A model generated the notes under the pieces. It did not search any database, was not told the DNA's origin, and saw nothing but the letters and a program-made list of their open reading frames with translations. Shown piece after piece: positions 1-64,000 of a stretch of 64,000 bases of DNA. Source of the stretch: Natronospira bacteriovora (lineage in GTDB: Bacteria; Pseudomonadota; Gammaproteobacteria; Natronospirales; Natronospiraceae); the NCBI RefSeq assembly GCF_030848495.1, contig NZ_JAVDDT010000005.1:62001-126000 (forward strand), in the 5' to 3' direction. Position numbers and translations under genes: made by a program. How positions within the stretch are numbered: position 1 is the first letter of the stretch; every line of letters starts with the position of its first letter.

Positions 1-335
1 ACGTGAACCAGCTTCGCTGGGGCGGCATGAACATGCATGACGCCCTTTATCACGGCAGCCTGCACCGCTTCCGGCCCATTCTGATGACGGTCACCACCAC
101 CATTCTGGCACTGTTGCCACTGGCCCTCGGCGATGTACGCATCGGCGGTGGCGGCCCCTCCTATCAACCCATGGCAAGGGCGGTGATCGGCGGGCTGGCC
201 TTCTCCACCGTAGTCAGTCTCTTCCTGCTGCCGGTGCTGTATATACTGCTCGATCGCCTCGGCCACCGTGCCCGCCGCCGCTGGCGCCAGGCCGGCACCA
301 TGGTGGGTCTGCGCCCCGCCGAATCGGCACAATGA
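1..335 (+). CDS. RND efflux transporter, C-terminal end (partial)
   Basis: Only the last ~110 residues lie in the window; the frame is open at the left edge. They hold two hydrophobic spans (a stretch beginning FRPILMTVTTTILALLPLAL and one around GGLAFSTVVSLFLLPVLYIL) and end in a basic tail. The FRPILMT...LALLPLA and GG..FSTV..LFLLPVLY patterns are typical of the last transmembrane helices of inner-membrane resistance-nodulation-division pumps (AcrB/CusA/MdtBC superfamily), which extrude substrates with a periplasmic adaptor and an outer-membrane channel. The substrate cannot be inferred from this fragment. The stop is followed after 49 bp by a TPR-protein gene in the same direction. Confidence 0.85.
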   Translation, partial: VNQLRWGGMNMHDALYHGSLHRFRPILMTVTTTILALLPLALGDVRIGGGGPSYQPMARAVIGGLAFSTVVSLFLLPVLYILLDRLGHRARRRWRQAGTMVGLRPAESAQ

Positions 336-384
336 GACAAAAATGAATATCGGAACAGACACGACAACCATAAGAAGGGGAACG

Positions 385-1383
385 ATGATGACAAAGCAAC
401 TCACCCTGCTTCTGCTGCTGCTTCTACCCACGCCGCTGCTGGCCGGAAACGACCAGTCGCCCCTGGAACTGGCACAGTCGGCACTGGACCAATGGCGTGC
501 GGACCGGGCGGTGAGCATTCTCGAGCAGCACCGGGATCCCGAGAATGTGGAGTGGCTGAAGCTCAAGGGTCTGGCCCTGATCACGGTGGGTCGAATCGAC
601 GAGGCCATGCCCTATCTGGAGGATGCCAAGACCCGGGCGCCGGAAGACGCCGAACCTCACTGGTATCGGCTGGCCGGCCTGACCGCTTCACTCAATGACA
701 GCGGCGCCCTCGGTCAGATGCGCCTGGCCCGCCAGATCCGTCGTGCCCTGGAAACGGTGGTGGAGCTCGACCCGGACAACCCCGAATATCGTCTCGGACT
801 CATGCAGTTCCACATGGGTGCGCCGCGGGTGGTTGGCGGTCGCTCCTCCGTGGCCGAGGAACAGCGCCAGCGCCTGGCTGAAATCGATCCCCACTGGGGC
901 CTGCTGGCCGATGCCCTGTTCCTGATCAGCGAGAAGGAACAGCGGGCCGGCCTGGATGGCCTGCTGCAGGCCTGGGATGAGGGCCGTGGCATCGAAGACG
1001 CTGCCATGCCCGCCGTTTTCAATGCCCAGGCCCTTGAAGACTGGGCGGCCGCGCGCAAGACCCTGCATGAATACCTTGCCATGAAACCGGGCAATCCCAG
1101 TGCCCTGTATCAGCTTGGCCGCACCGCCGCTCTGTCCGGGGAAGACCGCCCCGCCGGCAAGGCCGCGCTGGAGGAATACCTGGCCCTGCCCTTCCACTCA
1201 CCCCTGATGCCGTCGGCGGCCGCGGCCTGGAGGCGGCTGGGCGAGATTCATCTGGCCGGTGGTGACGCTGAACAGGCACAACAGGCCTGGCATCAGGCCC
1301 TGAAACTGGATCCCGAATTCGAAGAGGCCCGCCTGGCGCTGGAAGCACTGCAGAATGGCGAGGACGAGGAGAAGCGGATATGA
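385..1383 (+). CDS. Exported tetratricopeptide-repeat protein
   Basis: A 332-aa protein. The start at 385 is preferred over an in-frame codon at 268 because it follows an AGAAGGGG ribosome-binding site and gives a clear signal peptide (MMTKQLTLLLLLLL then PLLAG). ATG at 388 is an equal alternative. The body is helical with TPR-like pairs, for example around VEWLKLKGLALITVGRIDEA and the C-terminal AWRRLGEIHLAGGDAEQAQQ. It probably acts in the periplasm as a protein-binding scaffold; no catalytic motif is visible. It lies just behind an RND pump gene and overlaps the next gene by 4 bp (ATGA), so the three are probably co-transcribed. The partner is unknown. Confidence 0.8.
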   Translation: MMTKQLTLLLLLLLPTPLLAGNDQSPLELAQSALDQWRADRAVSILEQHRDPENVEWLKLKGLALITVGRIDEAMPYLEDAKTRAPEDAEPHWYRLAGLTASLNDSGALGQMRLARQIRRALETVVELDPDNPEYRLGLMQFHMGAPRVVGGRSSVAEEQRQRLAEIDPHWGLLADALFLISEKEQRAGLDGLLQAWDEGRGIEDAAMPAVFNAQALEDWAAARKTLHEYLAMKPGNPSALYQLGRTAALSGEDRPAGKAALEEYLALPFHSPLMPSAAAAWRRLGEIHLAGGDAEQAQQAWHQALKLDPEFEEARLALEALQNGEDEEKRI

Positions 1384-1736
1384 GCGCCTACGGAAACGAG
1401 CAGGCCATGGGTCAGGACTATCGTCAGGACCAGACCGCCTGCCACATCGTCTATGCCCTTTATGCGGTCAGCCTTTTCAGTGGCGTGCCCGCCTTCATCG
1501 GCGTCATCGTGGCCCATCTTCAGAACGGCAAGGTGGTATCGGGGTTGACCGCCAGCCACCTGCGCTGGCAGATCCGCACCTTCTGGTGGTCCGTGCTCTG
1601 GCTGCTCATCGGCCTGGCCCTGACCCCGATTCTCATCGGCTGGGGCGTCCTGTTCCTGAACTGGCTCTGGTTTCTCTACCGCACGGCCCGAGGCTGGTTG
1701 AGACTGATGGATCGGATTCCGGGTTACCGGTATTAG
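1380..1736 (+). CDS. Small membrane protein, DUF4870-like
   Basis: A 118-aa protein with three hydrophobic segments, roughly residues 25-45, 66-86 and 87-100. It begins with a short polar N-terminus (MSAYGNEQAMGQDYRQDQ) and has ASHLRWQIRTFWW before the second membrane span. The HLRWQIRTFWW pattern and size fit the DUF4870/Tic20-like family of small inner-membrane proteins, whose function is not established. Its start overlaps the TPR gene stop by 4 bp, implying translational coupling. Assignment rests on the motif and topology only. Confidence 0.65.
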   Translation: MSAYGNEQAMGQDYRQDQTACHIVYALYAVSLFSGVPAFIGVIVAHLQNGKVVSGLTASHLRWQIRTFWWSVLWLLIGLALTPILIGWGVLFLNWLWFLYRTARGWLRLMDRIPGYRY

Positions 1737-1754
1737 TGAGTGCCCGGCTCTTCT

Positions 1755-1824
1755 CGTAATCGTAGTCGTAGTCGTAATCGGCTTTTCCAGACTTAAAAAT
1801 GCCGATTACGATTACGACTACGAC
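1755..1824. repeat. Hexamer-armed hairpin repeat, copy A
   Basis: The left arm (1755-1782) is built of GTAATC/GTAGTC hexamers and ends in GGC. An 18-base spacer (TTTTCCAGACTTAAAAAT) follows, then the right arm (1801-1824), GCC plus GATTAC, GATTAC, GACTAC, GAC. The arms are complementary and would form a long stem. It sits between converging genes (1736 stop and 1841 stop), so it could act as a bidirectional terminator. The same family recurs near 3.7, 30.3, 41.4, 42.1 and 58.6 kb. Confidence 0.9.
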
Positions 1825-1840
1825 GGTTGTCGAATCCCGC

Positions 1841-1951
1841 TCACTCCATCCTTGGAATCAGCAGACCCGTAATCATCAATACCGCCAATAGGCCGATGAG
1901 AATGCCCAGGCGGATGAAAAGCTGCTTGTTGCTCGGTTGCTTGTCGCTCAT
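1841..1951 (-). CDS. 36-aa single-pass membrane protein
   Basis: Translation of the reverse strand from ATG at 1951 gives a 36-residue protein. It has a polar basic N-terminus (MSDKQPSNKQLFIR), one hydrophobic segment (LGILIGLLAVLMITGLLI) and a short PRME tail. GGAG lies 5 bases upstream of the ATG. The gene begins 22 bp after the stop of a cytochrome c lipoprotein gene in the same direction, and so may encode a small accessory membrane subunit. No family was recognised. The call rests on the start signal, membrane segment and operon position. Confidence 0.6.
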   Translation of the reverse strand: MSDKQPSNKQLFIRLGILIGLLAVLMITGLLIPRME

Positions 1952-1973
1952 GTTGGCTCCGGCAGTCAATGAA

Positions 1974-2486
1974 TCAATCAATGTCGGGGCGGCGCTCGCG
2001 CACCTGGCTGGGACTCAGACGCTCTTCACGCTGGGCGGCTACTTCCTCCGGGCGCAGAGGCTCGAAGTCGTCGGACAGTCGGTCTTCGCCGCCCCAGGCA
2101 TGAATGCTGTGATTGAGTATGGCGGCGATATCTTCGTCCGACAGGCGCGTGAAGCCCGGCATGATGCCACGATAGGTCTGCCCCTGGACCTGAATCTCAC
2201 CACCGAGACCATGCAGGGTGAGCTGAACCAGGTATTCCCGTCCGCCTTCGGCCAGGGCCAATTCCACCGCGTGTCCGGCCAGCGGTGGAAAGGTGCGACC
2301 CACGCCACTGCCATCACTCTGGTGGCAGGCTCGGCATTGGCGCTCATACAGGGCCGCACCGCGGGGAAAGGCGGAGGCTTCCACCCGTGCCTGCCGCATT
2401 TCCCGGTCGCCCTCAGGGCTGTCACATCCGGCCAGAATCAGCCCCACCAGCAGCACACTCAAGCCGAAGGCTTGCATCCTTTTCAC
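1974..2486 (-). CDS. Lipoprotein cytochrome c (class I, monoheme)
   Basis: A 170-aa protein. A signal peptide ends in a lipobox (LILAGC, Cys21), predicting a lipid-anchored periplasmic protein. The haem-binding motif CRACH is at residues 51-55 and the likely axial Met is in GIMPGF (Met109). The order haem motif, FPPLAGH, GIMPGF, LSDEDIAAILNH is typical of small class I c-type cytochromes that shuttle electrons to or from membrane oxidoreductases. It overlaps the upstream peptidase gene by 4 bp and precedes a 36-aa membrane protein gene. The redox partner is not encoded here. Confidence 0.9.
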   Translation of the reverse strand: MKRMQAFGLSVLLVGLILAGCDSPEGDREMRQARVEASAFPRGAALYERQCRACHQSDGSGVGRTFPPLAGHAVELALAEGGREYLVQLTLHGLGGEIQVQGQTYRGIMPGFTRLSDEDIAAILNHSIHAWGGEDRLSDDFEPLRPEEVAAQREERLSPSQVRERRPDID

Positions 2487-3616
2487 TGAAACAGCTCCTC
2501 GAGACGCTCAAGCGGAATGGCATCCAGGTGGCGGCCATCCCGACCACTCATGGACTCCGCCTGGACCAGGCTGTTGTAGATGGCCTCTTCCGTTGCCTCC
2601 ACCGTGGCCAGAAACAAGGGATCCATGGCCGAGTCATTGAGTCGGCTGATCGTTCGTTCACTGCGATCGGCACCGTGGCGAACCCGTTCCGCCGTGGAGA
2701 AAGCCACCATGAAATCACCCGAGCCGTTGCTCATGAATCCGCCTGTGCGCCCGATACCCAGGGCAGCCCGTTTGGCCATCCGTTCCAGGTTGCGCTCACC
2801 CACCGGCGCATCGGTGGCAATGACCACCATGATGGATCCCTGCTCGGTTTCCAGCTCCAGTTCCAGACCGGTCTCCAGCACATCACGGAATCGATACTGG
2901 CCCAGAATCTCGCCCACCCGAACGCCATCCATGGTCAGGATGCCGCCAAAATTGGCCTGCACCAGCACCCCCACCGTATGGCCGCCCAGGGTGGCCGGCA
3001 GGGTGCGCGAGGCCGTGCCGATGCCGGCCTTCCAGCCGAAGGCGCGGGTACCGGTACCGGCCCCCACATTGCCCTCGGCCACCAGGCCGCCTTCCGCGGA
3101 CTCGATGGCGGAAAAGACATGCTGCGGGCGGACATACTGGGCACGAATGTCATTGAGATAGCCGTCGTTGGTCTCGCCCACCAGGACATTGACCGAACGG
3201 ACATCCTCATTGCCTTCCTGCTCGAGTACCCAGCGGGCACCGGCATCCATCACCGTGCCCACATTGAGGGTATTGGTCAGCAGAACGGGTGACTCCAGCG
3301 TGCCCAGTTCCCGCACCTGCTCGAAACCCACCGCCTTGCCGAAACCGTTGGCGGTATGGACAGCGGCAGGCACCTTATCCTGGAAGACATTGCCGTCGTG
3401 GGGAAGAACGGCCGTGACGCCGGTGCGGATGTCATCCCCCGATACCAAAGACACATGACCCACGCGAACACCGTCCACATCGGTGATGGCGTTGAGCTCC
3501 CCCGTGGGCAGGACACCCGGCGCAATGCCCAGATCACGGGCCCGGGGGCGTTCATCGGCCATGACGCTGCCGACGGTCAGGGCGGTGATGATTGTGAGGG
3601 TGATGAATCGTTTCAT
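2483..3616 (-). CDS. P1-family (DmpA-like) N-terminal nucleophile aminopeptidase
   Basis: A 377-aa protein with a signal peptide (MKRFITLTIITALTVGSVMA), so probably periplasmic. The P1/S58 family (DmpA, BapA) cleaves itself into two subunits and then hydrolyses N-terminal residues of peptides or beta-peptides. Family marks are ITDVDGVRVGH near residue 44, NTLNVGTVMDA near 116, EGNVGAGTGTRAF near 181 and GGHTVGVLVQANFG at 211-224. The autoproteolysis site and Ser/Thr nucleophile are expected in that last motif, which would make Thr214 the nucleophile here; this is inferred from the family. The length is normal. A hexamer-repeat block fills its 5' region. Specificity is unknown. Confidence 0.85.
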   Translation of the reverse strand: MKRFITLTIITALTVGSVMADERPRARDLGIAPGVLPTGELNAITDVDGVRVGHVSLVSGDDIRTGVTAVLPHDGNVFQDKVPAAVHTANGFGKAVGFEQVRELGTLESPVLLTNTLNVGTVMDAGARWVLEQEGNEDVRSVNVLVGETNDGYLNDIRAQYVRPQHVFSAIESAEGGLVAEGNVGAGTGTRAFGWKAGIGTASRTLPATLGGHTVGVLVQANFGGILTMDGVRVGEILGQYRFRDVLETGLELELETEQGSIMVVIATDAPVGERNLERMAKRAALGIGRTGGFMSNGSGDFMVAFSTAERVRHGADRSERTISRLNDSAMDPLFLATVEATEEAIYNSLVQAESMSGRDGRHLDAIPLERLEELFQ

Positions 3617-3652
3617 GGCAATTGCCTGATGTTTCGGATTGCGGTGTTCTTC

Positions 3653-3836
<184 letters not shown>

Positions 3837-3842
3837 AGATAA

Positions 3843-5075
3843 TCATTCCCGCCAACGCCGGAAGATCAGTGACGTATTGATTCCACCGAAAGCGAAGTTG
3901 TTGCTCATCACATACTCGGTATCGATCTCGCGGCCGTCGCCCATGATGTAATCCAGGTCGGCACAGCGGTCATCCACATTGTGGAGATTGGCCGTGGGGG
4001 CGAACCAGCCTTCATTCATCATCTCGATGGCCAGCCACGCTTCCAGGGAACCGCAGGCCCCCAGCGTGTGCCCGAAGTTGCCCTTCATGGAACTGATGGG
4101 CACGGCGCGACCGAAAACCTCGCGAGTGGCATGGGTCTCGGCAATGTCGCCCCGATCCGTGGCGGTGCCGTGTCCGCTGACGTAACCGACCTGATCAGGG
4201 TGAATACCGGCATCCTCCAGAGCCAGACGCATGGCCACGGCCATGGTTTCGGCATTGGGCTGAGTAATGTGGGTGCCATCGGAATTGGTGCCAAAGCCCA
4301 CCAGTTCGGCCATGATGCTGGCCCCGCGTTCGCGAGCATGATCCAGGGATTCCAGGATCAGGCTCACCGCACCCTCGCCCACCACGAGGCCGTCCCGGTC
4401 ACGATCATAGGGCGCGGGCGTGGTTTCGGGGGCATCATTGCGGGTTGAAGTGGCGTACAGGGTATCGAACACCGCGGCATCGGCACTGGAAAGTTCTTCG
4501 GCACCACCACCGATCATCATGTCCTGATGACCGTAGCGAATGGGCTCCATGCCATAACCCACGCCATGGGAGCCGGAGGTGCAGGCGGAGCTGGTGGGAA
4601 TGATGCGCCCGGTCATCTTGAAGTACAGGGCGATGTTCACCGGCGCGGTGTGCCCCATCATCTGCACATAGCTGTTGGAGGTCACGCCAGCCACATTGCC
4701 GGTCTGGAGATAGCGGGCGAAGGTCTCGGTGGCGTCGATGCTGCCGAAGGAGGAGCCACAGGCCACACCGGCACGGCCGCTGGTCAGGATCGGATGCTCG
4801 CGCAGGCCGGCATCCTGCAGGGCCAGGTCCGAGGCGCGGGTGGCCAGCAGAGCCACGGTACCCATGCTGCGGGTCTGCTTGCGCCCATAACCCGCCTTGG
4901 GCAACTCGAAGTCCATGACCGGCCCACCCAGACGGGTATTCAGGCCGACGAATCGTTCCCACTCGGGCATGTAACGAATACCTGTCCGGCCGGCCTTCAG
5001 GGCGGCGCGAATACTCGGCCAGTCGTGCCCCAGCGAAGTCAGGCCTCCGACACCGGTTACCACCACACGTCGCAT
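3843..5075 (-). CDS. apeR: Aryl polyene beta-ketoacyl-ACP synthase (FabF-like, ApeR type)
   Basis: A 410-aa condensing enzyme of the FabB/FabF class. The Cys-His-His triad is intact: Cys165 in SSACTSG, His302 in SGHGTATD and His336 in MKGNFGHTLGA. It catalyses decarboxylative Claisen condensation on ACP-bound chains. In aryl polyene systems ApeR is the extra ketosynthase beside the ApeO/ApeC pair. ATG at 5075 is chosen because it follows GGAGG by 9 bases and overlaps the apeQ stop as TGATG; a GTG at 5081 would be too close to that site. It is the last gene of the operon and ends at a hexamer-repeat block. The symbol is given from family and position. Confidence 0.9.
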   Translation of the reverse strand: MRRVVVTGVGGLTSLGHDWPSIRAALKAGRTGIRYMPEWERFVGLNTRLGGPVMDFELPKAGYGRKQTRSMGTVALLATRASDLALQDAGLREHPILTSGRAGVACGSSFGSIDATETFARYLQTGNVAGVTSNSYVQMMGHTAPVNIALYFKMTGRIIPTSSACTSGSHGVGYGMEPIRYGHQDMMIGGGAEELSSADAAVFDTLYATSTRNDAPETTPAPYDRDRDGLVVGEGAVSLILESLDHARERGASIMAELVGFGTNSDGTHITQPNAETMAVAMRLALEDAGIHPDQVGYVSGHGTATDRGDIAETHATREVFGRAVPISSMKGNFGHTLGACGSLEAWLAIEMMNEGWFAPTANLHNVDDRCADLDYIMGDGREIDTEYVMSNNFAFGGINTSLIFRRWRE

Positions 5076-5812
5076 CAACACATCCCTCCGTTGACGGCGA
5101 ACACCTGTCGGGTGATGTAGGCCGCCTCATCACGCATGAGAAAGGCCACGGTCGCCGCCACTTCTTCCGGGCGACCCACGCGGCCGGCGGGGATCAGCTT
5201 GAGGGCTTCCTCCACCGGTGCATCGGCCACCATATCCGTTTCAATCAGGCCCGGCGCCACGCAGTTGACCGTGATCCGGCGTTTGGCCAGCTCCAGCGCC
5301 AGGCTCTGGGCTGCCGCAATGATACCGGCTTTGGAGGCGGCGTAGTTGGCCTGGCCGCGATTGCCCATCAGGCCGGAAACCGAGGACATCGCCACAATGC
5401 GCCCACCCTTGCGCGAACGCACCATGGGCATCACCAGGGGGTGGACCACATTGTAGAAGCCACCAAGATTGGTATTGATGACCCGGTCCCAGTCCTCGCC
5501 GGGCATGGCCGGGAAAGCATTGTCGGCCGTGATGCCGGCATTGCAGATCACCCCGTAGTAGGCGCCATTGGCCTCCACGTCCGCTTCCAGGGCGGCGGCC
5601 ACGGCCTCCCGGTCACCGATGTCGAAGGCCAGTGTATCCGCCCGGCCACCGGCCCCGCGGATGTCTTCAGCCAGCGCCTCGGCGGCATCCCGGCCGGAAC
5701 GATAATGCAGGGTGAGCGCCCAGCCATCTTCCGCCAGGCGCCGGGCGATGGCGCGTCCGATTCCCCGGCTGGCGCCGGTTACCAGCACCCGCCTGTCGTC
5801 CTGTTGGCTCAT
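5075..5812 (-). CDS. apeQ: 3-ketoacyl-ACP reductase (ApeQ/FabG-like SDR)
   Basis: A 245-aa classical short-chain dehydrogenase. It has the cofactor motif TGASRGIG (12-19), NAG at 91-93, and the catalytic Ser in MSSVSG with Tyr157 and Lys161 (YAASK). It would reduce the beta-keto group of the growing polyene chain on the ACP with NADPH. It overlaps apeP by 4 bp and the ketosynthase apeR by 1 bp, a position matching ApeQ in known aryl polyene operons. A housekeeping FabG role is less likely given this setting. Confidence 0.92.
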   Translation of the reverse strand: MSQQDDRRVLVTGASRGIGRAIARRLAEDGWALTLHYRSGRDAAEALAEDIRGAGGRADTLAFDIGDREAVAAALEADVEANGAYYGVICNAGITADNAFPAMPGEDWDRVINTNLGGFYNVVHPLVMPMVRSRKGGRIVAMSSVSGLMGNRGQANYAASKAGIIAAAQSLALELAKRRITVNCVAPGLIETDMVADAPVEEALKLIPAGRVGRPEEVAATVAFLMRDEAAYITRQVFAVNGGMC

Positions 5813-6255
5813 TGATCTTCTCCGTCGGCAGCGACCACGTCGCCTTGCATTTCCATGACACTCAGCCGGCCACGCGCCACCACGCGACCGTCCAGATGAA
5901 TTTCCCCGCTGTAGGAACCGAATCCATTGTCCTGACGCATCAGCTCCTGCATGTGAATGTCCAGCTCGCCGGGCACCGGAAAGGCGGGAATATCCGCGTC
6001 AAAGGACCGGCAGGCGAGCAGATACCCCATGCGTGGACGCTCGCCCCGGGCCTGACCCCGCGCGCCGGACCACGCCGCCACCGTCTGGGCCATCATTTCC
6101 AGCCCGACCCAGGCCGGCACCTGCCCGTCTGCATCCAGAAAGGGATGTGCCGGGGTCAGCCGTACACACCCATGGGCCTGCACATCGCCATGGCTCGCCA
6201 GCTCGTCAATCAGGCGCATGTCGCCGCCATGGGGCAGCAACGCTTCCGATTTCAT
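5809..6255 (-). CDS. apeP: 3-hydroxyacyl-ACP dehydratase, hotdog fold (ApeP type)
   Basis: A 148-aa FabA-like hotdog protein. The N-terminal LLPHGGDMRLID carries the likely catalytic His, and AWVGLEMMAQTVAAW carries the likely acidic residue. In APE synthesis ApeP works with ApeI (14614-14964 here) as a dehydratase pair that forms the conjugated double bonds. The gene overlaps apeQ by 4 bp and lies 39 bp after apeO. The length is normal for the family. Confidence 0.88.
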   Translation of the reverse strand: MKSEALLPHGGDMRLIDELASHGDVQAHGCVRLTPAHPFLDADGQVPAWVGLEMMAQTVAAWSGARGQARGERPRMGYLLACRSFDADIPAFPVPGELDIHMQELMRQDNGFGSYSGEIHLDGRVVARGRLSVMEMQGDVVAADGEDQ

Positions 6256-6294
6256 TCCGGGAAACCCCCTGAACCGTTGTTTCTGATGCAGGAC

Positions 6295-7476
6295 TCAGGC
6301 GTCGCCGATAAGCAGCACGGCATTGCTGCCACCAAAGGCGAAGGAGTTGCTCATGGCCAGCCGCACACCCCCTCGCACACGGCTGTCGGTGTCGATCAGG
6401 CTCAGTGGCGCCAGCGCCGGATCCGCCTCGCCATCCCAGACATGGGGCGGCAGACGACCGTCACCATGATCGGGATGCAGGGCCAGCCAGCAGAAGGCCG
6501 CTTCGGTGGCACCCGCCGCACCCAGTGTATGTCCTGTCATGCCCTTGCTCGACCCGCAGGCCACGCCCTCGGGAAACACCCGGGCAACCGCATGGCTCTC
6601 CATCAGGTCATTCTTAATGGTACCTGTTCCGTGCAGGTTCAGATAGGCGACATCGCCGGCTGCCCGCCCCGCCTGATCCAGGGCCGCACGCATGGCGGCT
6701 TCGGCGCCACGGCCCTCCGGATCCGGGGCGGAAATATGGTGGGCATCGGAGGTCTCGCCCCAGCCCATCAGGCTCAGGCCGCCGGCTTCCCGGCTCATGA
6801 GAAAGAGCGCCGCCCCTTCACCGATGTTGATGCCGTCACGACGACGGCTGAAGGGGTTGCTCTGCCCCGCCGACACGGATTCCAGTGCATCAAAGCCATT
6901 CACCGTCAGACCGCAGAGGGAATCCACCCCCCCTGCCAGAACCACGTCACACAGCCCCGCCTGCAGCAGGCGCGCCCCGGCGATGATGGATTTGGCGCTG
7001 GAGGTGCAGGCAGTGGAAATGGTCATGGCCGGACCGGTGACCGCGAGGAAATCCGCGAGGAAGTCCGAGGGGCTGCCGACTTCCTGCTGCCGGTAGTGGT
7101 AATCCGACGGCCGCGGCTGACCGTGATGATCCGCGGCAACGGCCTGCTCCCCCTCGCGCACTCCCGAGGTACTCGAACCCAGCACCACCGCCACCCGCTG
7201 CGGCCCATGCCGCTGAATGGCGGCATCCACGGCCTCGCGAATCTGGTTCAGGGCGGCCAGCAGGAGGCGGTTGTTGCGGCTGTTGTAGTGACGCCAAGGC
7301 GGTTCGATGGCCGGCAACGGCCCCGGCCACTCCGCTACCGTGGTACGGCCACCCCGCAGCAGCGTCACCTCGCGGTTCAGGCCGGCGCGGCTGCCGGACA
7401 GCAGCGATTGGAGCACGCTGTCACGATCGCCTCCCAGGGAATTGATGATGCCAAGCTGGTTGAGATAACAGCGCAA
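6295..7476 (-). CDS. apeO: Aryl polyene ketosynthase alpha (ApeO type)
   Basis: A 393-aa beta-ketoacyl synthase. The active site is complete: Cys157 in STACTSS, His282 in LHGTGTIKND, and Lys311 and His316 in KGMTGHTLGAAG. ApeO is the catalytic half of the ApeO/ApeC ketosynthase-chain length factor heterodimer in aryl polyene synthesis. The likely partner here is the ApeC-like protein at 18401-19141. It lies 12 bp after the apeN stop. The N-terminus (MRCYLNQLGIINSLG) fits the family start. Confidence 0.9.
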   Translation of the reverse strand: MRCYLNQLGIINSLGGDRDSVLQSLLSGSRAGLNREVTLLRGGRTTVAEWPGPLPAIEPPWRHYNSRNNRLLLAALNQIREAVDAAIQRHGPQRVAVVLGSSTSGVREGEQAVAADHHGQPRPSDYHYRQQEVGSPSDFLADFLAVTGPAMTISTACTSSAKSIIAGARLLQAGLCDVVLAGGVDSLCGLTVNGFDALESVSAGQSNPFSRRRDGINIGEGAALFLMSREAGGLSLMGWGETSDAHHISAPDPEGRGAEAAMRAALDQAGRAAGDVAYLNLHGTGTIKNDLMESHAVARVFPEGVACGSSKGMTGHTLGAAGATEAAFCWLALHPDHGDGRLPPHVWDGEADPALAPLSLIDTDSRVRGGVRLAMSNSFAFGGSNAVLLIGDA

Positions 7477-7488
7477 GTACGAGACTCC

Positions 7489-8043
7489 TCAAAGCGGGCT
7501 CATTCGAATGTACAGCTCGTCGGCGAATTCGACGGTAATCTCGCCGTCCGGCGCATAGTGTATGCGGGCCAGCAGGCGACCGCCATCCAGTGTCAGGCGC
7601 CGCTCGCGGCCATCGTCCATGGCCCGATCACTCACCCGGCCGCCGATGACGGCCGTGGCCAGCTGATCGGGGGACGCGAAGACCAGCTGAATCAGCGCCA
7701 GCAATCGACGTCCGTCCAGGCCCATTTCCTCGCTGCGAACGGACTGCTGCAGCCGCGTACCGTCCCATTCGATTCGGAACAGCCCCATGCCGGTCTGGCT
7801 CTGCCCCACCAGCAGGGTGCGCTCGCTATCGAAGGCAATCTGGCCGATGAAGGTCTGCCGGCCCTCCGGGCTGCGCACCTCCACCCGATCCAGGCGTTCC
7901 TCCGGATCGGCCAGGGCCGCCGGCTCGATCAGGCAATAGGCCAGCCTGGCGTGCAGGCGCTCGCACTCCCGTTCGGGTGGCAGGCTGACATGGGCGCAGG
8001 CGGCCAGCAGCAGGGTGAAGATCAGGACGACATGGCCCTTCAT
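7489..8043 (-). CDS. apeN: DUF3261-type lipoprotein (ApeN type)
   Basis: A 184-aa protein with a short signal peptide and lipobox (LLLAACAH), so predicted to be lipid-anchored in the periplasm. It is rich in beta-structure with no catalytic motif. By size, lipobox and position between the MMPL exporter (4-bp overlap) and apeO it matches the DUF3261 lipoprotein of aryl polyene clusters. That protein is presumed to help move the product to the outer membrane, but the biochemical role is not established. Confidence 0.8.
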   Translation of the reverse strand: MKGHVVLIFTLLLAACAHVSLPPERECERLHARLAYCLIEPAALADPEERLDRVEVRSPEGRQTFIGQIAFDSERTLLVGQSQTGMGLFRIEWDGTRLQQSVRSEEMGLDGRRLLALIQLVFASPDQLATAVIGGRVSDRAMDDGRERRLTLDGGRLLARIHYAPDGEITVEFADELYIRMSPL

Positions 8044-10331
8044 GCAACGCCCTCCCCGCCATCCTCACAGGCCAGCACAAAGGACGACAGCCAGGCGGCC
8101 ACGATGCCCACCACCACGGTCAGGCCGAACTGGCCAAGGGCACTGACCTGGCTCAGGCCCAGCAGACCGAAGGCCAGCAGGGTGGTGACGGCGGCCAGGG
8201 CAATGCCGGTGACCCCGGGCGGCGAGACCCTCTGCTCGGCCGCCAGGAAGGCGGCGTAGTCCGCCCCCACCCCGAGCCCCAGGATCAGCCCCATGAGCAC
8301 GAAGGTATTGAGCCCGATCCCGCTCAGCCACAGAAACAGCAGGGTGATCGACAATGCACACAGGGGAGCGAGTGCCGGGCGCAGACCTCGCGGCCAGCCG
8401 AGAATGAGAACGAACAACAGGGGAATACCCAGTACCGCTGCCGTGAGTATCCAGTGCCCGGCCGCCCGCCGTTGCGCCGAGAGGTTTTCGTTCATCAGGC
8501 TGATGGGGCGAATGAAGCGCACACCGGGGGGAAGCGCGCTCTCGATTCCGGGGGCGCCCCGGGGAATCACCAGGCTGGCGGGGGCCGTTTCGTGCTTCAG
8601 CCACAGGCTGTCGGCCAGTGGTGCCAATGGCCCGCTGCCCAGGTCCCGCGGCTGTAACCAGCGCCCGTCGGCGGCGGCCCAGTCCCGGCGCAGGCGCTGC
8701 AAGCCCGCCGAACTCAGGCCCAGGGCCTGCAATTGTTCCATCAGGCGGGGGTTATTCAGGGCTTGCCCAATGAGGGCATGGGCCTCTTTCTGTCGCGTCA
8801 GCGGCGGCACCACGCGGGACAGGGCAATAGGGGCATCGGCCAGCCCCTGATCCAGGCGGCTCAGCAAGGCCTGCTCGCGTTCGAGGACAGTATCGGCAGC
8901 ATCACCCTCGACGATGAAGAAGCCTTCAGGGAAGTTCGTGCCGGTGAGGGAACGCAGATGCTGATCCACCGCCAGGCGCTCGGGCAGCTCGGCCTGGAAA
9001 GCCCGCAGATCATCCGAACCCGGGATCAGGGCGTAAGCCAGCACGCCCAGTGGCAGGCACAGTAACGGCAGCAGCCAGCGCACGCGACCCAGCCCGGCGA
9101 AGAAGGCCACCGGACGATTAACGCCCTGCTGCAACCGCGAACGCAGCTGGAGGGGGCGCCCGCGATCGGCAAAGGGGAACAGCCACACCACCGTAAGCCA
9201 GGCACCCGCCAGACCGGCACCGGAAAACACCGCCAGCTCGCGCATCACCGGAAAGGGGCTCAACGCCAATACCGTCAGGCACAAAAGACTGCTGGCCACG
9301 CCCAGCACCAGGGGGCGGCGCAGGCGTCGAACCACGTCGGCACCGCCACCGGGCGAGTCACCTTCGGCACGATGCACCAGGTACTTGAAGACATAGTCGA
9401 TGGCGATGCCCAGCAGCGTCGTGCCTGCCACCAGTGTGATCACATGCAGGCGGCCGAAGAGCAGAAGGGACAAGGCCACCGCCATCAACACGCCGGTGGC
9501 CAGTGCCAGCGTTCCCAGCAGCACCGGACGAAGACTGCCAAAGGCGAGCAGGACCAGCAGTACGATACCGCTCAGGGACAGAGTGGAGATCAGGGTGATT
9601 TCCGCCCGGGCCAGGTCACGCTGTTCCGCCGCAAACAGAACCGGACCGGTCACCTGCAGACGGCAGTCGCCACACTCGGCACTGGCCGCAAGCCTCGCGT
9701 TCTCGAGCGCATCGAGGACGGTGGCCTGAAAACGCCCGTCAAAGGCTTCACCCTGCAGCGTCATGGGCAGAAACCAGAAGGGCTCACCGGCCCGCTCGCC
9801 CTGCCAGAGTCCGCCGCGCGCCTGAAGACCGGGATAGGGATTGGGCAGCCGCGAGAGGTAGTCGCCCAGAAAGCCGGCGGGATCCTTGTCGAATCCCAGG
9901 CCGGGGGTGGATGAGGGGCGCGCCAGCCGCGCCTGAACGGCACGCAGATAGGCCTGGGCCGGATCCGCCCTCATGGCCTCAAGGCGGGTATCGCTAAGCA
10001 GGACAAAGCGCCAGTCGGCCAGGTGATCCAGCAGATCACGGCTGGACCCCGAGCGTACCGGCCGCGCCACGGCAGCGGCTTCCAGTTCGTCACGGGCCGC
10101 CCGCATGGCCGCCTCGGCGGCCACCGTGGGCCCGGTGACCAGCAGCATCAATTCGCCGGCAACGCCGAGACGATCCTGCTGCAGTGCCCGCGCCACCACC
10201 GGATCCTGATGTTCCGCCGGCATCAGATGGGTGATGTCGGTATCCAGCCAGTCTCCGTCGCCTGCCAGATGAAACCCGCCCACGGCGAGCACGGCCAACA
10301 GCATCAATAGCCAGAAAAGCGCCCCTCTCAT
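8040..10331 (-). CDS. apeM: MMPL/RND-family lipid exporter (ApeM type)
   Basis: A 763-aa inner-membrane protein with the two-fold MMPL layout. It has TM1, a large periplasmic loop (residues ~40-240), five TMs, a basic cytoplasmic stretch, then a second TM, loop and TM bundle. Motifs include GIAIDYVFKYLVHRAEG in the first half and GLGVGADYAAFLAAEQRV in the second, each with the membrane Asp expected for proton-driven transport. In APE clusters it is thought to flip or export the polyene lipid. It overlaps apeL and apeN by 4 bp each. Confidence 0.9.
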   Translation of the reverse strand: MRGALFWLLMLLAVLAVGGFHLAGDGDWLDTDITHLMPAEHQDPVVARALQQDRLGVAGELMLLVTGPTVAAEAAMRAARDELEAAAVARPVRSGSSRDLLDHLADWRFVLLSDTRLEAMRADPAQAYLRAVQARLARPSSTPGLGFDKDPAGFLGDYLSRLPNPYPGLQARGGLWQGERAGEPFWFLPMTLQGEAFDGRFQATVLDALENARLAASAECGDCRLQVTGPVLFAAEQRDLARAEITLISTLSLSGIVLLVLLAFGSLRPVLLGTLALATGVLMAVALSLLLFGRLHVITLVAGTTLLGIAIDYVFKYLVHRAEGDSPGGGADVVRRLRRPLVLGVASSLLCLTVLALSPFPVMRELAVFSGAGLAGAWLTVVWLFPFADRGRPLQLRSRLQQGVNRPVAFFAGLGRVRWLLPLLCLPLGVLAYALIPGSDDLRAFQAELPERLAVDQHLRSLTGTNFPEGFFIVEGDAADTVLEREQALLSRLDQGLADAPIALSRVVPPLTRQKEAHALIGQALNNPRLMEQLQALGLSSAGLQRLRRDWAAADGRWLQPRDLGSGPLAPLADSLWLKHETAPASLVIPRGAPGIESALPPGVRFIRPISLMNENLSAQRRAAGHWILTAAVLGIPLLFVLILGWPRGLRPALAPLCALSITLLFLWLSGIGLNTFVLMGLILGLGVGADYAAFLAAEQRVSPPGVTGIALAAVTTLLAFGLLGLSQVSALGQFGLTVVVGIVAAWLSSFVLACEDGGEGVA

Positions 10332-10915
10332 GAACCCGATTCCGTGTCGTCCTCCGGCAGCGACGGGGCTTTGCCACGATGCTCACTGAGACGGATGTCG
10401 AGCCGGCCACCATCGGCCTCCTCAATCACCACCCGGCGGATATGCCCGTTCTTTTCCAGCTGCAGGCGGGGAATCTGTTGGGCCAGTGCCTCATCCCGCG
10501 GCACCAGACTGAGCACCTGGCCGTGTCCATCGTCCGGTACCGATCGATCCCGTACCTGAAACAGACTCGCCATGGCCTGCTCGTCGCCGCTCATGACCGC
10601 AATGAGGAGCTCATTGAGCGAGACCACCCAGGGGGCCTCGCGACGGCTGATCTCGCGCCGGTGGCCATCGGCATCCTCCTCGACGATGCGATCCAGATAC
10701 AGCAGATAGGCGTATTCAAAGGGTGATTCGGTGCGCCACTCCAGGCCTTCGCCCTCGACCCAGCTCACCCGTCCCTCGCTGCGAAAGGGTCGCTCCAGCC
10801 CCGGCGTGGTGCGTGCCTGTTCGAAGCGGGCCTCGAAGCCTTCCGGTGCCGTGTCGGCGGCGGCCGACGGGGTCAGCAGGCACAGGGACATAAGCAGGGC
10901 GGCCAGGCGCATCAT
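10328..10915 (-). CDS. apeL: LolA-like periplasmic carrier (ApeL type)
   Basis: A 195-aa protein with a signal peptide (MMRLAALLMSLCLLTPSAAA). The start at 10915 overlaps the thioesterase stop by 4 bp (ATGA) and is preferred over the upstream in-frame codons, which would add an unlikely basic extension. The pattern of an early aromatic-rich strand (GRVSWVEGEGLEWRTESPFE) followed by DGHRREISRREAPWV fits the LolA-like/DUF1439-like carriers of APE clusters. These are proposed to ferry the lipid across the periplasm between the MMPL pump and the outer membrane. Confidence 0.8.
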   Translation of the reverse strand: MMRLAALLMSLCLLTPSAAADTAPEGFEARFEQARTTPGLERPFRSEGRVSWVEGEGLEWRTESPFEYAYLLYLDRIVEEDADGHRREISRREAPWVVSLNELLIAVMSGDEQAMASLFQVRDRSVPDDGHGQVLSLVPRDEALAQQIPRLQLEKNGHIRRVVIEEADGGRLDIRLSEHRGKAPSLPEDDTESGS

Positions 10916-11343
10916 GAGGCCTGGGCCTCCAGCCGGGCACGTACGCGATCCGTGAGGGCGGGTGGTGAGACGAACTGCAGTTCGCCACTGCGCGCATCCA
11001 CCGCGCACTGAATGGTGTGGGCTCGACACAGACGCCTGTCATCGTCCAGATTGCGGATCTCGTAATCGATACGCAGGCGGTTTTCCCATTCCACGATGCC
11101 CGAAATGACACGGATGCGTTGGGCATATTCCAGCGGCCGGATGTACTTCACCCGGGTATCGACGATGGGCCAGAGGTATTCCGATGCGCGCATTTCCGGG
11201 TAGTCGTAGTCGATGCTGCGCAGCAGGGCGGCCCGACCGGCCTCGAAGTAGCGAAAGTAGTTGCCATGCCAGGCCACCCCCATGGGGTCGAGGTCCTGAA
11301 AGGGCACTTCCAGTTCGATGCTTTCCTGGATGACTGCCTTCAT
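10912..11343 (-). CDS. apeK: Hotdog acyl-thioesterase (ApeK type)
   Basis: A 143-aa 4-hydroxybenzoyl-CoA-thioesterase-like protein. The motif DLDPMGVAWHGNYFRYFE at residues 17-34 carries the catalytic Asp and the HxNY-type signature of this group. In aryl polyene operons ApeK is presumed to release or proof-read acyl-thioester intermediates. It overlaps the ammonia-lyase stop by 4 bp and the LolA-like gene by 4 bp. Confidence 0.88.
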   Translation of the reverse strand: MKAVIQESIELEVPFQDLDPMGVAWHGNYFRYFEAGRAALLRSIDYDYPEMRASEYLWPIVDTRVKYIRPLEYAQRIRVISGIVEWENRLRIDYEIRNLDDDRRLCRAHTIQCAVDARSGELQFVSPPALTDRVRARLEAQAS

Positions 11344-12914
11344 TGTTCGTTCTCCAGCGGAATTCGACGATCGCGCAGGGTGTCCAGCAAGGCACGAAGC
11401 TCCATCTCCAGGGCCCGATCCTGATGCACCGGGGGGCAGACCTGACGTACGGCCTCGAGGGTCGCTTCCACCGTGGCGGGCAACCCCCTGAGCTCATTGC
11501 GCTGTTCACGGATATAAAGAGCCTGGGAGACGGTCACCAGCAGAGCCGTGCAGACCTGCTCGGCCAGCTCAAGCACCCGCAGGGCATCACGGGCGGCGAT
11601 GGTGCCCATGCTTACCTTGTCCTGGTTGTGACATTCGGTGGAACGGGAAAAGGCGGTGGCCGGCATGGTCAGCTTGAGCGCCTCGGCCGTCCAGGCGGAC
11701 ACCGAGATCTGCAGGGCCTTGAGGCCATGACTGCTGTCCCGCTCCGGATTGTCCTCGCTGGCGAGATTGGCCGGCAGTCCGTTGGAGAAGCGGGCATCCA
11801 CCAGCTGGGCCATCTGCCGATCCTGCAGATCGGCCAGGCTGGCAATCGCCGTTTTCAGGGAATCCATGGCCTGGCCCACATGACCGCCATAGAAATGCCC
11901 GCCGTGATAGACACTGCCGTCCACCGGATCAATCAGGGGGTTGTCATTGGCGCTGTTGAACTCGATGTCCAGCCAGCGTTCCGTCCAGTCCAGGGTGTCA
12001 TCAAGCACGCCGATCACATGTGGTGCGCAGCGGATGGAGTAGCGGTCCTGCAGGCGAACCCCGGGTACGCCGGTGTGTTCGGGCAGTACCTGACGGATAG
12101 CGGCGGCCGAACGCGACTGTCCCGGATGGGGCTTCATGGCGAAGAGTTCGGGATGGAAGTGGTCGGCATTGCCGGCCATGGCCGTACTGGCCATGGCCGT
12201 GATGCGATTGGCAGCGTGCACCAGCTGGCGGGCACGGGCCCAGACGATGCCGGCAATCCCCGTCATCACGGCGGTGCCGTTCATCAGGGCCAGGCCCTCC
12301 TTGGGCTTGAGCTGCAGCGGCTCGATACCAATCTCCGCCAGCACCTCGGCCGCCGGTCGCCGGCGGCCCTGGTGGCGAACCTCCCGTTCACCCAGCAGGG
12401 TGGCGGCCAGATAGGACAGGGGCGTGAGATCACCACTGGCACCCACCGAACCCTCGGCCGGCATCATGGGCAGGACATCCTCCTGCAGCAGACGCACCAG
12501 ATTCTCCAGCAGTTCAAGGCGAACACCGGAAACCCCTCGCGCCAGAGAATTCACCCGGGCCAGCATGGTGGCCCGCACCGCCTCGTCGGAGAGGTACTCA
12601 CCCATGCCACAGCCGTGATAGCGGGTCAGGTTCAGGGGCAGCACATGCAACTGGTCGGCGGGGATGGAGACCGTGCAGGAATCGCCGAAACCGGTGGAGA
12701 TGCCATAGACCTGGCGGCCACTGGCAATGATTTCGGACACCCGCGCGGCTCCCTGGCGAATGCGGTCACGAAAACCCTCATCCGCGGACAATGACACCGA
12801 CACACGGCGGCGTGCCACGGCATCCAGGGACGCCACCGCCAGATCGCGGCCACCGATTTCCAGCACCCCGCCACTGCTCACCTGCCCGGGTACCGGGTCC
12901 AGACGCTGATTCAT
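11340..12914 (-). CDS. Aromatic amino acid ammonia-lyase (HAL/PAL/TAL family)
   Basis: A 524-aa MIO-dependent lyase. The Ala-Ser-Gly triad that cyclises to the MIO electrophile is at 159-161 (GASGDLTPLSYLA), and the YGISTGFG loop with the catalytic Tyr is at 70-77. The selectivity pair, read by aligning NLTRYHGCG with the NLVYHLATG-type loop of tyrosine ammonia-lyase, is Tyr99-His100. Histidine lyases usually have Ser-His and tyrosine lyases His-Leu, so the substrate is not settled by this. The position inside the ape operon (4-bp overlaps on both sides) argues for making cinnamate or 4-coumarate as the polyene starter rather than degrading histidine. No other hut genes are nearby. Confidence 0.9.
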   Translation of the reverse strand: MNQRLDPVPGQVSSGGVLEIGGRDLAVASLDAVARRRVSVSLSADEGFRDRIRQGAARVSEIIASGRQVYGISTGFGDSCTVSIPADQLHVLPLNLTRYHGCGMGEYLSDEAVRATMLARVNSLARGVSGVRLELLENLVRLLQEDVLPMMPAEGSVGASGDLTPLSYLAATLLGEREVRHQGRRRPAAEVLAEIGIEPLQLKPKEGLALMNGTAVMTGIAGIVWARARQLVHAANRITAMASTAMAGNADHFHPELFAMKPHPGQSRSAAAIRQVLPEHTGVPGVRLQDRYSIRCAPHVIGVLDDTLDWTERWLDIEFNSANDNPLIDPVDGSVYHGGHFYGGHVGQAMDSLKTAIASLADLQDRQMAQLVDARFSNGLPANLASEDNPERDSSHGLKALQISVSAWTAEALKLTMPATAFSRSTECHNQDKVSMGTIAARDALRVLELAEQVCTALLVTVSQALYIREQRNELRGLPATVEATLEAVRQVCPPVHQDRALEMELRALLDTLRDRRIPLENEQ

Positions 12915-14617
12915 TCCTGCTTCTCCAGATCGGCCACTGGCGATGGCGGCGTCGCCTGGACACCGTTGTCCCGCCAGAAGTCATAGAAGTTGTACCACTG
13001 ATAAGGGTATTGCCGCGCAAGCGTTTCCAGACGACCGGCATACGTCTCCGTCAGCGCCTGCAGTTCCCGATCCCGATCCTTTCGCGGCAGGCGAATGCGA
13101 TCCGCCACCGGTTCCAGGAATACACGGAAACCGCCATCGTCGTCTTCCATGTAGAAAAAGAAGAACACCGGGCAGGCCAGAACATGGGCCAGCACCCAGG
13201 GGCCCACCGGAAAACGGGCCTGTTCGCCCAGAAAGGGGGCGGTGACCGTGGGGCTGTCCCCGGCCACGGGGGTACGATCGCCGACAATCACCACGAACTC
13301 CCCGGCATCGACCCGTGACTTGAGCATCAACGCGGTATCCGCGCCGATTTCTTCCACCAGGATCAGATTGGCGCCGAAACGCTCGTTCAGCTCCTGCATG
13401 GCACGATTGTAACGCCGGGCGTTGGCCGTGTAGACCAGCGCGTTGAAGGTCACTTCCGGCCAGCGCGCGGCAATCGCCCGGCCCACTTCAAGGTTGCCCA
13501 CATGGGCGCCGATGAAGAGTGCCCCCTGCCCGGCATCCACCAGGGCCTGAAAGTGTGCCTCATCCGGAAAGGCCGTGCGGGCCTGACTGTCAGCCCCCGA
13601 CCAGGCTTCCACCCGATTGATGTTGGCCTGCACGAATTGCCAGAAATGGCGGAAACTGTTGCGCCAGCCCGGTGCCGGCAAAGCGGGGTCCAGGGCATGC
13701 AGACGGTGAAAATACTGCATGGAGGCACGCCGGGCACGTGCATTGAAGAGCAGGAAATACACCGCCGCCGGGAACAGCACCACCGCCATGCCGCGACGGC
13801 CGAGCAGTCGAAAAGCCAGGACGGACAGGCGCAGTGCCAGCAGGCTGCCGCGTTCACCGGTACGGGACCAGTGACGCTCACCGCTCCGGCGGGCGAACAG
13901 CAGGCGTGGCAGCCGCCCAAGCATGCCGAAGACCAGGCGGGTGTGCATCCAGCTGATGCGCACATTGTCCCGGAACAGACGAAAGGTGGATCGGCTGCCG
14001 GTATCGTAGCGCACCGCCGTGGGCAGAAAGCGCACGGGGACACCACGCCAGAACAGGCGCACCATGATCTCGGTATCGAAATCCATGCGCGCGCCCACGC
14101 CCTCCTGGTCGATTACCGCCAGGCTCGCCTCCACCGGATAGACACGGTAGCCACACATGGAGTCGGAAATCCGCAATGACAGGGTCTCGATCCACACCCA
14201 GACATGCGTGATGTAACGGGCAAACACCCGTCCGACCGGAACACTCTCGTCATAGCGGGGGCGCCCGGAAACCAGCGCCCCCGGTTCGGCCTCCACCAGG
14301 CGTAGCAAGCCCGGCACATCATTCAGATCATGCTGGCCGTCGGCGTCCACCTGCAGGGCATGACTGAATCCGCGCGCACGGGCCAGACGCAGACCGGTGG
14401 TCACGGCCATGCCCTTGCCGCGGTTGATCTCGCTGCGGCAAAGATGCACCCCCGCATCGGCGGCGGCCACCTTTCGCAGCACCGCTGCCGTGTCCGGGTC
14501 GCTGCCGTCATCCACCAGCAGGCATTCAAGGCCGTGGGCACGCAGGCCGGCGACCACCTCTGCCACCCGCTCGGGCTGGTTGTAGACCGGCACCAGGGCA
14601 CAGCAGCGAATACTCAT
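12911..14617 (-). CDS. apeJ: Glycosyltransferase family 2 / LpxL-type acyltransferase fusion (ApeJ type)
   Basis: A 568-aa two-domain protein. Residues ~1-230 are a GT2 domain (LVPVYNQPERV, LLVDDGSDPDT, then LQVDADGQHD as the metal-binding DxD-like motif). Residues ~270-560 resemble HtrB/LpxL lauroyl acyltransferases (GAHVGNLEVGRAIA, VGDRTPV). In APE clusters the fusion is proposed to glycosylate and acylate the pigment lipid at the inner membrane. ATG at 14617 overlaps the dehydratase stop by 4 bp and is preferred over a codon 24 bases upstream. Confidence 0.9.
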   Translation of the reverse strand: MSIRCCALVPVYNQPERVAEVVAGLRAHGLECLLVDDGSDPDTAAVLRKVAAADAGVHLCRSEINRGKGMAVTTGLRLARARGFSHALQVDADGQHDLNDVPGLLRLVEAEPGALVSGRPRYDESVPVGRVFARYITHVWVWIETLSLRISDSMCGYRVYPVEASLAVIDQEGVGARMDFDTEIMVRLFWRGVPVRFLPTAVRYDTGSRSTFRLFRDNVRISWMHTRLVFGMLGRLPRLLFARRSGERHWSRTGERGSLLALRLSVLAFRLLGRRGMAVVLFPAAVYFLLFNARARRASMQYFHRLHALDPALPAPGWRNSFRHFWQFVQANINRVEAWSGADSQARTAFPDEAHFQALVDAGQGALFIGAHVGNLEVGRAIAARWPEVTFNALVYTANARRYNRAMQELNERFGANLILVEEIGADTALMLKSRVDAGEFVVIVGDRTPVAGDSPTVTAPFLGEQARFPVGPWVLAHVLACPVFFFFYMEDDDGGFRVFLEPVADRIRLPRKDRDRELQALTETYAGRLETLARQYPYQWYNFYDFWRDNGVQATPPSPVADLEKQE

Positions 14618-14964
14618 GGGGCCTCCCGCAGACGCAGGCAACCTTCCGAGCAGACCGGGCCCTGCCCTTCTCCCATGAGATAACGCCAGTCCAGGCGGTT
14701 ACCGCGACGCCGAATCTCCAGCGTGAGCTCGCTGTCGGGCTCGATCAGTTCATGGAACTTGACGTGCCGGAGGCCGGCAAAGGGTGGCAGTGTGCGGAAA
14801 TGTTCGCTGGCAAAGTGATGAACCCAGTGAAGCTGCACGACGCCCGGCAGCACCGGATGCCCCGGGAAATGCCCCGCAAACCAGTCCAGTGCCGCCGGCA
14901 CACGCAGGCGCAGGCGGATTCCGTCCGGCAGGGATTCACGGGCAATCTGCTCAGGCTGTTTCAT
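14614..14964 (-). CDS. apeI: 3-hydroxyacyl-ACP dehydratase subunit (ApeI/FabZ-like)
   Basis: A 116-aa FabZ-like hotdog protein. The motif FAGHFPGHPVLPGVVQLHWV near residues 29-48 contains the catalytic-type His and the PVLPGV loop of FabZ enzymes. It is shorter than FabZ, as is usual for ApeI. It probably pairs with ApeP to dehydrate polyene intermediates. It overlaps apeH and apeJ by 4 bp each. Confidence 0.88.
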   Translation of the reverse strand: MKQPEQIARESLPDGIRLRLRVPAALDWFAGHFPGHPVLPGVVQLHWVHHFASEHFRTLPPFAGLRHVKFHELIEPDSELTLEIRRRGNRLDWRYLMGEGQGPVCSEGCLRLREAP

Positions 14965-16352
14965 GCCGGCCTCTCGAACAAGGCCTGCAGATCCCGCTGC
15001 AATACCTTGCCGGTGGCGTTTCGCGGCAGGGCCTCCAGGTAGCGGAAGCGGCGCGGCAGCACCACGTCGGTGAAACGGTCACCCAGGCGCTCACGCAGGG
15101 CACCGCGAAAACGCCAGCCGCCCAGTTGCTCCAGTTCCCGCCGACCCTCGGCACTCAGAACCAGGGCCGCCGCCGTGGTCTGACGCTCGCCATCCATGGC
15201 GAGTACCGCGGCTTCGGAAACCCAGTCCAGTGCCTCCAGAGCCTGCTCGATTTCCTGCAGGGAAATACGCCGATCCTCGATCTTGACCACACCATCTTCC
15301 CGCCCCAGCAGACGAAAGGCCTTGCCCACCAGCTCGGCACGGTCGCCGGTATCCATCCAGTCGCCACCACATGGGGCGGAGCGCACGGACAGTCGTCCTT
15401 GCTGACCATCGGGAAAACCCAGCTCGACACCATCGAAGACATGCCAATCGGCGAACCCGGGGGCGCCCTGGTCCCGCCAGGCAATGCCGCCGGATTCCGT
15501 GCTGCCGTAGACTTCCCACACGGAGATCGGATCGAGGGCGTCGTGCAGGCGGCGAGAGGTCTCGGCCGGCAGTGGACCGGCCGAGGAAAAGATCACCGGC
15601 AATTTCACTTTGGCCACCTGCAGGCTGGCGAAGCCCGGCCAGCGCTTGAGGTGGGCCGGACTGCTCACCAGTGCGGTGGCGTCGGCCACGGCGCAGGCCG
15701 CGGCGATCCGCGGTGGTTCCAGCAGCGACAGCTCGGGGAACGCCCGCCCGGCGGCAAAGGGCCAGAGCAGACGAAAGATCAGACCATAGAGATGGTAGTG
15801 GGGCACCGTGGCCACCACCCGGCAGTTGCCCAACTGCTCACCCCACAGGGCCTCGAGCACCGCCAACTCGGCGTCCAGCTGCCGGAAGCGCTTGCTGATG
15901 CGCTTGGGGTCTCCGGTGGAACCGGAGGTGAACATATCCAGCGGGGTATCGAGGTCGATGGTCAGCGCCGCGGCGGCGGCCGGATCCACCGTGGCCTCGG
16001 CGGCCAGGCTCACCGGGTTCAAGGCCGCGGATTCCACCAGCTCGGGGGACGCACTGATCACACCGGTCGTCTCGTCCACGAACGACAGGACGGCATCCCG
16101 GCCAATATGCTGGGGCAGCACCACTCGCCGTCCGGTCGCCAGTACACCGAGAAAACCCGCGAGAAAGCAGGCGGCGTTCTCGTCCGCCACCACCCAGCGC
16201 TGACGCTTGTCATTCAGCACCGCATCCCGCACGGCCAGGGTCATGGCCGCCAGCTGCCGCCGGTCGTGCCCGGCCCGTTCCGGGTGCCAGCTGGCCACCT
16301 CGGCCGTCGCCACATTGGCAAAAGGGCGGGAAAGGGAGAGAAGCTCGCTCAT
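14961..16352 (-). CDS. apeH: AMP-dependent acyl/aryl-ACP ligase (ApeH type)
   Basis: A 463-aa ANL-superfamily adenylating enzyme. The P-loop is MFTSGSTGDPKRISKRFRQL, followed by YGSTESGGIAWR (A5), MDTGDRAEL (A7) and PRRFRYLEALPRNATGKVLQ (A10, with the catalytic Lys). In APE synthesis ApeH adenylates the aryl starter acid and loads it on an ACP. Here the likely substrate is the product of the ammonia-lyase encoded in the same operon. It overlaps apeG and apeI by 4 bp. Confidence 0.9.
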   Translation of the reverse strand: MSELLSLSRPFANVATAEVASWHPERAGHDRRQLAAMTLAVRDAVLNDKRQRWVVADENAACFLAGFLGVLATGRRVVLPQHIGRDAVLSFVDETTGVISASPELVESAALNPVSLAAEATVDPAAAAALTIDLDTPLDMFTSGSTGDPKRISKRFRQLDAELAVLEALWGEQLGNCRVVATVPHYHLYGLIFRLLWPFAAGRAFPELSLLEPPRIAAACAVADATALVSSPAHLKRWPGFASLQVAKVKLPVIFSSAGPLPAETSRRLHDALDPISVWEVYGSTESGGIAWRDQGAPGFADWHVFDGVELGFPDGQQGRLSVRSAPCGGDWMDTGDRAELVGKAFRLLGREDGVVKIEDRRISLQEIEQALEALDWVSEAAVLAMDGERQTTAAALVLSAEGRRELEQLGGWRFRGALRERLGDRFTDVVLPRRFRYLEALPRNATGKVLQRDLQALFERPA

Positions 16353-16924
16353 GATGCGCTCCAGTATCGCCGGGCTCGCTGGCGGTAGAAGTACTCAAGG
16401 GTGAACAGCAGCCCCACGAGACAGTAGCTGACAAGACCGTTATACAGGGCCCAGACCACATCGGATGCCCACAGGGCCGTGCCCAGGGCAACGAAGGTAT
16501 TGAGGCAAAGAAACAGCGACCACAGCCAGGTCAGCCGGCGCGTGTAGAGAATGGCCTGCGGCGGCAGTTCCTTATCCCGCAGGCGGGCGAAACGCTCAGC
16601 CAGTGGCATGCGGGTGAACAGGGATCCGAAGAACAGGCTGAAGATGCCCAGATTGGCCAGCACCGGGTAGAAACGGATGCCGACCATGAAATCCAGATCC
16701 ACCAGGAGGGGAAGTGTGAACAGGGCAGCGAGCAGAATCAGGATCGAAGCCTGGAGTGACAGGCCCAGGCCGTGAAACCAGCGTGCGGCCAGCACCCTCA
16801 GGGCAATCAGTGCCAGCAGCAGCATCCACAGCACGCCCAGCTCCAGATAGCGCATGCCCAGCAGCACCACCAGCGGGTAAACGGCCAGAGCAATACCACT
16901 GATCGCCGGGAGCAGGGCCTTCAT
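16349..16924 (-). CDS. apeG: Polytopic membrane protein (ApeG type)
   Basis: A 191-aa hydrophobic protein with about six membrane spans (for example PAISGIALAVYPLVVLLGM, ASILILLAALFTLPLLV, WLWSLFLCLNTFVALGTALW, LVSYCLVGLLFTLEYFY) and a basic C-terminus. It occupies the place of ApeG in aryl polyene clusters, between the second ACP (4-bp gap) and the ligase (4-bp overlap). The function is unknown; a membrane assembly role is possible. Confidence 0.78.
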   Translation of the reverse strand: MKALLPAISGIALAVYPLVVLLGMRYLELGVLWMLLLALIALRVLAARWFHGLGLSLQASILILLAALFTLPLLVDLDFMVGIRFYPVLANLGIFSLFFGSLFTRMPLAERFARLRDKELPPQAILYTRRLTWLWSLFLCLNTFVALGTALWASDVVWALYNGLVSYCLVGLLFTLEYFYRQRARRYWSAS

Positions 16925-16928
16925 GGCA

Positions 16929-17171
16929 TCAGGCCAGCAACTTCTCCATGGCGTGCTTCACGTCTTCCACGGTTCGCACGTCCTTGAACTGTTCCGGCTT
17001 GATCTTCTTGCCGGTCATTTCCTGCAGCTTGATCACCAGATCCACCGCATCGATGGAATCCAGGCCCAGATCCTCGTAGAGATTGGCGTCGGGCTGCACG
17101 TCGGCCTCGTCAATCTCGAAATGGTCAATCAGGATCTGCTTGATTTCGTCAAAATCCACTTGCGTTGCCAT
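16929..17171 (-). CDS. apeF: Acyl carrier protein (second of the ape operon)
   Basis: An 80-aa acyl carrier protein. The phosphopantetheine attachment motif is LGLDSIDAVDLVIKL, with Ser39 as the attachment site. It is acidic, of normal ACP size and very close to FabC/AcpP-type carriers. One of the two ape ACPs would carry the growing polyene and the other the starter; which does which cannot be told from sequence. It lies 11 bp after the first ACP. Confidence 0.9.
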   Translation of the reverse strand: MATQVDFDEIKQILIDHFEIDEADVQPDANLYEDLGLDSIDAVDLVIKLQEMTGKKIKPEQFKDVRTVEDVKHAMEKLLA

Positions 17172-17182
17172 GGGGAACCACC

Positions 17183-17443
17183 TCAGGCCGAACGGGCCGA
17201 TTCAATGAACCGGGCCAGATTCTCGATACTGTAGAAATGCTCGCGCGTGTCTTCCGATGTGGCATCCAGGCGAACGTTGTACTTCTTCTGCACGGCCACG
17301 CCGATTTCCAGGGCGTCGATGGAATCCAGCCCCAGACCGTCACCAAACAGCGGTGCCGTGGGGTCGATATCCTCCACCGCGATGTCCTCCAGCTCAAGGG
17401 CATCAATCAGCAGTTCGCGCAATTCCGTGGTCAATCCAGACAT
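17183..17443 (-). CDS. apeE: Acyl carrier protein (first of the ape operon)
   Basis: An 86-aa acyl carrier protein with the attachment motif GLGLDSIDALEIGVAV (Ser41). It differs clearly from the neighbouring ACP in helix 3 and the C-terminus (DTREHFYSIENLARFIES). This matches the distinct ApeE and ApeF carriers of known aryl polyene systems. It is the first gene after a 190-bp gap containing a candidate promoter and two palindromes, so it may begin its own transcript. Confidence 0.9.
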   Translation of the reverse strand: MSGLTTELRELLIDALELEDIAVEDIDPTAPLFGDGLGLDSIDALEIGVAVQKKYNVRLDATSEDTREHFYSIENLARFIESARSA

Positions 17444-17490
17444 CTTCAGCCACCTCTCCTGCGCCGGCCGGCATGGGCCAGGCGGCGGGA

Positions 17491-17526
17491 ATCATATTAA
17501 GTCAAGTCGACCGCACCGTGGTGCGG
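17491..17526 (-). promoter_or_regulatory. Candidate apeE promoter with palindrome over the -35 region
   Basis: Read on the minus strand, TATGAT (17496-17491) is a good -10 box. The place of the -35 box, 17-18 bases upstream, is covered by the near-perfect palindrome CCGCACC-GT-GGTGCGG (17511-17526). A repressor bound there would block RNA polymerase. The apeE ATG lies about 48 bases downstream of the -10 box. Inferred from sequence only. Confidence 0.45.
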
Positions 17527-17574
17527 GCGAATTTTGAGGATCATCACGATACACGGGCATGATCACCACCGCCC

Positions 17575-17592
17575 ACCCCTCATATGAGGGGT
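17575..17592. promoter_or_regulatory. 18-bp perfect palindrome between apeD and apeE
   Basis: ACCCCTCATATGAGGGGT is a perfect 18-bp inverted repeat located 43 bp after the apeD stop and 132 bp before apeE. There is no T-run after it on the minus strand, so an operator is more likely than an intrinsic terminator. Confidence 0.5.
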
Positions 17593-17634
17593 TTCCCCCG
17601 GACACGGGGCAAAGCCCTGCGAGAGCGCGCGATT

Positions 17635-18414
17635 CTACAAGAGCCGCAACTCGCCTTCAAAATATTCCAGCATGCCGTCGGTCAGGCGACGGACGGCGAG
17701 GCTGCGCTCCAGACCCCGGGTGTCCGCCAGTGCCTGATGGTCAATGGGCTCATTCACGCGAATACGCAGGGTCCAGACACGGTCGGGCACCTGGTACCAG
17801 CGGCTGCCCTTGTTCAGGGTGGGCGGGGTGCATTCCATGATCACCGGCACGATGGGTGCGTCACTGGCCAGGGCAATCCGCGCCGCTCCCCGCTGGAACG
17901 TCAGGGGTTTGCCAGGCACGGTGCGTGTTCCCTCGGGAAAGACGATGAAGGGTTCGCCCTGGGTGCGCAAGCGCTCGGCGGCGATCTCCACCACCCGCTC
18001 GGCGTCGGCATTGCTGACGTAACCGGCGGCACGTACCAGCAGGGCGAGGATGGGGTTGCGCCAGACCGACTGCTTCACCACGCAATCCGCTTCCGGCAGC
18101 ATGGAAATGATCACCACCACGTCAATCAGTGTTGGATGCTTGACCGGCAGCACGAGACAGCCCCCGCTCTGCCGAAGGCGTTCCCGATGCTCGATCACGA
18201 AGCGCCCGAGACCCAGTTTCTCGATCTGCCAGGGGACGGTGCCAAAACCCCAGGCGATCAGCCGCCTGACCCTGTGCTGACGTCGACGACGACCACCGGG
18301 TATCAACATCAGAATTGGCAACACAGTGACGGTCAGGAGGAGACCGCCAATGCCAAAGCTGAGAAAAACCCATCCGGTACCCAGAGAGCGATAGATTCGC
18401 TCAAGCGGCCACAT
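17635..18414 (-). CDS. apeD: Lysophospholipid-type acyltransferase (ApeD type)
   Basis: A 259-aa PlsC-like membrane acyltransferase. An N-terminal hydrophobic segment (VFLSFGIGGLLLTVTVLPIL) is followed by the catalytic HX4D motif HPTLID and by VFPEGTR, the substrate-phosphate-binding motif. It would add a fatty acyl chain to the lipid anchor of the pigment. It overlaps the apeC-like gene by 14 bp and precedes the apeE promoter region. Confidence 0.88.
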   Translation of the reverse strand: MWPLERIYRSLGTGWVFLSFGIGGLLLTVTVLPILMLIPGGRRRRQHRVRRLIAWGFGTVPWQIEKLGLGRFVIEHRERLRQSGGCLVLPVKHPTLIDVVVIISMLPEADCVVKQSVWRNPILALLVRAAGYVSNADAERVVEIAAERLRTQGEPFIVFPEGTRTVPGKPLTFQRGAARIALASDAPIVPVIMECTPPTLNKGSRWYQVPDRVWTLRIRVNEPIDHQALADTRGLERSLAVRRLTDGMLEYFEGELRLL

Positions 18415-19141
18415 GGCCTTCCTCCAGTGTCCAGTGATTGCGCTGACCGCGCCAATCCACCCGCGACTGCTGCTGCGTCAGCAGGGCCATGATGGCGCGC
18501 AGAACCCCCATGTCACTGGCCGGTGGGGACTCAACAGCGGCATCCCCATGCCGGAACAGCAGGCGACGCCCGCCCTGCCCGGCCGCTGCGATGCGCAGGG
18601 CGAGACAGACATCGGGGGACTGGGCATCCAGGTACCCGCGATAGAAATCCGGTACCGGCTGCTCGACCCAGACCAGCAGGCATTCGCCGCTGCGGCCGTC
18701 GGCCTGAAGGATGGCTTCAAGCAGGCCCATGGCGAGTGAGTCCGGCCCGGCGGCGATCGCCGTACTGGCCTCGCGATTACCGCGAAAAATGCTGTAGAGA
18801 CCAGTGGTGGCGTTATGCACCGAGAGCGAAAAATCCTTGGGTGACAGGGGTTCTTTCCGGGCCAGCGACTGGAGCAGGGAATGGGAGCGCTGCAACTCGC
18901 CGTGTCGGGAAGTGAACACGATGGGCAACGCTGGCTCACCGTCATCCAGGCATTGCTCCATGGCCTGAAAGCCCATGCGGGCCATGCGGCTGAGACGGCG
19001 CCGTTGCATGGGCGGCATGAAACTGACATCGGGCGCATCCTCACCGGCGAAGGCGGTCTGTTCGGTCAGCCACGCCTGCCACGCCTCGGCGGACGTCACA
19101 CCGGGCGCCCAGGCGCTCCATCTCAGCAGATCGAATTCCAA
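18401..19141 (-). CDS. apeC: Ketosynthase-like chain length factor (ApeC type)
   Basis: A ~246-aa truncated ketosynthase-like protein of the Ketoacyl-synt_2 type, as ApeC usually is. LRWSAWAPGVTSAEAW near the N-terminus and FTSRHGELQRSHSLLQSL and FSLSVHNATTGLYSI are typical. No catalytic Cys is present, as expected for the partner of ApeO that sets chain length. The start is uncertain: a TTG at 19141 with GGGAG 8 bases upstream gives the usual N-terminus (EFDLLRWSAWAPG), while the open frame extends to an ATG at 19207. It is the first gene of the ape operon. Confidence 0.82.
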   Translation of the reverse strand: MEFDLLRWSAWAPGVTSAEAWQAWLTEQTAFAGEDAPDVSFMPPMQRRRLSRMARMGFQAMEQCLDDGEPALPIVFTSRHGELQRSHSLLQSLARKEPLSPKDFSLSVHNATTGLYSIFRGNREASTAIAAGPDSLAMGLLEAILQADGRSGECLLVWVEQPVPDFYRGYLDAQSPDVCLALRIAAAGQGGRRLLFRHGDAAVESPPASDMGVLRAIMALLTQQQSRVDWRGQRNHWTLEEGHVAA

Positions 19142-19245
19142 AACCCGTCTCCCGCGCTTGCCATCGGAGTTTCTTCGAGGCGATAGTGTAAAGGAACTGC
19201 TGATCAATTGGATCAGTGTTTCCTGCCAGGGAAGCCTTCAGCCTG
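19142..19245. promoter_or_regulatory. Divergent promoter region with dyad CTGATC-N5-GATCAG
   Basis: This 104-bp gap separates apeC (minus) from the ABC ATPase gene (plus). At 19200-19216 the arms CTGATC and GATCAG flank AATTG, a 17-bp dyad of operator size. A weak plus-strand promoter may be TTGCCA (19158-19163) with GATAGT (19182-19187). The dyad could control either or both operons; no protein is assigned to it. Confidence 0.4.
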
Positions 19246-20205
19246 ATGAATGACAAGCAACCCGAGGTTGTGCTCAACCTCGACCACATCACCAAGTCCT
19301 GGCCGGACAAGGCCGAACCCGCGATCGACGACCTCAGCCTGACGATCCGGCGCGGCCGGATTGTTGGCCTGCTGGGCCCCAACGGGGCCGGCAAGACCAC
19401 GCTACTGTCAGTGCTCATGGGGCTGACGCCGGCCGATCACGGCACGATTCAGCTGAACGGCCAGAAGCTGGATCGCACACGCCAGGCACTCAGGGCCATT
19501 GCCGGCCTGGTGCCTCAGCACATCGCCCTCTACCCCAGCCTCAGCGGACGGGAAAACCTGGCCTTCTTTGCCGGCCTGTTGTGGGCGGACGCCGGCAAGC
19601 GACGGGCCATGATGGACCAGGGGGCGCAGCTGGCGGATCTGGGCGAGAACCTGGATCGTCCCGTGGCGCATTACAGTGGCGGCCAGAAACGCCGCCTGAA
19701 TCTGGCCGTGGGGCTGCTGGGTGAGCCCGAACTCCTGTTTCTGGACGAACCCACCGTCGGCATCGACCCGCAATCACGCAATTTCATCCTGGAGCGTATC
19801 CGGCAACTGCGCGAGGAACGGGGACTGACGGTCGTCTACACCACCCATTACATGGAGGAAGTCGAAGCCCTCTGTGACGACGTGGCGATCATCGACCGGG
19901 GGCGTATCCTGCTGCATTCCGAACTGGCCACGGCCCTTGCCGAAGCCCGGGGCGTTGGACAGATGCGTCTGCGACTGGCCGGTCCGGCATCGGCGAGCCT
20001 GCTGGCCGAACTGCAAGCGGCCACGGCCACCCTGTCCACCGCGGACAGTCGGCAGCTGGATCTGTGCCTGAAGGAGGCAGGTGCACCACTCAGCACGCTA
20101 CTCGCCCTGATCGAGAAGGACGGCAACCGGGTGGAGGATCTGCGTTACGGCGCCAGCCTGGAAAGCCTGTTTCTTTCACTCACCGGCCGCGCGCTAAGGG
20201 ACTGA
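19246..20205 (+). CDS. ABC transporter ATP-binding protein (ABC-2 type)
   Basis: A 319-aa CcmA-like ATPase. It has Walker A GPNGAGKTT, Q-loop LVPQHIALYPSLSGRENL, signature YSGGQKRRLNLA, Walker B LLFLDEPTVGID and H-loop TTHYME. The last ~90 residues form the accessory domain usual in drug/lipid exporters. It drives the permease encoded 1 bp downstream. ATG at 19246 is chosen; a GTG at 19216 would add ten residues. The gene heads an operon with a permease, ACP, ketosynthase and ketosynthase-like partner, so it probably exports a lipid or resorcinol product. Confidence 0.9.
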   Translation: MNDKQPEVVLNLDHITKSWPDKAEPAIDDLSLTIRRGRIVGLLGPNGAGKTTLLSVLMGLTPADHGTIQLNGQKLDRTRQALRAIAGLVPQHIALYPSLSGRENLAFFAGLLWADAGKRRAMMDQGAQLADLGENLDRPVAHYSGGQKRRLNLAVGLLGEPELLFLDEPTVGIDPQSRNFILERIRQLREERGLTVVYTTHYMEEVEALCDDVAIIDRGRILLHSELATALAEARGVGQMRLRLAGPASASLLAELQAATATLSTADSRQLDLCLKEAGAPLSTLLALIEKDGNRVEDLRYGASLESLFLSLTGRALRD

Positions 20206-20206
20206 C

Positions 20207-21358
20207 ATGATGCACCGAACCCTGGCTCTGCTCGTCAAGGAACTCAAGGTTCTGGCCCGCGACCCCCATGGCCTGCTGGTTCTGTTTGCCATGCCCGCGG
20301 TGTTCATCCTGGTGATGTCCATCGCCCTGCAGGACGTCTTCAATGACGAAGGCAGTGTCGGCAGTGTGCAGCTGCGGGACGACGCCCGGGACGAACTGTC
20401 ACTCAGTTTTCGGGAACACCTGGCCGGCCGGCTCCATCTCCTGCCCGCAGAGGATGCCGGAACGCCCGGCCGTGATGAAATTCTGCTGATCCTCGACGAC
20501 GGCTTCGACCAACGCCTGCTGGCCCTGGTGGAGGAAGAGACAACGGCCCCGGCCCTGCGGCTGCTGGCCGGCAATGGCGTGGACGGGCGCTCCCTGCAGA
20601 TCGTCAACGGGGCCATTCAGATGGCGCTGGGCGAAGCCCTGTCGGATGTGGAAGGTGATGGCGAAATCGGCGCACTGCTGGAGCGACTTGGCCGACATGC
20701 GGTGGAACAGCAACGGCCCGGGCGGGCGGACCCCGGCGCCGTGGTGAGCTCCGTGCAGCAGTCGGTTCCGGCCTGGCTGGTATTTGGCATGTTCTTCGTG
20801 GTCATTCCCCTGTCCACGGTGCTGATCGGGGAACGACAACAGGGCACCCTGTCCCGCCTTCGCCTGACGGGCGTGGGCCCCATGCACCTGCTGCTGTCCA
20901 AGGTGCCGGCCTACCTGATCGTGAATCTGCTCCAGCTCATGCTGATGCTGGCCATCGGTTTCTGGCTGGTTCCCCTTGTCGGGGGTGAGGCTCTGTCCGC
21001 CCCGGCCAGCGCCCTGGCCCTGCTGCTGGTGGCCCTGTCCACTGGCCTGGCCGCCATCGGCTTCGCCCTGCTGGTGGGCGTGATTGCCCGCACCCACATG
21101 CAGGCCACCACGGTCGGCGGGGTATTCAACATCATCTTCGCGGCGGCCGGCGGCATCATGGTGCCGCGTTTCGTGATGGCCGACAGCATGCATGCGGTGG
21201 CCTGGCTCTCCCCCATGGGCTGGGCCCTGGACGGTTTCCTGGACGCCTTCCTGCGAACGGATGCCCTTGCCGTCATTGCCCTGCCCATCACCGGCCTGCT
21301 CGCCTTCGGTACCGTGTGCCTGCTCCTGGCCATGATGATACTGGCCCGTCGGCCCTGA
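20207..21358 (+). CDS. ABC-2 type transporter permease
   Basis: A 383-aa membrane protein. One N-terminal TM (LLVLFAMPAVFILVMSIAL) is followed by a ~160-residue periplasmic domain, then five TMs including MFFVVIPLSTVLIGERQQGTL and PMGWALDGFLDAFLR. This is the YhhJ/YbhR layout of ABC-2 export permeases. It is co-encoded with the ATPase immediately upstream. The substrate is unknown; the operon context suggests the dialkylresorcinol or the assembled pigment lipid. Confidence 0.9.
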   Translation: MMHRTLALLVKELKVLARDPHGLLVLFAMPAVFILVMSIALQDVFNDEGSVGSVQLRDDARDELSLSFREHLAGRLHLLPAEDAGTPGRDEILLILDDGFDQRLLALVEEETTAPALRLLAGNGVDGRSLQIVNGAIQMALGEALSDVEGDGEIGALLERLGRHAVEQQRPGRADPGAVVSSVQQSVPAWLVFGMFFVVIPLSTVLIGERQQGTLSRLRLTGVGPMHLLLSKVPAYLIVNLLQLMLMLAIGFWLVPLVGGEALSAPASALALLLVALSTGLAAIGFALLVGVIARTHMQATTVGGVFNIIFAAAGGIMVPRFVMADSMHAVAWLSPMGWALDGFLDAFLRTDALAVIALPITGLLAFGTVCLLLAMMILARRP

Positions 21359-21428
21359 CACGACCCTGCAGCCCCGGGAACCTCTGGTAAACTGGGCCAC
21401 TCATGCCAGCGCAAGAGACCGGGGATTC

Positions 21429-21698
21429 ATGACAGCGCTTACGGACGAACAGCTCAAACTGGAATTGAAACGGATGATCCTGGAGGAAACGGGCAAGGAC
21501 GATCTTTCGCCCGAGGATATCAGCGATGATGAAGCCCTGTTCGGCCCCGATGCCCCGCTGGCCCTGGATTCCCTGGATGGCCTGCAGATCTCGGTGGCCC
21601 TGAAACAGCGCTATGGCGTTGAGATCAACGACAGCAAGCGCCTGCGGCGGATCATGGCTGACATCAACAGTCTCACCGACTTCCTGCGCACACGCTGA
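21429..21698 (+). CDS. Acyl carrier protein of the ABC/ketosynthase operon
   Basis: An 89-aa phosphopantetheine-binding protein. LALDSLDGLQISVALKQRYG carries the attachment Ser (DSL). It differs from both ape operon ACPs in having a longer N-terminus and a basic C-terminal half. The gene is 70 bp after the permease and 22 bp before a ketosynthase gene. It may be the DarC-like carrier for dialkylresorcinol synthesis or the partner of the adjacent ketosynthase pair; sequence alone does not decide. Confidence 0.88.
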   Translation: MTALTDEQLKLELKRMILEETGKDDLSPEDISDDEALFGPDAPLALDSLDGLQISVALKQRYGVEINDSKRLRRIMADINSLTDFLRTR

Positions 21699-21720
21699 AG
21701 CCGACCACGCCGCACAGCCC

Positions 21721-22848
21721 ATGACGATGCCCAATGCGATTCAAGCCGTGCACCTGATCGGCGGCGACCTGGCCTGCGCTGCCGAGTCGCCGGCCCGGGC
21801 GCTGCGGGACTATTCCGCCGGCGCCCTCCCGTCGTGGCCACGCCAGCCTGTACCCGGCTACCCTGGGGTGGAACGCCCCTACGCATGCCTGCACGATGCA
21901 CTGGATGCCGATCAGGCACTGGACCAGGTGCTGACATCGGCACTGGACCAGGCCGGTCTTGACCGCCGCGCCCGACAGGAAGCGGCCGTCATACTGGGCA
22001 CCTCGTCACTGGACATCGGACGCGATGAACGCCGGAGCCGGGAGCGCCTGCGCACCAACCCGGACGCCCCCCTGCTGGAAGACGCACGCTGGGGCTTCAT
22101 GCTGGCACACCTGTGCCAGAAGCACGGCCTGAACGGCCCCCAGTACACCTTCAACACCGCCTGCAGTTCCAGTGCCAATGCCCTGCTCTATGCTCAGCGC
22201 ATGCTGAGTCTGGGCACGGTACCGGCCGCCATCGTCATCGGCTTTGATGTCTACACCGGCATCAGCTTTTCGGGCTTTCACGGGCTGATGCTGCTGGCCC
22301 GGGAACACTACCGGCCCTTCGACGCGGAACGGGAAGGGATCGTCATTGGCGAAGGTGTGGCCGCGGCCGTGCTCAGTCGCTCGGATGATCGGGCACTGGC
22401 CCGGCTGGACGGCGGACAATCCGCCATCGATCCCACCGGTGTCACGGTGGCCTCCGAGGACAGTCTCGTCACCGTCATGCAGGGGGCACTGGATGCCTGC
22501 GCCGCGGTCGAACCCTTCGCCATCAAGGCCCATGGCACGGGAACACCGGGCAATGATTCCACCGAAGCCGCCGCCATTCATCGCGTCTTCGGCGACGGGC
22601 ACCCGCCCTTCTTCTCCATCAAGGGCGGCCTGGGTCATACCCTGGGTGCCTGCGGACTGGCCGAGTTGCTGGCACTCATGGACTGTCGGAACCAGGGTTT
22701 CCTGCCGGCGTCCATCGCCTTCCGAAGCGTCGACGACGCACTGCCCGTGCAGCCACTTGCCAATCCCATGGCCTTCGAAGGCGGGCCGCTGCTGCTCAAT
22801 TATTTTGGCTTCGGCGGCAACAACACCAGCCTGGTGGTGACGCTGTGA
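21721..22848 (+). CDS. Beta-ketoacyl-ACP synthase (non-ape, KS of a KS/CLF-like pair)
   Basis: A 375-aa ketosynthase with a complete active site: Cys148 in NTACSSS, His271 in KAHGTGTPGND, Lys301 in IKGGLG and His306 in GHTLGACG. ATG at 21721 (or 21727) is preferred over an upstream in-frame start at 21613 that would overlap the ACP gene. The start of the next gene overlaps its stop by 4 bp (GTGA), implying a stoichiometric partner. It probably extends or condenses acyl chains on the adjacent ACP for the resorcinol/pigment pathway. Confidence 0.88.
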   Translation: MTMPNAIQAVHLIGGDLACAAESPARALRDYSAGALPSWPRQPVPGYPGVERPYACLHDALDADQALDQVLTSALDQAGLDRRARQEAAVILGTSSLDIGRDERRSRERLRTNPDAPLLEDARWGFMLAHLCQKHGLNGPQYTFNTACSSSANALLYAQRMLSLGTVPAAIVIGFDVYTGISFSGFHGLMLLAREHYRPFDAEREGIVIGEGVAAAVLSRSDDRALARLDGGQSAIDPTGVTVASEDSLVTVMQGALDACAAVEPFAIKAHGTGTPGNDSTEAAAIHRVFGDGHPPFFSIKGGLGHTLGACGLAELLALMDCRNQGFLPASIAFRSVDDALPVQPLANPMAFEGGPLLLNYFGFGGNNTSLVVTL

Positions 22849-23750
22849 GCGGGCTGGCGCTGCAGCAATATCGCATCCGGGCGGCGGGGGTCTTCGCGCA
22901 GGTACTGAGCGAGGACCGGCGGAGGGAACTGCGCGAGGTCATGGCCGAGCTGGCGGTCACGCCCCTGCGCCGCTCCAACCGCTTCATCTCCCTGGCCGTG
23001 CTGGCAGCCGAGCTGTGCCAGCGGGATCTCGGACATCCGCCGCCCGCCGATGCCGGCGTCTACCTGGCCACCGCCCATGGCAGTTTCACCGACACGGTCA
23101 CCCTGTTGCGACATCAGCTGGTGAATCAGCAGCCGGTGACCCCCTTCCGCTTCGTCAACGTCCTGAGCAATGTGGCGGGCTTTCACGTGGCGGCACGGCT
23201 GGGCACCCAGGGCGAGAACCTGGCGATTTCACGCCTGCGTGGCGCCTTCGATGCCGCCATCGAGACGGCCAGCCTGGACCTGGCCCTGGGCAAGAACGAC
23301 TGTGCTCTGGTGGGGGGCGTGGATGAAGGGGACGACTGCCTGACACTGCATCGTCAGCGTACGGGAACACCGCGAGACCGGCAGCCGGGCGAAGGTGCCG
23401 GCTGGCTGGTACTGGCTCCGGCCCGGGTCGGGGAACCGGCTGATCTGGAACACCTGGGGGATTTTCTGGACTGGCAAGCGGTGCGCGCCACCATCGACAC
23501 ACGAAGCCCGGACTGGATTGCAGCCGGCCCGGAGAGCTGGCATCGACCGGCCTCGCTGCCAAAAGCCTTCCCGGATATCCCCTGCTGGGATTATCACGAC
23601 CACATGGGCTGGTCCCCCACCAATACCGCAGCGGCCTTCGCCCGGCATCACCTGAATGGACGCGGACGTCTGCTGCATCTGGATCGAAGCGCCCCCGGCG
23701 GGGCCTGGCGCCTCTGGCTGCTGCACGCACGCCACCACGAACCCGCCTGA
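22845..23750 (+). CDS. Ketosynthase-like protein lacking the catalytic Cys (CLF-like)
   Basis: A 301-aa protein with ketosynthase-like segments (ADAGVYLATAHGSFTDTV, FRFVNVLSNVAGFHVAARLG, CALVGGVDEGDD). Where active enzymes have the TACSS nucleophile loop it has GENLAISRLRGAFDAA, so no catalytic Cys, and the C-terminal His motifs are absent. This is the pattern of a chain length factor or inactive subunit. It begins at a GTG overlapping the preceding ketosynthase stop by 4 bp, so the two are likely a heterodimer. It ends 17 bp from the convergent BtrH-like gene. Confidence 0.75.
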   Translation: MSGLALQQYRIRAAGVFAQVLSEDRRRELREVMAELAVTPLRRSNRFISLAVLAAELCQRDLGHPPPADAGVYLATAHGSFTDTVTLLRHQLVNQQPVTPFRFVNVLSNVAGFHVAARLGTQGENLAISRLRGAFDAAIETASLDLALGKNDCALVGGVDEGDDCLTLHRQRTGTPRDRQPGEGAGWLVLAPARVGEPADLEHLGDFLDWQAVRATIDTRSPDWIAAGPESWHRPASLPKAFPDIPCWDYHDHMGWSPTNTAAAFARHHLNGRGRLLHLDRSAPGGAWRLWLLHARHHEPA

Positions 23751-23767
23751 TCCAGGCGACTGGCCAG

Positions 23768-24787
23768 CTACCAGAGCTTCCCCAGGGCCTGGCGTTCCAG
23801 CGCGGCACACTCACGCACCCGCTCCGGCAATTCGGCCAGCAGGGAAGCATCGCCGCTTTTCACGTAACGCGCACCGGCCAGGGCAAAGGCCCGCCAGCCA
23901 TCGGCGGCCCGGGCCATCTGCTCGGCACCCTGGCTGAAGCGCTCGTCACCCGTCCATTCGGCCACTTCCTGAAGAAAGGCGGCATACAGGTATCGAAATC
24001 CACCGCCACCGGTACCGATCTCTTCCTGCATGCGAATGACCTGGGCCACGAACAGCTGACGCTGGCGATCATCCACACGGCGGTGGGGCAGCTTCTCCAG
24101 GCGCCGGGCCAGATAACGAATGCCGCGAATGCCGATCCAGGGGACGGGCGAGTAGCGCATCATCATGGTGGTGCGCCGGATGGCCCGTCGCGCGATGGCC
24201 GCGTAATCCGGTGATTCAGGTACGCGCTCCGGGTAGTAGAGCAGCCCTCGGGGCGCGAAGGGGCCTCGGGCAAAGCGGGCCTTCATCAAGGCCGTGCGAT
24301 GGGCCCGCACCGGGTGCTCGAAAACCGGGTCGCTGATCAGATAGTCATTGCCCTCGCGCCCATAGACGATGAGGTTGTGGGCATTGAAATGAAAGCGCAT
24401 GTCCTCGGGAAAATAGGGCAACCAGTACACCGAGGTCTGCAGGCCCACCGGACGACCCTCGTCAATGTGCCGATCCAGGGCCGTCATGGCTTCCACCGGA
24501 TGGCGGTAGCGTTGCCGCCGCATGCCAATTCCCAGGCGCTTTTCCAGGCCACGGACAATCTGCCCGGGCGGCATGCGATAGGACGTCAGCGGCTGCTCAT
24601 TGACCTTGACCATGGGAAGGTGGGCAAAGGTCAGGGCCGCCGACAGGCCGAACACGGCCGCCTCGCTCAGTTCCAGGCCGGCATGACCCAGCAGCTGAGC
24701 CATGACACCGGATTCACAATGGGCAGCGTGCCGGTGCACGAAGCCCTCGACGCAGTGAAGGTCGCCAGTTTGCAGTGCAGCGGCCAT
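23768..24787 (-). CDS. BtrH/DUF4872-family putative acyltransferase
   Basis: A 339-aa protein. The N-terminal part (DLHCVEGFVHRHAAHCESG, then LGHAGLELSEAAVFGLSAAL) matches the BtrH N-terminal domain. The following region (NAHNLIVYGREGNDYLISDP) and the helical C-terminus fit DUF4872. BtrH of butirosin synthesis moves an acyl group from an ACP to an amine; relatives occur in cysteine-protease-like acyl-transfer enzymes. The likely catalytic residues are the Cys and His in the N-terminal part and the NAHN segment (inferred). It is the last gene of the dar operon, 1 bp after the HTH-like gene, suggesting an acyl transfer in pigment assembly. Confidence 0.78.
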   Translation of the reverse strand: MAAALQTGDLHCVEGFVHRHAAHCESGVMAQLLGHAGLELSEAAVFGLSAALTFAHLPMVKVNEQPLTSYRMPPGQIVRGLEKRLGIGMRRQRYRHPVEAMTALDRHIDEGRPVGLQTSVYWLPYFPEDMRFHFNAHNLIVYGREGNDYLISDPVFEHPVRAHRTALMKARFARGPFAPRGLLYYPERVPESPDYAAIARRAIRRTTMMMRYSPVPWIGIRGIRYLARRLEKLPHRRVDDRQRQLFVAQVIRMQEEIGTGGGGFRYLYAAFLQEVAEWTGDERFSQGAEQMARAADGWRAFALAGARYVKSGDASLLAELPERVRECAALERQALGKLW

Positions 24788-24788
24788 G

Positions 24789-25208
24789 TCAGGGTTCCTG
24801 TGTCAGGGCATCGGGATGCATGTCGAGGATCTCGGCGTAACGGGCCAGCAGGCGCGGGGAAAGCCGGGCGAAAGGGCCGGGTCGAAGATGCCGCCGTACC
24901 CGCCAGCGCGCTATGCCCATGGCCTGGGCCAGGCTGCCAGGGTCGAGACGGCTGCGGTACATGTGGAAGGCCAATGGGGATGCCCGACCGGCCCGGCAGT
25001 CATCCAGCGCCTCTGCGGTCAGGCGTTGAAACTCCGCCACCGCCGCCGACGTCACCACCTCCTCCACCTTCCAGCCTTCGGATGCCTGCAGGTGATAACG
25101 ACCATCCTCGCCGCGCACATAGACGGCCTTGCGCTCGCCCTCCAGGACACGATTCCCGGATGCGTCGAGATCCTCCTCCCTCGTCGACTCGTTCCGCTCG
25201 TCGTTCAT
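24789..25208 (-). CDS. Small protein with C-terminal XRE-like helix-turn-helix
   Basis: A 139-aa protein starting at 25208, where the ATG overlaps the darB stop by 4 bp. A longer open frame reaches further upstream inside darB but is a shadow. Residues ~90-135 (PGSLAQAMGIARWRVRRHL, then LSPRLLARYAEILDMHPDAL) read as an XRE/lambda-repressor-type HTH. The N-terminal half is acidic and has no recognised domain. It could regulate the dar or ape promoters, which carry palindromes, or be a structural partner of DarB; neither is shown. Confidence 0.6.
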   Translation of the reverse strand: MNDERNESTREEDLDASGNRVLEGERKAVYVRGEDGRYHLQASEGWKVEEVVTSAAVAEFQRLTAEALDDCRAGRASPLAFHMYRSRLDPGSLAQAMGIARWRVRRHLRPGPFARLSPRLLARYAEILDMHPDALTQEP

Positions 25209-26365
25209 TGGGCGACCGTCAGCAGCATCCAGCAGCTGGTGAATCGACCACTTTCGGGCACGAAGCACAGAATGCGTTCGCCCGGCTTCAGTTCTCCACT
25301 GCCCGCCAGCTCTTCCAGCATGATGAAAATGGAGGCTGCACCGGTGTTGCCCCGGCTGGCGAGGTTGGTGAACCAGCGTTCTTCCGGAATGGGCATGCCA
25401 ATACGCTCGAGACCGGCCATCAGTGGCTTGCGGAAATACTCGGAGGACATATGGGGCAGGAACCAGTCCACCTCGGCAACATCGAGGCCCCGGCGGCGGC
25501 ACACCCGCGGCAGGCTGTCGTCGATGGTCTTTCGCACCACCTGGTCATTGAGCAGGCGCACATCCTGCTTTACCACCATGACCGAGTCTTCGGCCAGGGC
25601 CGCGGCGCCATCAAACTCCCGCCAGCCGCGCAGGCGGCCACTGGCGTCCCGCTCGGCACCGGCATACATGCAGGTTTCCATGTCACCCGCGTGACTGACG
25701 CTGTCAATCCAGTCAATCCAGAGATTGACCGGGCCATTACCCGGCTGATCCGACAGCAGCATGGCGCCGGCACCGTCGGACAGCATCCAGCGCAGGAACT
25801 CCTTCTCGAAAGCCAGTTCCGGTCGCCGCTCCAACTCGTCCTCGGCGGCGCGGGCCTCGGCCTCACCCATGAAGTGGGCGGCGCGCATCATCAGCGAAGA
25901 GGTTTCCGAACCGGTGGCCACGGCCTGATGCGCCTCGCCGGCCTTGACGGCCAGCCACGCCTGCTTGAGGGCCAGAATGCCGGCACTGCAAATGCCGCTG
26001 GTGGACACGGTTTCACAGGGCGGCGCCCCGAGTTCCCCGTGCACCATGACGGCATGGGAGGGCATGAGCTGATCGGCCATGCTGGTGCCGCAGGCCAGCA
26101 GATCCATGGCGGCCGCATCGAACTGGCCACCCTGCAGCCGGCGCACGGCTTCGGCCGTCAACTGGGCATTGTTGTAGCGGGCCTGACCGGTTTCCGGATC
26201 CAGCACGTAATGACGCTGGCGGATGCCGTTCTGGCGGAGAATCACCCGGCGTGCCCTTGAGGGCCGGTCGCCGACCTGTCCCAGCACGGATTCCATATGC
26301 TCGTTGGCCACGGGCTCACCCGGCATGAACCGACTGAGACTGGTAATACAGACCCTATTCCCCAT
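25205..26365 (-). CDS. darB: DarB-like ketosynthase III (dialkylresorcinol synthesis)
   Basis: A 386-aa FabH-like condensing enzyme. The Cys-His-Asn triad is Cys126 (TSGICSAG), His305 (FLPHMSS) and Asn340 (RGNTGAAS). The N-terminal pattern SRFMPGEPVANEHMESVLG, RPSRARRVILRQNGI and RQRHYVLD is characteristic of the DarB family. DarB joins two beta-ketoacyl chains into the ring that becomes a 2,5-dialkylresorcinol. ATG at 26365 gives the family N-terminus and overlaps darA by 11 bp. Confidence 0.9.
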   Translation of the reverse strand: MGNRVCITSLSRFMPGEPVANEHMESVLGQVGDRPSRARRVILRQNGIRQRHYVLDPETGQARYNNAQLTAEAVRRLQGGQFDAAAMDLLACGTSMADQLMPSHAVMVHGELGAPPCETVSTSGICSAGILALKQAWLAVKAGEAHQAVATGSETSSLMMRAAHFMGEAEARAAEDELERRPELAFEKEFLRWMLSDGAGAMLLSDQPGNGPVNLWIDWIDSVSHAGDMETCMYAGAERDASGRLRGWREFDGAAALAEDSVMVVKQDVRLLNDQVVRKTIDDSLPRVCRRRGLDVAEVDWFLPHMSSEYFRKPLMAGLERIGMPIPEERWFTNLASRGNTGAASIFIMLEELAGSGELKPGERILCFVPESGRFTSCWMLLTVAQ

Positions 26366-27308
26366 GAAAGGCTTCCATTCGTTCGCGTCCGGCACCGGAT
26401 GGTGCCTCGAAATACCGTTGTCTTTCTTCCAGGCGCCGTGCCAACAGAGGCCTGGCAATCCTTTGCAGCAGCAGACTGACCGGCACGACGGTTATGATCA
26501 TGGCCACCAGAAATACCATATAAAGGTACAGAACGGGGCGGCGGCGGCGCTGGCCCTGACGGCCCACTGCCCTCAGCAGCTTGCCCCAGAGGTAAAAGCT
26601 GCGGTGACCGATGCGCTCGCTGATGATGAAACGGCGATCCACCGGTGCGGCAAGCAGCCCCGTCAGCATGGACTGCCCCGCGCGCTCGACATCCCGGGCC
26701 AGGCCGTCGACCAGGGCGTGACCGAAGCGGGCCATGCCCCGAATCTGATGCTCGCGCAGGCCAGCCGGTGGCAACCAGCCATCCGCCCGGCCCTGATCGC
26801 CGCTCAACAGCCAGCGCGGCGTGGTGATGAAGGTGGCCAGGGGCGGCCCCGGATCCACCACGGCCACGTGGTCAGTCAGCCGGGCACCGGCCTCTGCCAG
26901 CAGACCCTTGACCTTTTCCTGGGCGGTCAGCCACATGTTGCGGCAGGCGGTAACGGTCACCACCGGCGTATCGCGCAGCAGGCGCCGGCCCTGGTCCGAC
27001 TTGAGAAAGCCGGTCACCGGCGGACAGGGAGAAAGAAACCACACCTGATAGACGAGAATGACCAGGTCAAAATCCTCGTGCGGCAGATCCAGCTCATCCA
27101 TGGGCGGCGGATCCAGGTGCACCGACTCGGGGAATACATCGAGAAAACGAGTCACCGTCCAGGGAAAGGGATAATCCATGCGCGGCCGCAGGCGGGCGTG
27201 AACCACCTCAACCCCATCCGCCGCTTCCAGCGGCGCCACCATGGAACGGGCCACCCGCTCGGTCTGGCCACTCTGTGACCAGTAGACTGTCAGTACCCGC
27301 TTGCTCAT
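26355..27308 (-). CDS. darA: DarA-like dialkylresorcinol-forming enzyme
   Basis: A 317-aa protein with a flavodoxin-like N-terminus (VLTVYWSQSGQTERVARSMV) and the DarA-type motifs YPFPWTVTRFLDVFPE and VYQVWFLSPCPPV...FLKSDQGRRLL. It has a hydrophobic C-terminal segment (VLYLYMVFLVAMIITVVPVS) and so is probably membrane-associated. With DarB it converts condensed beta-ketoacyl chains to the aromatic dialkylresorcinol. It heads the dar operon behind a promoter with a consensus -10 box and a perfect palindrome. Confidence 0.87.
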   Translation of the reverse strand: MSKRVLTVYWSQSGQTERVARSMVAPLEAADGVEVVHARLRPRMDYPFPWTVTRFLDVFPESVHLDPPPMDELDLPHEDFDLVILVYQVWFLSPCPPVTGFLKSDQGRRLLRDTPVVTVTACRNMWLTAQEKVKGLLAEAGARLTDHVAVVDPGPPLATFITTPRWLLSGDQGRADGWLPPAGLREHQIRGMARFGHALVDGLARDVERAGQSMLTGLLAAPVDRRFIISERIGHRSFYLWGKLLRAVGRQGQRRRRPVLYLYMVFLVAMIITVVPVSLLLQRIARPLLARRLEERQRYFEAPSGAGRERMEAFHGE

Positions 27309-27361
27309 TCGCCGTGCAACTCCACCATGCCCACCTATCGGCCCCATCAGGACGGCAAGGG

Positions 27362-27396
27362 ATTATAAGTTAAACTGCCGCGGTTTCGCGAAACCG
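27362..27396 (-). promoter_or_regulatory. Candidate darA promoter and operator
   Basis: On the minus strand TATAAT (27367-27362) is a consensus -10 box. The -35 position is covered by the perfect 16-bp palindrome CGGTTTCGCGAAACCG (27381-27396). The expected transcript start is near 27355, about 47 bases before the darA ATG. The arrangement is that of a repressor operator over the -35 box and resembles the one before apeE, though the palindrome sequence differs. Confidence 0.55.
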
Positions 27397-27509
27397 GCCG
27401 GGCGGCGCACCGACGGTCCGGCGAAGGGAGTCTACGCCAGCGCAGGTGCGCTCCCTACCCTCCACACGGGGGGTGTGACCAATCCAATGGTGATAGGAAG
27501 ATAGCCAGC

Positions 27510-28349
27510 ATGCGACCACCCCTGCTGCTCACCCTGACCCTGCTGCTGACACTTTCACCCGAGTTGCTTCGGGCCGAGGGGGTCATGGAAGACGATGAAC
27601 GCGGCACCCTCGAGTACGGCATCGGCCTGACGCACCTGAACTTCCCCCATTATCCCGGGGCCGATCAGCGACATGCGGTCACCCTGCCCTTTCCCTTCCT
27701 GACCTATTACAGCGATCGCCTGGACGTGGACGGCAGCAGCATTCGCGGGCTTTTCTGGGAGCACGAGGCCTGGAGCCTCGACATCAGTACCGGCGGCGCC
27801 TTGCGCGTGGACGCGGACGATAACGAGGCCCGCGAGGACATGCCGGGACTCGGCTGGCTGGCCGAGGTTGGCCCGGCCCTGCGGTATGCGCCGGAATGGG
27901 CGCAACGCAGCCCGGACTGGCAGTACCGAATCTCCCTGCCCCTGCGCCAGGCCATTGAGCTGGACGGCACCAGCCTGAGCCGAAAGGGCTGGCTGCTGGC
28001 GCCTAACCTCCACGTCAAACGAGACTTTCACGGCGCCAACCATCGCTGGGAGTTCCAGACCCGGATCGGATTGCGTTTTGGCTCGCGCGATTACCACGAA
28101 CATTTCTACGGTGTCGGTGAGGCATTCGAAACGACTGAGCGCCCCGCCTACCAGGCCAGCGAAGGATTGACCGCCTATACCCTTTCAATGGGCCTTGCCT
28201 GGCGCTGGCAGCAATGGTGGCTGGGTGGCTTCGTTCAGTACAGCGACTTCAGTGACGGCATCATCAGTGACAGCCCCCTGATGCGTGATACCCGGCAGGC
28301 GGCCTTCGGTCTTTCCGGCGCCTGGATTCTGGGTCAGAGGCGCCTGTGA
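27510..28349 (+). CDS. MipA/OmpV-family outer-membrane protein
   Basis: A 279-aa protein with a signal peptide (MRPPLLLTLTLLLTLSPELLRAE) and alternating beta-strands (EYGIGLTHLNFPHYPGADQR, TLPFPFLTYYSDRL, AYTLSMGLAWRWQQWWLGGF). The YPG(A/S)DQ...P.PF..Y pattern and strand-rich C-terminus fit MipA/OmpV, a beta-barrel family. It is divergent from the dar operon and overlaps the next gene by 4 bp. Its nearness to the pigment genes may mean the barrel helps place the lipid in the outer membrane, but this is inference. Confidence 0.85.
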   Translation: MRPPLLLTLTLLLTLSPELLRAEGVMEDDERGTLEYGIGLTHLNFPHYPGADQRHAVTLPFPFLTYYSDRLDVDGSSIRGLFWEHEAWSLDISTGGALRVDADDNEAREDMPGLGWLAEVGPALRYAPEWAQRSPDWQYRISLPLRQAIELDGTSLSRKGWLLAPNLHVKRDFHGANHRWEFQTRIGLRFGSRDYHEHFYGVGEAFETTERPAYQASEGLTAYTLSMGLAWRWQQWWLGGFVQYSDFSDGIISDSPLMRDTRQAAFGLSGAWILGQRRL

Positions 28350-29101
28350 AACCGTTGGAGATACTGCATCACGACCAATGGCTGGTGGCCGTCAACAAGC
28401 CACCCGGCATGCTGGTGCACCGCAGTCACCTGTCCCGGGAACGCCACGTGATTCTCCAGCGGTTACGCGATCAGCTTGGTCAACGCCTGTATCCGGTACA
28501 CCGCCTGGACCGGGCCACCTCCGGCGTCCTGCTGTTCGCGCTGGATCCGAAGACCGCCAACAGCCTGACGACAACCTTTGGCGAAGGCCGGGCAGACAAA
28601 GCCTATCTGGCCGTCGTTCGAGGCTGGCCGGAGCCGGAGACAGGCCACATCGACCGCCCCGTCAGGGACGATGCGCGGGAGAGCCACCGCGAAGCCCGTA
28701 CCGACTATCGCCGCCTGGCTTTGGTGGAAATGCCCTTCAGCAATCGCCGTCATGACACATCCCGTTATGCCCTGATGCAGCTTGAGCCTGAAACAGGACG
28801 ACGCCATCAGTTGCGTATCCACATGGAACGCATCGCACATCCCATCATCGGCGATACCACCCATGGCGATGGGGAACACAATCGCCTGTTTCGCCAGCAC
28901 CTTGACTGTCATCGCCTGCTGCTGCATGCCAGCGCCCTGACCCTGGCCCACCCGGTCGAACAGGACAAGACACTGGCGCTGCAGGCCCCACTTCGGGGAG
29001 AATTCAGCGATGTCATTCAGACACTGGGCTGGCGGGATGCCCTGACCAAGGCCTTTGCGGGCCTGTCTGTTCACCAACACCATCAAGCGGGAAACATTTG
29101 A
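28346..29101 (+). CDS. truC: tRNA pseudouridine synthase, TruC-like
   Basis: A 251-aa RluA-family pseudouridine synthase. The catalytic Asp is in VHRLDRATSGVLLFAL, followed by KAYLAVVRGWPE and the ETGRRHQLRIHM motif. The size and the short N-terminus without an S4 domain fit TruC, which modifies U65 of tRNAs. The start is a GTG overlapping the MipA stop. It is an odd neighbour for a pigment cluster and may simply share the transcript. Confidence 0.88.
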   Translation: MKPLEILHHDQWLVAVNKPPGMLVHRSHLSRERHVILQRLRDQLGQRLYPVHRLDRATSGVLLFALDPKTANSLTTTFGEGRADKAYLAVVRGWPEPETGHIDRPVRDDARESHREARTDYRRLALVEMPFSNRRHDTSRYALMQLEPETGRRHQLRIHMERIAHPIIGDTTHGDGEHNRLFRQHLDCHRLLLHASALTLAHPVEQDKTLALQAPLRGEFSDVIQTLGWRDALTKAFAGLSVHQHHQAGNI

Positions 29102-29103
29102 TC

Positions 29104-30166
29104 ATGCTGAAAAACGGGGGAAGAATGCGCGCAGTTGAAGCCAAATCCAGGGCCCAGTTCCTGGCCTTCGGTCCCTTCGCATTCCAGGCCGCGGCCACCA
29201 TGCTGGAGACCGGCCTGTTGAAGGCACTGGATGACGCCGGCGAGAACGGCCTTGATGAAGAAACGCTGTCGGAACGCAGTGGAGTCTCCAGCTACGGGGT
29301 CTCCGTGCTCTTCGACCTGGCGGCCAATCTCGACATCGTCGAAAAACGGGAGGGGGTCTGGCATGTGGGCCCGGTGGGGCATTTCCTCCTGCATGACGAG
29401 ATGACGAGAGTGAACATGAACTTCACGCGCGATGTCTGCTACGACGCCCTTGCCCATCTGCCTGAAGCCATCCGTGAACAGAAGCCCGCCGGGCTCAAGG
29501 CGCTGGGTGACTGGGACACCGTCTATGAAGGCCTGACCCGGCTTCCGGAACCGGCCCGCAGGAGCTGGTTCGAGTTCGACCACTTCTACTCCGACCGGGT
29601 CTTCGACCAACTGCTGAAGATCGTCTTCGACCAGCCGGTCAGGCACCTGCTGGACGTGGGCGGCAACACCGGCAAGTGGGCCCTCAAATGCCTCAATCAT
29701 TGCCCGGACGTAAAGCTCACCCTGATGGACCTGCCCCCCCAGCTGGAGAAGGCCAGGGAAAACATCAATGCCGCCGGTTTCAACGGCCGCGCCAGCTACC
29801 ATGCCGCCAATCTGCTGGATGAAAGCACTCGATTCCCGGAAGGCCCTGACACCCTCTGGATGAGCCAGTTCCTGGACTGCTTTTCGGAAGACGAGATTGT
29901 CAGCATCCTGCGACGGGCCGGCGAGATCATGAACGAGGACAGCCGCCTGTTCATCGTTGAGCTTTTCCCCGACCGCCAGCCCTTCGATGCGGCCCGCTTC
30001 AGCCTGGATGCCACCTCGCTTTACTTCACCTGCATCGCCAACGGCAACAGCCGCATGTATCACTATGACCGTTTCATGGCTCTGGTCGACAAGGCCGGTC
30101 TGCGGGTGGAGCAGGAACAGGACCTGCCGGCGGGGGGGCATACGGTGTTGACCTGCCGCCGGGTCT

Positions 30167-30168
<2 letters not shown>
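29104..30168 (+). CDS. SAM-dependent O-methyltransferase-like protein
   Basis: A 354-aa class I methyltransferase of the acetylserotonin-type layout. An N-terminal helical/winged-helix part (AFGPFAFQAAATMLETGLLKAL) is followed by the SAM-binding motif LLDVGGNTGKWALKCL, LMDLPPQLEKAR and DTLWMSQFLDCFSEDEIVSIL. ATG at 29125 after GGGGGAAG is an alternative start. It lies 2 bp after truC. Methyltransferases occur in many aryl polyene and flexirubin clusters, where they methylate the aryl ring or its hydroxyl; that is the likely role here. Confidence 0.82.
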
Positions 30169-30390
<222 letters not shown>

Positions 30391-30399
30391 AATTGACAC

Positions 30400-30426
30400 A
30401 AAAAAAGCGGCCCCGAAGGGCCGCTT
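30400..30426 (-). terminator. Intrinsic terminator after the S9 peptidase gene
   Basis: Read on the minus strand, AAGCGGCC then CTTCGG then GGCCGCTT forms a strong stem with a TTCG-type loop, followed by seven T. It lies 34 bp after the stop of the S9 peptidase gene. In plus orientation it has no T-run, so it serves the minus-strand gene. Confidence 0.85.
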
Positions 30427-30459
30427 CTCGTGCTGCCTGCCGGCAGACACCTGCATTGA

Positions 30460-32895
30460 TCATTCCGCGGCCTTGACGAACTCCTCCAGCCATTCCAGCT
30501 GCTCATGCAACATGTGCAGCACTGACTCCCGGGCACGGTAGCCATGGGACTCTTCCGGCAGCATGACCAGACGGGCCGTGCCGCCAAGCCCGCGCAGGGC
30601 CTCGAAGAGGCGCTCCGACTGCATGGGGAAGGTACCGGAGTTGTTATCCTCGGCCCCATGAATCAGCAGGATCGGCCGGTCGAGCTGATCGGCGGCAAAG
30701 AAGGGTGACATGCGGATATACAGATCCGTGTCATCCCAGATGGTGCGCTGTTCGCGCTGGAAGCCGAAGGGCGTCAGTGTGCGGTTGAAGGCGCCACTGC
30801 GGGCAATCCCGGCCTGGAAGGTGTCCGAATGGGCCAGCACATTGGCGGTCATGAAGGCGCCATAGGAATGCCCGCCCAGGGCGACCCGATTGGGATCGGT
30901 GACACCGCGCTCGACACCGGCCTGCACGGCCGCCTTGCCGTTCATGACCAGCTGTTCGATGAAGGTGTCATTGGGCTCCTTGTCACCCTCGCCCACCACC
31001 GGCATGGTGGCACGATCCAGCACGGCATAACCCTGGGTCAGGGCAAAGTGCGGCCCCCAGTAGCTCAGACGATTGAACTGGTAGGGCGAGCCCTGGATCT
31101 GGCCGGCGGCATCGGCACTGCGGTATTCCCGCGGATAGGCCCAGACCAGGGTTGGCAACGGGCCATCCGTTTCCGGGTCATAGCCGGCCGGCAGATACAT
31201 CTGGGCCGACATGGGTAGACCGTCTTCCCGCTCATAGGTGATCAGTTCCCGGCTCACGCCCTTGAGTTCCGGCATGGGGTGAGGGAAGTCGGTCAGACGC
31301 CCCTTGCTGTCACTGGACAGATCCCGCCAGTAATAATTGGGCGGCGTGTCCACCGACTCGCGGCGCGTGAGCACCACCGGCGCATCGACGTCCAGCGCCG
31401 TCACCACGCGCTCGAACCAGGGCGACTCGGAACGCCACAGCCGTTCGGTTTCCAGGCTGTCCAGATTGAAATGATTCAGGAAGGGACGATCCCCTTCGTC
31501 CGAGGCACCATCACCCGCCATCAGCAGGCCGCCGTCGGCCAGCAGCAGGGCCCGATGACCGCTTTTGGTAGTACGCATCAGGGGCTGGCCGGGGTCGTTG
31601 TAGCGATCCTCCCAGGAACGTTCCCAGAGGCGGACGGGATCCGCGCCCGGCTGATCCGGCGCCACCCGCCAGACGGTTTCGGCGCGGTTGTTGTACCAGC
31701 GCTCGAGCACCAGCGCCGTCTCCCCGTCACCGAAACGGATACCGCGGAAGCGGTCGCCCAGTTCGGCCAGTTGGACAGGCTCGCCGTCAAACGGGGCCTC
31801 CAGCAGATAGAGGCGTTCGCGAACCTCCACTTCCTCGCGGGGATCACCGCCATCCTGGGCCTCGGCCCAGAACAGAGTGGCCGGCGCATCACTGCGCCAG
31901 CTGACCGAACGCGGGCCGGTCACGGTGGCATCAAAGGCAATCGGCAGATCGTCGGCCAGATCCCGATCCACCACCCGGTGGACGGCTGCACCGTCCGCAT
32001 CCAGCACATCAACGGTGCGGGCAAACCGGAAGAAGGGCACGGAATAGGACCAGGGACTGCGCAGGCGCTCCACCAGCAGGTAGTTGCCGTCCGGAGACGC
32101 CGAGAAATCGGAAAGAATCCCCTCGGTCAACACCGTCTGGCGACCGTTCAGGCTGACCCGCACCAGCTCGCCATGGAAATAGTATTCGAAGAGGGCCTCG
32201 TCGTGGCTGTTCTGGAGCAGATCCTGATAGGTTCGTGCGGGCGCCGCGCGCCCGCGATTCTCCTGCACCACGGGACCGGCCGGCACCGGGCTGCGCTCCG
32301 GCGCGGCGCCCTTGCCGGGCACCACGCGCCGGACCAGCAGGCTTTCACTGTCCGGGCCCCAGACATAAGGGGAACCCCGATATGTGGCATTGACGTCCAG
32401 CCCGCGCAGTTCGCGTGCTTCGGCGCTTTCCACGTCCACCAGCCAGAGGGAGATACGGTCGTCCTCCACCCGGGTGAAAGCGATATGGCGCCCATCAGGC
32501 GCAAAACTCACATCCCGGATTCGTGTATCGGCGGGCAGCCCGCTGACCGCCTGGCGAGTCCCCTCATCCACCGACTTCAGCACCAGACCGGTGAAATAGT
32601 TGGGCCGGCTGGGCCCGTGATTGTCGGGATTGAAACGGATGCCGGCGAGCCGCTTCTCCGGTTCGGCCAGATCGGCAATGGTGCGCAGTGGCGGGCGCTC
32701 CATCAGCAACATCTGGTCGCGACGCGGACTCAGGCTCAGGGCCGGTGTCAGAGGCGCGTCCACCAGATCGATGATGGACTGGGGCGGCTCCTGGTAGGCG
32801 CTGACCTCAGCCGCCTGCAGGGACTGAAGTGCGGTCAGACTGGTGGCCGCGAGGCCCAGGCCCGCGAGTATGGCAGTGGAAAATTTCAGCTTCAT
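30460..32895 (-). CDS. Exported S9-family serine peptidase (prolyl oligopeptidase/acylaminoacyl-peptidase type)
   Basis: An 811-aa protein with a signal peptide (MKLKFSTAILAGLGLAATSL). An N-terminal beta-propeller (residues ~60-560, with WD40-like strands such as ISLWLVDVESAEARELRGL) precedes an alpha/beta-hydrolase domain. The triad is Ser677 in GGHSYGA, Asp750 in HGAEDNN and His784 in EESHGYR. It cleaves short peptides, probably in the periplasm. ATG at 32895 follows AAGGAG. An open frame continuing upstream to 33279 crosses the rhomboid gene and is not used. Confidence 0.9.
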   Translation of the reverse strand: MKLKFSTAILAGLGLAATSLTALQSLQAAEVSAYQEPPQSIIDLVDAPLTPALSLSPRRDQMLLMERPPLRTIADLAEPEKRLAGIRFNPDNHGPSRPNYFTGLVLKSVDEGTRQAVSGLPADTRIRDVSFAPDGRHIAFTRVEDDRISLWLVDVESAEARELRGLDVNATYRGSPYVWGPDSESLLVRRVVPGKGAAPERSPVPAGPVVQENRGRAAPARTYQDLLQNSHDEALFEYYFHGELVRVSLNGRQTVLTEGILSDFSASPDGNYLLVERLRSPWSYSVPFFRFARTVDVLDADGAAVHRVVDRDLADDLPIAFDATVTGPRSVSWRSDAPATLFWAEAQDGGDPREEVEVRERLYLLEAPFDGEPVQLAELGDRFRGIRFGDGETALVLERWYNNRAETVWRVAPDQPGADPVRLWERSWEDRYNDPGQPLMRTTKSGHRALLLADGGLLMAGDGASDEGDRPFLNHFNLDSLETERLWRSESPWFERVVTALDVDAPVVLTRRESVDTPPNYYWRDLSSDSKGRLTDFPHPMPELKGVSRELITYEREDGLPMSAQMYLPAGYDPETDGPLPTLVWAYPREYRSADAAGQIQGSPYQFNRLSYWGPHFALTQGYAVLDRATMPVVGEGDKEPNDTFIEQLVMNGKAAVQAGVERGVTDPNRVALGGHSYGAFMTANVLAHSDTFQAGIARSGAFNRTLTPFGFQREQRTIWDDTDLYIRMSPFFAADQLDRPILLIHGAEDNNSGTFPMQSERLFEALRGLGGTARLVMLPEESHGYRARESVLHMLHEQLEWLEEFVKAAE

Positions 32896-32939
32896 TCTCA
32901 CTCCTTCCTTGACGACGACAAAAATGCCTTGAAGGCCCA

Positions 32940-33617
32940 CTAGCGGAACAGTCGAACCCCGGGGCGCTTGAAGAACAGGACCAGCACCATGCCGGCGACA
33001 AAGCCCCCGGCATGGGCACCGAAAGCCACACCCGCCTGATCGGCGGGGCTGGCCATGGATTGCAGCAGCTGAAAGGCAAACCACAGTCCCAGCATGAGCC
33101 AGGCCGGCACCCAGATGAAGAAGATGACGATATAGGGCATCAGCAGGCGGATCCAGGCGAAGGGGTGCAACATCAGATAGGCTCCCAGCACGCCGGAGAT
33201 GGCGCCACTGGCACCCACCATGGGTATGGTGGAGTCCGGCGCCATCAGGGCCTGGGTCAGGGCCGCGGCCATGCCGCACAGAAAATAGAACACGATGAAA
33301 CGCCCATGCCCCATGGAATCTTCGATGTTGTTGGCGAAGACGTAGAGAAACATCATGTTACCGATCAGATGCAGCAGCCCCCCATGCAGAAACATGGAGG
33401 TGAACAGGCTCAGCACGGGGGGAATGAGAAGGTCCGGATGGCCAAAGGGCGCCTGAAACAGCGCCCTGGGGATCAGGCCAAACTGGGTGACGCTGGCGCG
33501 AAACCCCGCCTCTGGTAGAGACAACTGCCACAGAAACACCAGCACGCAACTGATCAGAAACACCCAGGTGACGACGGGGGTGCGGTGGCTCGGATTGTTG
33601 TCACCAATCGGTATCAC
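32940..33617 (-). CDS. Rhomboid-family intramembrane serine protease
   Basis: A 225-aa polytopic protein. Catalytic Ser138 is in GASGAISG and His202 in GAHAGGFVAG. MFLHGGLLHLIGNMMFLYVF is the conserved oxyanion/His-loop helix of rhomboids. It cuts transmembrane substrates within the inner membrane. The gene ends 44 bp before the S9 peptidase start and is probably co-transcribed with it. Confidence 0.92.
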   Translation of the reverse strand: MIPIGDNNPSHRTPVVTWVFLISCVLVFLWQLSLPEAGFRASVTQFGLIPRALFQAPFGHPDLLIPPVLSLFTSMFLHGGLLHLIGNMMFLYVFANNIEDSMGHGRFIVFYFLCGMAAALTQALMAPDSTIPMVGASGAISGVLGAYLMLHPFAWIRLLMPYIVIFFIWVPAWLMLGLWFAFQLLQSMASPADQAGVAFGAHAGGFVAGMVLVLFFKRPGVRLFR

Positions 33618-33720
33618 GCCGTATCAGCCACTGGGTGTCAGGTTCACCCCCGGGCATCGGGGCCGGGGAATCGGATGAATCAGAGCTTTCGAATGTCTTG
33701 TGACCACAGGCGGGCGGATT

Positions 33721-34347
33721 CTATCCCCCGGTTTTCATCCACCGCCGGAACTGCAGCACCAGCCAGTGGCCCGGAAAGTACAGCACCAGGGGGTAGGCCA
33801 GGATCAGGACAAGCACCCAGAGCGGATCGGGCATCCAGGTCTGCTCCACACCGAAGGGCTCCCACACCCAGTTCACGTTGCGAACGGGCTCGGTGAACAG
33901 CCAGGCCCCGACAACGGCCACGGCACCGATGCCGCACTGCAGCCAGGGCCCACGCCGGTCGTAGCCGACCCGCAGTATCAGCCATAGCAGAAATGGGGGC
34001 AGACCAAGGTGATACAGGGAGGTGGAGCGAGCCAGCAGACTCAGCTCATCCCCGAACATGTAGTTGGTGAAGCCTGTGGGGCTGTGCCCGCCCAGGGCCA
34101 GGCCAGTGAGGAAATCCAGGCCCCAGCCCAGACCCACGATAGTGACCACACCCACCTGGCTGGACAACAGCAGCCGATCACCACGCCAGATGGCGTACAA
34201 CACGATGAACTTGGCCATGTTGCAGAGCCAGAAGAAATTCTGCGGGCCCTGGTTGAAGAGGATCACCGTCACCCAGAACAACATCCAGAGGGTAAACAGC
34301 CATTGCGCGGCTCGGGGTATGTGGGGGACATTGGCGACCTGATGCAT
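33721..34347 (-). CDS. Polytopic membrane protein of unknown function
   Basis: A 208-aa protein with about six membrane spans (for example QWLFTLWMLFWVTVILFNQG, LLLSSQVGVVTIVGLGWGL, LPPFLLWLILRVGY, PLWVLVLILAYPLVLYF). ATG at 34347 follows GGGAG by 6 bases; the open frame begins 39 bases upstream. The spacing of aromatic and charged residues recalls YwaF/TIGR02206-like proteins, but the match is not certain. It is divergent from an SDR gene. Confidence 0.6.
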   Translation of the reverse strand: MHQVANVPHIPRAAQWLFTLWMLFWVTVILFNQGPQNFFWLCNMAKFIVLYAIWRGDRLLLSSQVGVVTIVGLGWGLDFLTGLALGGHSPTGFTNYMFGDELSLLARSTSLYHLGLPPFLLWLILRVGYDRRGPWLQCGIGAVAVVGAWLFTEPVRNVNWVWEPFGVEQTWMPDPLWVLVLILAYPLVLYFPGHWLVLQFRRWMKTGG

Positions 34348-34390
34348 GCTGCTCTCCCGCAACCTGAACCTCCGGGACCCGGGCATCCGT

Positions 34391-34396
34391 TATAAT
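34391..34396 (+). promoter_or_regulatory. Candidate -10 box of the SDR promoter
   Basis: A perfect TATAAT lies 46 bases before the ATG of the SDR gene, in the divergent gap. No good -35 box is seen at 17 bases; TGAACC at 34365-34370 is a weak candidate with long spacing. Confidence 0.4.
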
Positions 34397-34441
34397 TCCC
34401 GCCCTTTTCCGCTCATCATCATTTCAGGGGAGTCAGTCGCC

Positions 34442-35158
34442 ATGCAAGCCAGGATCGCCGTCGTGACCGGTGCCAACCGGGGTCTCGGTCTGGCCACAAG
34501 CCGGGCCCTCGCCGAAAAGGGGTTTCATGTCATCGCCTGTGCCCGTGACTCGGAAGCCGGCACGCAGGCGGTGCAAGCCCTGCAGGCAGACAAGCTGTCG
34601 GTGGAATTGCGGGTGGTGGACGTGAACCAGTCGGAGCAGATCAAGGATCTGGGCCGCTACATCCGCGAGAACTACGGTCGGGTGGATGTGCTGGTCAACA
34701 ATGCCGGAATGATCCTGGAAACCCGTGAGGCCGGCGGCGACCGCTCCGCCAATCCCCTGTTGGTCTCCCCCATGACCGTCATGGAGACCTTCAATAGCAA
34801 CACTCTGGGTGCCCTGCGCATGATTCAGGCACTGGCACTGATGATGCCCGAAGGCGGCCGCATCGTGAATGTTTCCTCCGGCATGGGCCAGCTTTCGGAC
34901 ATGGACGGCGGCTGGCTGGGCTACCGCATGTCCAAGACGGCGCTGAATACACTGACCCGTGTCTTTGCCACCGAACTGGCCGAACGGGGCATTGCCGTCA
35001 ACTCGGTCTGCCCCGGCTGGGTGCGCACGAACCTGGGTGGCGAGAACGCCAGCCGCTCCATCGAGGAGGGCATTGACACCATCGTCTGGCTGGCCAGTGA
35101 TGAGTCCGCCACCGAGAGCGGCGGATTCTGGCGCGACCGAAAGCGAATCGATTGGTGA
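34442..35158 (+). CDS. Short-chain dehydrogenase/reductase (carbonyl-reductase-like)
   Basis: A 238-aa SDR. It has cofactor motif VVTGANRGLG (residues ~7-16), LVNNAGM near 87, catalytic Ser in VNVSSGMGQL and YRMSK with Tyr and Lys. The GANRGLG form and the PGWVRTNLGG segment resemble the carbonyl reductase group of SDRs. ATG at 34442 follows AGGGGAG; an upstream open frame to 34346 is not used. The substrate is unknown. Confidence 0.88.
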   Translation: MQARIAVVTGANRGLGLATSRALAEKGFHVIACARDSEAGTQAVQALQADKLSVELRVVDVNQSEQIKDLGRYIRENYGRVDVLVNNAGMILETREAGGDRSANPLLVSPMTVMETFNSNTLGALRMIQALALMMPEGGRIVNVSSGMGQLSDMDGGWLGYRMSKTALNTLTRVFATELAERGIAVNSVCPGWVRTNLGGENASRSIEEGIDTIVWLASDESATESGGFWRDRKRIDW

Positions 35159-35202
35159 ACCGCCTCGCTACATCAGGATTCTCTAAATAAATGCCCGTCG
35201 AA

Positions 35203-35244
35203 TTGATCCAGATCAAACCCTGATCAAGGCTCGGCCTCTACCAT
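35203..35244 (+). promoter_or_regulatory. Class II FNR/ANR/DNR-type promoter of the globin gene
   Basis: TTGATCCAGATCAA (35203-35216) is a perfect TTGAT-N4-ATCAA box. TACCAT at 35239-35244 fits a -10 box. With the start expected near 35251, the box centre (35209.5) lies at -41.5, exactly the class II activator position. It implies activation by an oxygen- or NO-sensing CRP/FNR-family regulator. Confidence 0.75.
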
Positions 35245-35286
35245 TCCGGCCCGACAGCGAATGGCTCACTGGATGGAGAGGTTGAA

Positions 35287-35691
35287 ATGGATCAGTTTGC
35301 GGACGTACAGCAGAGTTTTGGCCGATGCCTGCGCGGGAACAACCGCTTCGTGGATGATTTCTATCGTCGCTTGCTGGGAAGTGACGAACGCATCGCGACG
35401 ATGTTCGCCAGTACCGACTGGACCCTGCAGAACAAGGCCATCCGTCGCGGTATCAGCCTGGCCATTACCTTCGCGGGCACGCCCGTTGCCGCCCGGCGAC
35501 AAGTCCGTGAGATGGCCGAAGTACACAGCAGGGGCGGGCGGGCGCCGATAACGCCGGAGCTATACGAACACTGGATCGAAAGTCTCATCCTGACCGTTCA
35601 GGCCAGTGACCCTGATTATTCGCCGAGCCTGGGCAAGCGCTGGCGGACGGCCCTGGAACCGGCGATCGGCTTCATGCAGAACAGCTACTGA
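35287..35691 (+). CDS. Single-domain globin
   Basis: A 134-aa globin-like protein. It has an early helix VQQSFGRCLRGNNRFVDDFY, MFASTDWTLQNKAIRRGISL in the B-E region, and a proximal His80 in MAEVHSRGG followed by ITPELYEHWIESLI. The HSRGG...YEHW...L pattern is that of single-domain/sensor globins that bind haem, O2 or NO. ATG follows GGAGAGG. The FNR-type box upstream suggests induction at low oxygen or under NO. Confidence 0.85.
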   Translation: MDQFADVQQSFGRCLRGNNRFVDDFYRRLLGSDERIATMFASTDWTLQNKAIRRGISLAITFAGTPVAARRQVREMAEVHSRGGRAPITPELYEHWIESLILTVQASDPDYSPSLGKRWRTALEPAIGFMQNSY

Positions 35692-35736
35692 TTCCAGGGC
35701 TGGCGGGATCATGCGGGCTCCGGCAAACTGCCGGGC

Positions 35737-36717
35737 ATGCCCGCAACGGATTCTTCCATGATCAACTGGCGCCAGCTGGAACACTGGCAAGTCCTGCCCC
35801 TGATGCTTGCCGTACTGGCCGGCCTGCTGGCCGGCCGGGCGATTCCGGAAACCGTCAACCCCTGGTCCGACGCAATCTGGCCACTGCTGGCCGCACTGCT
35901 GTTTACCGGCTTCCTGCATCTGGATTTGCGGGGCTGGCGGCGGAACCTGGTGGACCGTCGTTTTCTCGGCCTTCTGGCCCTGCTCAATTTTCTGCTGCTG
36001 CCAGGCCTGACCGGACTGGTGCTGATGCTGGCCCCGGATTCCACGCCACTGCGATTTGCCATGGCGCTGGTTCTGCTGGCCCCCTGCACGGACTGGTTCC
36101 TGGGCTTCAATCTGCTCGGCCGCGGCAATCCGGAACGGGCCACCGCCGCAATTCCCATCCTGCTGGGCGGGCAGGTACTGGCCATTCCCCTTTGGCTCAC
36201 CCTCTTCTTCGGCCCCGGCGAGTTGCAGGACTTCGGCCTGGAACGCTTTGCCGCGGTCTTCATCGGCCTGTTTCTGATTCCCCTCGCACTGGCACTCGCG
36301 GCGCGGCAGATCGGGCATCGCCTGCCCGTGATCGAGCCGGTGATCAACGGGCTCAAGCGGGGCGGGCCGATCCTGCTGTTCATGCCGGTGATCTTCCTGG
36401 TGGTGGCCACCGAACTGGCCGTGCTGGATGGCAGGCTGATGCGGCAACTGTCACCGCTGATCCCCCTCTTACTGCTCTGGATTGGCCTGGGCCTGACCCT
36501 GGCCTGGCTGCTGGGCCGACTCGGCCGACTGGCCATCGCGGCCCGCCGAACCCTGCTGTTCAACGCCGCATCACGCAATTCCTTCGTGGTTCTGCCCTTT
36601 GCCCTGGCGTTGCCGGCCGGCGCCGAGATTGCCGCGGCGGTGATCATCCTTCAGGCAATGGTGGAGCTGGGGGTATTGAGCGTGCTGACGGGGGTGGTGC
36701 CGAGGATCATTCGGTAG
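35737..36717 (+). CDS. BASS/ACR3-like membrane transporter
   Basis: A 326-aa protein with about ten membrane spans. VLLAPCTDWFLGFNLLGRGN resembles the APCT motif of ACR3/bile-acid:sodium symporter superfamily members, and NAASRNSFVVLPFALALP resembles the second conserved broken-helix motif. Such proteins export arsenite or move organic anions. No arsR or arsC gene is nearby, so an arsenic role is not supported by context. The start may instead be ATG at 35758. Confidence 0.75.
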   Translation: MPATDSSMINWRQLEHWQVLPLMLAVLAGLLAGRAIPETVNPWSDAIWPLLAALLFTGFLHLDLRGWRRNLVDRRFLGLLALLNFLLLPGLTGLVLMLAPDSTPLRFAMALVLLAPCTDWFLGFNLLGRGNPERATAAIPILLGGQVLAIPLWLTLFFGPGELQDFGLERFAAVFIGLFLIPLALALAARQIGHRLPVIEPVINGLKRGGPILLFMPVIFLVVATELAVLDGRLMRQLSPLIPLLLLWIGLGLTLAWLLGRLGRLAIAARRTLLFNAASRNSFVVLPFALALPAGAEIAAAVIILQAMVELGVLSVLTGVVPRIIR

Positions 36718-36737
36718 GCGGGCACAGCATTGGCTAT

Positions 36738-36951
36738 CGCCCCCGTGGGAGCGGATTTATCCGCGATGACAATTTATCGGCTGGCGGGCCCGTCTGTTGA
36801 AACCCCCTGTAGGCGCGGATTTATCCGCGCAATGGCGGGAATTCGACGCCCCGCCGTTTCATGAGGTGCACCACGGATTGCAACGATCCCATTAGAGAAT
36901 CAAACGTCGGATTCTGGCCATTGCGCGGATAAATCCGCGCCTACAGGGGGT
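36738..36951. repeat. REP-like palindromes, one single and one inverted pair
   Basis: GTGGGAGCGGATTTATCCGCGA lies at about 36744-36767. A related copy, TGTAGGCGCGGATTTATCCGCG, begins at 36809. Its mirror copy (CGCGGATAAATCCGCGCCTACAG) ends near 36947. Each contains the palindromic core GCGGATTTATCCGC or GCGGATAAATCCGC. The inverted pair would form a long stem. It lies between convergent genes and may protect or terminate their mRNAs. Confidence 0.85.
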
Positions 36952-36976
36952 TGTAGTCGAGCGGTGTGCCGATCAC

Positions 36977-38794
36977 CTATTCCCCCACAATGACCATGAC
37001 CCGATTCCGGCCCTGGTGCTTGCCGGTGTACATGGCCCGGTCGGCAGTGCGTACGGCCTCCTTGAAGTCATCCCCCATGAGCTCGGCCACACCGAAGGTG
37101 ATGGTGACGTCAATGGGGCCGGCATCGGTTTCGAAGGGCTTGGCGGAGACGGCGGCACAGACCTTCTCCATCGCCTTGCGGGCGGCATTGACGTCGGTCT
37201 CGGGCATCAACACGAGAAATTCTTCACCACCCCATCGGCACAGGAGGTCATTCTCCCGCAGGCAACTTCGAATGCGACGGCCCAGGGCAACGAGAATCTG
37301 ATCGCCGATGTGATGGCCATGCTCGTCGTTGATCTGCTTGAAATAGTCGATATCGCCCAGGGAGACGGCAATGGGGGAACCGGTGCGGCTGCGCCGGGCC
37401 AGCTCCGCCTTGACTACTTCCATCAGGCGACGGCGGTTGCTGAGACCGGTCAGGGGATCCTGGCGTGCCAGGCGACTGATGGTCTTCAATGCTTCACGCA
37501 GCTCCCGGTTCTTCTGCTGGAAACGTTCCCCGATCCGCTTGCGTGTGCGATAGCCGCGCCAGATCAGAATGGCCAGCAGGGCGGTGACGATGAACAGGCC
37601 AAAGCCCACCAGGGTCAGCATCTGGCGTTGCCGCAGGGTCATTTCCCGCAGCTCGGCATCCAGTTCAAGACGCTCGATTTCACTGCGGCGCTGATCGGCC
37701 TCATAAGCCTGCTCCAGCTCGACGATGGTCTGCTGCCGCTCCGAGCTCATCACCCGCGTGTGAACATCGAAATGCCGACGGGCATAGGCAAGCGCCTGCG
37801 GGTAGTCTCCCAGCGCCTCATGCAGTTCCGAAAGGTTCTGGTAACTGGCTTCCAGCAAGGCCGGCGAATCCATTTCCCGGGCAATCTCCAGGGCCCGGTA
37901 CTGGTAGTCGATGGCCGCACTCAGATTGCCGCTCTCCTGCTCGAGATCCCCCATGAGCCGGTAGGCAAAGTTCAGTGGCCGATAGTGACCCACTGCTTCC
38001 AGAGCTTCGATGCCCCGTTGACAAAATCGCCTGGCCTCCTCGTGGCGATCCAGATGAACCAACGTGTTGCAGACATTGACATTCTGGTAGGCCACACTGG
38101 TTTCCCGGCCCAGTTCCCGGGCCAGGCCCAGAGAGTCCAGATGATAGGGCAAGGCCTGTTGATGGTTGCCCTCATCATTGTAGGTATTGCCAATATTGCC
38201 CAGCACCGCACTCAGGTGATCACGGAACTCGAGCGCCCGATACTGTTCGGCGGCACGCTCATAGAACCCCCTGGCCCTTTCAGGCTGGGACAGGCTGAAA
38301 TGGATATTGCCGATGGTGTTGTAGGCACCGGCCACCAGCTCCGGCGCGTCGATGGCCCGGGCGCGACGCAATACCGCATGATTGATGGCCAGGGCACGAT
38401 CGTAATCGGCATTGTCCAGATGGATGGTGCCGCGAATGAAATCCGTTCGGATGGCAAGCCGATCCGCCCGTGCGCGCACGGCAATCCCTTCTGCCGCATC
38501 CAGGGCCAACAAAGCCTGCTCCACCTCACCCTGATCCCGGAGCACTTCCGCACGCAGGTGCAGAATGCGCACCGTGGTGAGATGTTCGCCATCGCCTTCG
38601 GCCGCCTGCAGGGCTTGATCCAGCAACGCCAGGGCTCGTCGGGGATCACTCTGCACAAAACCCTCGGCTTCGGACAGCCGGGCAGCCGCCGGGCTGTCTT
38701 CGGTCGCACCCGCAATGAACGGAATGGTGAGGAAGCCGATGGCAAGGATCAGCAGGAGGAAGCGAAGCGCTTTTGGCAGCTGTATTGGCGTCAT
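36977..38794 (-). CDS. TPR-containing diguanylate cyclase (GGDEF)
   Basis: A 605-aa protein. Signal peptide/anchor (LRFLLLILAIGFLTIPFIAG), a periplasmic TPR array (~residues 35-370), one membrane span (MLTLVGFGLFIVTALLAILI, ~390-410), then a GGDEF domain with RWGGEEF (GGEEF at 522-526). The inhibitory I-site RxxD (REND) is five residues before it. It makes cyclic di-GMP in response to an unknown periplasmic ligand or partner. It is convergent with the BASS-like gene and divergent from tex. Confidence 0.92.
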   Translation of the reverse strand: MTPIQLPKALRFLLLILAIGFLTIPFIAGATEDSPAAARLSEAEGFVQSDPRRALALLDQALQAAEGDGEHLTTVRILHLRAEVLRDQGEVEQALLALDAAEGIAVRARADRLAIRTDFIRGTIHLDNADYDRALAINHAVLRRARAIDAPELVAGAYNTIGNIHFSLSQPERARGFYERAAEQYRALEFRDHLSAVLGNIGNTYNDEGNHQQALPYHLDSLGLARELGRETSVAYQNVNVCNTLVHLDRHEEARRFCQRGIEALEAVGHYRPLNFAYRLMGDLEQESGNLSAAIDYQYRALEIAREMDSPALLEASYQNLSELHEALGDYPQALAYARRHFDVHTRVMSSERQQTIVELEQAYEADQRRSEIERLELDAELREMTLRQRQMLTLVGFGLFIVTALLAILIWRGYRTRKRIGERFQQKNRELREALKTISRLARQDPLTGLSNRRRLMEVVKAELARRSRTGSPIAVSLGDIDYFKQINDEHGHHIGDQILVALGRRIRSCLRENDLLCRWGGEEFLVLMPETDVNAARKAMEKVCAAVSAKPFETDAGPIDVTITFGVAELMGDDFKEAVRTADRAMYTGKHQGRNRVMVIVGE

Positions 38795-38995
38795 GTCCCT
38801 GACTCAGAGTGGGTCCATCGGCATCAGTTCCCCGTTTACACCCTGGGTGGGCACAAAGGAGTCATCCAAGCCCTAAAAGGTAGTCGCCCGCCGCCGTCCG
38901 GTCAAAACACAGCTGGCAGCCGATTTCAATCTTGTCCTGCCCACCCGGATGCGGTTTAAATGCGCCCTCATTTCTCAGCCCCGGCCGGATAAGTC
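38795..38995. promoter_or_regulatory. Divergent promoter region between the GGDEF gene and tex
   Basis: This 201-bp gap holds start signals for both genes. On the plus strand the AT-rich GGTTTAAATGC near 38952-38962 may supply the -10 region of tex. No repeat or operator palindrome was seen. Confidence 0.3.
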
Positions 38996-41341
38996 ATGAG
39001 CAAAGAGCACAGTACCCCAGTGGACCACAACCAGCGCCAGCAGGCCATCATCCAGCGAATCGCCGAGGAACTGGGGGTGCGCCCGCCGCAGGTGGCATCG
39101 GCCGTCGGCCTCCTGGACGAGGGCGCCACCGTTCCCTTCATCGCCCGCTACCGGAAGGAGGTCACGGGCAGCCTGGACGATACCCAGTTGCGAAATCTGG
39201 AGCAGCGCCTGGGCTATCTGCGGGAAATGGAGGAGCGCCGCGATGCCATCCTCGCCAGCATCGAGGAACAGGGCAAGCTGACGCCGGAACTGAAATCCGC
39301 CATTCTGGCGGCCGACAACAAGACCCGTCTGGAAGACCTCTACCTGCCCTACAAGAAGAAGCGGCGCACCAAGGGTCAGATGGCCATCGAGGCAGGCCTG
39401 GAGCCACTGGCCGACCGTCTTTTCGACGACCCCGCCAATTCGCCCGAGGCGCTGGCCGCCGAGTACGTGGATGCGGATAGCGCTTACGGGGATGTGGCCG
39501 CCGTGCTGGAAGGCGCCCGCGCCATTCTCGCCGAGCGCTGGGCGGAAGACCCGGAACTGGTGGGCCGCATTCGCGACTGGATGCAGAAGGGCGCCTGGAT
39601 CGAATCCCGGGTGGCCGAGGGCAAGGAACAGGAAGGGGCCAAGTTCCGCGACTACTTCGAACACCGTGAGCCACTGGCGAAAATCCCCTCCCATCGCTTT
39701 CTGGCCCTGCTGCGGGGCCGCAATGAGGGTGTGCTGCGCCTGAAGATCCTGCCGCCGGACGAACTGGAGAATGCCGAGCCGGCCCAGATCGAGGCCATGG
39801 TGGCGCGGCACCTCGGCTGGTCCCACCAGAAGCGGGCCGCGGATGACTGGCTGGCGGACGCCATTCGCTTCACCGGCCGCATCAAGATTCTGGTGCGCCT
39901 GGACACCGAACTCACCAGCTGGATCCGCGAGCAGGCCGAAGAAGAAGCCATCCAGGTCTTCGCCGGCAACCTGCGGGATCTGCTGCTGGCCGCCCCGGCC
40001 GGCGAGAAGGCCGTGCTTGGCCTGGACCCGGGCCTGCGCACCGGCTCCAAGATCGCCGTCGTCGATGCCACCGGCAAACTGATGGATACCGCCACCATCT
40101 ATCCCCACCCGCCGCAGAAACAGTGGCAGAAGGCCATCGACGTCCTGCGCGCCCTGGTCAGCAAGCATGACATCGCCCTGATCGCCATTGGCAATGGCAC
40201 CGCCTCGCGGGAAACCGAGAAACTGGTCAAGGAACTGATCGGACTCAAGGGCATGGGCCGGCTGCAGTACCTGGTGGTCTCGGAAGCCGGCGCCTCGGTC
40301 TACTCCGCCTCGGAAACCGCCGCCCGGGAATTCCCCGACCTGGACGTCTCCCTGCGCGGCGCGGTGTCCATTGCCCGGCGGGTGCAGGACCCGCTGGCGG
40401 AACTGGTCAAGATCGAGCCCAAGTCCATCGGCGTGGGCCAGTACCAGCATGACGTCAGCCAGGTGAAACTGGGCCGTTCCCTGGAAGCGGTGGTGGAAGA
40501 CTGCGTGAACGCCGTGGGCGTGGACGCGAACACCGCCTCGGCGGCCCTGCTCTCGCGGGTCTCCGGCCTGACACCCACCCTGGCCGAGAACCTGGTCCGG
40601 CATCGAGACGAACATGGCCCCTTCCGCGACCGCAAGGGCCTGAAGAAGGTTCAGCGCTTTGGTGACAAGGCCTTCGAACAGGCCGCCGGCTTCCTGCGCA
40701 TCCGCGGCGCCCACCCCCTGGACGCTTCCAGCGTGCATCCGGAAGCCTACCCGGTGGTGGAACGGATTCGCGAACACACCGGCGTCGAGCTGGCCAGCCT
40801 GATCGGCGACCAGGCCAGCCTGCGCAAGCTCGACCCGCAGCGCTTCACCGACGAGCGCTTCGGTCTGCCCACCGTGCGCGACATCCTGCAGGAGCTGGAA
40901 AAGCCGGGCCGCGATCCACGCCCCGAGTTCCGCACCGTGCAGTATCGCGAGGGCGTGGAGAAAATCAGCGACCTGGAGCCGGGCATGAAACTGGAAGGCT
41001 CGGTCACCAATGTCACCAACTTCGGCGCCTTCGTGGACATTGGCGTTCACCAGGACGGCCTGGTGCACATCTCCCAACTGGCGGACCGCTTCGTCAAGGA
41101 TCCGCGTGAGGTGGTCAAACCGGGCGATATCGTCCAGGTCCGGGTCATGGAAGTGGACGTGGACCGCAAACGCATCGGCCTGAGCATGCGCAGCGACGCC
41201 GAAGTCCCGCGCCCGGACGCGGGCAATCGGCCCAGTCAGAAGGCCGGCAAGGGCAATCCACGCAAGGGCGGCAAGCCCCGCCCGCAGAAGGAACCGGAGG
41301 GCGCGCTCGCGCTGGCATTGAAGGCGAAGTTGGGAAAATAA
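38996..41341 (+). CDS. tex: Tex/YhgF-type RNA-binding transcription accessory protein
   Basis: A 781-aa protein with the full Tex layout. It has an N-terminal helical region ([39 protein letters not shown]), a YqgF-like nuclease fold ([20 protein letters not shown]), HhH motifs ([35 protein letters not shown]), and an S1 domain near 655-725 ([20 protein letters not shown]). It ends in a basic tail ([20 protein letters not shown]). Tex binds nucleic acid and affects transcription; it is widely conserved. A long antisense frame across it is a shadow. Confidence 0.95.
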
Positions 41342-41372
41342 CCCCCCCACACGCTTAATCCAGCACTGCCCT

Positions 41373-41484
<112 letters not shown>

Positions 41485-41578
41485 GGAAAACATACTCGCA
41501 CGGCCCTCGGCTGGGGGCCGCGGCCACCTTTCCGTTACAATGGGCCGCAATACCACTTGAATTGACGGGAGCTTGAAA

Positions 41579-41983
41579 ATGACCGAGCAGGAAATGCCGA
41601 ACATGGCCATGGATGCCGATGGCCTCTTCCGGGAAGAGACCTACACCGATGCGCGGGTGGGCACCATCCGTGTCATGGTGCCGGTGATGGCCGACGGCAG
41701 CGATGACAGCAGCCGCGCCAAGCGCTATGTGGGCAGTACCCAGGTCATGACCGAGGCTGGCGCCCTGCCCCTGACCTTCGAGATCGAAGCGGACTCCCTC
41801 AAGGCAGCGGCGGATCAGTTCGAGCAGGGTGCTCACCAGGCCCTGGAAGACATGATGAAGAAACTCGAGGAAATGCGCCGCGACCAGGCCTCACGCATCA
41901 TGACCCCCGGTCAGGGCGGTGGCGGCATGGGCGGCGGAATGCCCGGTGCCGGCGGTGGTGGTGGCGGGATTCAGATGCCGTAA
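41579..41983 (+). CDS. Conserved-looking cytoplasmic protein, Gly-rich tail
   Basis: A 134-aa protein of unknown function. ATG at 41579 follows GGGAG by 7 bases; a TTG six bases upstream is less likely. The N-terminal ~90 residues look folded (TYTDARVGTIRVMVPVMADG, KRYVGSTQVMTEAGALPLTFEIE). A helix with a charged DMMKKLEEMRRDQA segment is followed by a low-complexity tail rich in Gly and Met (GGGMGGGMPGAGGGGGG). No signal peptide and no recognised domain. Confidence 0.65.
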   Translation: MTEQEMPNMAMDADGLFREETYTDARVGTIRVMVPVMADGSDDSSRAKRYVGSTQVMTEAGALPLTFEIEADSLKAAADQFEQGAHQALEDMMKKLEEMRRDQASRIMTPGQGGGGMGGGMPGAGGGGGGIQMP

Positions 41984-42011
41984 CCCTCACACCTTGAAGC
42001 CTGCACGGCCC

Positions 42012-42206
42012 TCGTTGTCGTAATCGTTGTCGTTGTCGTAATCGGCTTTTCAAGCCTTGATGAAACCCGATTACGATTACGACTACGATTACGAGAAAAC
42101 CGAGGCTGCGGGAATGTTGCCTTTTAGCTCATTGCTCGTCGCTCGAAGCTCGTTGCTGCTATCTAAAAGCCGATTACGATTACGACAACGACAACGACAA
42201 CGAACC
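42012..42206. repeat. Hexamer-armed hairpin repeat, composite copy E
   Basis: A left arm of GTTGTC/GTAATC units (to ~42046), a loop, and a GATTAC/GACTAC right arm (42067-42095). A CTCGTCGCTCGAAGCTCG-containing spacer like that of copy B follows, then a further GATTAC, GACAAC arm ending at 42206. It stops only ~26 bp before the epmC start, so its last arm is probably in the epmC 5' untranslated region. Confidence 0.88.
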
Positions 42207-42231
42207 CTGCTCCTTTCCCCCTCTTTCCGCC

Positions 42232-42816
42232 ATGAAACACCGCGCCGCCGACCTCATCCACCTCTTCAACACCACCTTTCTTGCCAGCCACAACACCGTG
42301 CTGGTCGGTGGCGCTGAGGAGCCTATCTACCTGCCGGCGGATGGGGAATACCGCCACCACCGCATCATCTTCACCCGCGATTACTTCGCCAGCGCCCTGC
42401 ATGAAGTGGCCCACTGGTGCATTGCCGGGGCCGAGCGTCGGCAGCGGGTGGACTATGGCTACTGGTATGAGCCCGATGGACGTGGCGCCGATCAGCAGGC
42501 GGAATTCGAGCGAGTGGAGGCTCGGCCGCAGGCCATCGAAAAAGCCTTCTCACTGGCCTGCAGTGCCCCCTTCCGGGTCAGTCTCGATAACCTGGATGGC
42601 GCCGTGATCGACAGCCGGGGATTCGAGGAGCGAGTTCGCAAGGAACACGAATCCCTGTCCGCCACCGGCTTCCCGCCACGGGCGGAGCGGTTCATTGCGG
42701 CATTGAGGACTTTCTACCAGGCACTCGACGCCTCGAATCGAGGCCGAAGTCTAAAAACCGATCACGACGATGACAGCGACAAGGATGGAGGGGCTGTGCG
42801 CCTTCCTCCTCAGTAA
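42232..42816 (+). CDS. epmC: Elongation factor P hydroxylase (EpmC/YfcM type)
   Basis: A 194-aa protein. The metal site HEVAHW (His57, Glu58, His61) and RRQRVDYGYWYEPDGRGADQQ match EpmC, which hydroxylates the modified lysine of elongation factor P. The normal family length is about 180 residues. The last ~22 residues here (TDHDDDSDKDGGAVRLPPQ) are encoded by a decayed GATTAC/GACTAC/GACAAC repeat that seems to have replaced the original stop. The stop overlaps the convergent amidohydrolase stop. No clear ribosome-binding site is seen. Confidence 0.88.
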   Translation: MKHRAADLIHLFNTTFLASHNTVLVGGAEEPIYLPADGEYRHHRIIFTRDYFASALHEVAHWCIAGAERRQRVDYGYWYEPDGRGADQQAEFERVEARPQAIEKAFSLACSAPFRVSLDNLDGAVIDSRGFEERVRKEHESLSATGFPPRAERFIAALRTFYQALDASNRGRSLKTDHDDDSDKDGGAVRLPPQ

Positions 42817-44393
42817 TCCGCTGCCGGCTGGGTCAGGCGTTCGATGTCGGCTTCTTCCTTCGCCGCACGCACCATCTCGCGCACATCGGCGCGCAACTGT
42901 TCGGCGTCATAAATGATGCCGTCCTTGATGGTATAGCGAACGCCACCCACGCGCTTGAGCCGGTTGCTGTCATCCACCCGGATGGCGCCGGTGCCGTAGA
43001 GCACCTTGAAGTTCTGCAGGGGGTTTTCACCCACGACCACCAGATCGGCCAGCTTGCCCGGCTCGATGGAGCCGATGTGGCTGTCACGACCGATGGCCTC
43101 GGCGCCGTGCAGGGTGGCAGCCCGGATCACTTCCAGGGGATGGAAGCCGGCTTCCTGCAGCAGTTCCATTTCCTGGATGTAGCCGAAACCGTAGATTTTG
43201 TAGATGTAACCGGAATCGGAACCCAGGGTGACCCGGCCGCCGTGGTTCTTGTAGTCGTTCAGGAACTGCATCCACAGGCGATAGTTCTCGCGCCAGTTGA
43301 TCTCGTCCTGGGTGGTCCAGTCGAACCAGTAGGAACCGTGGGCGCGACGGTCCGGCTCGAAGAAATTCCACAGGGAAGGCAGGGTGTACGCCTCATGCCA
43401 TTCGGCCCGGCGCTGGGCCATGAAATCCCGGTTGGCCTCGTAGATGTTGAGGGTGGGGTTGATGGTGAAGTCAAGCGCAATCAGCTCATCCCGCACCGCA
43501 CGCCAGTGCTCGCTGCCCGGCTCGGCGGCCTGGCGCCAGAGGGTGCCGGCCTCGGCAAAGCGGTGATATTCGTTCTGATAGTTATAGTCGCGCCGGTAAT
43601 CCTGCAGGGTGCGATCCTCGAACAGGGCCTCCGGCAGCCCATACCAGTGCTCCATGGTGGTCAGGCCCCAGCGGGCGGTGTCCAGCACATTGGCCCGCCC
43701 CACTTCCAGCTGGGCATGATGCTGGGCAGTACCAAGGCCCCGTTCCGTGGCTTCCTCGATGGCGGCACGCAGAATGTCGGGGTGGCTGCCGAAGAACTTG
43801 AAGCCCTCGGCACCGGCCCGCTCCATGCGCCGCACCCAGCGCCGGGCTTCCCTTTGCGTGGTGATGGGGCCCTCGTGGCCCTGGCCGAAGCCGACATAGG
43901 GATGAATGCGCGGGGCGGTGATGCGGTTCTCGTCGCTGCGGCGCTTGTGATCCATCACCCAGTCAAGGCCATTGAAGCTGCCCGGCTCCCGGATGGTGGT
44001 GATGCCGTGGGCCAGCCACAGCTTGAACACATACTCCGCCGGCGTGCCCTGGGCACGACCACCGATATGAGCGTGCATGTCCACGAAGCCGGGCAGGACG
44101 TAATGGCCTTCCAGGTCCAGCTCGCGGTCATCGGGGCCCGCCTCGGGGCGCCCGGCCGGATCGATCGCCACACCAGGATAGCCCACCACGTGCACATCCA
44201 CGATGCGATTGCCTTCGATGACGATGTCCACTGGGCCCATGGGGGGCGCACCGGTGGAGTTGATCAGGGTGGCGCCCCGCAGAATGAGCCGGTCAAAGGG
44301 TCCCTCGCCCTCGCTGCGCTCGGGGGCCGGCTCAATGGCCGCCTGGGCCGAAAAGGCAAGAAGCAGTGCAGCAAGCAGGGCAATCAGGCGCAT
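42810..44393 (-). CDS. Exported amidohydrolase-family metal-dependent hydrolase
   Basis: A 527-aa protein with a signal peptide (MRLIALLAALLLAFSAQAA). GHYVLPGFVDMHAHIGG holds the metal-binding HxH (His107, His109), and LGSDSGYIYK with IGSIEPGKLADLVVVGENPL is the usual C-terminal amidohydrolase/dipeptidase-like ending. Secreted members include prolidase-like and imidazolonepropionase-like enzymes. The substrate is unknown. It is divergent from the oligopeptidase gene. Confidence 0.88.
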   Translation of the reverse strand: MRLIALLAALLLAFSAQAAIEPAPERSEGEGPFDRLILRGATLINSTGAPPMGPVDIVIEGNRIVDVHVVGYPGVAIDPAGRPEAGPDDRELDLEGHYVLPGFVDMHAHIGGRAQGTPAEYVFKLWLAHGITTIREPGSFNGLDWVMDHKRRSDENRITAPRIHPYVGFGQGHEGPITTQREARRWVRRMERAGAEGFKFFGSHPDILRAAIEEATERGLGTAQHHAQLEVGRANVLDTARWGLTTMEHWYGLPEALFEDRTLQDYRRDYNYQNEYHRFAEAGTLWRQAAEPGSEHWRAVRDELIALDFTINPTLNIYEANRDFMAQRRAEWHEAYTLPSLWNFFEPDRRAHGSYWFDWTTQDEINWRENYRLWMQFLNDYKNHGGRVTLGSDSGYIYKIYGFGYIQEMELLQEAGFHPLEVIRAATLHGAEAIGRDSHIGSIEPGKLADLVVVGENPLQNFKVLYGTGAIRVDDSNRLKRVGGVRYTIKDGIIYDAEQLRADVREMVRAAKEEADIERLTQPAADY

Positions 44394-44528
44394 GGACAGG
44401 CTCCGTAGTGTGAATCCGTGGCAGCGGGGACGCTTATCCTAGCAGCGCGCCGGCCTCACTTCACGCTGGCAGGACCGCCGCCCTGTGCTATCGTTCCGCC
44501 TTTCAGACCACCCTGTGAGGAAACGGCA

Positions 44529-46769
44529 ATGCACCGGAATGCACTGCGTCTGGCGGGCGCCTGCCTGCTCGCCAGCACCCTGATCGCTTGCAGTCAGGAC
44601 GAAGGAAAGAGTGACACCATGACAGATCGTGACACGGCGGCCATCGGCAAGGCCGCGTTTGAAGCCCAGCGCTCCGTGGAGGCCCCGGTGGCCGAACGGC
44701 GCATGCAGTCCATCACCCAGCACGGGATTACCCGCGAGGATCCCTATTTCTGGATGCGGGATGACAACTGGCAGCAGGTCCTGCGCGACCCTTCCGTCCT
44801 TCGGGCCGAGATCCGCGATCATCTGCTGGCCGAGAACGAGTACCACGCCGCCATGATGAGCGACGTGGCCGGCCTGCAGGAGACCCTGTTTCAGGAAATG
44901 CGGGCGCGCATCAAGGAAGACGACAGCTCCGTCCCGGCCCGGGACGGCGACTGGGAATACTATGTGCGTTACCGGGAAGGCGGTGACTATCCGGTCTATG
45001 CCCGCCGCCCGGCTGGTGGTGGCGATGAGGTGATCCTCTTCGACGGTGATGCCGAATCCGAAGGTCATGACTTCTTCAACATCGGCGCCGTGGTGCACAG
45101 CCCGGATCATCGCCTGATTGCCTATGGCCTGGACACGGTGGGCTCGGAGTATTTCACCATCCGGGTGCGGAATATCGAAAGCGGCGAAGAATACAGCGAT
45201 GCCATTGAAAGCACCGATGGCCGCGCCGTGTGGGCCGCGGACTCCGGCAGCTTCTTCTACGTGGAGCGGGATGACAATCAGCGCCCCCGCTGGATTCGCC
45301 ATCATGTGCTCGGTGAAGACGCCGAGGAAGACCGCCTGGTCTATGAAGAAGAAGACAGCGGCATGTTCATCAGCCTGGGCAAGACCCAGAGCGGCGAGTA
45401 CATCCTGATCGGCTCGGGCAATCACACCCGCTCCCAGAGCTGGACCATCCCGGCCGACGCCCCGGACAGCGAACCCACGCTCATCGCCCCGCGCAAGGAC
45501 GATGAACTCTACTCGGTGGAACATCACGGGGATCATTTCTACATCCTCACCAATGCCGATGGCGCCGTGGACTTCAAGATCGTGCGCGCCCCGGTGGAAA
45601 ACCCCGGACGGGAACACTGGGAAGACTGGCTGCCCCATGAGCCGGGCCGCCTGGTCAGCAGCTTTGTCACCTATAAGAATCACCTGGTCTATCTCGCCCG
45701 CCGCAACGCGGTGCCGATCCTGGTGGTGTCGGACTACCAGGGTGATGGCTATGAAATCCCCATGGATGACGAGGCCTATTCCCTGGGCCTGATTTCCGGC
45801 TATGAGTTCGACACCGCACTCACCCGCTTCACCTACTCCACCCCCGCCCAGCCGGCCCAGACCTTTGACTGGCACATGGACAAGCGGGAGCGCACCCTGC
45901 GCAAGACCCAGGAAGTGCCCAGCGGGCATGACCCGGACCGCTACGTGGTGGAACGCATTGATGCGAAAACCGAAGATGGCGTGGCCGTCCCGGTCACCAT
46001 CCTGCGCCTGAAGTCCACGCCCCTGGATGGCAGCGCCCCCCTGCTGCTGTACGGCTATGGCAGTTATGGCGCCTACATGCCCGACAACTTCTCCGTGGCC
46101 AACCTGAGCCTGGCGGATCGCGGCGTGATCCGTGCGGTGGCCAAGGTACGCGGTGGTTCCGCCCTGGGCCGGCAGTGGTACCTGGACGGCAAGATGGAAG
46201 CCAAGCCGAACAGCTTCACCGACTTCCTGGCCTCGGCCCATGCTCTGATCGAACAGGGTTACACCTCAAGGGGACGCATCGTCATTGACGGGCGCTCCGC
46301 CGGTGGCCTGCTGGTGGGCGCCACCCTCAATCTCGATCCGGAAGTCTTCGGCGGCGCCATCGCCGGCGTGCCCTTCGTGGACGTACTCAACACCATCTCC
46401 GACCCCAGCCTGCCCCTGACCCCGCCGGAATGGCCGGAGTGGGGCAACCCCATCGAGTCGGAAGCGCACTATCAGTTGATCAAGGGCTATTCACCCTACG
46501 ACAACCTGCGGGATGATGTGCCCTACCCGCCCATCATGGCCACCGCCGGCCTGGCCGACTACCGGGTGACCTACTGGGAACCGGCCAAGTGGATCGCCCG
46601 CCTGCGCGCCGAAGCCCAGGGCGGCCCCTTCCTGCTCAAGACCAACATGGACGCCGGCCACGCCGGCTCGGCCGCCCGCTTTGATTCCCTGCGGGAGACT
46701 GCCGAGCTCTACAGCTTCGCCCTCAAGGTCATGGGCAAGGCCGAGGCTGAACCGGAGCCGCATCCGTAG
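44529..46769 (+). CDS. Lipoprotein oligopeptidase B-like S9A peptidase
   Basis: A 746-aa protein. The N-terminal signal ends in a lipobox (LASTLIACS), so it is probably anchored in the periplasm, unlike cytosolic PtrB. The propeller (residues ~90-470) begins after ITQHGITREDPYFWMRDDN. The hydrolase domain has the nucleophile Ser in DGRSAGGLL and the His in MDAGHAGSAAR. Oligopeptidase B cuts after basic residues in short peptides. ATG at 44529 follows GAGGAAACGGCA. A strong terminator follows. Confidence 0.92.
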   Translation: MHRNALRLAGACLLASTLIACSQDEGKSDTMTDRDTAAIGKAAFEAQRSVEAPVAERRMQSITQHGITREDPYFWMRDDNWQQVLRDPSVLRAEIRDHLLAENEYHAAMMSDVAGLQETLFQEMRARIKEDDSSVPARDGDWEYYVRYREGGDYPVYARRPAGGGDEVILFDGDAESEGHDFFNIGAVVHSPDHRLIAYGLDTVGSEYFTIRVRNIESGEEYSDAIESTDGRAVWAADSGSFFYVERDDNQRPRWIRHHVLGEDAEEDRLVYEEEDSGMFISLGKTQSGEYILIGSGNHTRSQSWTIPADAPDSEPTLIAPRKDDELYSVEHHGDHFYILTNADGAVDFKIVRAPVENPGREHWEDWLPHEPGRLVSSFVTYKNHLVYLARRNAVPILVVSDYQGDGYEIPMDDEAYSLGLISGYEFDTALTRFTYSTPAQPAQTFDWHMDKRERTLRKTQEVPSGHDPDRYVVERIDAKTEDGVAVPVTILRLKSTPLDGSAPLLLYGYGSYGAYMPDNFSVANLSLADRGVIRAVAKVRGGSALGRQWYLDGKMEAKPNSFTDFLASAHALIEQGYTSRGRIVIDGRSAGGLLVGATLNLDPEVFGGAIAGVPFVDVLNTISDPSLPLTPPEWPEWGNPIESEAHYQLIKGYSPYDNLRDDVPYPPIMATAGLADYRVTYWEPAKWIARLRAEAQGGPFLLKTNMDAGHAGSAARFDSLRETAELYSFALKVMGKAEAEPEPHP

Positions 46770-46795
46770 ACGTTGGACCTCAAGGCAATGAACAG

Positions 46796-46825
46796 GGGCG
46801 GTCAGGAATGACCGCCCTTTTTTTT
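46796..46825 (+). terminator. Intrinsic terminator of the oligopeptidase gene
   Basis: GGGCGGTCA, loop GGAA, TGACCGCCC, then eight T. A perfect 9-bp stem with a T-run, 27 bp after the stop codon. Confidence 0.92.
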
Positions 46826-46829
46826 GGAC

Positions 46830-47127
46830 CACGAAATGGACACTGAATGGACACGAGATGAAACCTTGAAAACATTTGGCCGCGAAATGGACGCGAAATA
46901 AACGCTAAATGAAAGGCGAAAAGATGATTGGCCACAGATGAACACGGATGGACGCAGATTTGGGCCGTGCTTGGGGTGATGCCGTGCTGCTTCGGAGGGG
47001 CCGTGCCTGGGGATGGCACGGGGTATTTGACCACGACATGGACACGACATGGGGTTTGGCACGGCGGGGGCTGACGGCCCCCTGTGGGAGCGGCTTTCAG
47101 CCGCGATGGCAATTGTTCGGTTGGCAC
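46830..47127. repeat. ~300-bp dispersed intergenic repeat, copy 1
   Basis: It starts with imperfect ATGGACACGA-type units and contains TTGGCCACAGATGAACACGG and then ATGGACGCAGAT. It continues through a GGAGGGGCCGTGCC stem and ends with the REP-like GTGGGAGCGGCTTTCAGCCG and GGCAATTGTTCGGTTGGCA. Closely similar copies lie at 50536-50790 and, inverted, at 52352-52645. Nothing else is seen in this 374-bp gap. Confidence 0.88.
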
Positions 47128-47142
47128 CCTCCCTGCCGCTTG

Positions 47143-48972
47143 TCAATGCGAGGGGGCTTGGTCAATGAATGGTTGGCGCCTGAGTCGCCAATTGGCGACA
47201 AAAAGGAGGATAAGCAACTCATAGGGCCCACGCCCCAGGCTACAACCGGATCCGGAGCTGGGCGGCGAGACCGAAATGGTCACGCTATCCTGAAGCGGGC
47301 TTTCATTCTCCTCAACCTGATCACTGACCAGCTGTAATGCGATCTCATGATCACCCGCCACCAGTGCTTCCATCCGCGTCGTGACCGTCACATGGCCTCC
47401 GGGCGGTATGGACTTGATCAGACAGATGTCCGACTGAGCCGAACGCTGCCACCAACAGGGGACATTGGCGGCGGTCAGCTCGAAGGCGTCCTCACGTCGT
47501 TGCAGGCGCAGGAACACATTGCTGGCCGTCGCCTCGCCCTGATTCTCTACACGCCAGTGATGATCGAAGGAGCGATCCCGCACCACCGCCGCCTCCGGCC
47601 AGGCATCACCAAAGCGGAGGTGAACGGGGGCGGCCTCCGGTTGAAACACCAGTGCATTGCCGTAGGCGTGGCCCAGGGCGGAGGGTCCACCGCCCATGGC
47701 GGCAACGCCATGGCTTCCGGCCGGTACCACCCCTGAGCCAAGCCGATGACCTACGTTATCCCAGCTGCGCCAGGTTGGCGTCAATTCGCCGAGAAGACGC
47801 CAGCCGGTGGCTTCGGAGGCATCGCGCCTGAACACATGCAGGGCGCCACCGCTCAGGGTCCCCGTTTCATCGCGGGCCGCGGGTTCGCCCACGATCAGGC
47901 GTTCGCCACTCCGCGTGAGTGTCGCCGACCAGCCAAAGGTGTCGTTGTAACCTTCCACCGGATCAGGGTTTTCCATGATCGCTGATCGCTCCCATTGATC
48001 CGTCTCCACATCCAGTTCATGGATATACAGACGCACCCGGCCACTCATTGGCTCTTCGGAACGATCTTCCCCCATCAACATCAGGTGATTTTCACCCAGA
48101 TACACCAGCCGATACTCCAGCGTCTCGCGTCCTTGCTCCGGCGCATCGCCCACCAGTCGCTGCGTGAACACCCACTCTCCGGACTCCGGGTCATGGCGAT
48201 ACATATAGGTGGCACCCAGACGGGCTTCCTCCTCTTCCACCCAGGCGTTCCTGCCCCAGACCGCCAGCCAGGGATAGGCCAGTTTCACTCGCATGCCGAA
48301 ATCGTCCAGAACCTGACCCTCCGGCCGGTCATGGGCCAGCAGCTTTTGCTCATAGACCCAGTCCGCCACGGATTCCTCCCAGCGGAAGAGATAGGTGGCC
48401 CCGTTGGAATCGGGCAGCGGCCCCTCGCCCAGGGTGGCACCCACCGCCAGCCAGCCACCGTCGGCCGCGACACCCGAGCCGAAACTGGCCGTGTTCGGCT
48501 CAGGGCGGTCTATGCGGCGAAGGAAGTCCACTTGCCCGCTGGCTGGATCACGGCGAAACTCGAACACCGCGCCGCTGTTCTGTGCATCCGGCGAACGATC
48601 CGCCCGAAACGCGCCCACGTAGAAGTGATCGCCATCAATATCCACTTCATTCCCGAACCGCGCCCTGCGATCAAGGCCGACCTCGGTACCCGGAATCCAA
48701 CGCTGCTCCAGCCACTGACCCTCGGCATTGGGCGCCATGATCACCGCCCCGCCCAGATCCTGTATGCCCTCTACGGTAGCATCGCCGATTCCGATCAGGA
48801 CAAAATCCTCATCGCCGGCAATGTCCGATATCAGCCCCAGGGCATCGTGAGGCGGCAAGGCGCCGCCATCAGGCAGCAACCCGTCCGGTGTATCGGCATG
48901 CAGGGACGGCAGGCCGCAGATCATCATCAGCGACAGGTATCGGCAGATCCGCTTCAAAAAACCCAGATTCAT
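47143..48972 (-). CDS. Secreted beta-propeller-like protein with C-terminal sorting signal
   Basis: A 609-aa protein with a signal peptide (FLKRICRYLSLMMICGLPSL). The middle repeats strands of FG-GAP/integrin-like type (FGNEVDIDGDHFYVGAFRAD, FGSGVAADGGWLAVGATLGE, FGWSATLTRSGERLIVGEPA). An Ig-like stretch (residues ~460-565) follows. The end is tripartite: GSGC with Cys577, a hydrophobic segment (YELLILLFVANW) and basic residues (RLRRQ), resembling JDVT-CTERM-type sorting signals. It follows a disrupted subtilisin gene by 43 bp. Probably a surface or envelope protein; the ligand is unknown. Confidence 0.72.
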   Translation of the reverse strand: MNLGFLKRICRYLSLMMICGLPSLHADTPDGLLPDGGALPPHDALGLISDIAGDEDFVLIGIGDATVEGIQDLGGAVIMAPNAEGQWLEQRWIPGTEVGLDRRARFGNEVDIDGDHFYVGAFRADRSPDAQNSGAVFEFRRDPASGQVDFLRRIDRPEPNTASFGSGVAADGGWLAVGATLGEGPLPDSNGATYLFRWEESVADWVYEQKLLAHDRPEGQVLDDFGMRVKLAYPWLAVWGRNAWVEEEEARLGATYMYRHDPESGEWVFTQRLVGDAPEQGRETLEYRLVYLGENHLMLMGEDRSEEPMSGRVRLYIHELDVETDQWERSAIMENPDPVEGYNDTFGWSATLTRSGERLIVGEPAARDETGTLSGGALHVFRRDASEATGWRLLGELTPTWRSWDNVGHRLGSGVVPAGSHGVAAMGGGPSALGHAYGNALVFQPEAAPVHLRFGDAWPEAAVVRDRSFDHHWRVENQGEATASNVFLRLQRREDAFELTAANVPCWWQRSAQSDICLIKSIPPGGHVTVTTRMEALVAGDHEIALQLVSDQVEENESPLQDSVTISVSPPSSGSGCSLGRGPYELLILLFVANWRLRRQPFIDQAPSH

Positions 48973-48975
48973 GAC

Positions 48976-49002
48976 GTCACCTGAAAAAGGGGGACAGGGT
49001 TA
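48976..49002. repeat. 27-bp repeat, copy 1 (inverted partner at 50374-50398)
   Basis: GTCACCTGAAAAAGGGGGAC followed by AGGGTTA. It is almost the reverse complement of the sequence at 50374-50398 (TACCCTGTCACCCC then TTTTTCAGTGAC). The two bracket the subtilisin pseudogene in opposite orientation. Confidence 0.7.
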
Positions 49003-49015
49003 CGATATCAAGGCA

Positions 49016-50342
49016 TCAGGGGCACATCACCCACTGCCCGTCTTCATCCTGATAGGGACAGGATGGGGGATCACTCCCGTCGTCACCGCCACCATCGTCA
49101 TCAGGTCGATGCCACTGGTAAAGCAGCTTGTTCGGGGAACCCGACAGATTGCTCAACACACTTTCGGTGACGTTGCCCATTATGGCGGTACGCACATCAT
49201 TCGCGAAGACATCAACTCCAACCGCATCGATATGGATAGCCGCGACACCGGCGACCAGCGGGGCGGCGAAAGACGTGCCTGAACTGCGAATGGTTGCGGA
49301 ATCACTGCTGTCCCAAAGCACCTCCACGTCTTCACCAGGTGCAAACAGATCAATTGCAGCACCCCAGTTGGAATGCCCGGCACGGCTGTCATCGATCGTG
49401 GAGCTGCCGACGGTCAAGACCTCCGACATCCTCGCCGGAACCTGCGTCGATGCATCCGCGTTGTCATTGCCGGCCGAGGCAATCGGCAATACTCTCGACG
49501 GAAGGTCCCGGATGGCCGATTCCATCGAACCCACTTGATCAACAGACTCATGATAGCCAAAGCTCATATTGAGAACCGCAGTGGAGCCATGAGCAGAGGC
49601 GTGATCCGCGACATCGTTAATAGCATCAATAACAAGACTTGCTTGCGAGTAACCCTTGCAATCAAAAACACGCAAGTCCTTTATCAAGGCGCCTTTCGCA
49701 GCCCCCACATCAAGCGCGCCGACCATGCCGGCGACCGCCGTGCCGTGCCCGCTTAGAGTGCCATGAACCCCGGCCGCCTGGATCGGACAAAATCCAGGGC
49801 AGGGGTCATAACCCGAGTCACATGTGTCATTGAAGTCGCCTTCACTGTCAAAGCGGTCATGAATGCGCTCGACCTGCCCGCTGAAGAACTGGTCATGCTC
49901 TGCCCTGACACCCGTATCAATGACATAGACGTAAACATCGGATCCGTCATGGGTATAGGAATAGGTATCCGAAAGCGGAAGCGCCCTTTGATCAATTCTG
50001 TCCAGACTCCAGTCCGGCTGATGCTGGGTCGTGCCACCATGAATGGTGACAATTCAATCCCGCTCGACCGCCCTGACCTGAGGCATTCGTTCCAACAGCC
50101 TGGCGCGCTGCTCCGTCATCTCGGCAACAAAACCCTTGTTGACATGCGTATAAACCAGGAGAGGCTCCACTCCCTGATTCGCCAGCACTTGATTCACCTG
50201 GTCGGGCACCTGACTCGGCAGGAGATCATCCCCGTCTTTCAGGCTGACAATCCAACGCTCAACATCAGAAGCTGAGGACGGGCCTTCAGATGCCTGAAGC
50301 GGGCCCGAGAGAGAGAGAGAGAAGCAAGATAATTCTTTTCAT
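49016..50342 (-). pseudogene. Disrupted S8 (subtilisin-like) serine protease
   Basis: From ATG at 50342 (AAGGAG 7 bases upstream) a signal peptide begins (MKRIILLLSLSL). A (GA)8 tract at 50307-50322 leaves it out of frame, and it would end after 18 codons. In the other frame the rest is a full protease: an I9-like propeptide (ERWIVSLKDGDDLLPSQVPD), then a TGA stop at 50056-50054, then the mature domain. The triad is intact: Asp in YVIDTGVR, His in GHGTAVAG, Ser in SGTSFAAP. With two lesions it should not make active enzyme. One more or two fewer GA units would restore the first frame only. Confidence 0.8.
50307..50322. repeat. (GA)8 dinucleotide tract in a signal-peptide region
   Basis: Eight GA units (TC on the coding strand) lie in the signal-peptide part of the subtilisin gene. 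Slippage would shift the frame, the classic form of a phase-variable switch, but a second stop downstream also blocks the gene. Confidence 0.85.
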
Positions 50343-50373
50343 GCGAATCTCCTTATGCGCAACTTTCCTGACT

Positions 50374-50398
50374 ACCCTGTCACCCCTTTTTCAGTGAC
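50374..50398. repeat. 27-bp repeat, copy 2 (inverted partner at 48976-49002)
   Basis: TACCCTGTCACCCC then TTTTTCAGTGAC. It contains a short stem GTCAC/GTGAC around CCCTTTTTCA, so it may itself be a REP-like hairpin. It lies 32 bp upstream of the subtilisin start. Confidence 0.7.
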
Positions 50399-50535
50399 AT
50401 TTTTTAACTTAGCTCAGATACTCTGAATTTTCCAATCGTCCTTGGACATGGCCGTCGCAGCGCCGTCACACAATCACCTCAGAGGGGGGAGCTGCGCGGG
50501 GTCGGGACAGATTCTCGCTGATGGCAGAGAATCCA

Positions 50536-50790
50536 TGACTACTAAATGGACACGAGATAAAAGGCGAAAAGATTATTGGCCACAGATGAACACGGATGGA
50601 CGCAGATTGGCGTCGTGCTTGGGGAGCCGCCTTGCTGCTTCGGAGGGGCCGTGCCTGCGGATGGCACGGGGTATTTGACCACGAAATGGACACTAAATGG
50701 ACACGACATGGGGGTTGGCACGGCGGGGGCTGACGGCCCCCTGTGGGAGCGGCTTTCAGCCGCGATGGCAATTGCTCGGTTGGCACGCCG
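50536..50790. repeat. ~250-bp dispersed intergenic repeat, copy 2
   Basis: Same order of segments as copy 1: ATGGACACGAGAT, TTGGCCACAGATGAACACGG, GGAGGGGCCGTGCC and a REP-like GTGGGAGCGGCTTTCAGCCG. It fills most of the 469-bp gap between the subtilisin start and the quinone oxidoreductase stop. The remaining part (50399-50535) holds no gene that could be supported. Confidence 0.88.
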
Positions 50791-50810
50791 GTTGTTTAAT
50801 GTGCGTCGCA

Positions 50811-51848
50811 TCAGGTCAGCAAGACCAACTTCCCCGTTGTCTGGCCTGACTCGAGGTCGCGGTGGGCGCTGGCGACGTCGTCGAAGGCGTAGGTGGTCAC
50901 CGGCAGGGGATGAATATCGCCCTCGGCGGCCCACTGCAAGAGCTGATCGAAGCCGGTTCGGAGTACATCCGGGCGGTGGCCCATGAAGCTGAGATTGAAG
51001 CCCATGACGGCGCGGTTTTCGCTGGTCATGGCCAGGGGGCTGAAGCGGGGTGTGCGGAACCAGCTGGCGATCATTGCCGGCCAGTTGACCCGGCCACGGC
51101 CACGGCGGTCCGGGTGGAACATGCCATGAAAACCGTAAACCAGCAGGCGTCCGCCCGGGGCCAGATGGCGGTAGCTCTGTTTCAGGGTGGGATAACCGTT
51201 GGCATCGGCGATGAGGTCAAAGCCATCCGGGGCCAGGCGCCCGGCTTCCGACCAGAGCGCCTGGCGGGATTTGTCGATCACGTCGATGCCGTGGGCCTTG
51301 AGGCTGTCCACCTTGTGTGAGCGACCCACCACGCCGACAACATGGGCAGCGGCGCGCCGGGCCAGCTGGACCAGGGCCTGGCCCACTCCACCGGCGGCCG
51401 AGTGGATCAGCACACGGTGACCGGGCTGGATATCGCCGAGAGCATGCAGGGCATACCAGGCCGTCAGGAACACGGTGGGAAAAGCGGCCGCTTCGGCCAG
51501 GGACCAATGTTCGGGAATCGACCGCAGCTGATGCTCGGGTACGCAGACGCGATCGGCATAGGCATTGAACAGGCTCAGCGCCATGACCCGTTCGCCCACC
51601 TTCACGGTGCTGACTCCCTCACCCACGGCCATCACTTCGCCGGCCACCTCGAAGCCCGGCGTCAACGGCCAGCCCTCGAACTCCCGCGCCGACTTGTACA
51701 GGCCCATGCGGGCAATGCAGTCCGCGAAGTTGACGCCGACGGCCGCCACCCGGATCAGCACCTCGCCCGGGCCGGGTTCGGGATCGGCCACGGTCTCCAT
51801 GGTCAGGCGGTCATAACCACCGGGCCGTTCAATCCGGATTCTTCGCAT
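50811..51848 (-). CDS. Zinc-less medium-chain (quinone oxidoreductase-like) reductase
   Basis: A 345-aa MDR-superfamily protein. GVNFADCIARMGLYKSA, PGFEVAGEV and the cofactor motif SAAGGVGQALVQLARRA are typical of VAT-1/zeta-crystallin-like quinone oxidoreductases, which use NADPH and lack the catalytic zinc Cys. ATG at 51848 follows AAGGA by 8 bases; an upstream frame to 51983 lies inside the NfeD-like gene. It overlaps that gene by 20 bp and is probably co-transcribed. The substrate is unknown. Confidence 0.88.
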   Translation of the reverse strand: MRRIRIERPGGYDRLTMETVADPEPGPGEVLIRVAAVGVNFADCIARMGLYKSAREFEGWPLTPGFEVAGEVMAVGEGVSTVKVGERVMALSLFNAYADRVCVPEHQLRSIPEHWSLAEAAAFPTVFLTAWYALHALGDIQPGHRVLIHSAAGGVGQALVQLARRAAAHVVGVVGRSHKVDSLKAHGIDVIDKSRQALWSEAGRLAPDGFDLIADANGYPTLKQSYRHLAPGGRLLVYGFHGMFHPDRRGRGRVNWPAMIASWFRTPRFSPLAMTSENRAVMGFNLSFMGHRPDVLRTGFDQLLQWAAEGDIHPLPVTTYAFDDVASAHRDLESGQTTGKLVLLT

Positions 51849-52248
51849 CCCCTTCGTCCTTTTCCTCATCGGCCCGAACCCGCTCCACGATAAGCAGCAG
51901 CCGCTCATGGGCCACCACGCGCACCGTGTCGGCCCGGGGAATGAATTCGCCATTACGCGAACGCGCTCGCCAGCGTTCACCATGAATCTGGATCAGGCCC
52001 TTGTCCTGCACACTGGTCAGGCTGATGCCGGTGCGCCCGATCATGGATTCCGGCCCCGGAGATTGCCCACCTTCCAGGGCGGGACGATAGACGGGAAACA
52101 GCAGGGCGTCCTTGACCAGCCAGATGGCCATGACCCAAAGCGCCAGGCGCCCGCTCATCCACTCCCATTGCACCGCCAGGTAGAGCATGATGCCCAGGAG
52201 TGCCGCCCCGGGAATCTGCAACAGCACGTATCGCAGAACGGTAGCCAT
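51829..52248 (-). CDS. NfeD-like membrane protein
   Basis: A 139-aa protein. Two membrane spans (RYVLLQIPGAALLGIMLYLA and LALWVMAIWLVKDALLFPVY) are followed by a small beta-barrel (MIGRTGISLTSVQDKGLIQI, ERWRARSR, VRVVAHERLLLIVE) like the OB-fold of NfeD proteins. NfeD partners are often stomatin-like proteins; none is adjacent. ATG at 52248 follows GGAG by 6 bases and is preferred over ATG at 52260. Confidence 0.78.
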   Translation of the reverse strand: MATVLRYVLLQIPGAALLGIMLYLAVQWEWMSGRLALWVMAIWLVKDALLFPVYRPALEGGQSPGPESMIGRTGISLTSVQDKGLIQIHGERWRARSRNGEFIPRADTVRVVAHERLLLIVERVRADEEKDEGDAKNPD

Positions 52249-52351
52249 GTGAGACTCCATGGAGTGGTGTTGGCTGTGGAGTAATTTACCATGGGGTGCG
52301 TTTGCGGGGTGGCGGGGGGACAGGGGGTTTCGACAAGCGGGCGTGCCAGGT

Positions 52352-52645
52352 TAAAGATTGTTATCGCGGCTGAAAGCCGCTCCCACAGCGGGCCGTCAGC
52401 ACCCACCGTGTCAGCCCATATCTTGTGTCCATCTCGTGTTCATTTCGTGGTCAAACACCCCGTGCCATCCCCAAGCACGGCCCCTCCGAAGCCGCACGGC
52501 GTCTCATCAAGCACGGCCCAAATCTGCGTCCATCCGTGTTCATCTGTGGCCAATCATCTTTTCGCCTTTCATATTGCGTCCATTTCGCGTCCATCTCGCG
52601 GCTAGTGTTTTAAAGGTTTTTATCTCGTGTCCATTTCGTGGTCAC
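52352..52645. repeat. ~290-bp dispersed intergenic repeat, copy 3 (inverted)
   Basis: The reverse complement of copies 1 and 2. It begins with the REP-like CGGCTGAAAGCCGCTCCCAC and ends with TCTCGTGTCCATTTCGTGGT. Its edge supplies the TGA stop of the hydrolase gene (52644-52642). It fills most of the gap between that gene and the NfeD-like gene. Confidence 0.88.
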
Positions 52646-53562
52646 TCAGGACTTTCATGCCGGGCAAACCAGTCGAGGACCAGGGGGAAATGATCCTCGG
52701 CGGCGTCGCGGGCGGTGAGCATGTCGATGTGTCCGTAGTCACGGGCGTGGCCGTTGGCTTTTGAGAGCAGATGCAGGGTCTTTTCGCCCTGCCCGCTTTC
52801 TTCCATCAGGCGTTGCACATCGTCCGGGTGGCCCAGGGCGCGGTCGCCGGCGCCGGCGAGGTAGAGGGTGGGGGGCAGGCTGAGTTGGGACAGGGCCTGG
52901 CCGTAATCAAAACCGTCTTCTTCATCGATCCAGCGCCGGCGACGAACCCAGCGCGAGCTCTGACGATGGCTGAGCAGGCTTTCATCATCCGAGCCAAAGC
53001 GCAGACGGCGGGCCGGCAGGTAACCGTGGATACGGCTGATGAGCGGGCAGAGCCAGCACCAGATCAGGTCCACGTACAGCAAGCGTTGCCAGTTCCATAC
53101 CCGCACCCGGCGCTTGCTGCCGAAATAGCACAGGGCGGTGAGACGACGGGCGTAATCCGGGAAACGGGCGAGTACGGCATTCAGCATCACCCCGCCCCAG
53201 GAGTGAGCGACCCAGTGCTGGCGCGCGCCAGGGCGCTGCTGCTGGAGATAGTCCAGCACGGCGGGAATTTCCTCGACGATGGAGGCGGTCTGGCTGTAGG
53301 CCTGTCGTCGTCGGGGATGATCGGCAATGGCGGGGAGGCTCTCGCCCCGGCCACCCAGATCCATGACCCAGACGTCATAGCCCTGTTGAGCCAGCCAGGG
53401 GGCCAGGCCGCGGGCCGACTGGCTGTAGAAGATGCGACCGTTCTCAATGGCCCCGTGCAGCATCAACACCACCGTCCCCTCATTGGGCAGGCGACGCAGA
53501 TGAATCTGGCTGTCGCCATCCGGCAGGGTGACGAAGTGGGATTCACTGATGCTGTCGATCAC
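52642..53562 (-). CDS. Alpha/beta-fold hydrolase
   Basis: A 306-aa protein. The nucleophile is Ser121 in VAHSWGGVM; an Asp in GAGDRALGHPDD and a His in RDYGHIDML complete the likely triad, and VVLMLHGAIENGRIF holds the oxyanion HG. It resembles lipase/esterase-type hydrolases of ~300 residues. The gene overlaps the ABC-F gene by 4 bp. Its last codon and stop meet an inverted dispersed repeat. The substrate is unknown. Confidence 0.85.
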   Translation of the reverse strand: MIDSISESHFVTLPDGDSQIHLRRLPNEGTVVLMLHGAIENGRIFYSQSARGLAPWLAQQGYDVWVMDLGGRGESLPAIADHPRRRQAYSQTASIVEEIPAVLDYLQQQRPGARQHWVAHSWGGVMLNAVLARFPDYARRLTALCYFGSKRRVRVWNWQRLLYVDLIWCWLCPLISRIHGYLPARRLRFGSDDESLLSHRQSSRWVRRRRWIDEEDGFDYGQALSQLSLPPTLYLAGAGDRALGHPDDVQRLMEESGQGEKTLHLLSKANGHARDYGHIDMLTARDAAEDHFPLVLDWFARHESPE

Positions 53563-55475
53563 GCGCTGTCCTCCAGCCCGGTGCGGGCCGCGTCGAGGGC
53601 CTCTTCAGCCTCCATCCAGTCCTGCTCCAGGCCTTCGATGCGTTCGCGCAGGGCGGCCTGTTCCTTCATCAGGGAGGCCATGCGTTCACTGTCACCGGAC
53701 TCATACAGGGCCGGATCGGCCAGTTGTGCTTCCACGGCGGCCAGGGATTCATTGTCCTTATCCAGCGCCTTCATCAGCGTCGTGACCCGGTCGCGCAGGG
53801 GCTTGAGGGCGGCCCGCTGCTCGGCCGCGGCGCGGCGGCTGGCCTTGCGGTCCTGCTGGCTGTTGCCGTTACTTGTTGCCCCCCGGCGTTCACTGGCGGT
53901 CTCCTGACGGCGCTGCTTCAGCCACTGGCGATAGTCATCCAGGTCGCCGTCGAATTCGCGCACACCGCCCTCGGCCACCAGTCGATAGCTGTCCACCGTA
54001 CTGGCCAGCAGGTGGCGGTCATGGGACACCGTCACCACGGCTCCTTCGAAGCCCTGCAGGGCCATGGTCAGGGCATGGCGCATTTCCAGATCCAGGTGGT
54101 TGGTGGGCTCGTCCAGCAGCAGCAGATTGGGCGATTGCCAGACCAGCAGGGCGAGCACCAGACGGGCCTTCTCGCCACCCGAGAGCGGGCCCACCGGATC
54201 GGTTGCCATGTCGCCGTTGAAGGCGAAGCCGCCAATGAAGTTGCGCAGCTGCTGTTCACCGACCTTGGGTGACAGGCGCTGCAGGTGAGTGAGCGGGCTG
54301 GCGGCGAGGTCCAGCTGTTCCAGCTGATGCTGGGCGAAGTAGCCAATGCGCACGTTGGGGCCGACATGCAGGTTGCCCGAGAGCGGTTTCAACTCGCCGG
54401 CCAGGGCGCGTACCAGAGTGGACTTGCCGGCTCCGTTGGGGCCAAGCAGGCCGATGCGATCTCCGGGGGCAATACTGAAGGCGATGTCCCTCAGGATGGG
54501 ATGATCGCCATAACCCAGGGCCACATCCTGCAGGCTGACCAGGGGGCTACCCGCCCGCGGGGCTTCGCCGAATTCGAAGTGAAAGGGGGAATCCACGTGG
54601 GCCGGGGCGAGCTTTTCCATGCGCTCCATGGCCTTGATGCGGCTCTGGGCGGCCTTGGCCTTGGTGGCCTTGTAGCGGAAGCGGTCCACGAACTTCTGCA
54701 TATGGGCCATTTCGCGCTGCTGTTTTTCATACATGGCCTGTTGACGGGCCAGCTGGCCGGCGCGCAGCTGCTCGAACTCGCTGTAATTGCCCCGGTAGTG
54801 GTTCAGGCGCTGATGTTCGATGTGCAGGATTTCATCCACCACGGCATCCAGGAATTCCCGGTCATGGGAGACCAGCAGCAGGGTGCCCTTGTAGGCCCGC
54901 AGCCAGTCCTCCAGCCAGAGCACGGCTTCCAGGTCCAGGTGGTTGGTGGGCTCATCCAGCAACAGCAGATCGGACGGGCACATCAGAGCCTGGGCCAGGC
55001 CGAGGCGCACCCGCCAGCCACCGGAAAAAGCGCCCACGGTCTTGTCGTGCTCGGCGGCGGAGAAACCCAGGCCATTGAGCAGCTCACCGGCCCGGGCGCG
55101 GGCGCTGTAGCCCCCGGCATTCTCGTAGCGGGCGTGGGCACGGGCAATGGCCTGCCCTTCCCCGCCGGCCTCGGCCTCGGCCACCGCCGACTCGGCGGCG
55201 CGGAATTCCCCGTCCCCGTCCAGCACGAAGTCGATGGCGGGGCGTTCCAGATCGGTGAATTCCTGGGCCATATGGGCGATGACCCAGTCACGAGGCAGGC
55301 TGAGCTCACCGGCATCCGGGGCGATCCGCCCCTGCAACAGGGCGAAGAGGCTGCTCTTGCCGCAGCCATTGGGCCCCACCAGGCCCAGCTTGTGGCCCGG
55401 AAACAGGGTGGCGGAACTGGCCTCGAGCAGCACCTCGGTGCCGCGGCGCAGGGTAATGTCGCTGAGCTGGATCAT
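53559..55475 (-). CDS. ABC-F family ATPase (YheS/Uup type)
   Basis: A 638-aa protein with two ABC domains and no membrane part. It has Walker A GPNGCGKSS and GPNGAGKST, signatures FSGGWRVRLGLA and LSGGEKARLVLA, and two LLLLDEPTNHLDLE Walker B motifs. A basic linker and a charged coiled-coil tail (AALRERIEGLEQDWMEAEEA) are present. ABC-F proteins act on the ribosome. It starts at ATG 55475; the frame extending to 55529 adds an unlikely N-terminus. The order of domains and tail fit YheS more than Uup. Confidence 0.92.
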   Translation of the reverse strand: MIQLSDITLRRGTEVLLEASSATLFPGHKLGLVGPNGCGKSSLFALLQGRIAPDAGELSLPRDWVIAHMAQEFTDLERPAIDFVLDGDGEFRAAESAVAEAEAGGEGQAIARAHARYENAGGYSARARAGELLNGLGFSAAEHDKTVGAFSGGWRVRLGLAQALMCPSDLLLLDEPTNHLDLEAVLWLEDWLRAYKGTLLLVSHDREFLDAVVDEILHIEHQRLNHYRGNYSEFEQLRAGQLARQQAMYEKQQREMAHMQKFVDRFRYKATKAKAAQSRIKAMERMEKLAPAHVDSPFHFEFGEAPRAGSPLVSLQDVALGYGDHPILRDIAFSIAPGDRIGLLGPNGAGKSTLVRALAGELKPLSGNLHVGPNVRIGYFAQHQLEQLDLAASPLTHLQRLSPKVGEQQLRNFIGGFAFNGDMATDPVGPLSGGEKARLVLALLVWQSPNLLLLDEPTNHLDLEMRHALTMALQGFEGAVVTVSHDRHLLASTVDSYRLVAEGGVREFDGDLDDYRQWLKQRRQETASERRGATSNGNSQQDRKASRRAAAEQRAALKPLRDRVTTLMKALDKDNESLAAVEAQLADPALYESGDSERMASLMKEQAALRERIEGLEQDWMEAEEALDAARTGLEDSA

Positions 55476-55525
55476 GGGCGCGCACTTTACCGCGAGCGCG
55501 GTACTTGGCCAAGCGCGGCGCGTCT

Positions 55526-56713
55526 TCAATCCGGAGCAGACACCCGGTTTCGCCCCTCCCGCTTGGCCTGGTACATGGCGTCATCCGCTTGCCGCAGCAG
55601 ACTGTCCACACTGTGGCCATCACCCGCTGGCGTGGCCAGACCGATACTGATGGTCAGTTCGACCTTGTCGCTTCCATTGAGGGCAATCGGGCGCTGGCAA
55701 ATGGCCTGGCGAATTCGCTCACACACCGTAATGGCGCGATCCGCGCTGGTCTCCGACAACAGCAGGGCGAACTCTTCACCGCCAAAGCGTGCCGCCATGT
55801 CACTGTCCCGGAGTTCCCGCTGCAGGCGAGCACCTACCTCGCACAGCACCCGGTCACCAGCCTCGTGACCATGCCGGTCATTGATGGCCTTGAAATGATC
55901 GGCATCGATCATGGCCAGCGTGAATTCAGCGCCATATCGACGATGACGGGCCAGTTCGGCCTGCAGGCGCTGCAGAAAGGCCCGCCGATTGGGCAGGCCA
56001 GTCAGCTCGTCGGTCTTGGCCTGGGTATCCAGCAGGCGGGACTGAACAAAATGCCGCCGTGCAAACAACTCCGAGATGGTCGCGCCGAACATCAGGGCCG
56101 TTGTCGTGAACAGCAGGAAGAAAAGCCCGCTGATCATGAAAAAGGCGTTCCCGTAACCACCAAAGGGCGCGGCCAGCAGAAAACCCGCGATGACCAGAAA
56201 GGCACTGATGGTAGCCACCCACAGGCGCATGCGAAAGGCGACAAAATTGTAGACCAGCAGCAGCAGGATGCCGCTCAGGTAAAGCATGCCCTCCGCGCCC
56301 TGGGTAATCACCATCATGGCAACCAGGGTGGCGTTCACCCCCTGGACCACAGCCAGAAGAATCCAGTCATAGGCCGGGCGCAGTGACGGCAGCAGGCTCA
56401 GGGCAAGACCCAGCAGGATCCAGGGCACGCCGATGCCGAATCGGATCGACCACAGTTCACGATGGAAATCGTGCATAACCATGAAGTCCACGAAGCCGAA
56501 CAGGGAATAGATCACCAGCCCCGACAACAGTGCCAGGCGGCTCAGAAAGACCGGGTTCACGTCATAGCCGTGGATAAACGCACGCTCAATGCCTGCATCA
56601 CGGAAGCGAAGGGTAAAAGGATGAATCTGATAGGGTGCGGGAAAATGCCGGCTCAGCCAGCGCTGCCAGCGCCGCCCAACGGTCGGCCGCTCCTGCCTTT
56701 TCTGTTCCGGCAT
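55526..56713 (-). CDS. Membrane-bound diguanylate cyclase (GGDEF)
   Basis: A 395-aa protein. About six membrane spans (residues ~60-230, for example RLALLSGLVIYSLFGFVDFM and ISGLFFLLFTTTALMFGATI) precede a GGDEF domain with FGGEEF (GGEEF 311-315). An I-site RDSD lies five residues earlier. It makes cyclic di-GMP and probably senses a membrane or envelope signal. ATG at 56713 follows GGAGG by 7 bases; the open frame reaches 56821. It is divergent from the HipA-like gene. Confidence 0.92.
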   Translation of the reverse strand: MPEQKRQERPTVGRRWQRWLSRHFPAPYQIHPFTLRFRDAGIERAFIHGYDVNPVFLSRLALLSGLVIYSLFGFVDFMVMHDFHRELWSIRFGIGVPWILLGLALSLLPSLRPAYDWILLAVVQGVNATLVAMMVITQGAEGMLYLSGILLLLVYNFVAFRMRLWVATISAFLVIAGFLLAAPFGGYGNAFFMISGLFFLLFTTTALMFGATISELFARRHFVQSRLLDTQAKTDELTGLPNRRAFLQRLQAELARHRRYGAEFTLAMIDADHFKAINDRHGHEAGDRVLCEVGARLQRELRDSDMAARFGGEEFALLLSETSADRAITVCERIRQAICQRPIALNGSDKVELTISIGLATPAGDGHSVDSLLRQADDAMYQAKREGRNRVSAPD

Positions 56714-56885
56714 CCACCTGCCTCCCTGGCAGCCGCTGTCATGAACACGATAAACACTATCGACAGAAACGAGATTAGCGCCTTCTTCGCGCAACTGCCA
56801 ACAATGGTCTTGACCGACCAAATCAACCGCGTTTCAATACACGCGATTTCATTTCCTCTTTTGTTTCATCACAAAGCGAAACGCC

Positions 56886-58145
56886 ATGTCTCACCGTGAT
56901 CGCCTGCTTGGTCTTCTGCAATCCCACGGCCCGCTTTCCTCGGCGGCCGTTCAGCGTGAACTGGGCATCAGCCGCCCCACCCTGTCCCGCCTGATGCGTG
57001 ACACCGAGGGTGAGATCCTGCGCCTGGGCCAGACACGGCGGGTGCGTTATGCCGCCCCGCGCCGGATCGAAGGACTGCCCGAGGTGATTCCCGTATCCCG
57101 CGTGGACGAGGACGGACGGGCTCACGCCCATGGCCGCATTCGCCCGCTCGAACCGGGGGAATGGGCCTGGGAAGGTGAAGACGGCGAACTGCGCATCAGC
57201 ACCGGCCTGCCCCGGGAGGTCCGCGACCTGCTGGGGGACGGATTCATGCCTACCGCCACCAGTGACGATGAAGCCGCGGGACTGAAATGGCTGATCGCCT
57301 CGGGGGAAGACCTGGCGGGCAATCTGCTGGTGGGTGATGAGGCCCTGGCCCGCTTTCTGGCGCTGGCCCCGGAGACACGGGGCATGGACGAGCTGCCCGC
57401 CCTGGCACGGAAAGCCGAACAGGGCCGTTTTCAAGCGGGAAGTCTGGATGGCCACTGGCCCAAGTTCACCGCCTGGATGGAGAACCACCAGATCCTGGTG
57501 AAATTTGCCCGCCTGAACGATCACCCGGCCAACACCCGCCAGGCCGACCTGCTGGTGGCCGAATTGCTGGCCCTGGAAACACTGCGTGGCCTGGGCATTG
57601 ACGTGCCGCCGGCCCGCATCATCGATCGCGAGGGCTATCGCTTTCTGGCTCTCTCCCGTTTCGACCGGGTGGGCCGCCTCGGCCGGCGGGCCGTGATCCG
57701 CCTCGGCCAGGTGGGCGGCAAGGGCGTCGACCCGGACGACTGGCGCGCTTCCGCCACGGCCATGAAACGGGCCAAGCGTCTCGGCGATGCCGATGGCGAG
57801 CGCATTCAGCTCATGAGCCACTTCGCCGCCCTGATCGGCAACAACGATGCCGGCGGCGACAACCTCGCCTTCTTCCCCGGCGAAGACGACCGCCTCAGGC
57901 TGGCGCCGGCCTACGACATGCTGCCCATGGCCGCCGCTCCCGATGCCGAGGGAAGGCTGCCCGAGGCACTCCCACCCCTGCCCATGCCCGCCAGCGGCGA
58001 ACTGGACAACTGGCGCCGTGCCGCCACTGCCGCCGCTGATTACTGGGCACGCCTGGCCAATGAAAAGCGCCTGAGCTTCGATTTCAGGAAGCTGGCCGCG
58101 GCGCAGGGGAAGGTGATCGGGGAACGGCTTCAGCGGTTGGGGTGA
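56886..58145 (+). CDS. HipA-like kinase with N-terminal HTH (YjjJ type), solo
   Basis: A 419-aa protein. Residues 1-55 form a winged-helix DNA-binding part (LLQSHGPLSSAAVQRELGIS then RPTLSRLMRD). The rest is HipA-like: ILVKFARLNDH, YRFLALSRFDRVG, LIGNNDAGGDNLAFF (catalytic/metal loop) and LAPAYDMLPM. HipA kinases phosphorylate aminoacyl-tRNA synthetases; the YjjJ group has a fused HTH instead of a separate HipB antitoxin. No hipB or hipS gene is seen beside it. Heptamer repeats start 6 bp after the stop. Confidence 0.88.
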   Translation: MSHRDRLLGLLQSHGPLSSAAVQRELGISRPTLSRLMRDTEGEILRLGQTRRVRYAAPRRIEGLPEVIPVSRVDEDGRAHAHGRIRPLEPGEWAWEGEDGELRISTGLPREVRDLLGDGFMPTATSDDEAAGLKWLIASGEDLAGNLLVGDEALARFLALAPETRGMDELPALARKAEQGRFQAGSLDGHWPKFTAWMENHQILVKFARLNDHPANTRQADLLVAELLALETLRGLGIDVPPARIIDREGYRFLALSRFDRVGRLGRRAVIRLGQVGGKGVDPDDWRASATAMKRAKRLGDADGERIQLMSHFAALIGNNDAGGDNLAFFPGEDDRLRLAPAYDMLPMAAAPDAEGRLPEALPPLPMPASGELDNWRRAATAAADYWARLANEKRLSFDFRKLAAAQGKVIGERLQRLG

Positions 58146-58151
58146 GGGGGA

Positions 58152-58247
58152 TGAGTGCTGAGTGCTGAGTGCTGAGTGCTGAGTGCTGAGTGCTGAGTGC
58201 TGAGTGCTGAGTGCTGAGTGCTGAGTGCTGAGTGCTGAGTGCTGAGT
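58152..58247 (+). repeat. Heptamer tandem array (TGAGTGC)n, ~13.7 units
   Basis: Consecutive TGAGTGC units run with almost no variation from 58152 to 58247, beginning 6 bp after the HipA-like stop. It is the left end of a composite element whose right end (58640-58664) carries related inverted units (ACTCAGA). Such a perfect array is likely to vary in copy number between strains. Confidence 0.95.
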
Positions 58248-58664
58248 GGGGGCGGTAGAGGGTGCCGTGGTACTGGAAGTGTTACGGCTTCGAAGGTGAG
58301 GTGAAAGGCGTGAGGAGTGAGGTGAAAGGCGGGCCGCCTTTGGCGCCCAACGGCCGGCCGTCGGCCGGCCTGGTTTGCGCGCAGCGCGGAAGCCGCAATG
58401 CTTCGGGTTTTCACCTCACGCCTCACGCCTTACACCTCACATTCGGAGCCGACGAATGTGAGGTGGCACCGGCGCGGCTAACGGCTCCAGCCAAGCGCTG
58501 ATCGCGGCAGAATGCCGCTCCCACAGGCAGGGCTCCGATCAACGCCGCCTTCCGATTCACGTTTTACGATTCACGATTCACTCGAAAGGCCGATTACGAT
58601 TACGATTACGATTACGACTACGACAACGAGGGCACTGCCCACTCAGAACTCAGAACTCAGTACT
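58248..58664. repeat. Composite palindromic element, copy 1 (core and right end)
   Basis: Nested inverted blocks: GTGAGGTGAAAGGCGTGAGG (from ~58299) against TCACCTCACGCCTCACGCC (~58410), the hairpin GCCGCCTTTGGCGCCC region, GGCCGGCCGTCGGCCGGCC, a REP-like GATCGCGGCAGAATGCCGC, and then GATTCACGTTTTACGATTCA. A single hexamer arm (GATTAC, GACTAC, GACAAC; 58590-58631) and ACTCAGA units close it. It is homologous to 60430-60740. No gene is supported in this gap. Confidence 0.85.
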
Positions 58665-58667
58665 CGC

Positions 58668-60218
58668 TTAAAACCCCAAAGGAATCCCCAGCACAAAGAA
58701 GCCAACAAGCAGCGCCGTCCACACGCACAGGAACATCAGCGAGTACGGCACCATGATGATGAGCATGTCACCAAAGCCCATCTCCGGCTTGTACTTGCGC
58801 ATGAAGGCCAGGATCACGCCGGCGTAGGTCATCATCGGCGTGATGATGTTGGTGGAGGAATCGGCCACGCGATAGGCGGCGGCGACAAGATCGGGGGTCA
58901 TGTCGCTGTTCACGAAATACAGCATGGGAATGAAGATCGGGCCCAGCAGCATCCACTTGGAAGTCAGGCCACCGACGAAGATGTTGATGATGGCAGTGGT
59001 GAAGATGAAGCCGATGATCAACAGGATGGGGAACTGCTGTACCCCCAGGGCCAGCAGACCCTGGGAACCCAGATAGGTGATCCAGGCACCCAGGCCGCTG
59101 TAGGTCAGCACGCCGAGGAAGTTGTAGCAGAAGAAGGTCAGCACCAGGATGTAACCCAGTGTGTTCATCTGCTTGACCATGGCATGGACCACGTCCCAGG
59201 TGCGCTTGAAGTTGCCTGAAGCCACACCGAAGAACACGCCCACGATGGCGAAGAAGAAGGAAATCAGCAGGATGATGTTGTTGAGAAAGGGCAACTGGGT
59301 GTTGCCGGCCTCATCGGTGTAGGGCGCCAGCGGGCCCAGTGAAAGCCCGACAATCACCAGGGCCGCCACCAGCACGCCCAGCAGGGAGGCACGCAGGCCA
59401 CGCTTCTCGGCGTCCGTCACCTGGAACTCGTCGAAGTTGATTTCCTCCGGCACCACCCAGCTTTGTTTCTCCAGGCGCGGCTTGACCCAGCGATGGGTCA
59501 CCCAGGCGCCCACACCGGCCAGCACGAAGGTGGACACGGCAATGAAGTAGTAATGCATGGTGGCCGGGCGCAGGGTATCGCCGGCGGCATTCTCGAAGGG
59601 CACGCCCTGGGACTCGGCGAAGACCTGGGCGTTCATGCCGATGATCACATCCACCGGTGTCCCCGGAATCAGATTGGCACTGAAACCGGCCGAGACCCCG
59701 GCGAAGGCGGCCGCCATACCGATCAGTGGATTCTGTCCGATGCCGGCATACAGCAGGCCGGCCAAGGGTATCAGTACGAGATACCCGGCATCGGTAGCCA
59801 CCGAACTGGTGATGCCAAGGAAGATCAACAGCAGGGGCAGCCACTTGACCGGCAGGTGCAGGCCGATGCGCTTGATCAGCGCCGCAAACAGGCCGGAATG
59901 CTCGGCAATACCAATGGCCAGCATGACCACCAGAATCACCCCCAGCACCCCATTGCCGAAGGCCAGCCAGTTCTCCACCAGGGCATTGTCGAACAGCCAA
60001 CGCACATGCTCGGCTTCATGCATGGCCTTGATCGAATAGGTCACCGGCTCGCCACCGGCTCCCATGGACTCGAATTCATGCCCGCCCATGAGCATGGCCA
60101 GCAGAATGGACGCCGGCAGCAGCACCATGAAGATGATGACCGGATCGGGGATCTTGCGCCCCACCCGCTCAACCCAACTGCCAAAGGCCTGCCCTCGGCT
60201 GTGCGCCGTTTCACTCAT
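58668..60218 (-). CDS. AbgT-family transporter
   Basis: A 516-aa polytopic protein. The start VERVGRKIPDPVIIFMVLLP, the two hairpin-type motifs FLGITSSVATDAGYLVLIPL and GFSANLIPGTPVDVIIGMNA, and YRVADSSTNIITPMMTYAGV are characteristic of AbgT/MtrF. Family members take up p-aminobenzoyl-glutamate or export sulfonamides and similar compounds by proton coupling. It is flanked on both sides by composite repeats, and its TAA stop meets the right end of element copy 1. Confidence 0.93.
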   Translation of the reverse strand: MSETAHSRGQAFGSWVERVGRKIPDPVIIFMVLLPASILLAMLMGGHEFESMGAGGEPVTYSIKAMHEAEHVRWLFDNALVENWLAFGNGVLGVILVVMLAIGIAEHSGLFAALIKRIGLHLPVKWLPLLLIFLGITSSVATDAGYLVLIPLAGLLYAGIGQNPLIGMAAAFAGVSAGFSANLIPGTPVDVIIGMNAQVFAESQGVPFENAAGDTLRPATMHYYFIAVSTFVLAGVGAWVTHRWVKPRLEKQSWVVPEEINFDEFQVTDAEKRGLRASLLGVLVAALVIVGLSLGPLAPYTDEAGNTQLPFLNNIILLISFFFAIVGVFFGVASGNFKRTWDVVHAMVKQMNTLGYILVLTFFCYNFLGVLTYSGLGAWITYLGSQGLLALGVQQFPILLIIGFIFTTAIINIFVGGLTSKWMLLGPIFIPMLYFVNSDMTPDLVAAAYRVADSSTNIITPMMTYAGVILAFMRKYKPEMGFGDMLIIMVPYSLMFLCVWTALLVGFFVLGIPLGF

Positions 60219-60286
60219 GGTCCTGCTCCGGAGATAAGGGAAATCAGCGGGGGATCATAGACCAGGGTGGGGATGGGTGCCAATTT

Positions 60287-60828
60287 AAAGTGCTGAGTGT
60301 TGAGTGCTGAGTGCTGAGTGGGTGCGGGTCGGAGGGGGTGGGGGCTAATCGAAGGGGCGGGGCTTTCGGTTGGCACCTCGTGAATCGTGATTTGTAAAAC
60401 GTGAATCGGAGGGCGGCGTTAGAAGATGCCGGGGTAATGGGAGTGTTGCGGCTTCGAAGGTGAGGTGTGAGGCGTGAGGGGAAAGGCGGGGCGCCTTTGG
60501 CGCCCAACGGCCGGCTGTCGGCCGGCCTGGTTCGCGCAAAGCCTGGAAGCCGTGAGGCTTCGGGTTTTCACCTCACACCTCACACCTCACTCCTCACTTT
60601 CGGAGCCGGCGAATGGGCGGTGGCACCGGCGCGGCTAACGACTCCGAACAACGCTGATCGAGGCTAAAGCCTCTCCCACAGGCACGCCTCCGATCAACGC
60701 CGCCTTCCGATTCACGTTTTACGTTTCACGATTCACGGAACGCCACTCGCAGCCCCGACCCTCCAAGAACCGCCGGCCCCTCCGACCCGCACCCACTCAG
60801 CACTCAGCACTCAGCACTCAGCACTAAT
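60287..60828. repeat. Composite palindromic element, copy 2
   Basis: The left end has TGAGTGC/TGAGTGT units (60294-60320) followed by GGGTGCGGGTCGGAGGGG. The right end is the mirror image: CCCCTCCGACCCGCACCCAC then four ACTCAGC units (60778-60825). Inside, 60379-60420 (GTGAATCG type) mirrors 60696-60737, and the GTGAGGTGTGAGG block near 60459 mirrors TCACACCTCACACCTCAC near 60570. A hairpin GGGGCGCC-TTT-GGCGCCC is at the middle. It ends 3 bp before the lipoprotein stop. No gene is supported in this 614-bp gap. Confidence 0.88.
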
Positions 60829-60831
60829 AAA

Positions 60832-61428
60832 TCATTCCCCCAACCACTCCGGCAATTTCACCACCAGGGCGCGCACACTCTCCTCGAACGCCTGGTTCGC
60901 CGCGGCCACGCCGCCGGCCGGATTCGCGCTGTCGGCGGACTGACGGATATCCTGACGCACATGCCCCAGGCTCTGGCCGGTTCTGGCGTCCAGCAGACGG
61001 TAGCGCAGAGACAGACGCACATGGCTGCCGTTGTCGTCGAAGTGCTGTTCCAGGCGAATCAGGTCGGTCTGCAGACGGTAGGGTTTGTGCAGGGGGCTGC
61101 CCGGGGCGGCCACATCCGCGAAGACACCGCTGTCGGCCAGGGCTTCGGTGAGGGCGGCGCCGAGCAGTTCAGCCGGCTCGGCCGCCCAGCGATTGCGGGC
61201 AAAGTAGCGCAGTTCACTGCCGGCTTCACGATAGCGCATGTCGCGTCCGCCATGGCCCGGGTAGGCCCGGGGTGACAGCACCAGCAGGCCGGTGGCGAGG
61301 GGCTCGGATGGCACATCCAGTTCGCCCTGCCATTCCAGCAGGTGAACCGAGGCCGGCGGCTGACGGTCCGGGCCAATGCTGCAGGCCGTCAGGAACAGGA
61401 TCAGAAACAGGGGAAGCAGTCGCAACAT
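60832..61428 (-). CDS. ABC-type transport auxiliary lipoprotein
   Basis: A 198-aa lipoprotein (LILFLTACS lipobox). YRLQTDLIRLEQHFDDNG and VRLSLRYRLLDARTGQSLGH, with an ALTEALADSGVF helix before them, fit the PqiC-like/ABC-type transport auxiliary family. These outer-membrane-facing lipoproteins work with MCE-domain transport systems. It is the last gene of the Mla/Mce-type operon (20 bp after the MCE gene) and ends at a composite repeat. Confidence 0.85.
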   Translation of the reverse strand: MLRLLPLFLILFLTACSIGPDRQPPASVHLLEWQGELDVPSEPLATGLLVLSPRAYPGHGGRDMRYREAGSELRYFARNRWAAEPAELLGAALTEALADSGVFADVAAPGSPLHKPYRLQTDLIRLEQHFDDNGSHVRLSLRYRLLDARTGQSLGHVRQDIRQSADSANPAGGVAAANQAFEESVRALVVKLPEWLGE

Positions 61429-61448
61429 GATCGTTTTCCTTGCGTGTG

Positions 61449-62354
61449 TCAGTCTTCGCCGGGGCCCGGCTCACGGACGGGGCGCCCGAAGATCAGCATC
61501 TCCGGCTGCTCGGACAATTCACCACTCAGGCGCTGCAGGCGAGCACTGAGAATGCCGAGCTCCAGCATCAGGGCCTCCAGCTCCGGCAGGGTCTGGCCGC
61601 TGAAACGCTCCAGGCCTTCGCCGCCGATGGCGGCTGCCTCACTGAGGTCACGACCGGTCTGCTCCAGGCCGCGGCTCATGTCATCGAAGCTTTTGACGGC
61701 CCGATCCACCCGTGCCAGGGTCGCCGGCAGGGAGTCCGCCAGATCACCGGCGCTGCCCATCAGGCGATCCAGCTCATCGCTGTTGCGGGCCAGACTTTCG
61801 CTGAAGGTCCGCAGATTGGCCAGGCTCTCTGTCAGTCCGTCAACGGTTTCGTCGTCCAGCAGGCGATCCAGCTGCTGGGCCAGCTTGTTGAAGGTCTGCA
61901 GCCCCTCATCCACGGAATCGTCCACGCGCGTCCAGAACGACGGCCGCGACTGAATCACCGGATAGGGTTCACCCTCCGGTTGCTCAGGCGGGCCGGCTTC
62001 GTGACTGCCGCCTTCCAGCTCCAGACGCATCAGACCGGTGGCCCCCTGGGTACGCAGAATGGCCACGGTATCGGCGCGCACGGGGGCCTGCTCGTCCAGG
62101 TCCAGCACAATGCGCACCCGCGAGGGATGATCCGGATCCAGAGACAGGGCTCGCACCTTGCCCACCGGCACCCCCTGCAGGAGCACCGTGGAATTCTCGT
62201 TCAGGCCGGAAACCGGCTCATCAAGATAGACCAGATAGGGTTGGGTATCTCCCTGTCGCAGTTCGCCGGCAATCCACAGCCCCAGCAGAACGGCCGCGGC
62301 CGCGAACAGCACCACGAACAGGCCGGTCAGGGTGTAGTTGGCTCGGGTTTCCAT
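61449..62354 (-). CDS. MlaD-like MCE-domain protein
   Basis: A 301-aa protein. An N-terminal membrane anchor (LTGLFVVLFAAAAVLLGLWI) is followed by one MCE domain (YLVYLDEPVSGLNENSTVLL, GVPVGKVRALSLDPDHP, GATGLMRLELEGG). A long helical tail from ~150 has regularly spaced Leu/Asp, as in substrate-tunnel-forming MCE proteins. It binds the MlaE/F-type ABC complex and carries phospholipid through the periplasm. It lies 2 bp after the ATPase gene. Confidence 0.9.
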   Translation of the reverse strand: METRANYTLTGLFVVLFAAAAVLLGLWIAGELRQGDTQPYLVYLDEPVSGLNENSTVLLQGVPVGKVRALSLDPDHPSRVRIVLDLDEQAPVRADTVAILRTQGATGLMRLELEGGSHEAGPPEQPEGEPYPVIQSRPSFWTRVDDSVDEGLQTFNKLAQQLDRLLDDETVDGLTESLANLRTFSESLARNSDELDRLMGSAGDLADSLPATLARVDRAVKSFDDMSRGLEQTGRDLSEAAAIGGEGLERFSGQTLPELEALMLELGILSARLQRLSGELSEQPEMLIFGRPVREPGPGED

Positions 62355-62356
62355 TG

Positions 62357-63136
62357 TCAGCTTGCCTCCTGCTTGCGTCGATCGGAGAAATAGTCGGCTA
62401 CCTCCGGGATCTCCGACTGACTCATTTCAGCCACCGGCCCCTGTGCCAGTACGCGACCCCGACCCAGAAAGACCACCTGGTGGGTGATCTGCCAAAGGGC
62501 ATCCAGGTCATGAGTCACCATCACCACGGTCAGACCCAGCAGTTCGCTGAGTTCCCGGATCAGCTCGTCGAAGGCGGCGGCATTGACCGGGTCAAGACCG
62601 GCGGTCGGCTCGTCCAGAAACAGAATGTCCGGATCCATGATCAGGGCCCGGGCCAGGGCAGCTCGCTTGATCATGCCGCCACTGAGTTCGTCACTGTAAA
62701 GCCCGGCGGCCGACGGCGGCAGGCCGGCCATTTTCAGCTTGATCAGGGCCAGTTCCTCGATTACCGCTCCTGACAGGGCGGTGTGCTCGCGCAGGGGCAG
62801 AGCAATGTTTTCCAGCACCGTCAGTCCACCGAAGAGGGCGCCATGTTGGAAGAGCATGCCGATGCGGCGCCGACGCCGGCGCAGTTCGGCCTCGCCCACG
62901 CCCACCATCTCCTGTCCGAAAAGACGGACGCTGCCGGCCTGGGGTTCGCGCAGGGCCAGCAGAGTGCGCAGAAGCACGGTCTTGCCGGCCCCGCTGCCAC
63001 CGACCAGACCCACCGTCGTACCCGCCGGGATCTCCAGATCCAGGCCGTCATGAACCGTGAGATCGCCGAGACGATTCACCAGCCCGCGAACCTGAATCGC
63101 CGGCGAGACCGTCTTGTCTGTCGTCCGCTCACTCAT
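62357..63136 (-). CDS. MlaF-like ABC ATPase
   Basis: A 259-aa ATPase. It has Walker A GGSGAGKTV, Q-loop MLFQHGALFGGLTVLENIAL, signature LSGGMIKRAALARAL, Walker B ILFLDEPTAGLDPVN and H-loop VTHDLDAL. The SGGM(I/R)KR signature and ...GALF.. Q-loop are those of MlaF/Ttg2A. ATG at 63136 overlaps the permease stop by 1 bp; the longer open frame to 63328 lies within the permease gene. It powers lipid transport with the permease and MCE protein. Confidence 0.92.
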   Translation of the reverse strand: MSERTTDKTVSPAIQVRGLVNRLGDLTVHDGLDLEIPAGTTVGLVGGSGAGKTVLLRTLLALREPQAGSVRLFGQEMVGVGEAELRRRRRRIGMLFQHGALFGGLTVLENIALPLREHTALSGAVIEELALIKLKMAGLPPSAAGLYSDELSGGMIKRAALARALIMDPDILFLDEPTAGLDPVNAAAFDELIRELSELLGLTVVMVTHDLDALWQITHQVVFLGRGRVLAQGPVAEMSQSEIPEVADYFSDRRKQEAS

Positions 63137-64000
63137 CACAGGCCCAGGATGTTGAATAGAATGGAGAAGGCGGCATTGATAACGATCACCGCAAAGATGG
63201 CCTGGACCACCGCCGTGGTGGTGGCGCGCCCTACCCCCTCGGCACCCCGCTGCACCCGCAAGCCCTGTCGGCAACCAATGATGGCGATGACCGCGGCAAA
63301 CACCGGAGCCTTGGCCAGCCCCAGCCACAGGTGGCGAACCCCCATGCCCTGGGGCAGGCGGTTGAAAAATTCCACCAGGCCCTGGTCGTAGGTCATCCAG
63401 GTCACCAGCACGCCGCCGAGAATGCCAGCCAGACCGGACAGGACGGTCAGCAGCGGCAGGGCAATCAGCAGGGCAAGGAGCTTGGGCAGGACCATCATGT
63501 CGAAGGGACTGATGCCCAGTGTGCGCAGGGCATCGATTTCCTCGTTGATCTTCATGGTGCCGAGCTGGGCAGCGAATGACGAAGCCGTGCGCCCGGCCAC
63601 CACGATGGCCACGATCAGCGGCCCCAGTTCCCTCAGGATGGTGGAGGTCAGAAGCTCCGGCAGAAACAGAGTGGCACCATAGGTTTCCAGCCCGCTGCGC
63701 AGCTGGTAGGCGATGACCATGCCGACCAGGAAGCTGAGCAGCGCCACGATGGGCACCGCATAGAGACCAGCCTGCTCCAGCTCATTGACCAGGCGACGAC
63801 CGCGAAAGGTCCAGGGGCGCAGCAGGCGCGGCAGCAGTTCGCTGGCCGCCTCGCCCACAAAGGCCAGAAAACCGCGAAATTCCTGAACGTGCTCGATGCT
63901 GCGTTGCCCGATGACGGAGAGCAGGCCATCCCGGCGTGTCGATCGCGTTTGCGGACGATGAACCTGGCTGGCCAGGTGAATCAGGCGGCGATGGGCATCA
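63136..64000 (-). CDS. MlaE-like permease (partial, start beyond the window)
   Basis: At least 288 residues, with the frame open to the right edge. The shorter start at 63858 (GTG) is unlikely because coding-quality sequence continues upstream without a stop (for example GLLSVIGQRSIEHVQEFRGF). Typical MlaE marks are ELGPLIVAIVVAGRTASSFA, MKINEEIDALRTLGI and ACRQGLRVQ-like GCRQGLRVQRGAEGVGRATT. It is the membrane subunit of the phospholipid ABC transporter. A STAS-like N-terminal extension is possible but not in view. Confidence 0.9.
   Translation of the reverse strand, partial: DAHRRLIHLASQVHRPQTRSTRRDGLLSVIGQRSIEHVQEFRGFLAFVGEAASELLPRLLRPWTFRGRRLVNELEQAGLYAVPIVALLSFLVGMVIAYQLRSGLETYGATLFLPELLTSTILRELGPLIVAIVVAGRTASSFAAQLGTMKINEEIDALRTLGISPFDMMVLPKLLALLIALPLLTVLSGLAGILGGVLVTWMTYDQGLVEFFNRLPQGMGVRHLWLGLAKAPVFAAVIAIIGCRQGLRVQRGAEGVGRATTTAVVQAIFAVIVINAAFSILFNILGL

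Follow-up and report, generated by a model that had tools for sequence, protein, structure and literature searches.

Nested non-coding elements with inverted heptamer-array ends beside abgT in Natronospira bacteriovora, and array-bounded PF05635 genes in other bacteria

The window analysed here is a 64,000-nucleotide stretch of the Natronospira bacteriovora genome (contig NZ_JAVDDT010000005.1), in which two complex palindromic elements lie on either side of a gene for an AbgT-family transporter. It is probable that these elements are non-coding, composite and nested members of a widespread kind of insertion element, whose ends are inverted short tandem repeats, usually of 7 bp. Array-gene-array units have moved in relatives, as evidenced by empty and filled sites, and nesting is well supported as the origin of the layers. 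We infer that the window elements have moved in the same way. The four-helix-bundle protein (PF05635) encoded between the arrays may recognise its own array and help insertion; it is named here as the recognition factor because the array unit covaries with the protein and its gene has a near-constant place between arrays. Beyond what the first-pass annotation of this DNA had claimed, our analysis supports four points: every pair of repeats marks the boundary of an element, a PF05635 gene is present in related elements, the boundaries recur across phyla, and relatives show insertion.

Architecture of the two elements and their family

Element 1 (58152-58665) fills the gap between the stop codons of a HipA_C-domain gene (56886-58145, + strand) and the AbgT-family transporter gene (PF03806; 58668..60218, - strand), starting 7 nt past the former and ending, with its outer right array, 2 nt short of the latter. 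Element 2 (60289-60825) is placed between the start of abgT and the end of a gene for an ABC_trans_aux lipoprotein (60832-61428, - strand), its right array ending 6 nt before the stop codon of that gene. Thus, two elements of about 0.5 kb do flank AbgT, as had been noticed in the first pass.

Element 1 opens with the outer array A, 13.9 copies of TGAGTGC with 100% match (58152..58248, +), followed by arm E1 (GGCGGTAGAGGGTGCCG..GTGTTACGGCTTCGAA; 58253..58294, +), which is shared with element 2 at 83% and recurs as an arm type in our token scan. The left B heptamer array of GTGAGGN type (58295..58325, +) and its inverted CCTCACN partner (58410..58440, -) belong to 43-nt arms with 91% complementarity, and they enclose core K (58329..58409, +), where direct reading and folding gave four short stem-loops (GGCGCC, GGCCGGCC, CGCGC and GAAGCC). 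On the right side are arm E2 with a REP (GATCGCGGC..GCCGCTCCCACAG; 58444..58527, -), also common to element 2 and marked by REP tokens in the scan, the C heptamer array of GATTCAC type (58553..58581, -), the D hexamer array of CGATTA/CGACTA (58591..58629, +) and the outer right array A of ACTCAGA/ACTCAGT (58638..58665, -; 3.6 copies of ACTCAGA at 58641-58665), which inverts the left array with 89% over 28 nt. A hexamer related to D, TTGTCG/CGACAA, bounds a PF05635 gene elsewhere in the source genome (C4:249407).

Element 2 is more symmetric. Its tandem-repeat array A, TGAGTGC called as AGTGCTG in 4.6 copies (60289..60320, +), is followed by spacer arm S (GGGTGCGGGTCGGAGGGG; 60320..60337, +), the left C array of GTGAATC type (60380..60407, +), arm E1 (60411..60459, +), the left B array of GTGAGGN (60460..60483, +; 25-nt arms, 92% complementary) and core K with four stem-loops (60484..60567, +). 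Then come the right B array (CACCTCA x4.1; 60569..60598, -), arm E2 with a REP (GATCGAGGCTAAAGCCTCTCCCACAG; 60602..60681, -), the right C array (TTCACGT x3.9; 60711..60737, -), the right S arm (60777..60795, -) and the outer right array A (CACTCAG x4.6; 60794..60825, -). The arms E1 and E2 were placed by repeat comparison with element 1 and by the token scan, and the core by repeat comparison and folding. The two S arms lie inside a 67-nt inverted repeat (87%) and the two C arrays within 66-nt arms (77%), nested around the core, in agreement with the first-pass description of this copy as palindromic at several scales. Folded as RNA, element 2 reached -374.9 kcal/mol (z -21), and the less symmetric element 1 reached -272.4 kcal/mol (z -9.8). 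Rfam gave only sub-threshold eukaryotic microRNA models for both elements, which we reject as chance matches to a long hairpin.

The TGAGTGC left ends and inverted ACTCAG right ends were recovered as tandem-repeat calls in both elements, and the array pattern was absent from shuffled sequence. With up to 3 mismatches, the 20-mer TGAGTGCTGAGTGCTGAGTG had 19 matches in the window, all within elements 1 and 2, and 0 when the window was dinucleotide-shuffled 100 times. The proposal that both copies have the same internal blocks in one order was correct for three collinear blocks (83% identity over 75 nt, 88% over 183 nt and 93% over 71 nt), but element 1 has no left GTGAATC array and no inverted GGTCGGAGGGG spacer, and carries the extra CGATTA hexamer run at 58591-58629.

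A genome search for the core had been suggested at the outset. Element 2's core matched 89 pieces at about 35 places across the 15 contigs and 3.0 Mb of the source genome, clearly the reverse of a pair with no further copies and no homology between cores, and these dispersed copies bear out the idea of a non-coding family built of short-period repeats used as inverted arms. An 18-mer of the TGAGTGC array had 275 matches in the source genome, and its reversed control had 0. The core was absent from 38 relatives and, at the DNA level, had no match in the plasmid collection. Several contig ends of the source genome fall inside elements. Element counts come from sequence searches of this genome together with 27 stretches scanned for tokens. 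Some arrays were called by eye. Across the 27 stretches, the outside-in order was A (TGAGTGC), C (GTGAATC), arm E1 or REP plus E2, B (GTGAGGN) and core K, followed by the mirror image, with spacer S and hexamer D both optional between the A and C layers. The two arms of a copy were drawn independently of each other, and the core was found in both orientations relative to them (E1-core-E2 in at least 5 copies, E2-core-E1 in at least 4). Modules were also found on their own: an onion without B arrays and core (C6:9256), short hairpins bounded by hexamers, and REPINs placed directly within TGAGTGC arrays (C3:366189) or GTGAGG arrays (C8:150194).

These modules bear on whether the elements are an ordinary REP/BIME mosaic, in which a RAYT transposase mobilises REPs and the heptamers are incidental spacers. 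Such a mosaic could account for the REP-like stems (TGTGGGAGCGGC..) in the E2 arms, for the dispersed 69-bp REPINs and for the single RAYT-type gene (Y1_Tnp) of the source genome, which has REPINs on its flanks (C5:201536). However, REPs are not the alternating ends of elements 1 and 2, both of which end in heptamer arrays; nor do core K, arm E1 or any of the arrays A-D consist of REPs; and array-bounded insertions occur in other phyla without REPs. The REPs appear to act as passengers, since one REPIN is found alone, within A arrays and within B arrays. We therefore regard a REP/BIME mosaic as quite unlikely.

Gene order around the elements differs from that in relatives. The congener G001 has ABC-F(-), HipA_C(+) and abgT(+), whereas the window has ABC-F(-), a GGDEF gene (labelled from reading its translation), HipA_C(+), element 1, abgT(-) and element 2; therefore, the transporter is inverted between the elements relative to G001. 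Comparison with other genomes, suggested at the level of strains at the outset, showed insertions in relatives (see below) but no insertion polymorphism of the window elements themselves: the congeners G001-G003 have no arrays beside abgT, although their neighbouring genes differ as well. At the rsmD-coaD-ggt locus (genes named from translations), coaD of the source genome is flanked on either side by elements, and the corresponding spacers of the outgroups G003 and G006 are short and free of them. G001 carries coaD in the opposite orientation, with arrays of GTTAGGG and TGAGTGC to one side of it, and the same spacer of G002 contains a different nested palindrome of CACGGAG-type units and REPs. 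Resident paired palindromes may promote local inversion of the genes that they flank, as in abgT and coaD.

Insertion of array-gene-array units in relatives and the PF05635 gene

Mobility of array-gene-array units is evident at stop/start junctions of an operon on several Nostoc plasmids. One site (X) is empty in L288 and L299, reading TTC-TAG-GTT-ATG; L292 and L300 have an array-gene-array unit of 423 nt there, with TTCTA at both ends of the insertion in L300. A second site (Y), empty in L292, L296, L297 and L301 (GGTA-ATG), is filled in L288 by a 511-nt unit that has a different array from that at site X and TAATG and TTATG at its ends. Moreover, the site-X gene, uninterrupted in L292 and L300 (GAGCAG-ATAAAG), is broken in L297 by a non-coding element with a GTCAGGA-type array, the same as the gene's own bounds. 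Another PF05635 gene, in L298, is split by a non-coding element with the same GGGAAAG-type unit as the gene's arrays. Thus, non-coding array-bounded elements do enter array-bounded elements, which is the process that the onions require. Target duplications at the junctions were short and not constant, and none was evident in L297. In the metK-ahcY spacer of the source genome's order, six genomes have the SAH riboswitch (RF01057), and in four other genomes examined the riboswitch is replaced by one of two gene/array pairs, the right array coding for the start of AhcY.

These insertions also speak to a reading without mobility, in which slippage at gene ends makes the arrays and hairpin template switching copies each of them across, so that the palindromes are built in place. 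Template switching can perfect quasi-palindromes, which favours this reading, and the arrays often start at stop codons. In addition, many bacteria have heptamers as their most frequent long simple repeats, for which slippage has been put forward (reviewed in PMC4679880). On the other hand, such a reading leaves unexplained the exact 423- and 511-nt insertions at near-identical sites, the presence of one unit in many phyla, the PF05635 gene between the arrays and the tie between unit and protein lineage across families, and it seems improbable to us. Slippage and template switching may nonetheless insert or remove units and even out the arms.

The gene between the arrays belongs to PF05635 (23S_rRNA_IVP, 'four helix bundle protein'). 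Such ORFs were found between the arrays at two foreign TGAGTGC loci (L164 and L174); an in-frame stop in the L164 copy was ignored when its domain was searched. Four PF05635 loci are present in the source genome, bounded by TGAGTTC/TGAGTGC, by AGTGAAC/AGTTCCC, by the hexamer TTGTCG/CGACAA and, at the fourth, by a GAGGACT array at one end and arrays of GTGAGGN type at the opposite end. Array types A and D of the onions therefore also bound PF05635 genes, and type B arrays (GTGAGGN) do so in the order-mates L218 and L219. In relatives and in a sample of Pseudomonadota, almost all of the PF05635 genes inspected have inverted arrays of period 7, rarely 6 or 8, on both sides, each gene with its own unit. 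Arrays of period 6-8 were present on both flanks of 85% of 34 PF05635 genes compared with 13% of 600 control ORFs, a conservative contrast because the controls were drawn from array-rich loci. In named cyanobacterial plasmids, all 8 of 8 PF05635 genes lie between such arrays, inverted in 7; in the L293 plasmid the two arrays are direct. Several of these 8 genes sit within operons, for example of ribonucleotide reductase subunits or cas genes. At least one PF05635 gene, that of L274, has no clear arrays, and phage records contained no PF05635 at E 1e-5.

The array unit follows the protein. Similarity of units correlated with protein identity overall (Mantel r 0.52) and between taxonomic families (r 0.33), both with p 0.0002. 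PF05635 was present in 6 of the 8 relatives with GTGAGGN arrays, compared with 2 of the other 30 (Fisher p 0.0003). Two genomes (G081 and G189) have TGAGTGC arrays with no PF05635 gene found, which counts against the gene being required in every array-bearing genome. The four-helix-bundle protein is not known to have a nuclease or transposase motif, and no transposase sharing the array ends was found in the data examined.

One PF05635 protein has weak similarity to the retroelement protein Avd (NF033474, E 0.009, below the cut-off), which hints at a retroelement, whose hairpin RNA would be reverse transcribed with an Avd-like protein partner and whose heptamers would come from reverse-transcriptase slippage. 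However, the source genome (G000) has no match to RVT_1, and an RVT_1 gene is present in 7 of 24 genomes with a PF05635 protein against 14 of 24 without. We rejected this extremely improbable reading on the absence of RVT_1 from the source genome.

Recurrence of the end repeats and a proposed mechanism

GTGAGGN arrays occur in 8 of the 38 relatives' genomes, where most of them form inverted pairs in the space separating two genes. Of 274 genomes sampled from the class, just 4 contained TGAGTGC triplets, and these belong to unrelated families. In a scan of named genomes, the matches listed for the TGAGTGC 27-mer included Cyanobacteria, Chloroflexi, Chlorobi, Acidobacteria, Planctomycetes, Nitrospirae and Bipolaricaulota as well as several proteobacterial classes. 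The polarity of the pairs is fixed: where arrays on opposite strands lie within 800 bp, TGAGTGC is on the left and GCACTCA on the right in 13:0 cases in the source genome and 16:0 elsewhere. The content between them varies, often with additional heptamers or inverted repeats among it.

The position of arrays at gene ends raises the possibility of a selected function, namely bidirectional 3'-end hairpins that serve as terminators or mRNA protectors, with arrays giving stop codons on the strand leaving the gene, in all three frames because 7 mod 3 = 1. The folds of elements 1 and 2 are very stable. A stop triplet is present in 20 of 26 left arrays beside PF05635 genes against 9 of 26 right arrays (a purine bias of the left arrays is weak, 18/26), and three-frame stops were noted for TAACTGA in PMC4679880. 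Also, for 33 of 42 arrays, an ORF on the same strand stops no more than 60 nt away. This figure is partly circular because any ORF that runs into a TGA array is bound to stop, and it is therefore not used as main evidence. Some arrays, such as GTGCTGC, have no stop triplet, and the spacers holding elements are element-free in relatives. Selected function is thus somewhat unlikely as the explanation.

In the insertion mechanism that we prefer, every layer (TGAGTGC, GTGAATC, GTGAGGN and the hexamer CGATTA/CGACAA) would represent the paired ends of one element type. Elements would enter stop/start junctions, as sites of least harm, and one another, and the onions may have arisen by such nesting with later flips of segments between inverted arrays. 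The coding relatives, four of them in the source genome, have a single PF05635 gene between arrays, its protein related to the 23S rRNA IVS proteins and weakly to Avd. The nuclease and repair for insertion would be supplied by the host and the non-coding elements moved in trans; reverse transcriptase would not be required. Polymerase slippage probably fixes array length. If transcribed, the elements would fold into very stable hairpins at the ends of genes, and secondary mRNA effects may follow. These elements would provide a route for the overwriting of spacers, as with the lost riboswitch, and for orientation flips of single genes.

More tentatively, with a chance that we put a little below even, the elements would be part of an unrecognised mobile class of many phyla, with lineage-specific inverted heptamer arrays as ends; a single four-helix-bundle protein would both recognise the heptamer and mobilise copies with or without a gene. 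Many of the known intergenic heptamer repeats (STRR, TAACTGA, GGGNATC) would then be the ends or remains of such elements. Linkage of arrays and gene could explain why heptamers recur in unrelated phyla. The heptamer spacer repeats and the S23/IVP proteins have each been unexplained for decades, and a single insertion element would give both a testable role.

Comparison with known systems

MITEs are likewise short and non-coding, with inverted ends, nested insertion and, in some cases, short junction repeats. Elements 1 and 2 have inverted ends, and presence or absence at a site was seen in relatives and in the source genome's own coaD spacers compared with outgroups. On the other hand, the ends here are tandem arrays of variable copy number, and, unlike in MITEs, the gene of the coding relatives is for a four-helix-bundle protein, with no transposase recognisable in them. 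REP/REPIN/BIME families with RAYT are also palindromic, extragenic, mosaic and of high copy number, and the E2 arms do contain REP-like stems, but those families consist of alternating REPs, whereas the elements here have concentric layers and boundaries, a core and an order that are not those of REPs.

The intergenic heptanucleotide repeats, such as cyanobacterial STRR, TAACTGA of Beggiatoaceae and Cyanobacteria (PMC4679880) and GGGNATC of Xanthomonas and Nostoc (PMC4692102), resemble the arrays here in their 7-bp units, intergenic location often near stops and occurrence in unrelated phyla. Elements 1 and 2 have such head-to-tail, intergenic 7-bp units. Their arrays form inverted pairs and are just one portion of each element. 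As far as the available text of the two papers goes, direct arrays are treated there as regulatory sites or G4 formers, with no description of insertion units, of a gene enclosed by arrays or of inverted pairs that keep one polarity. In the open-access literature, we found no paper linking PF05635 with tandem repeats.

The nearest known kind is the intervening sequence (IVS) of 23S rRNA with its S23/IVP ORF (PF05635, TIGR02436), for example in Coxiella burnetii, in which a small four-helix-bundle ORF likewise lies between inverted repeats forming a long stem (PMC4990558). IVSs have been suggested to be selfish or mobile elements, or remnants of mobile elements (PMC4990558). They reside within rRNA helices, are excised by RNase III and have a unique stem, whereas the elements described here have tandem-heptamer ends and occupy gene-gene junctions, elements 1 and 2 themselves lying between protein genes and containing no PF05635 ORF. 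Unlike IVSs, they also have units that vary with lineage and non-coding nested derivatives. If the four-helix-bundle protein proves to be the mobilising factor, these elements would merit a class of their own.

Hexamer runs and REPINs in the source genome

Hexamer runs (TGTCGT, CGATTA, ACGACA and TCGTAA) occur at window positions 1754-1780, 3657-3688, 30265-30391, 41372-41483 and 42068-42203, and some of them form inverted pairs at short distance. These runs are probably the ends of D-type elements, which are bounded by hexamer arrays. Ends of this type also enclose a PF05635 (23S rRNA IVP/four-helix-bundle family) gene of this genome at C4:249407. In the same genome, the stretch L049 (C5:201357-202971) has a single RAYT-type (Y1_Tnp) gene, which carries on its flanks several 69-bp REPINs of the same type as those inside the REP-bearing E2 arms.

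The coaD locus in congeners

In one congener (G001, L284), the interval between rsmD and ggt holds coaD in inverted orientation, and arrays of GTTAGGG and TGAGTGC lie next to the gene in the direction of ggt. In another (G002), the coaD upstream spacer occupied in the source genome by an onion, a nested palindromic element, contains a nested palindrome of another kind (L285:2052-2595), consisting of CACGGAG/CGCAGAG units and two REP kinds.

Array-bounded elements in spacers, operons and other phyla

In order-mates (L229, L231, L234, L236), array-bounded PF05635 elements stand in place of the SAH riboswitch in the metK-ahcY spacer, and their right array encodes a new N-terminus of AhcY. On cyanobacterial plasmids, PF05635 elements lie within CRISPR-cas operons (cas10/cmr3, cas6/cas4; L290, L291, L293) and between ribonucleotide reductase subunit genes (L289). 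In a Dehalococcoidia locus (L164:4463-5103), an array-bounded PF05635 element has its right part duplicated in tandem. The duplication ends in another GCACTCA array, a pattern that recombination between arrays would produce. In Calothrix PCC 7716 (L124, L156), TGAGTGC arrays enclose an inverted repeat of the GTCATTCTGAGCGCAGCGAAGAATCT type together with heptamers of the AGTTAGG/CTTCTAA units; this layering is onion-like, in Cyanobacteria, with different inner parts.
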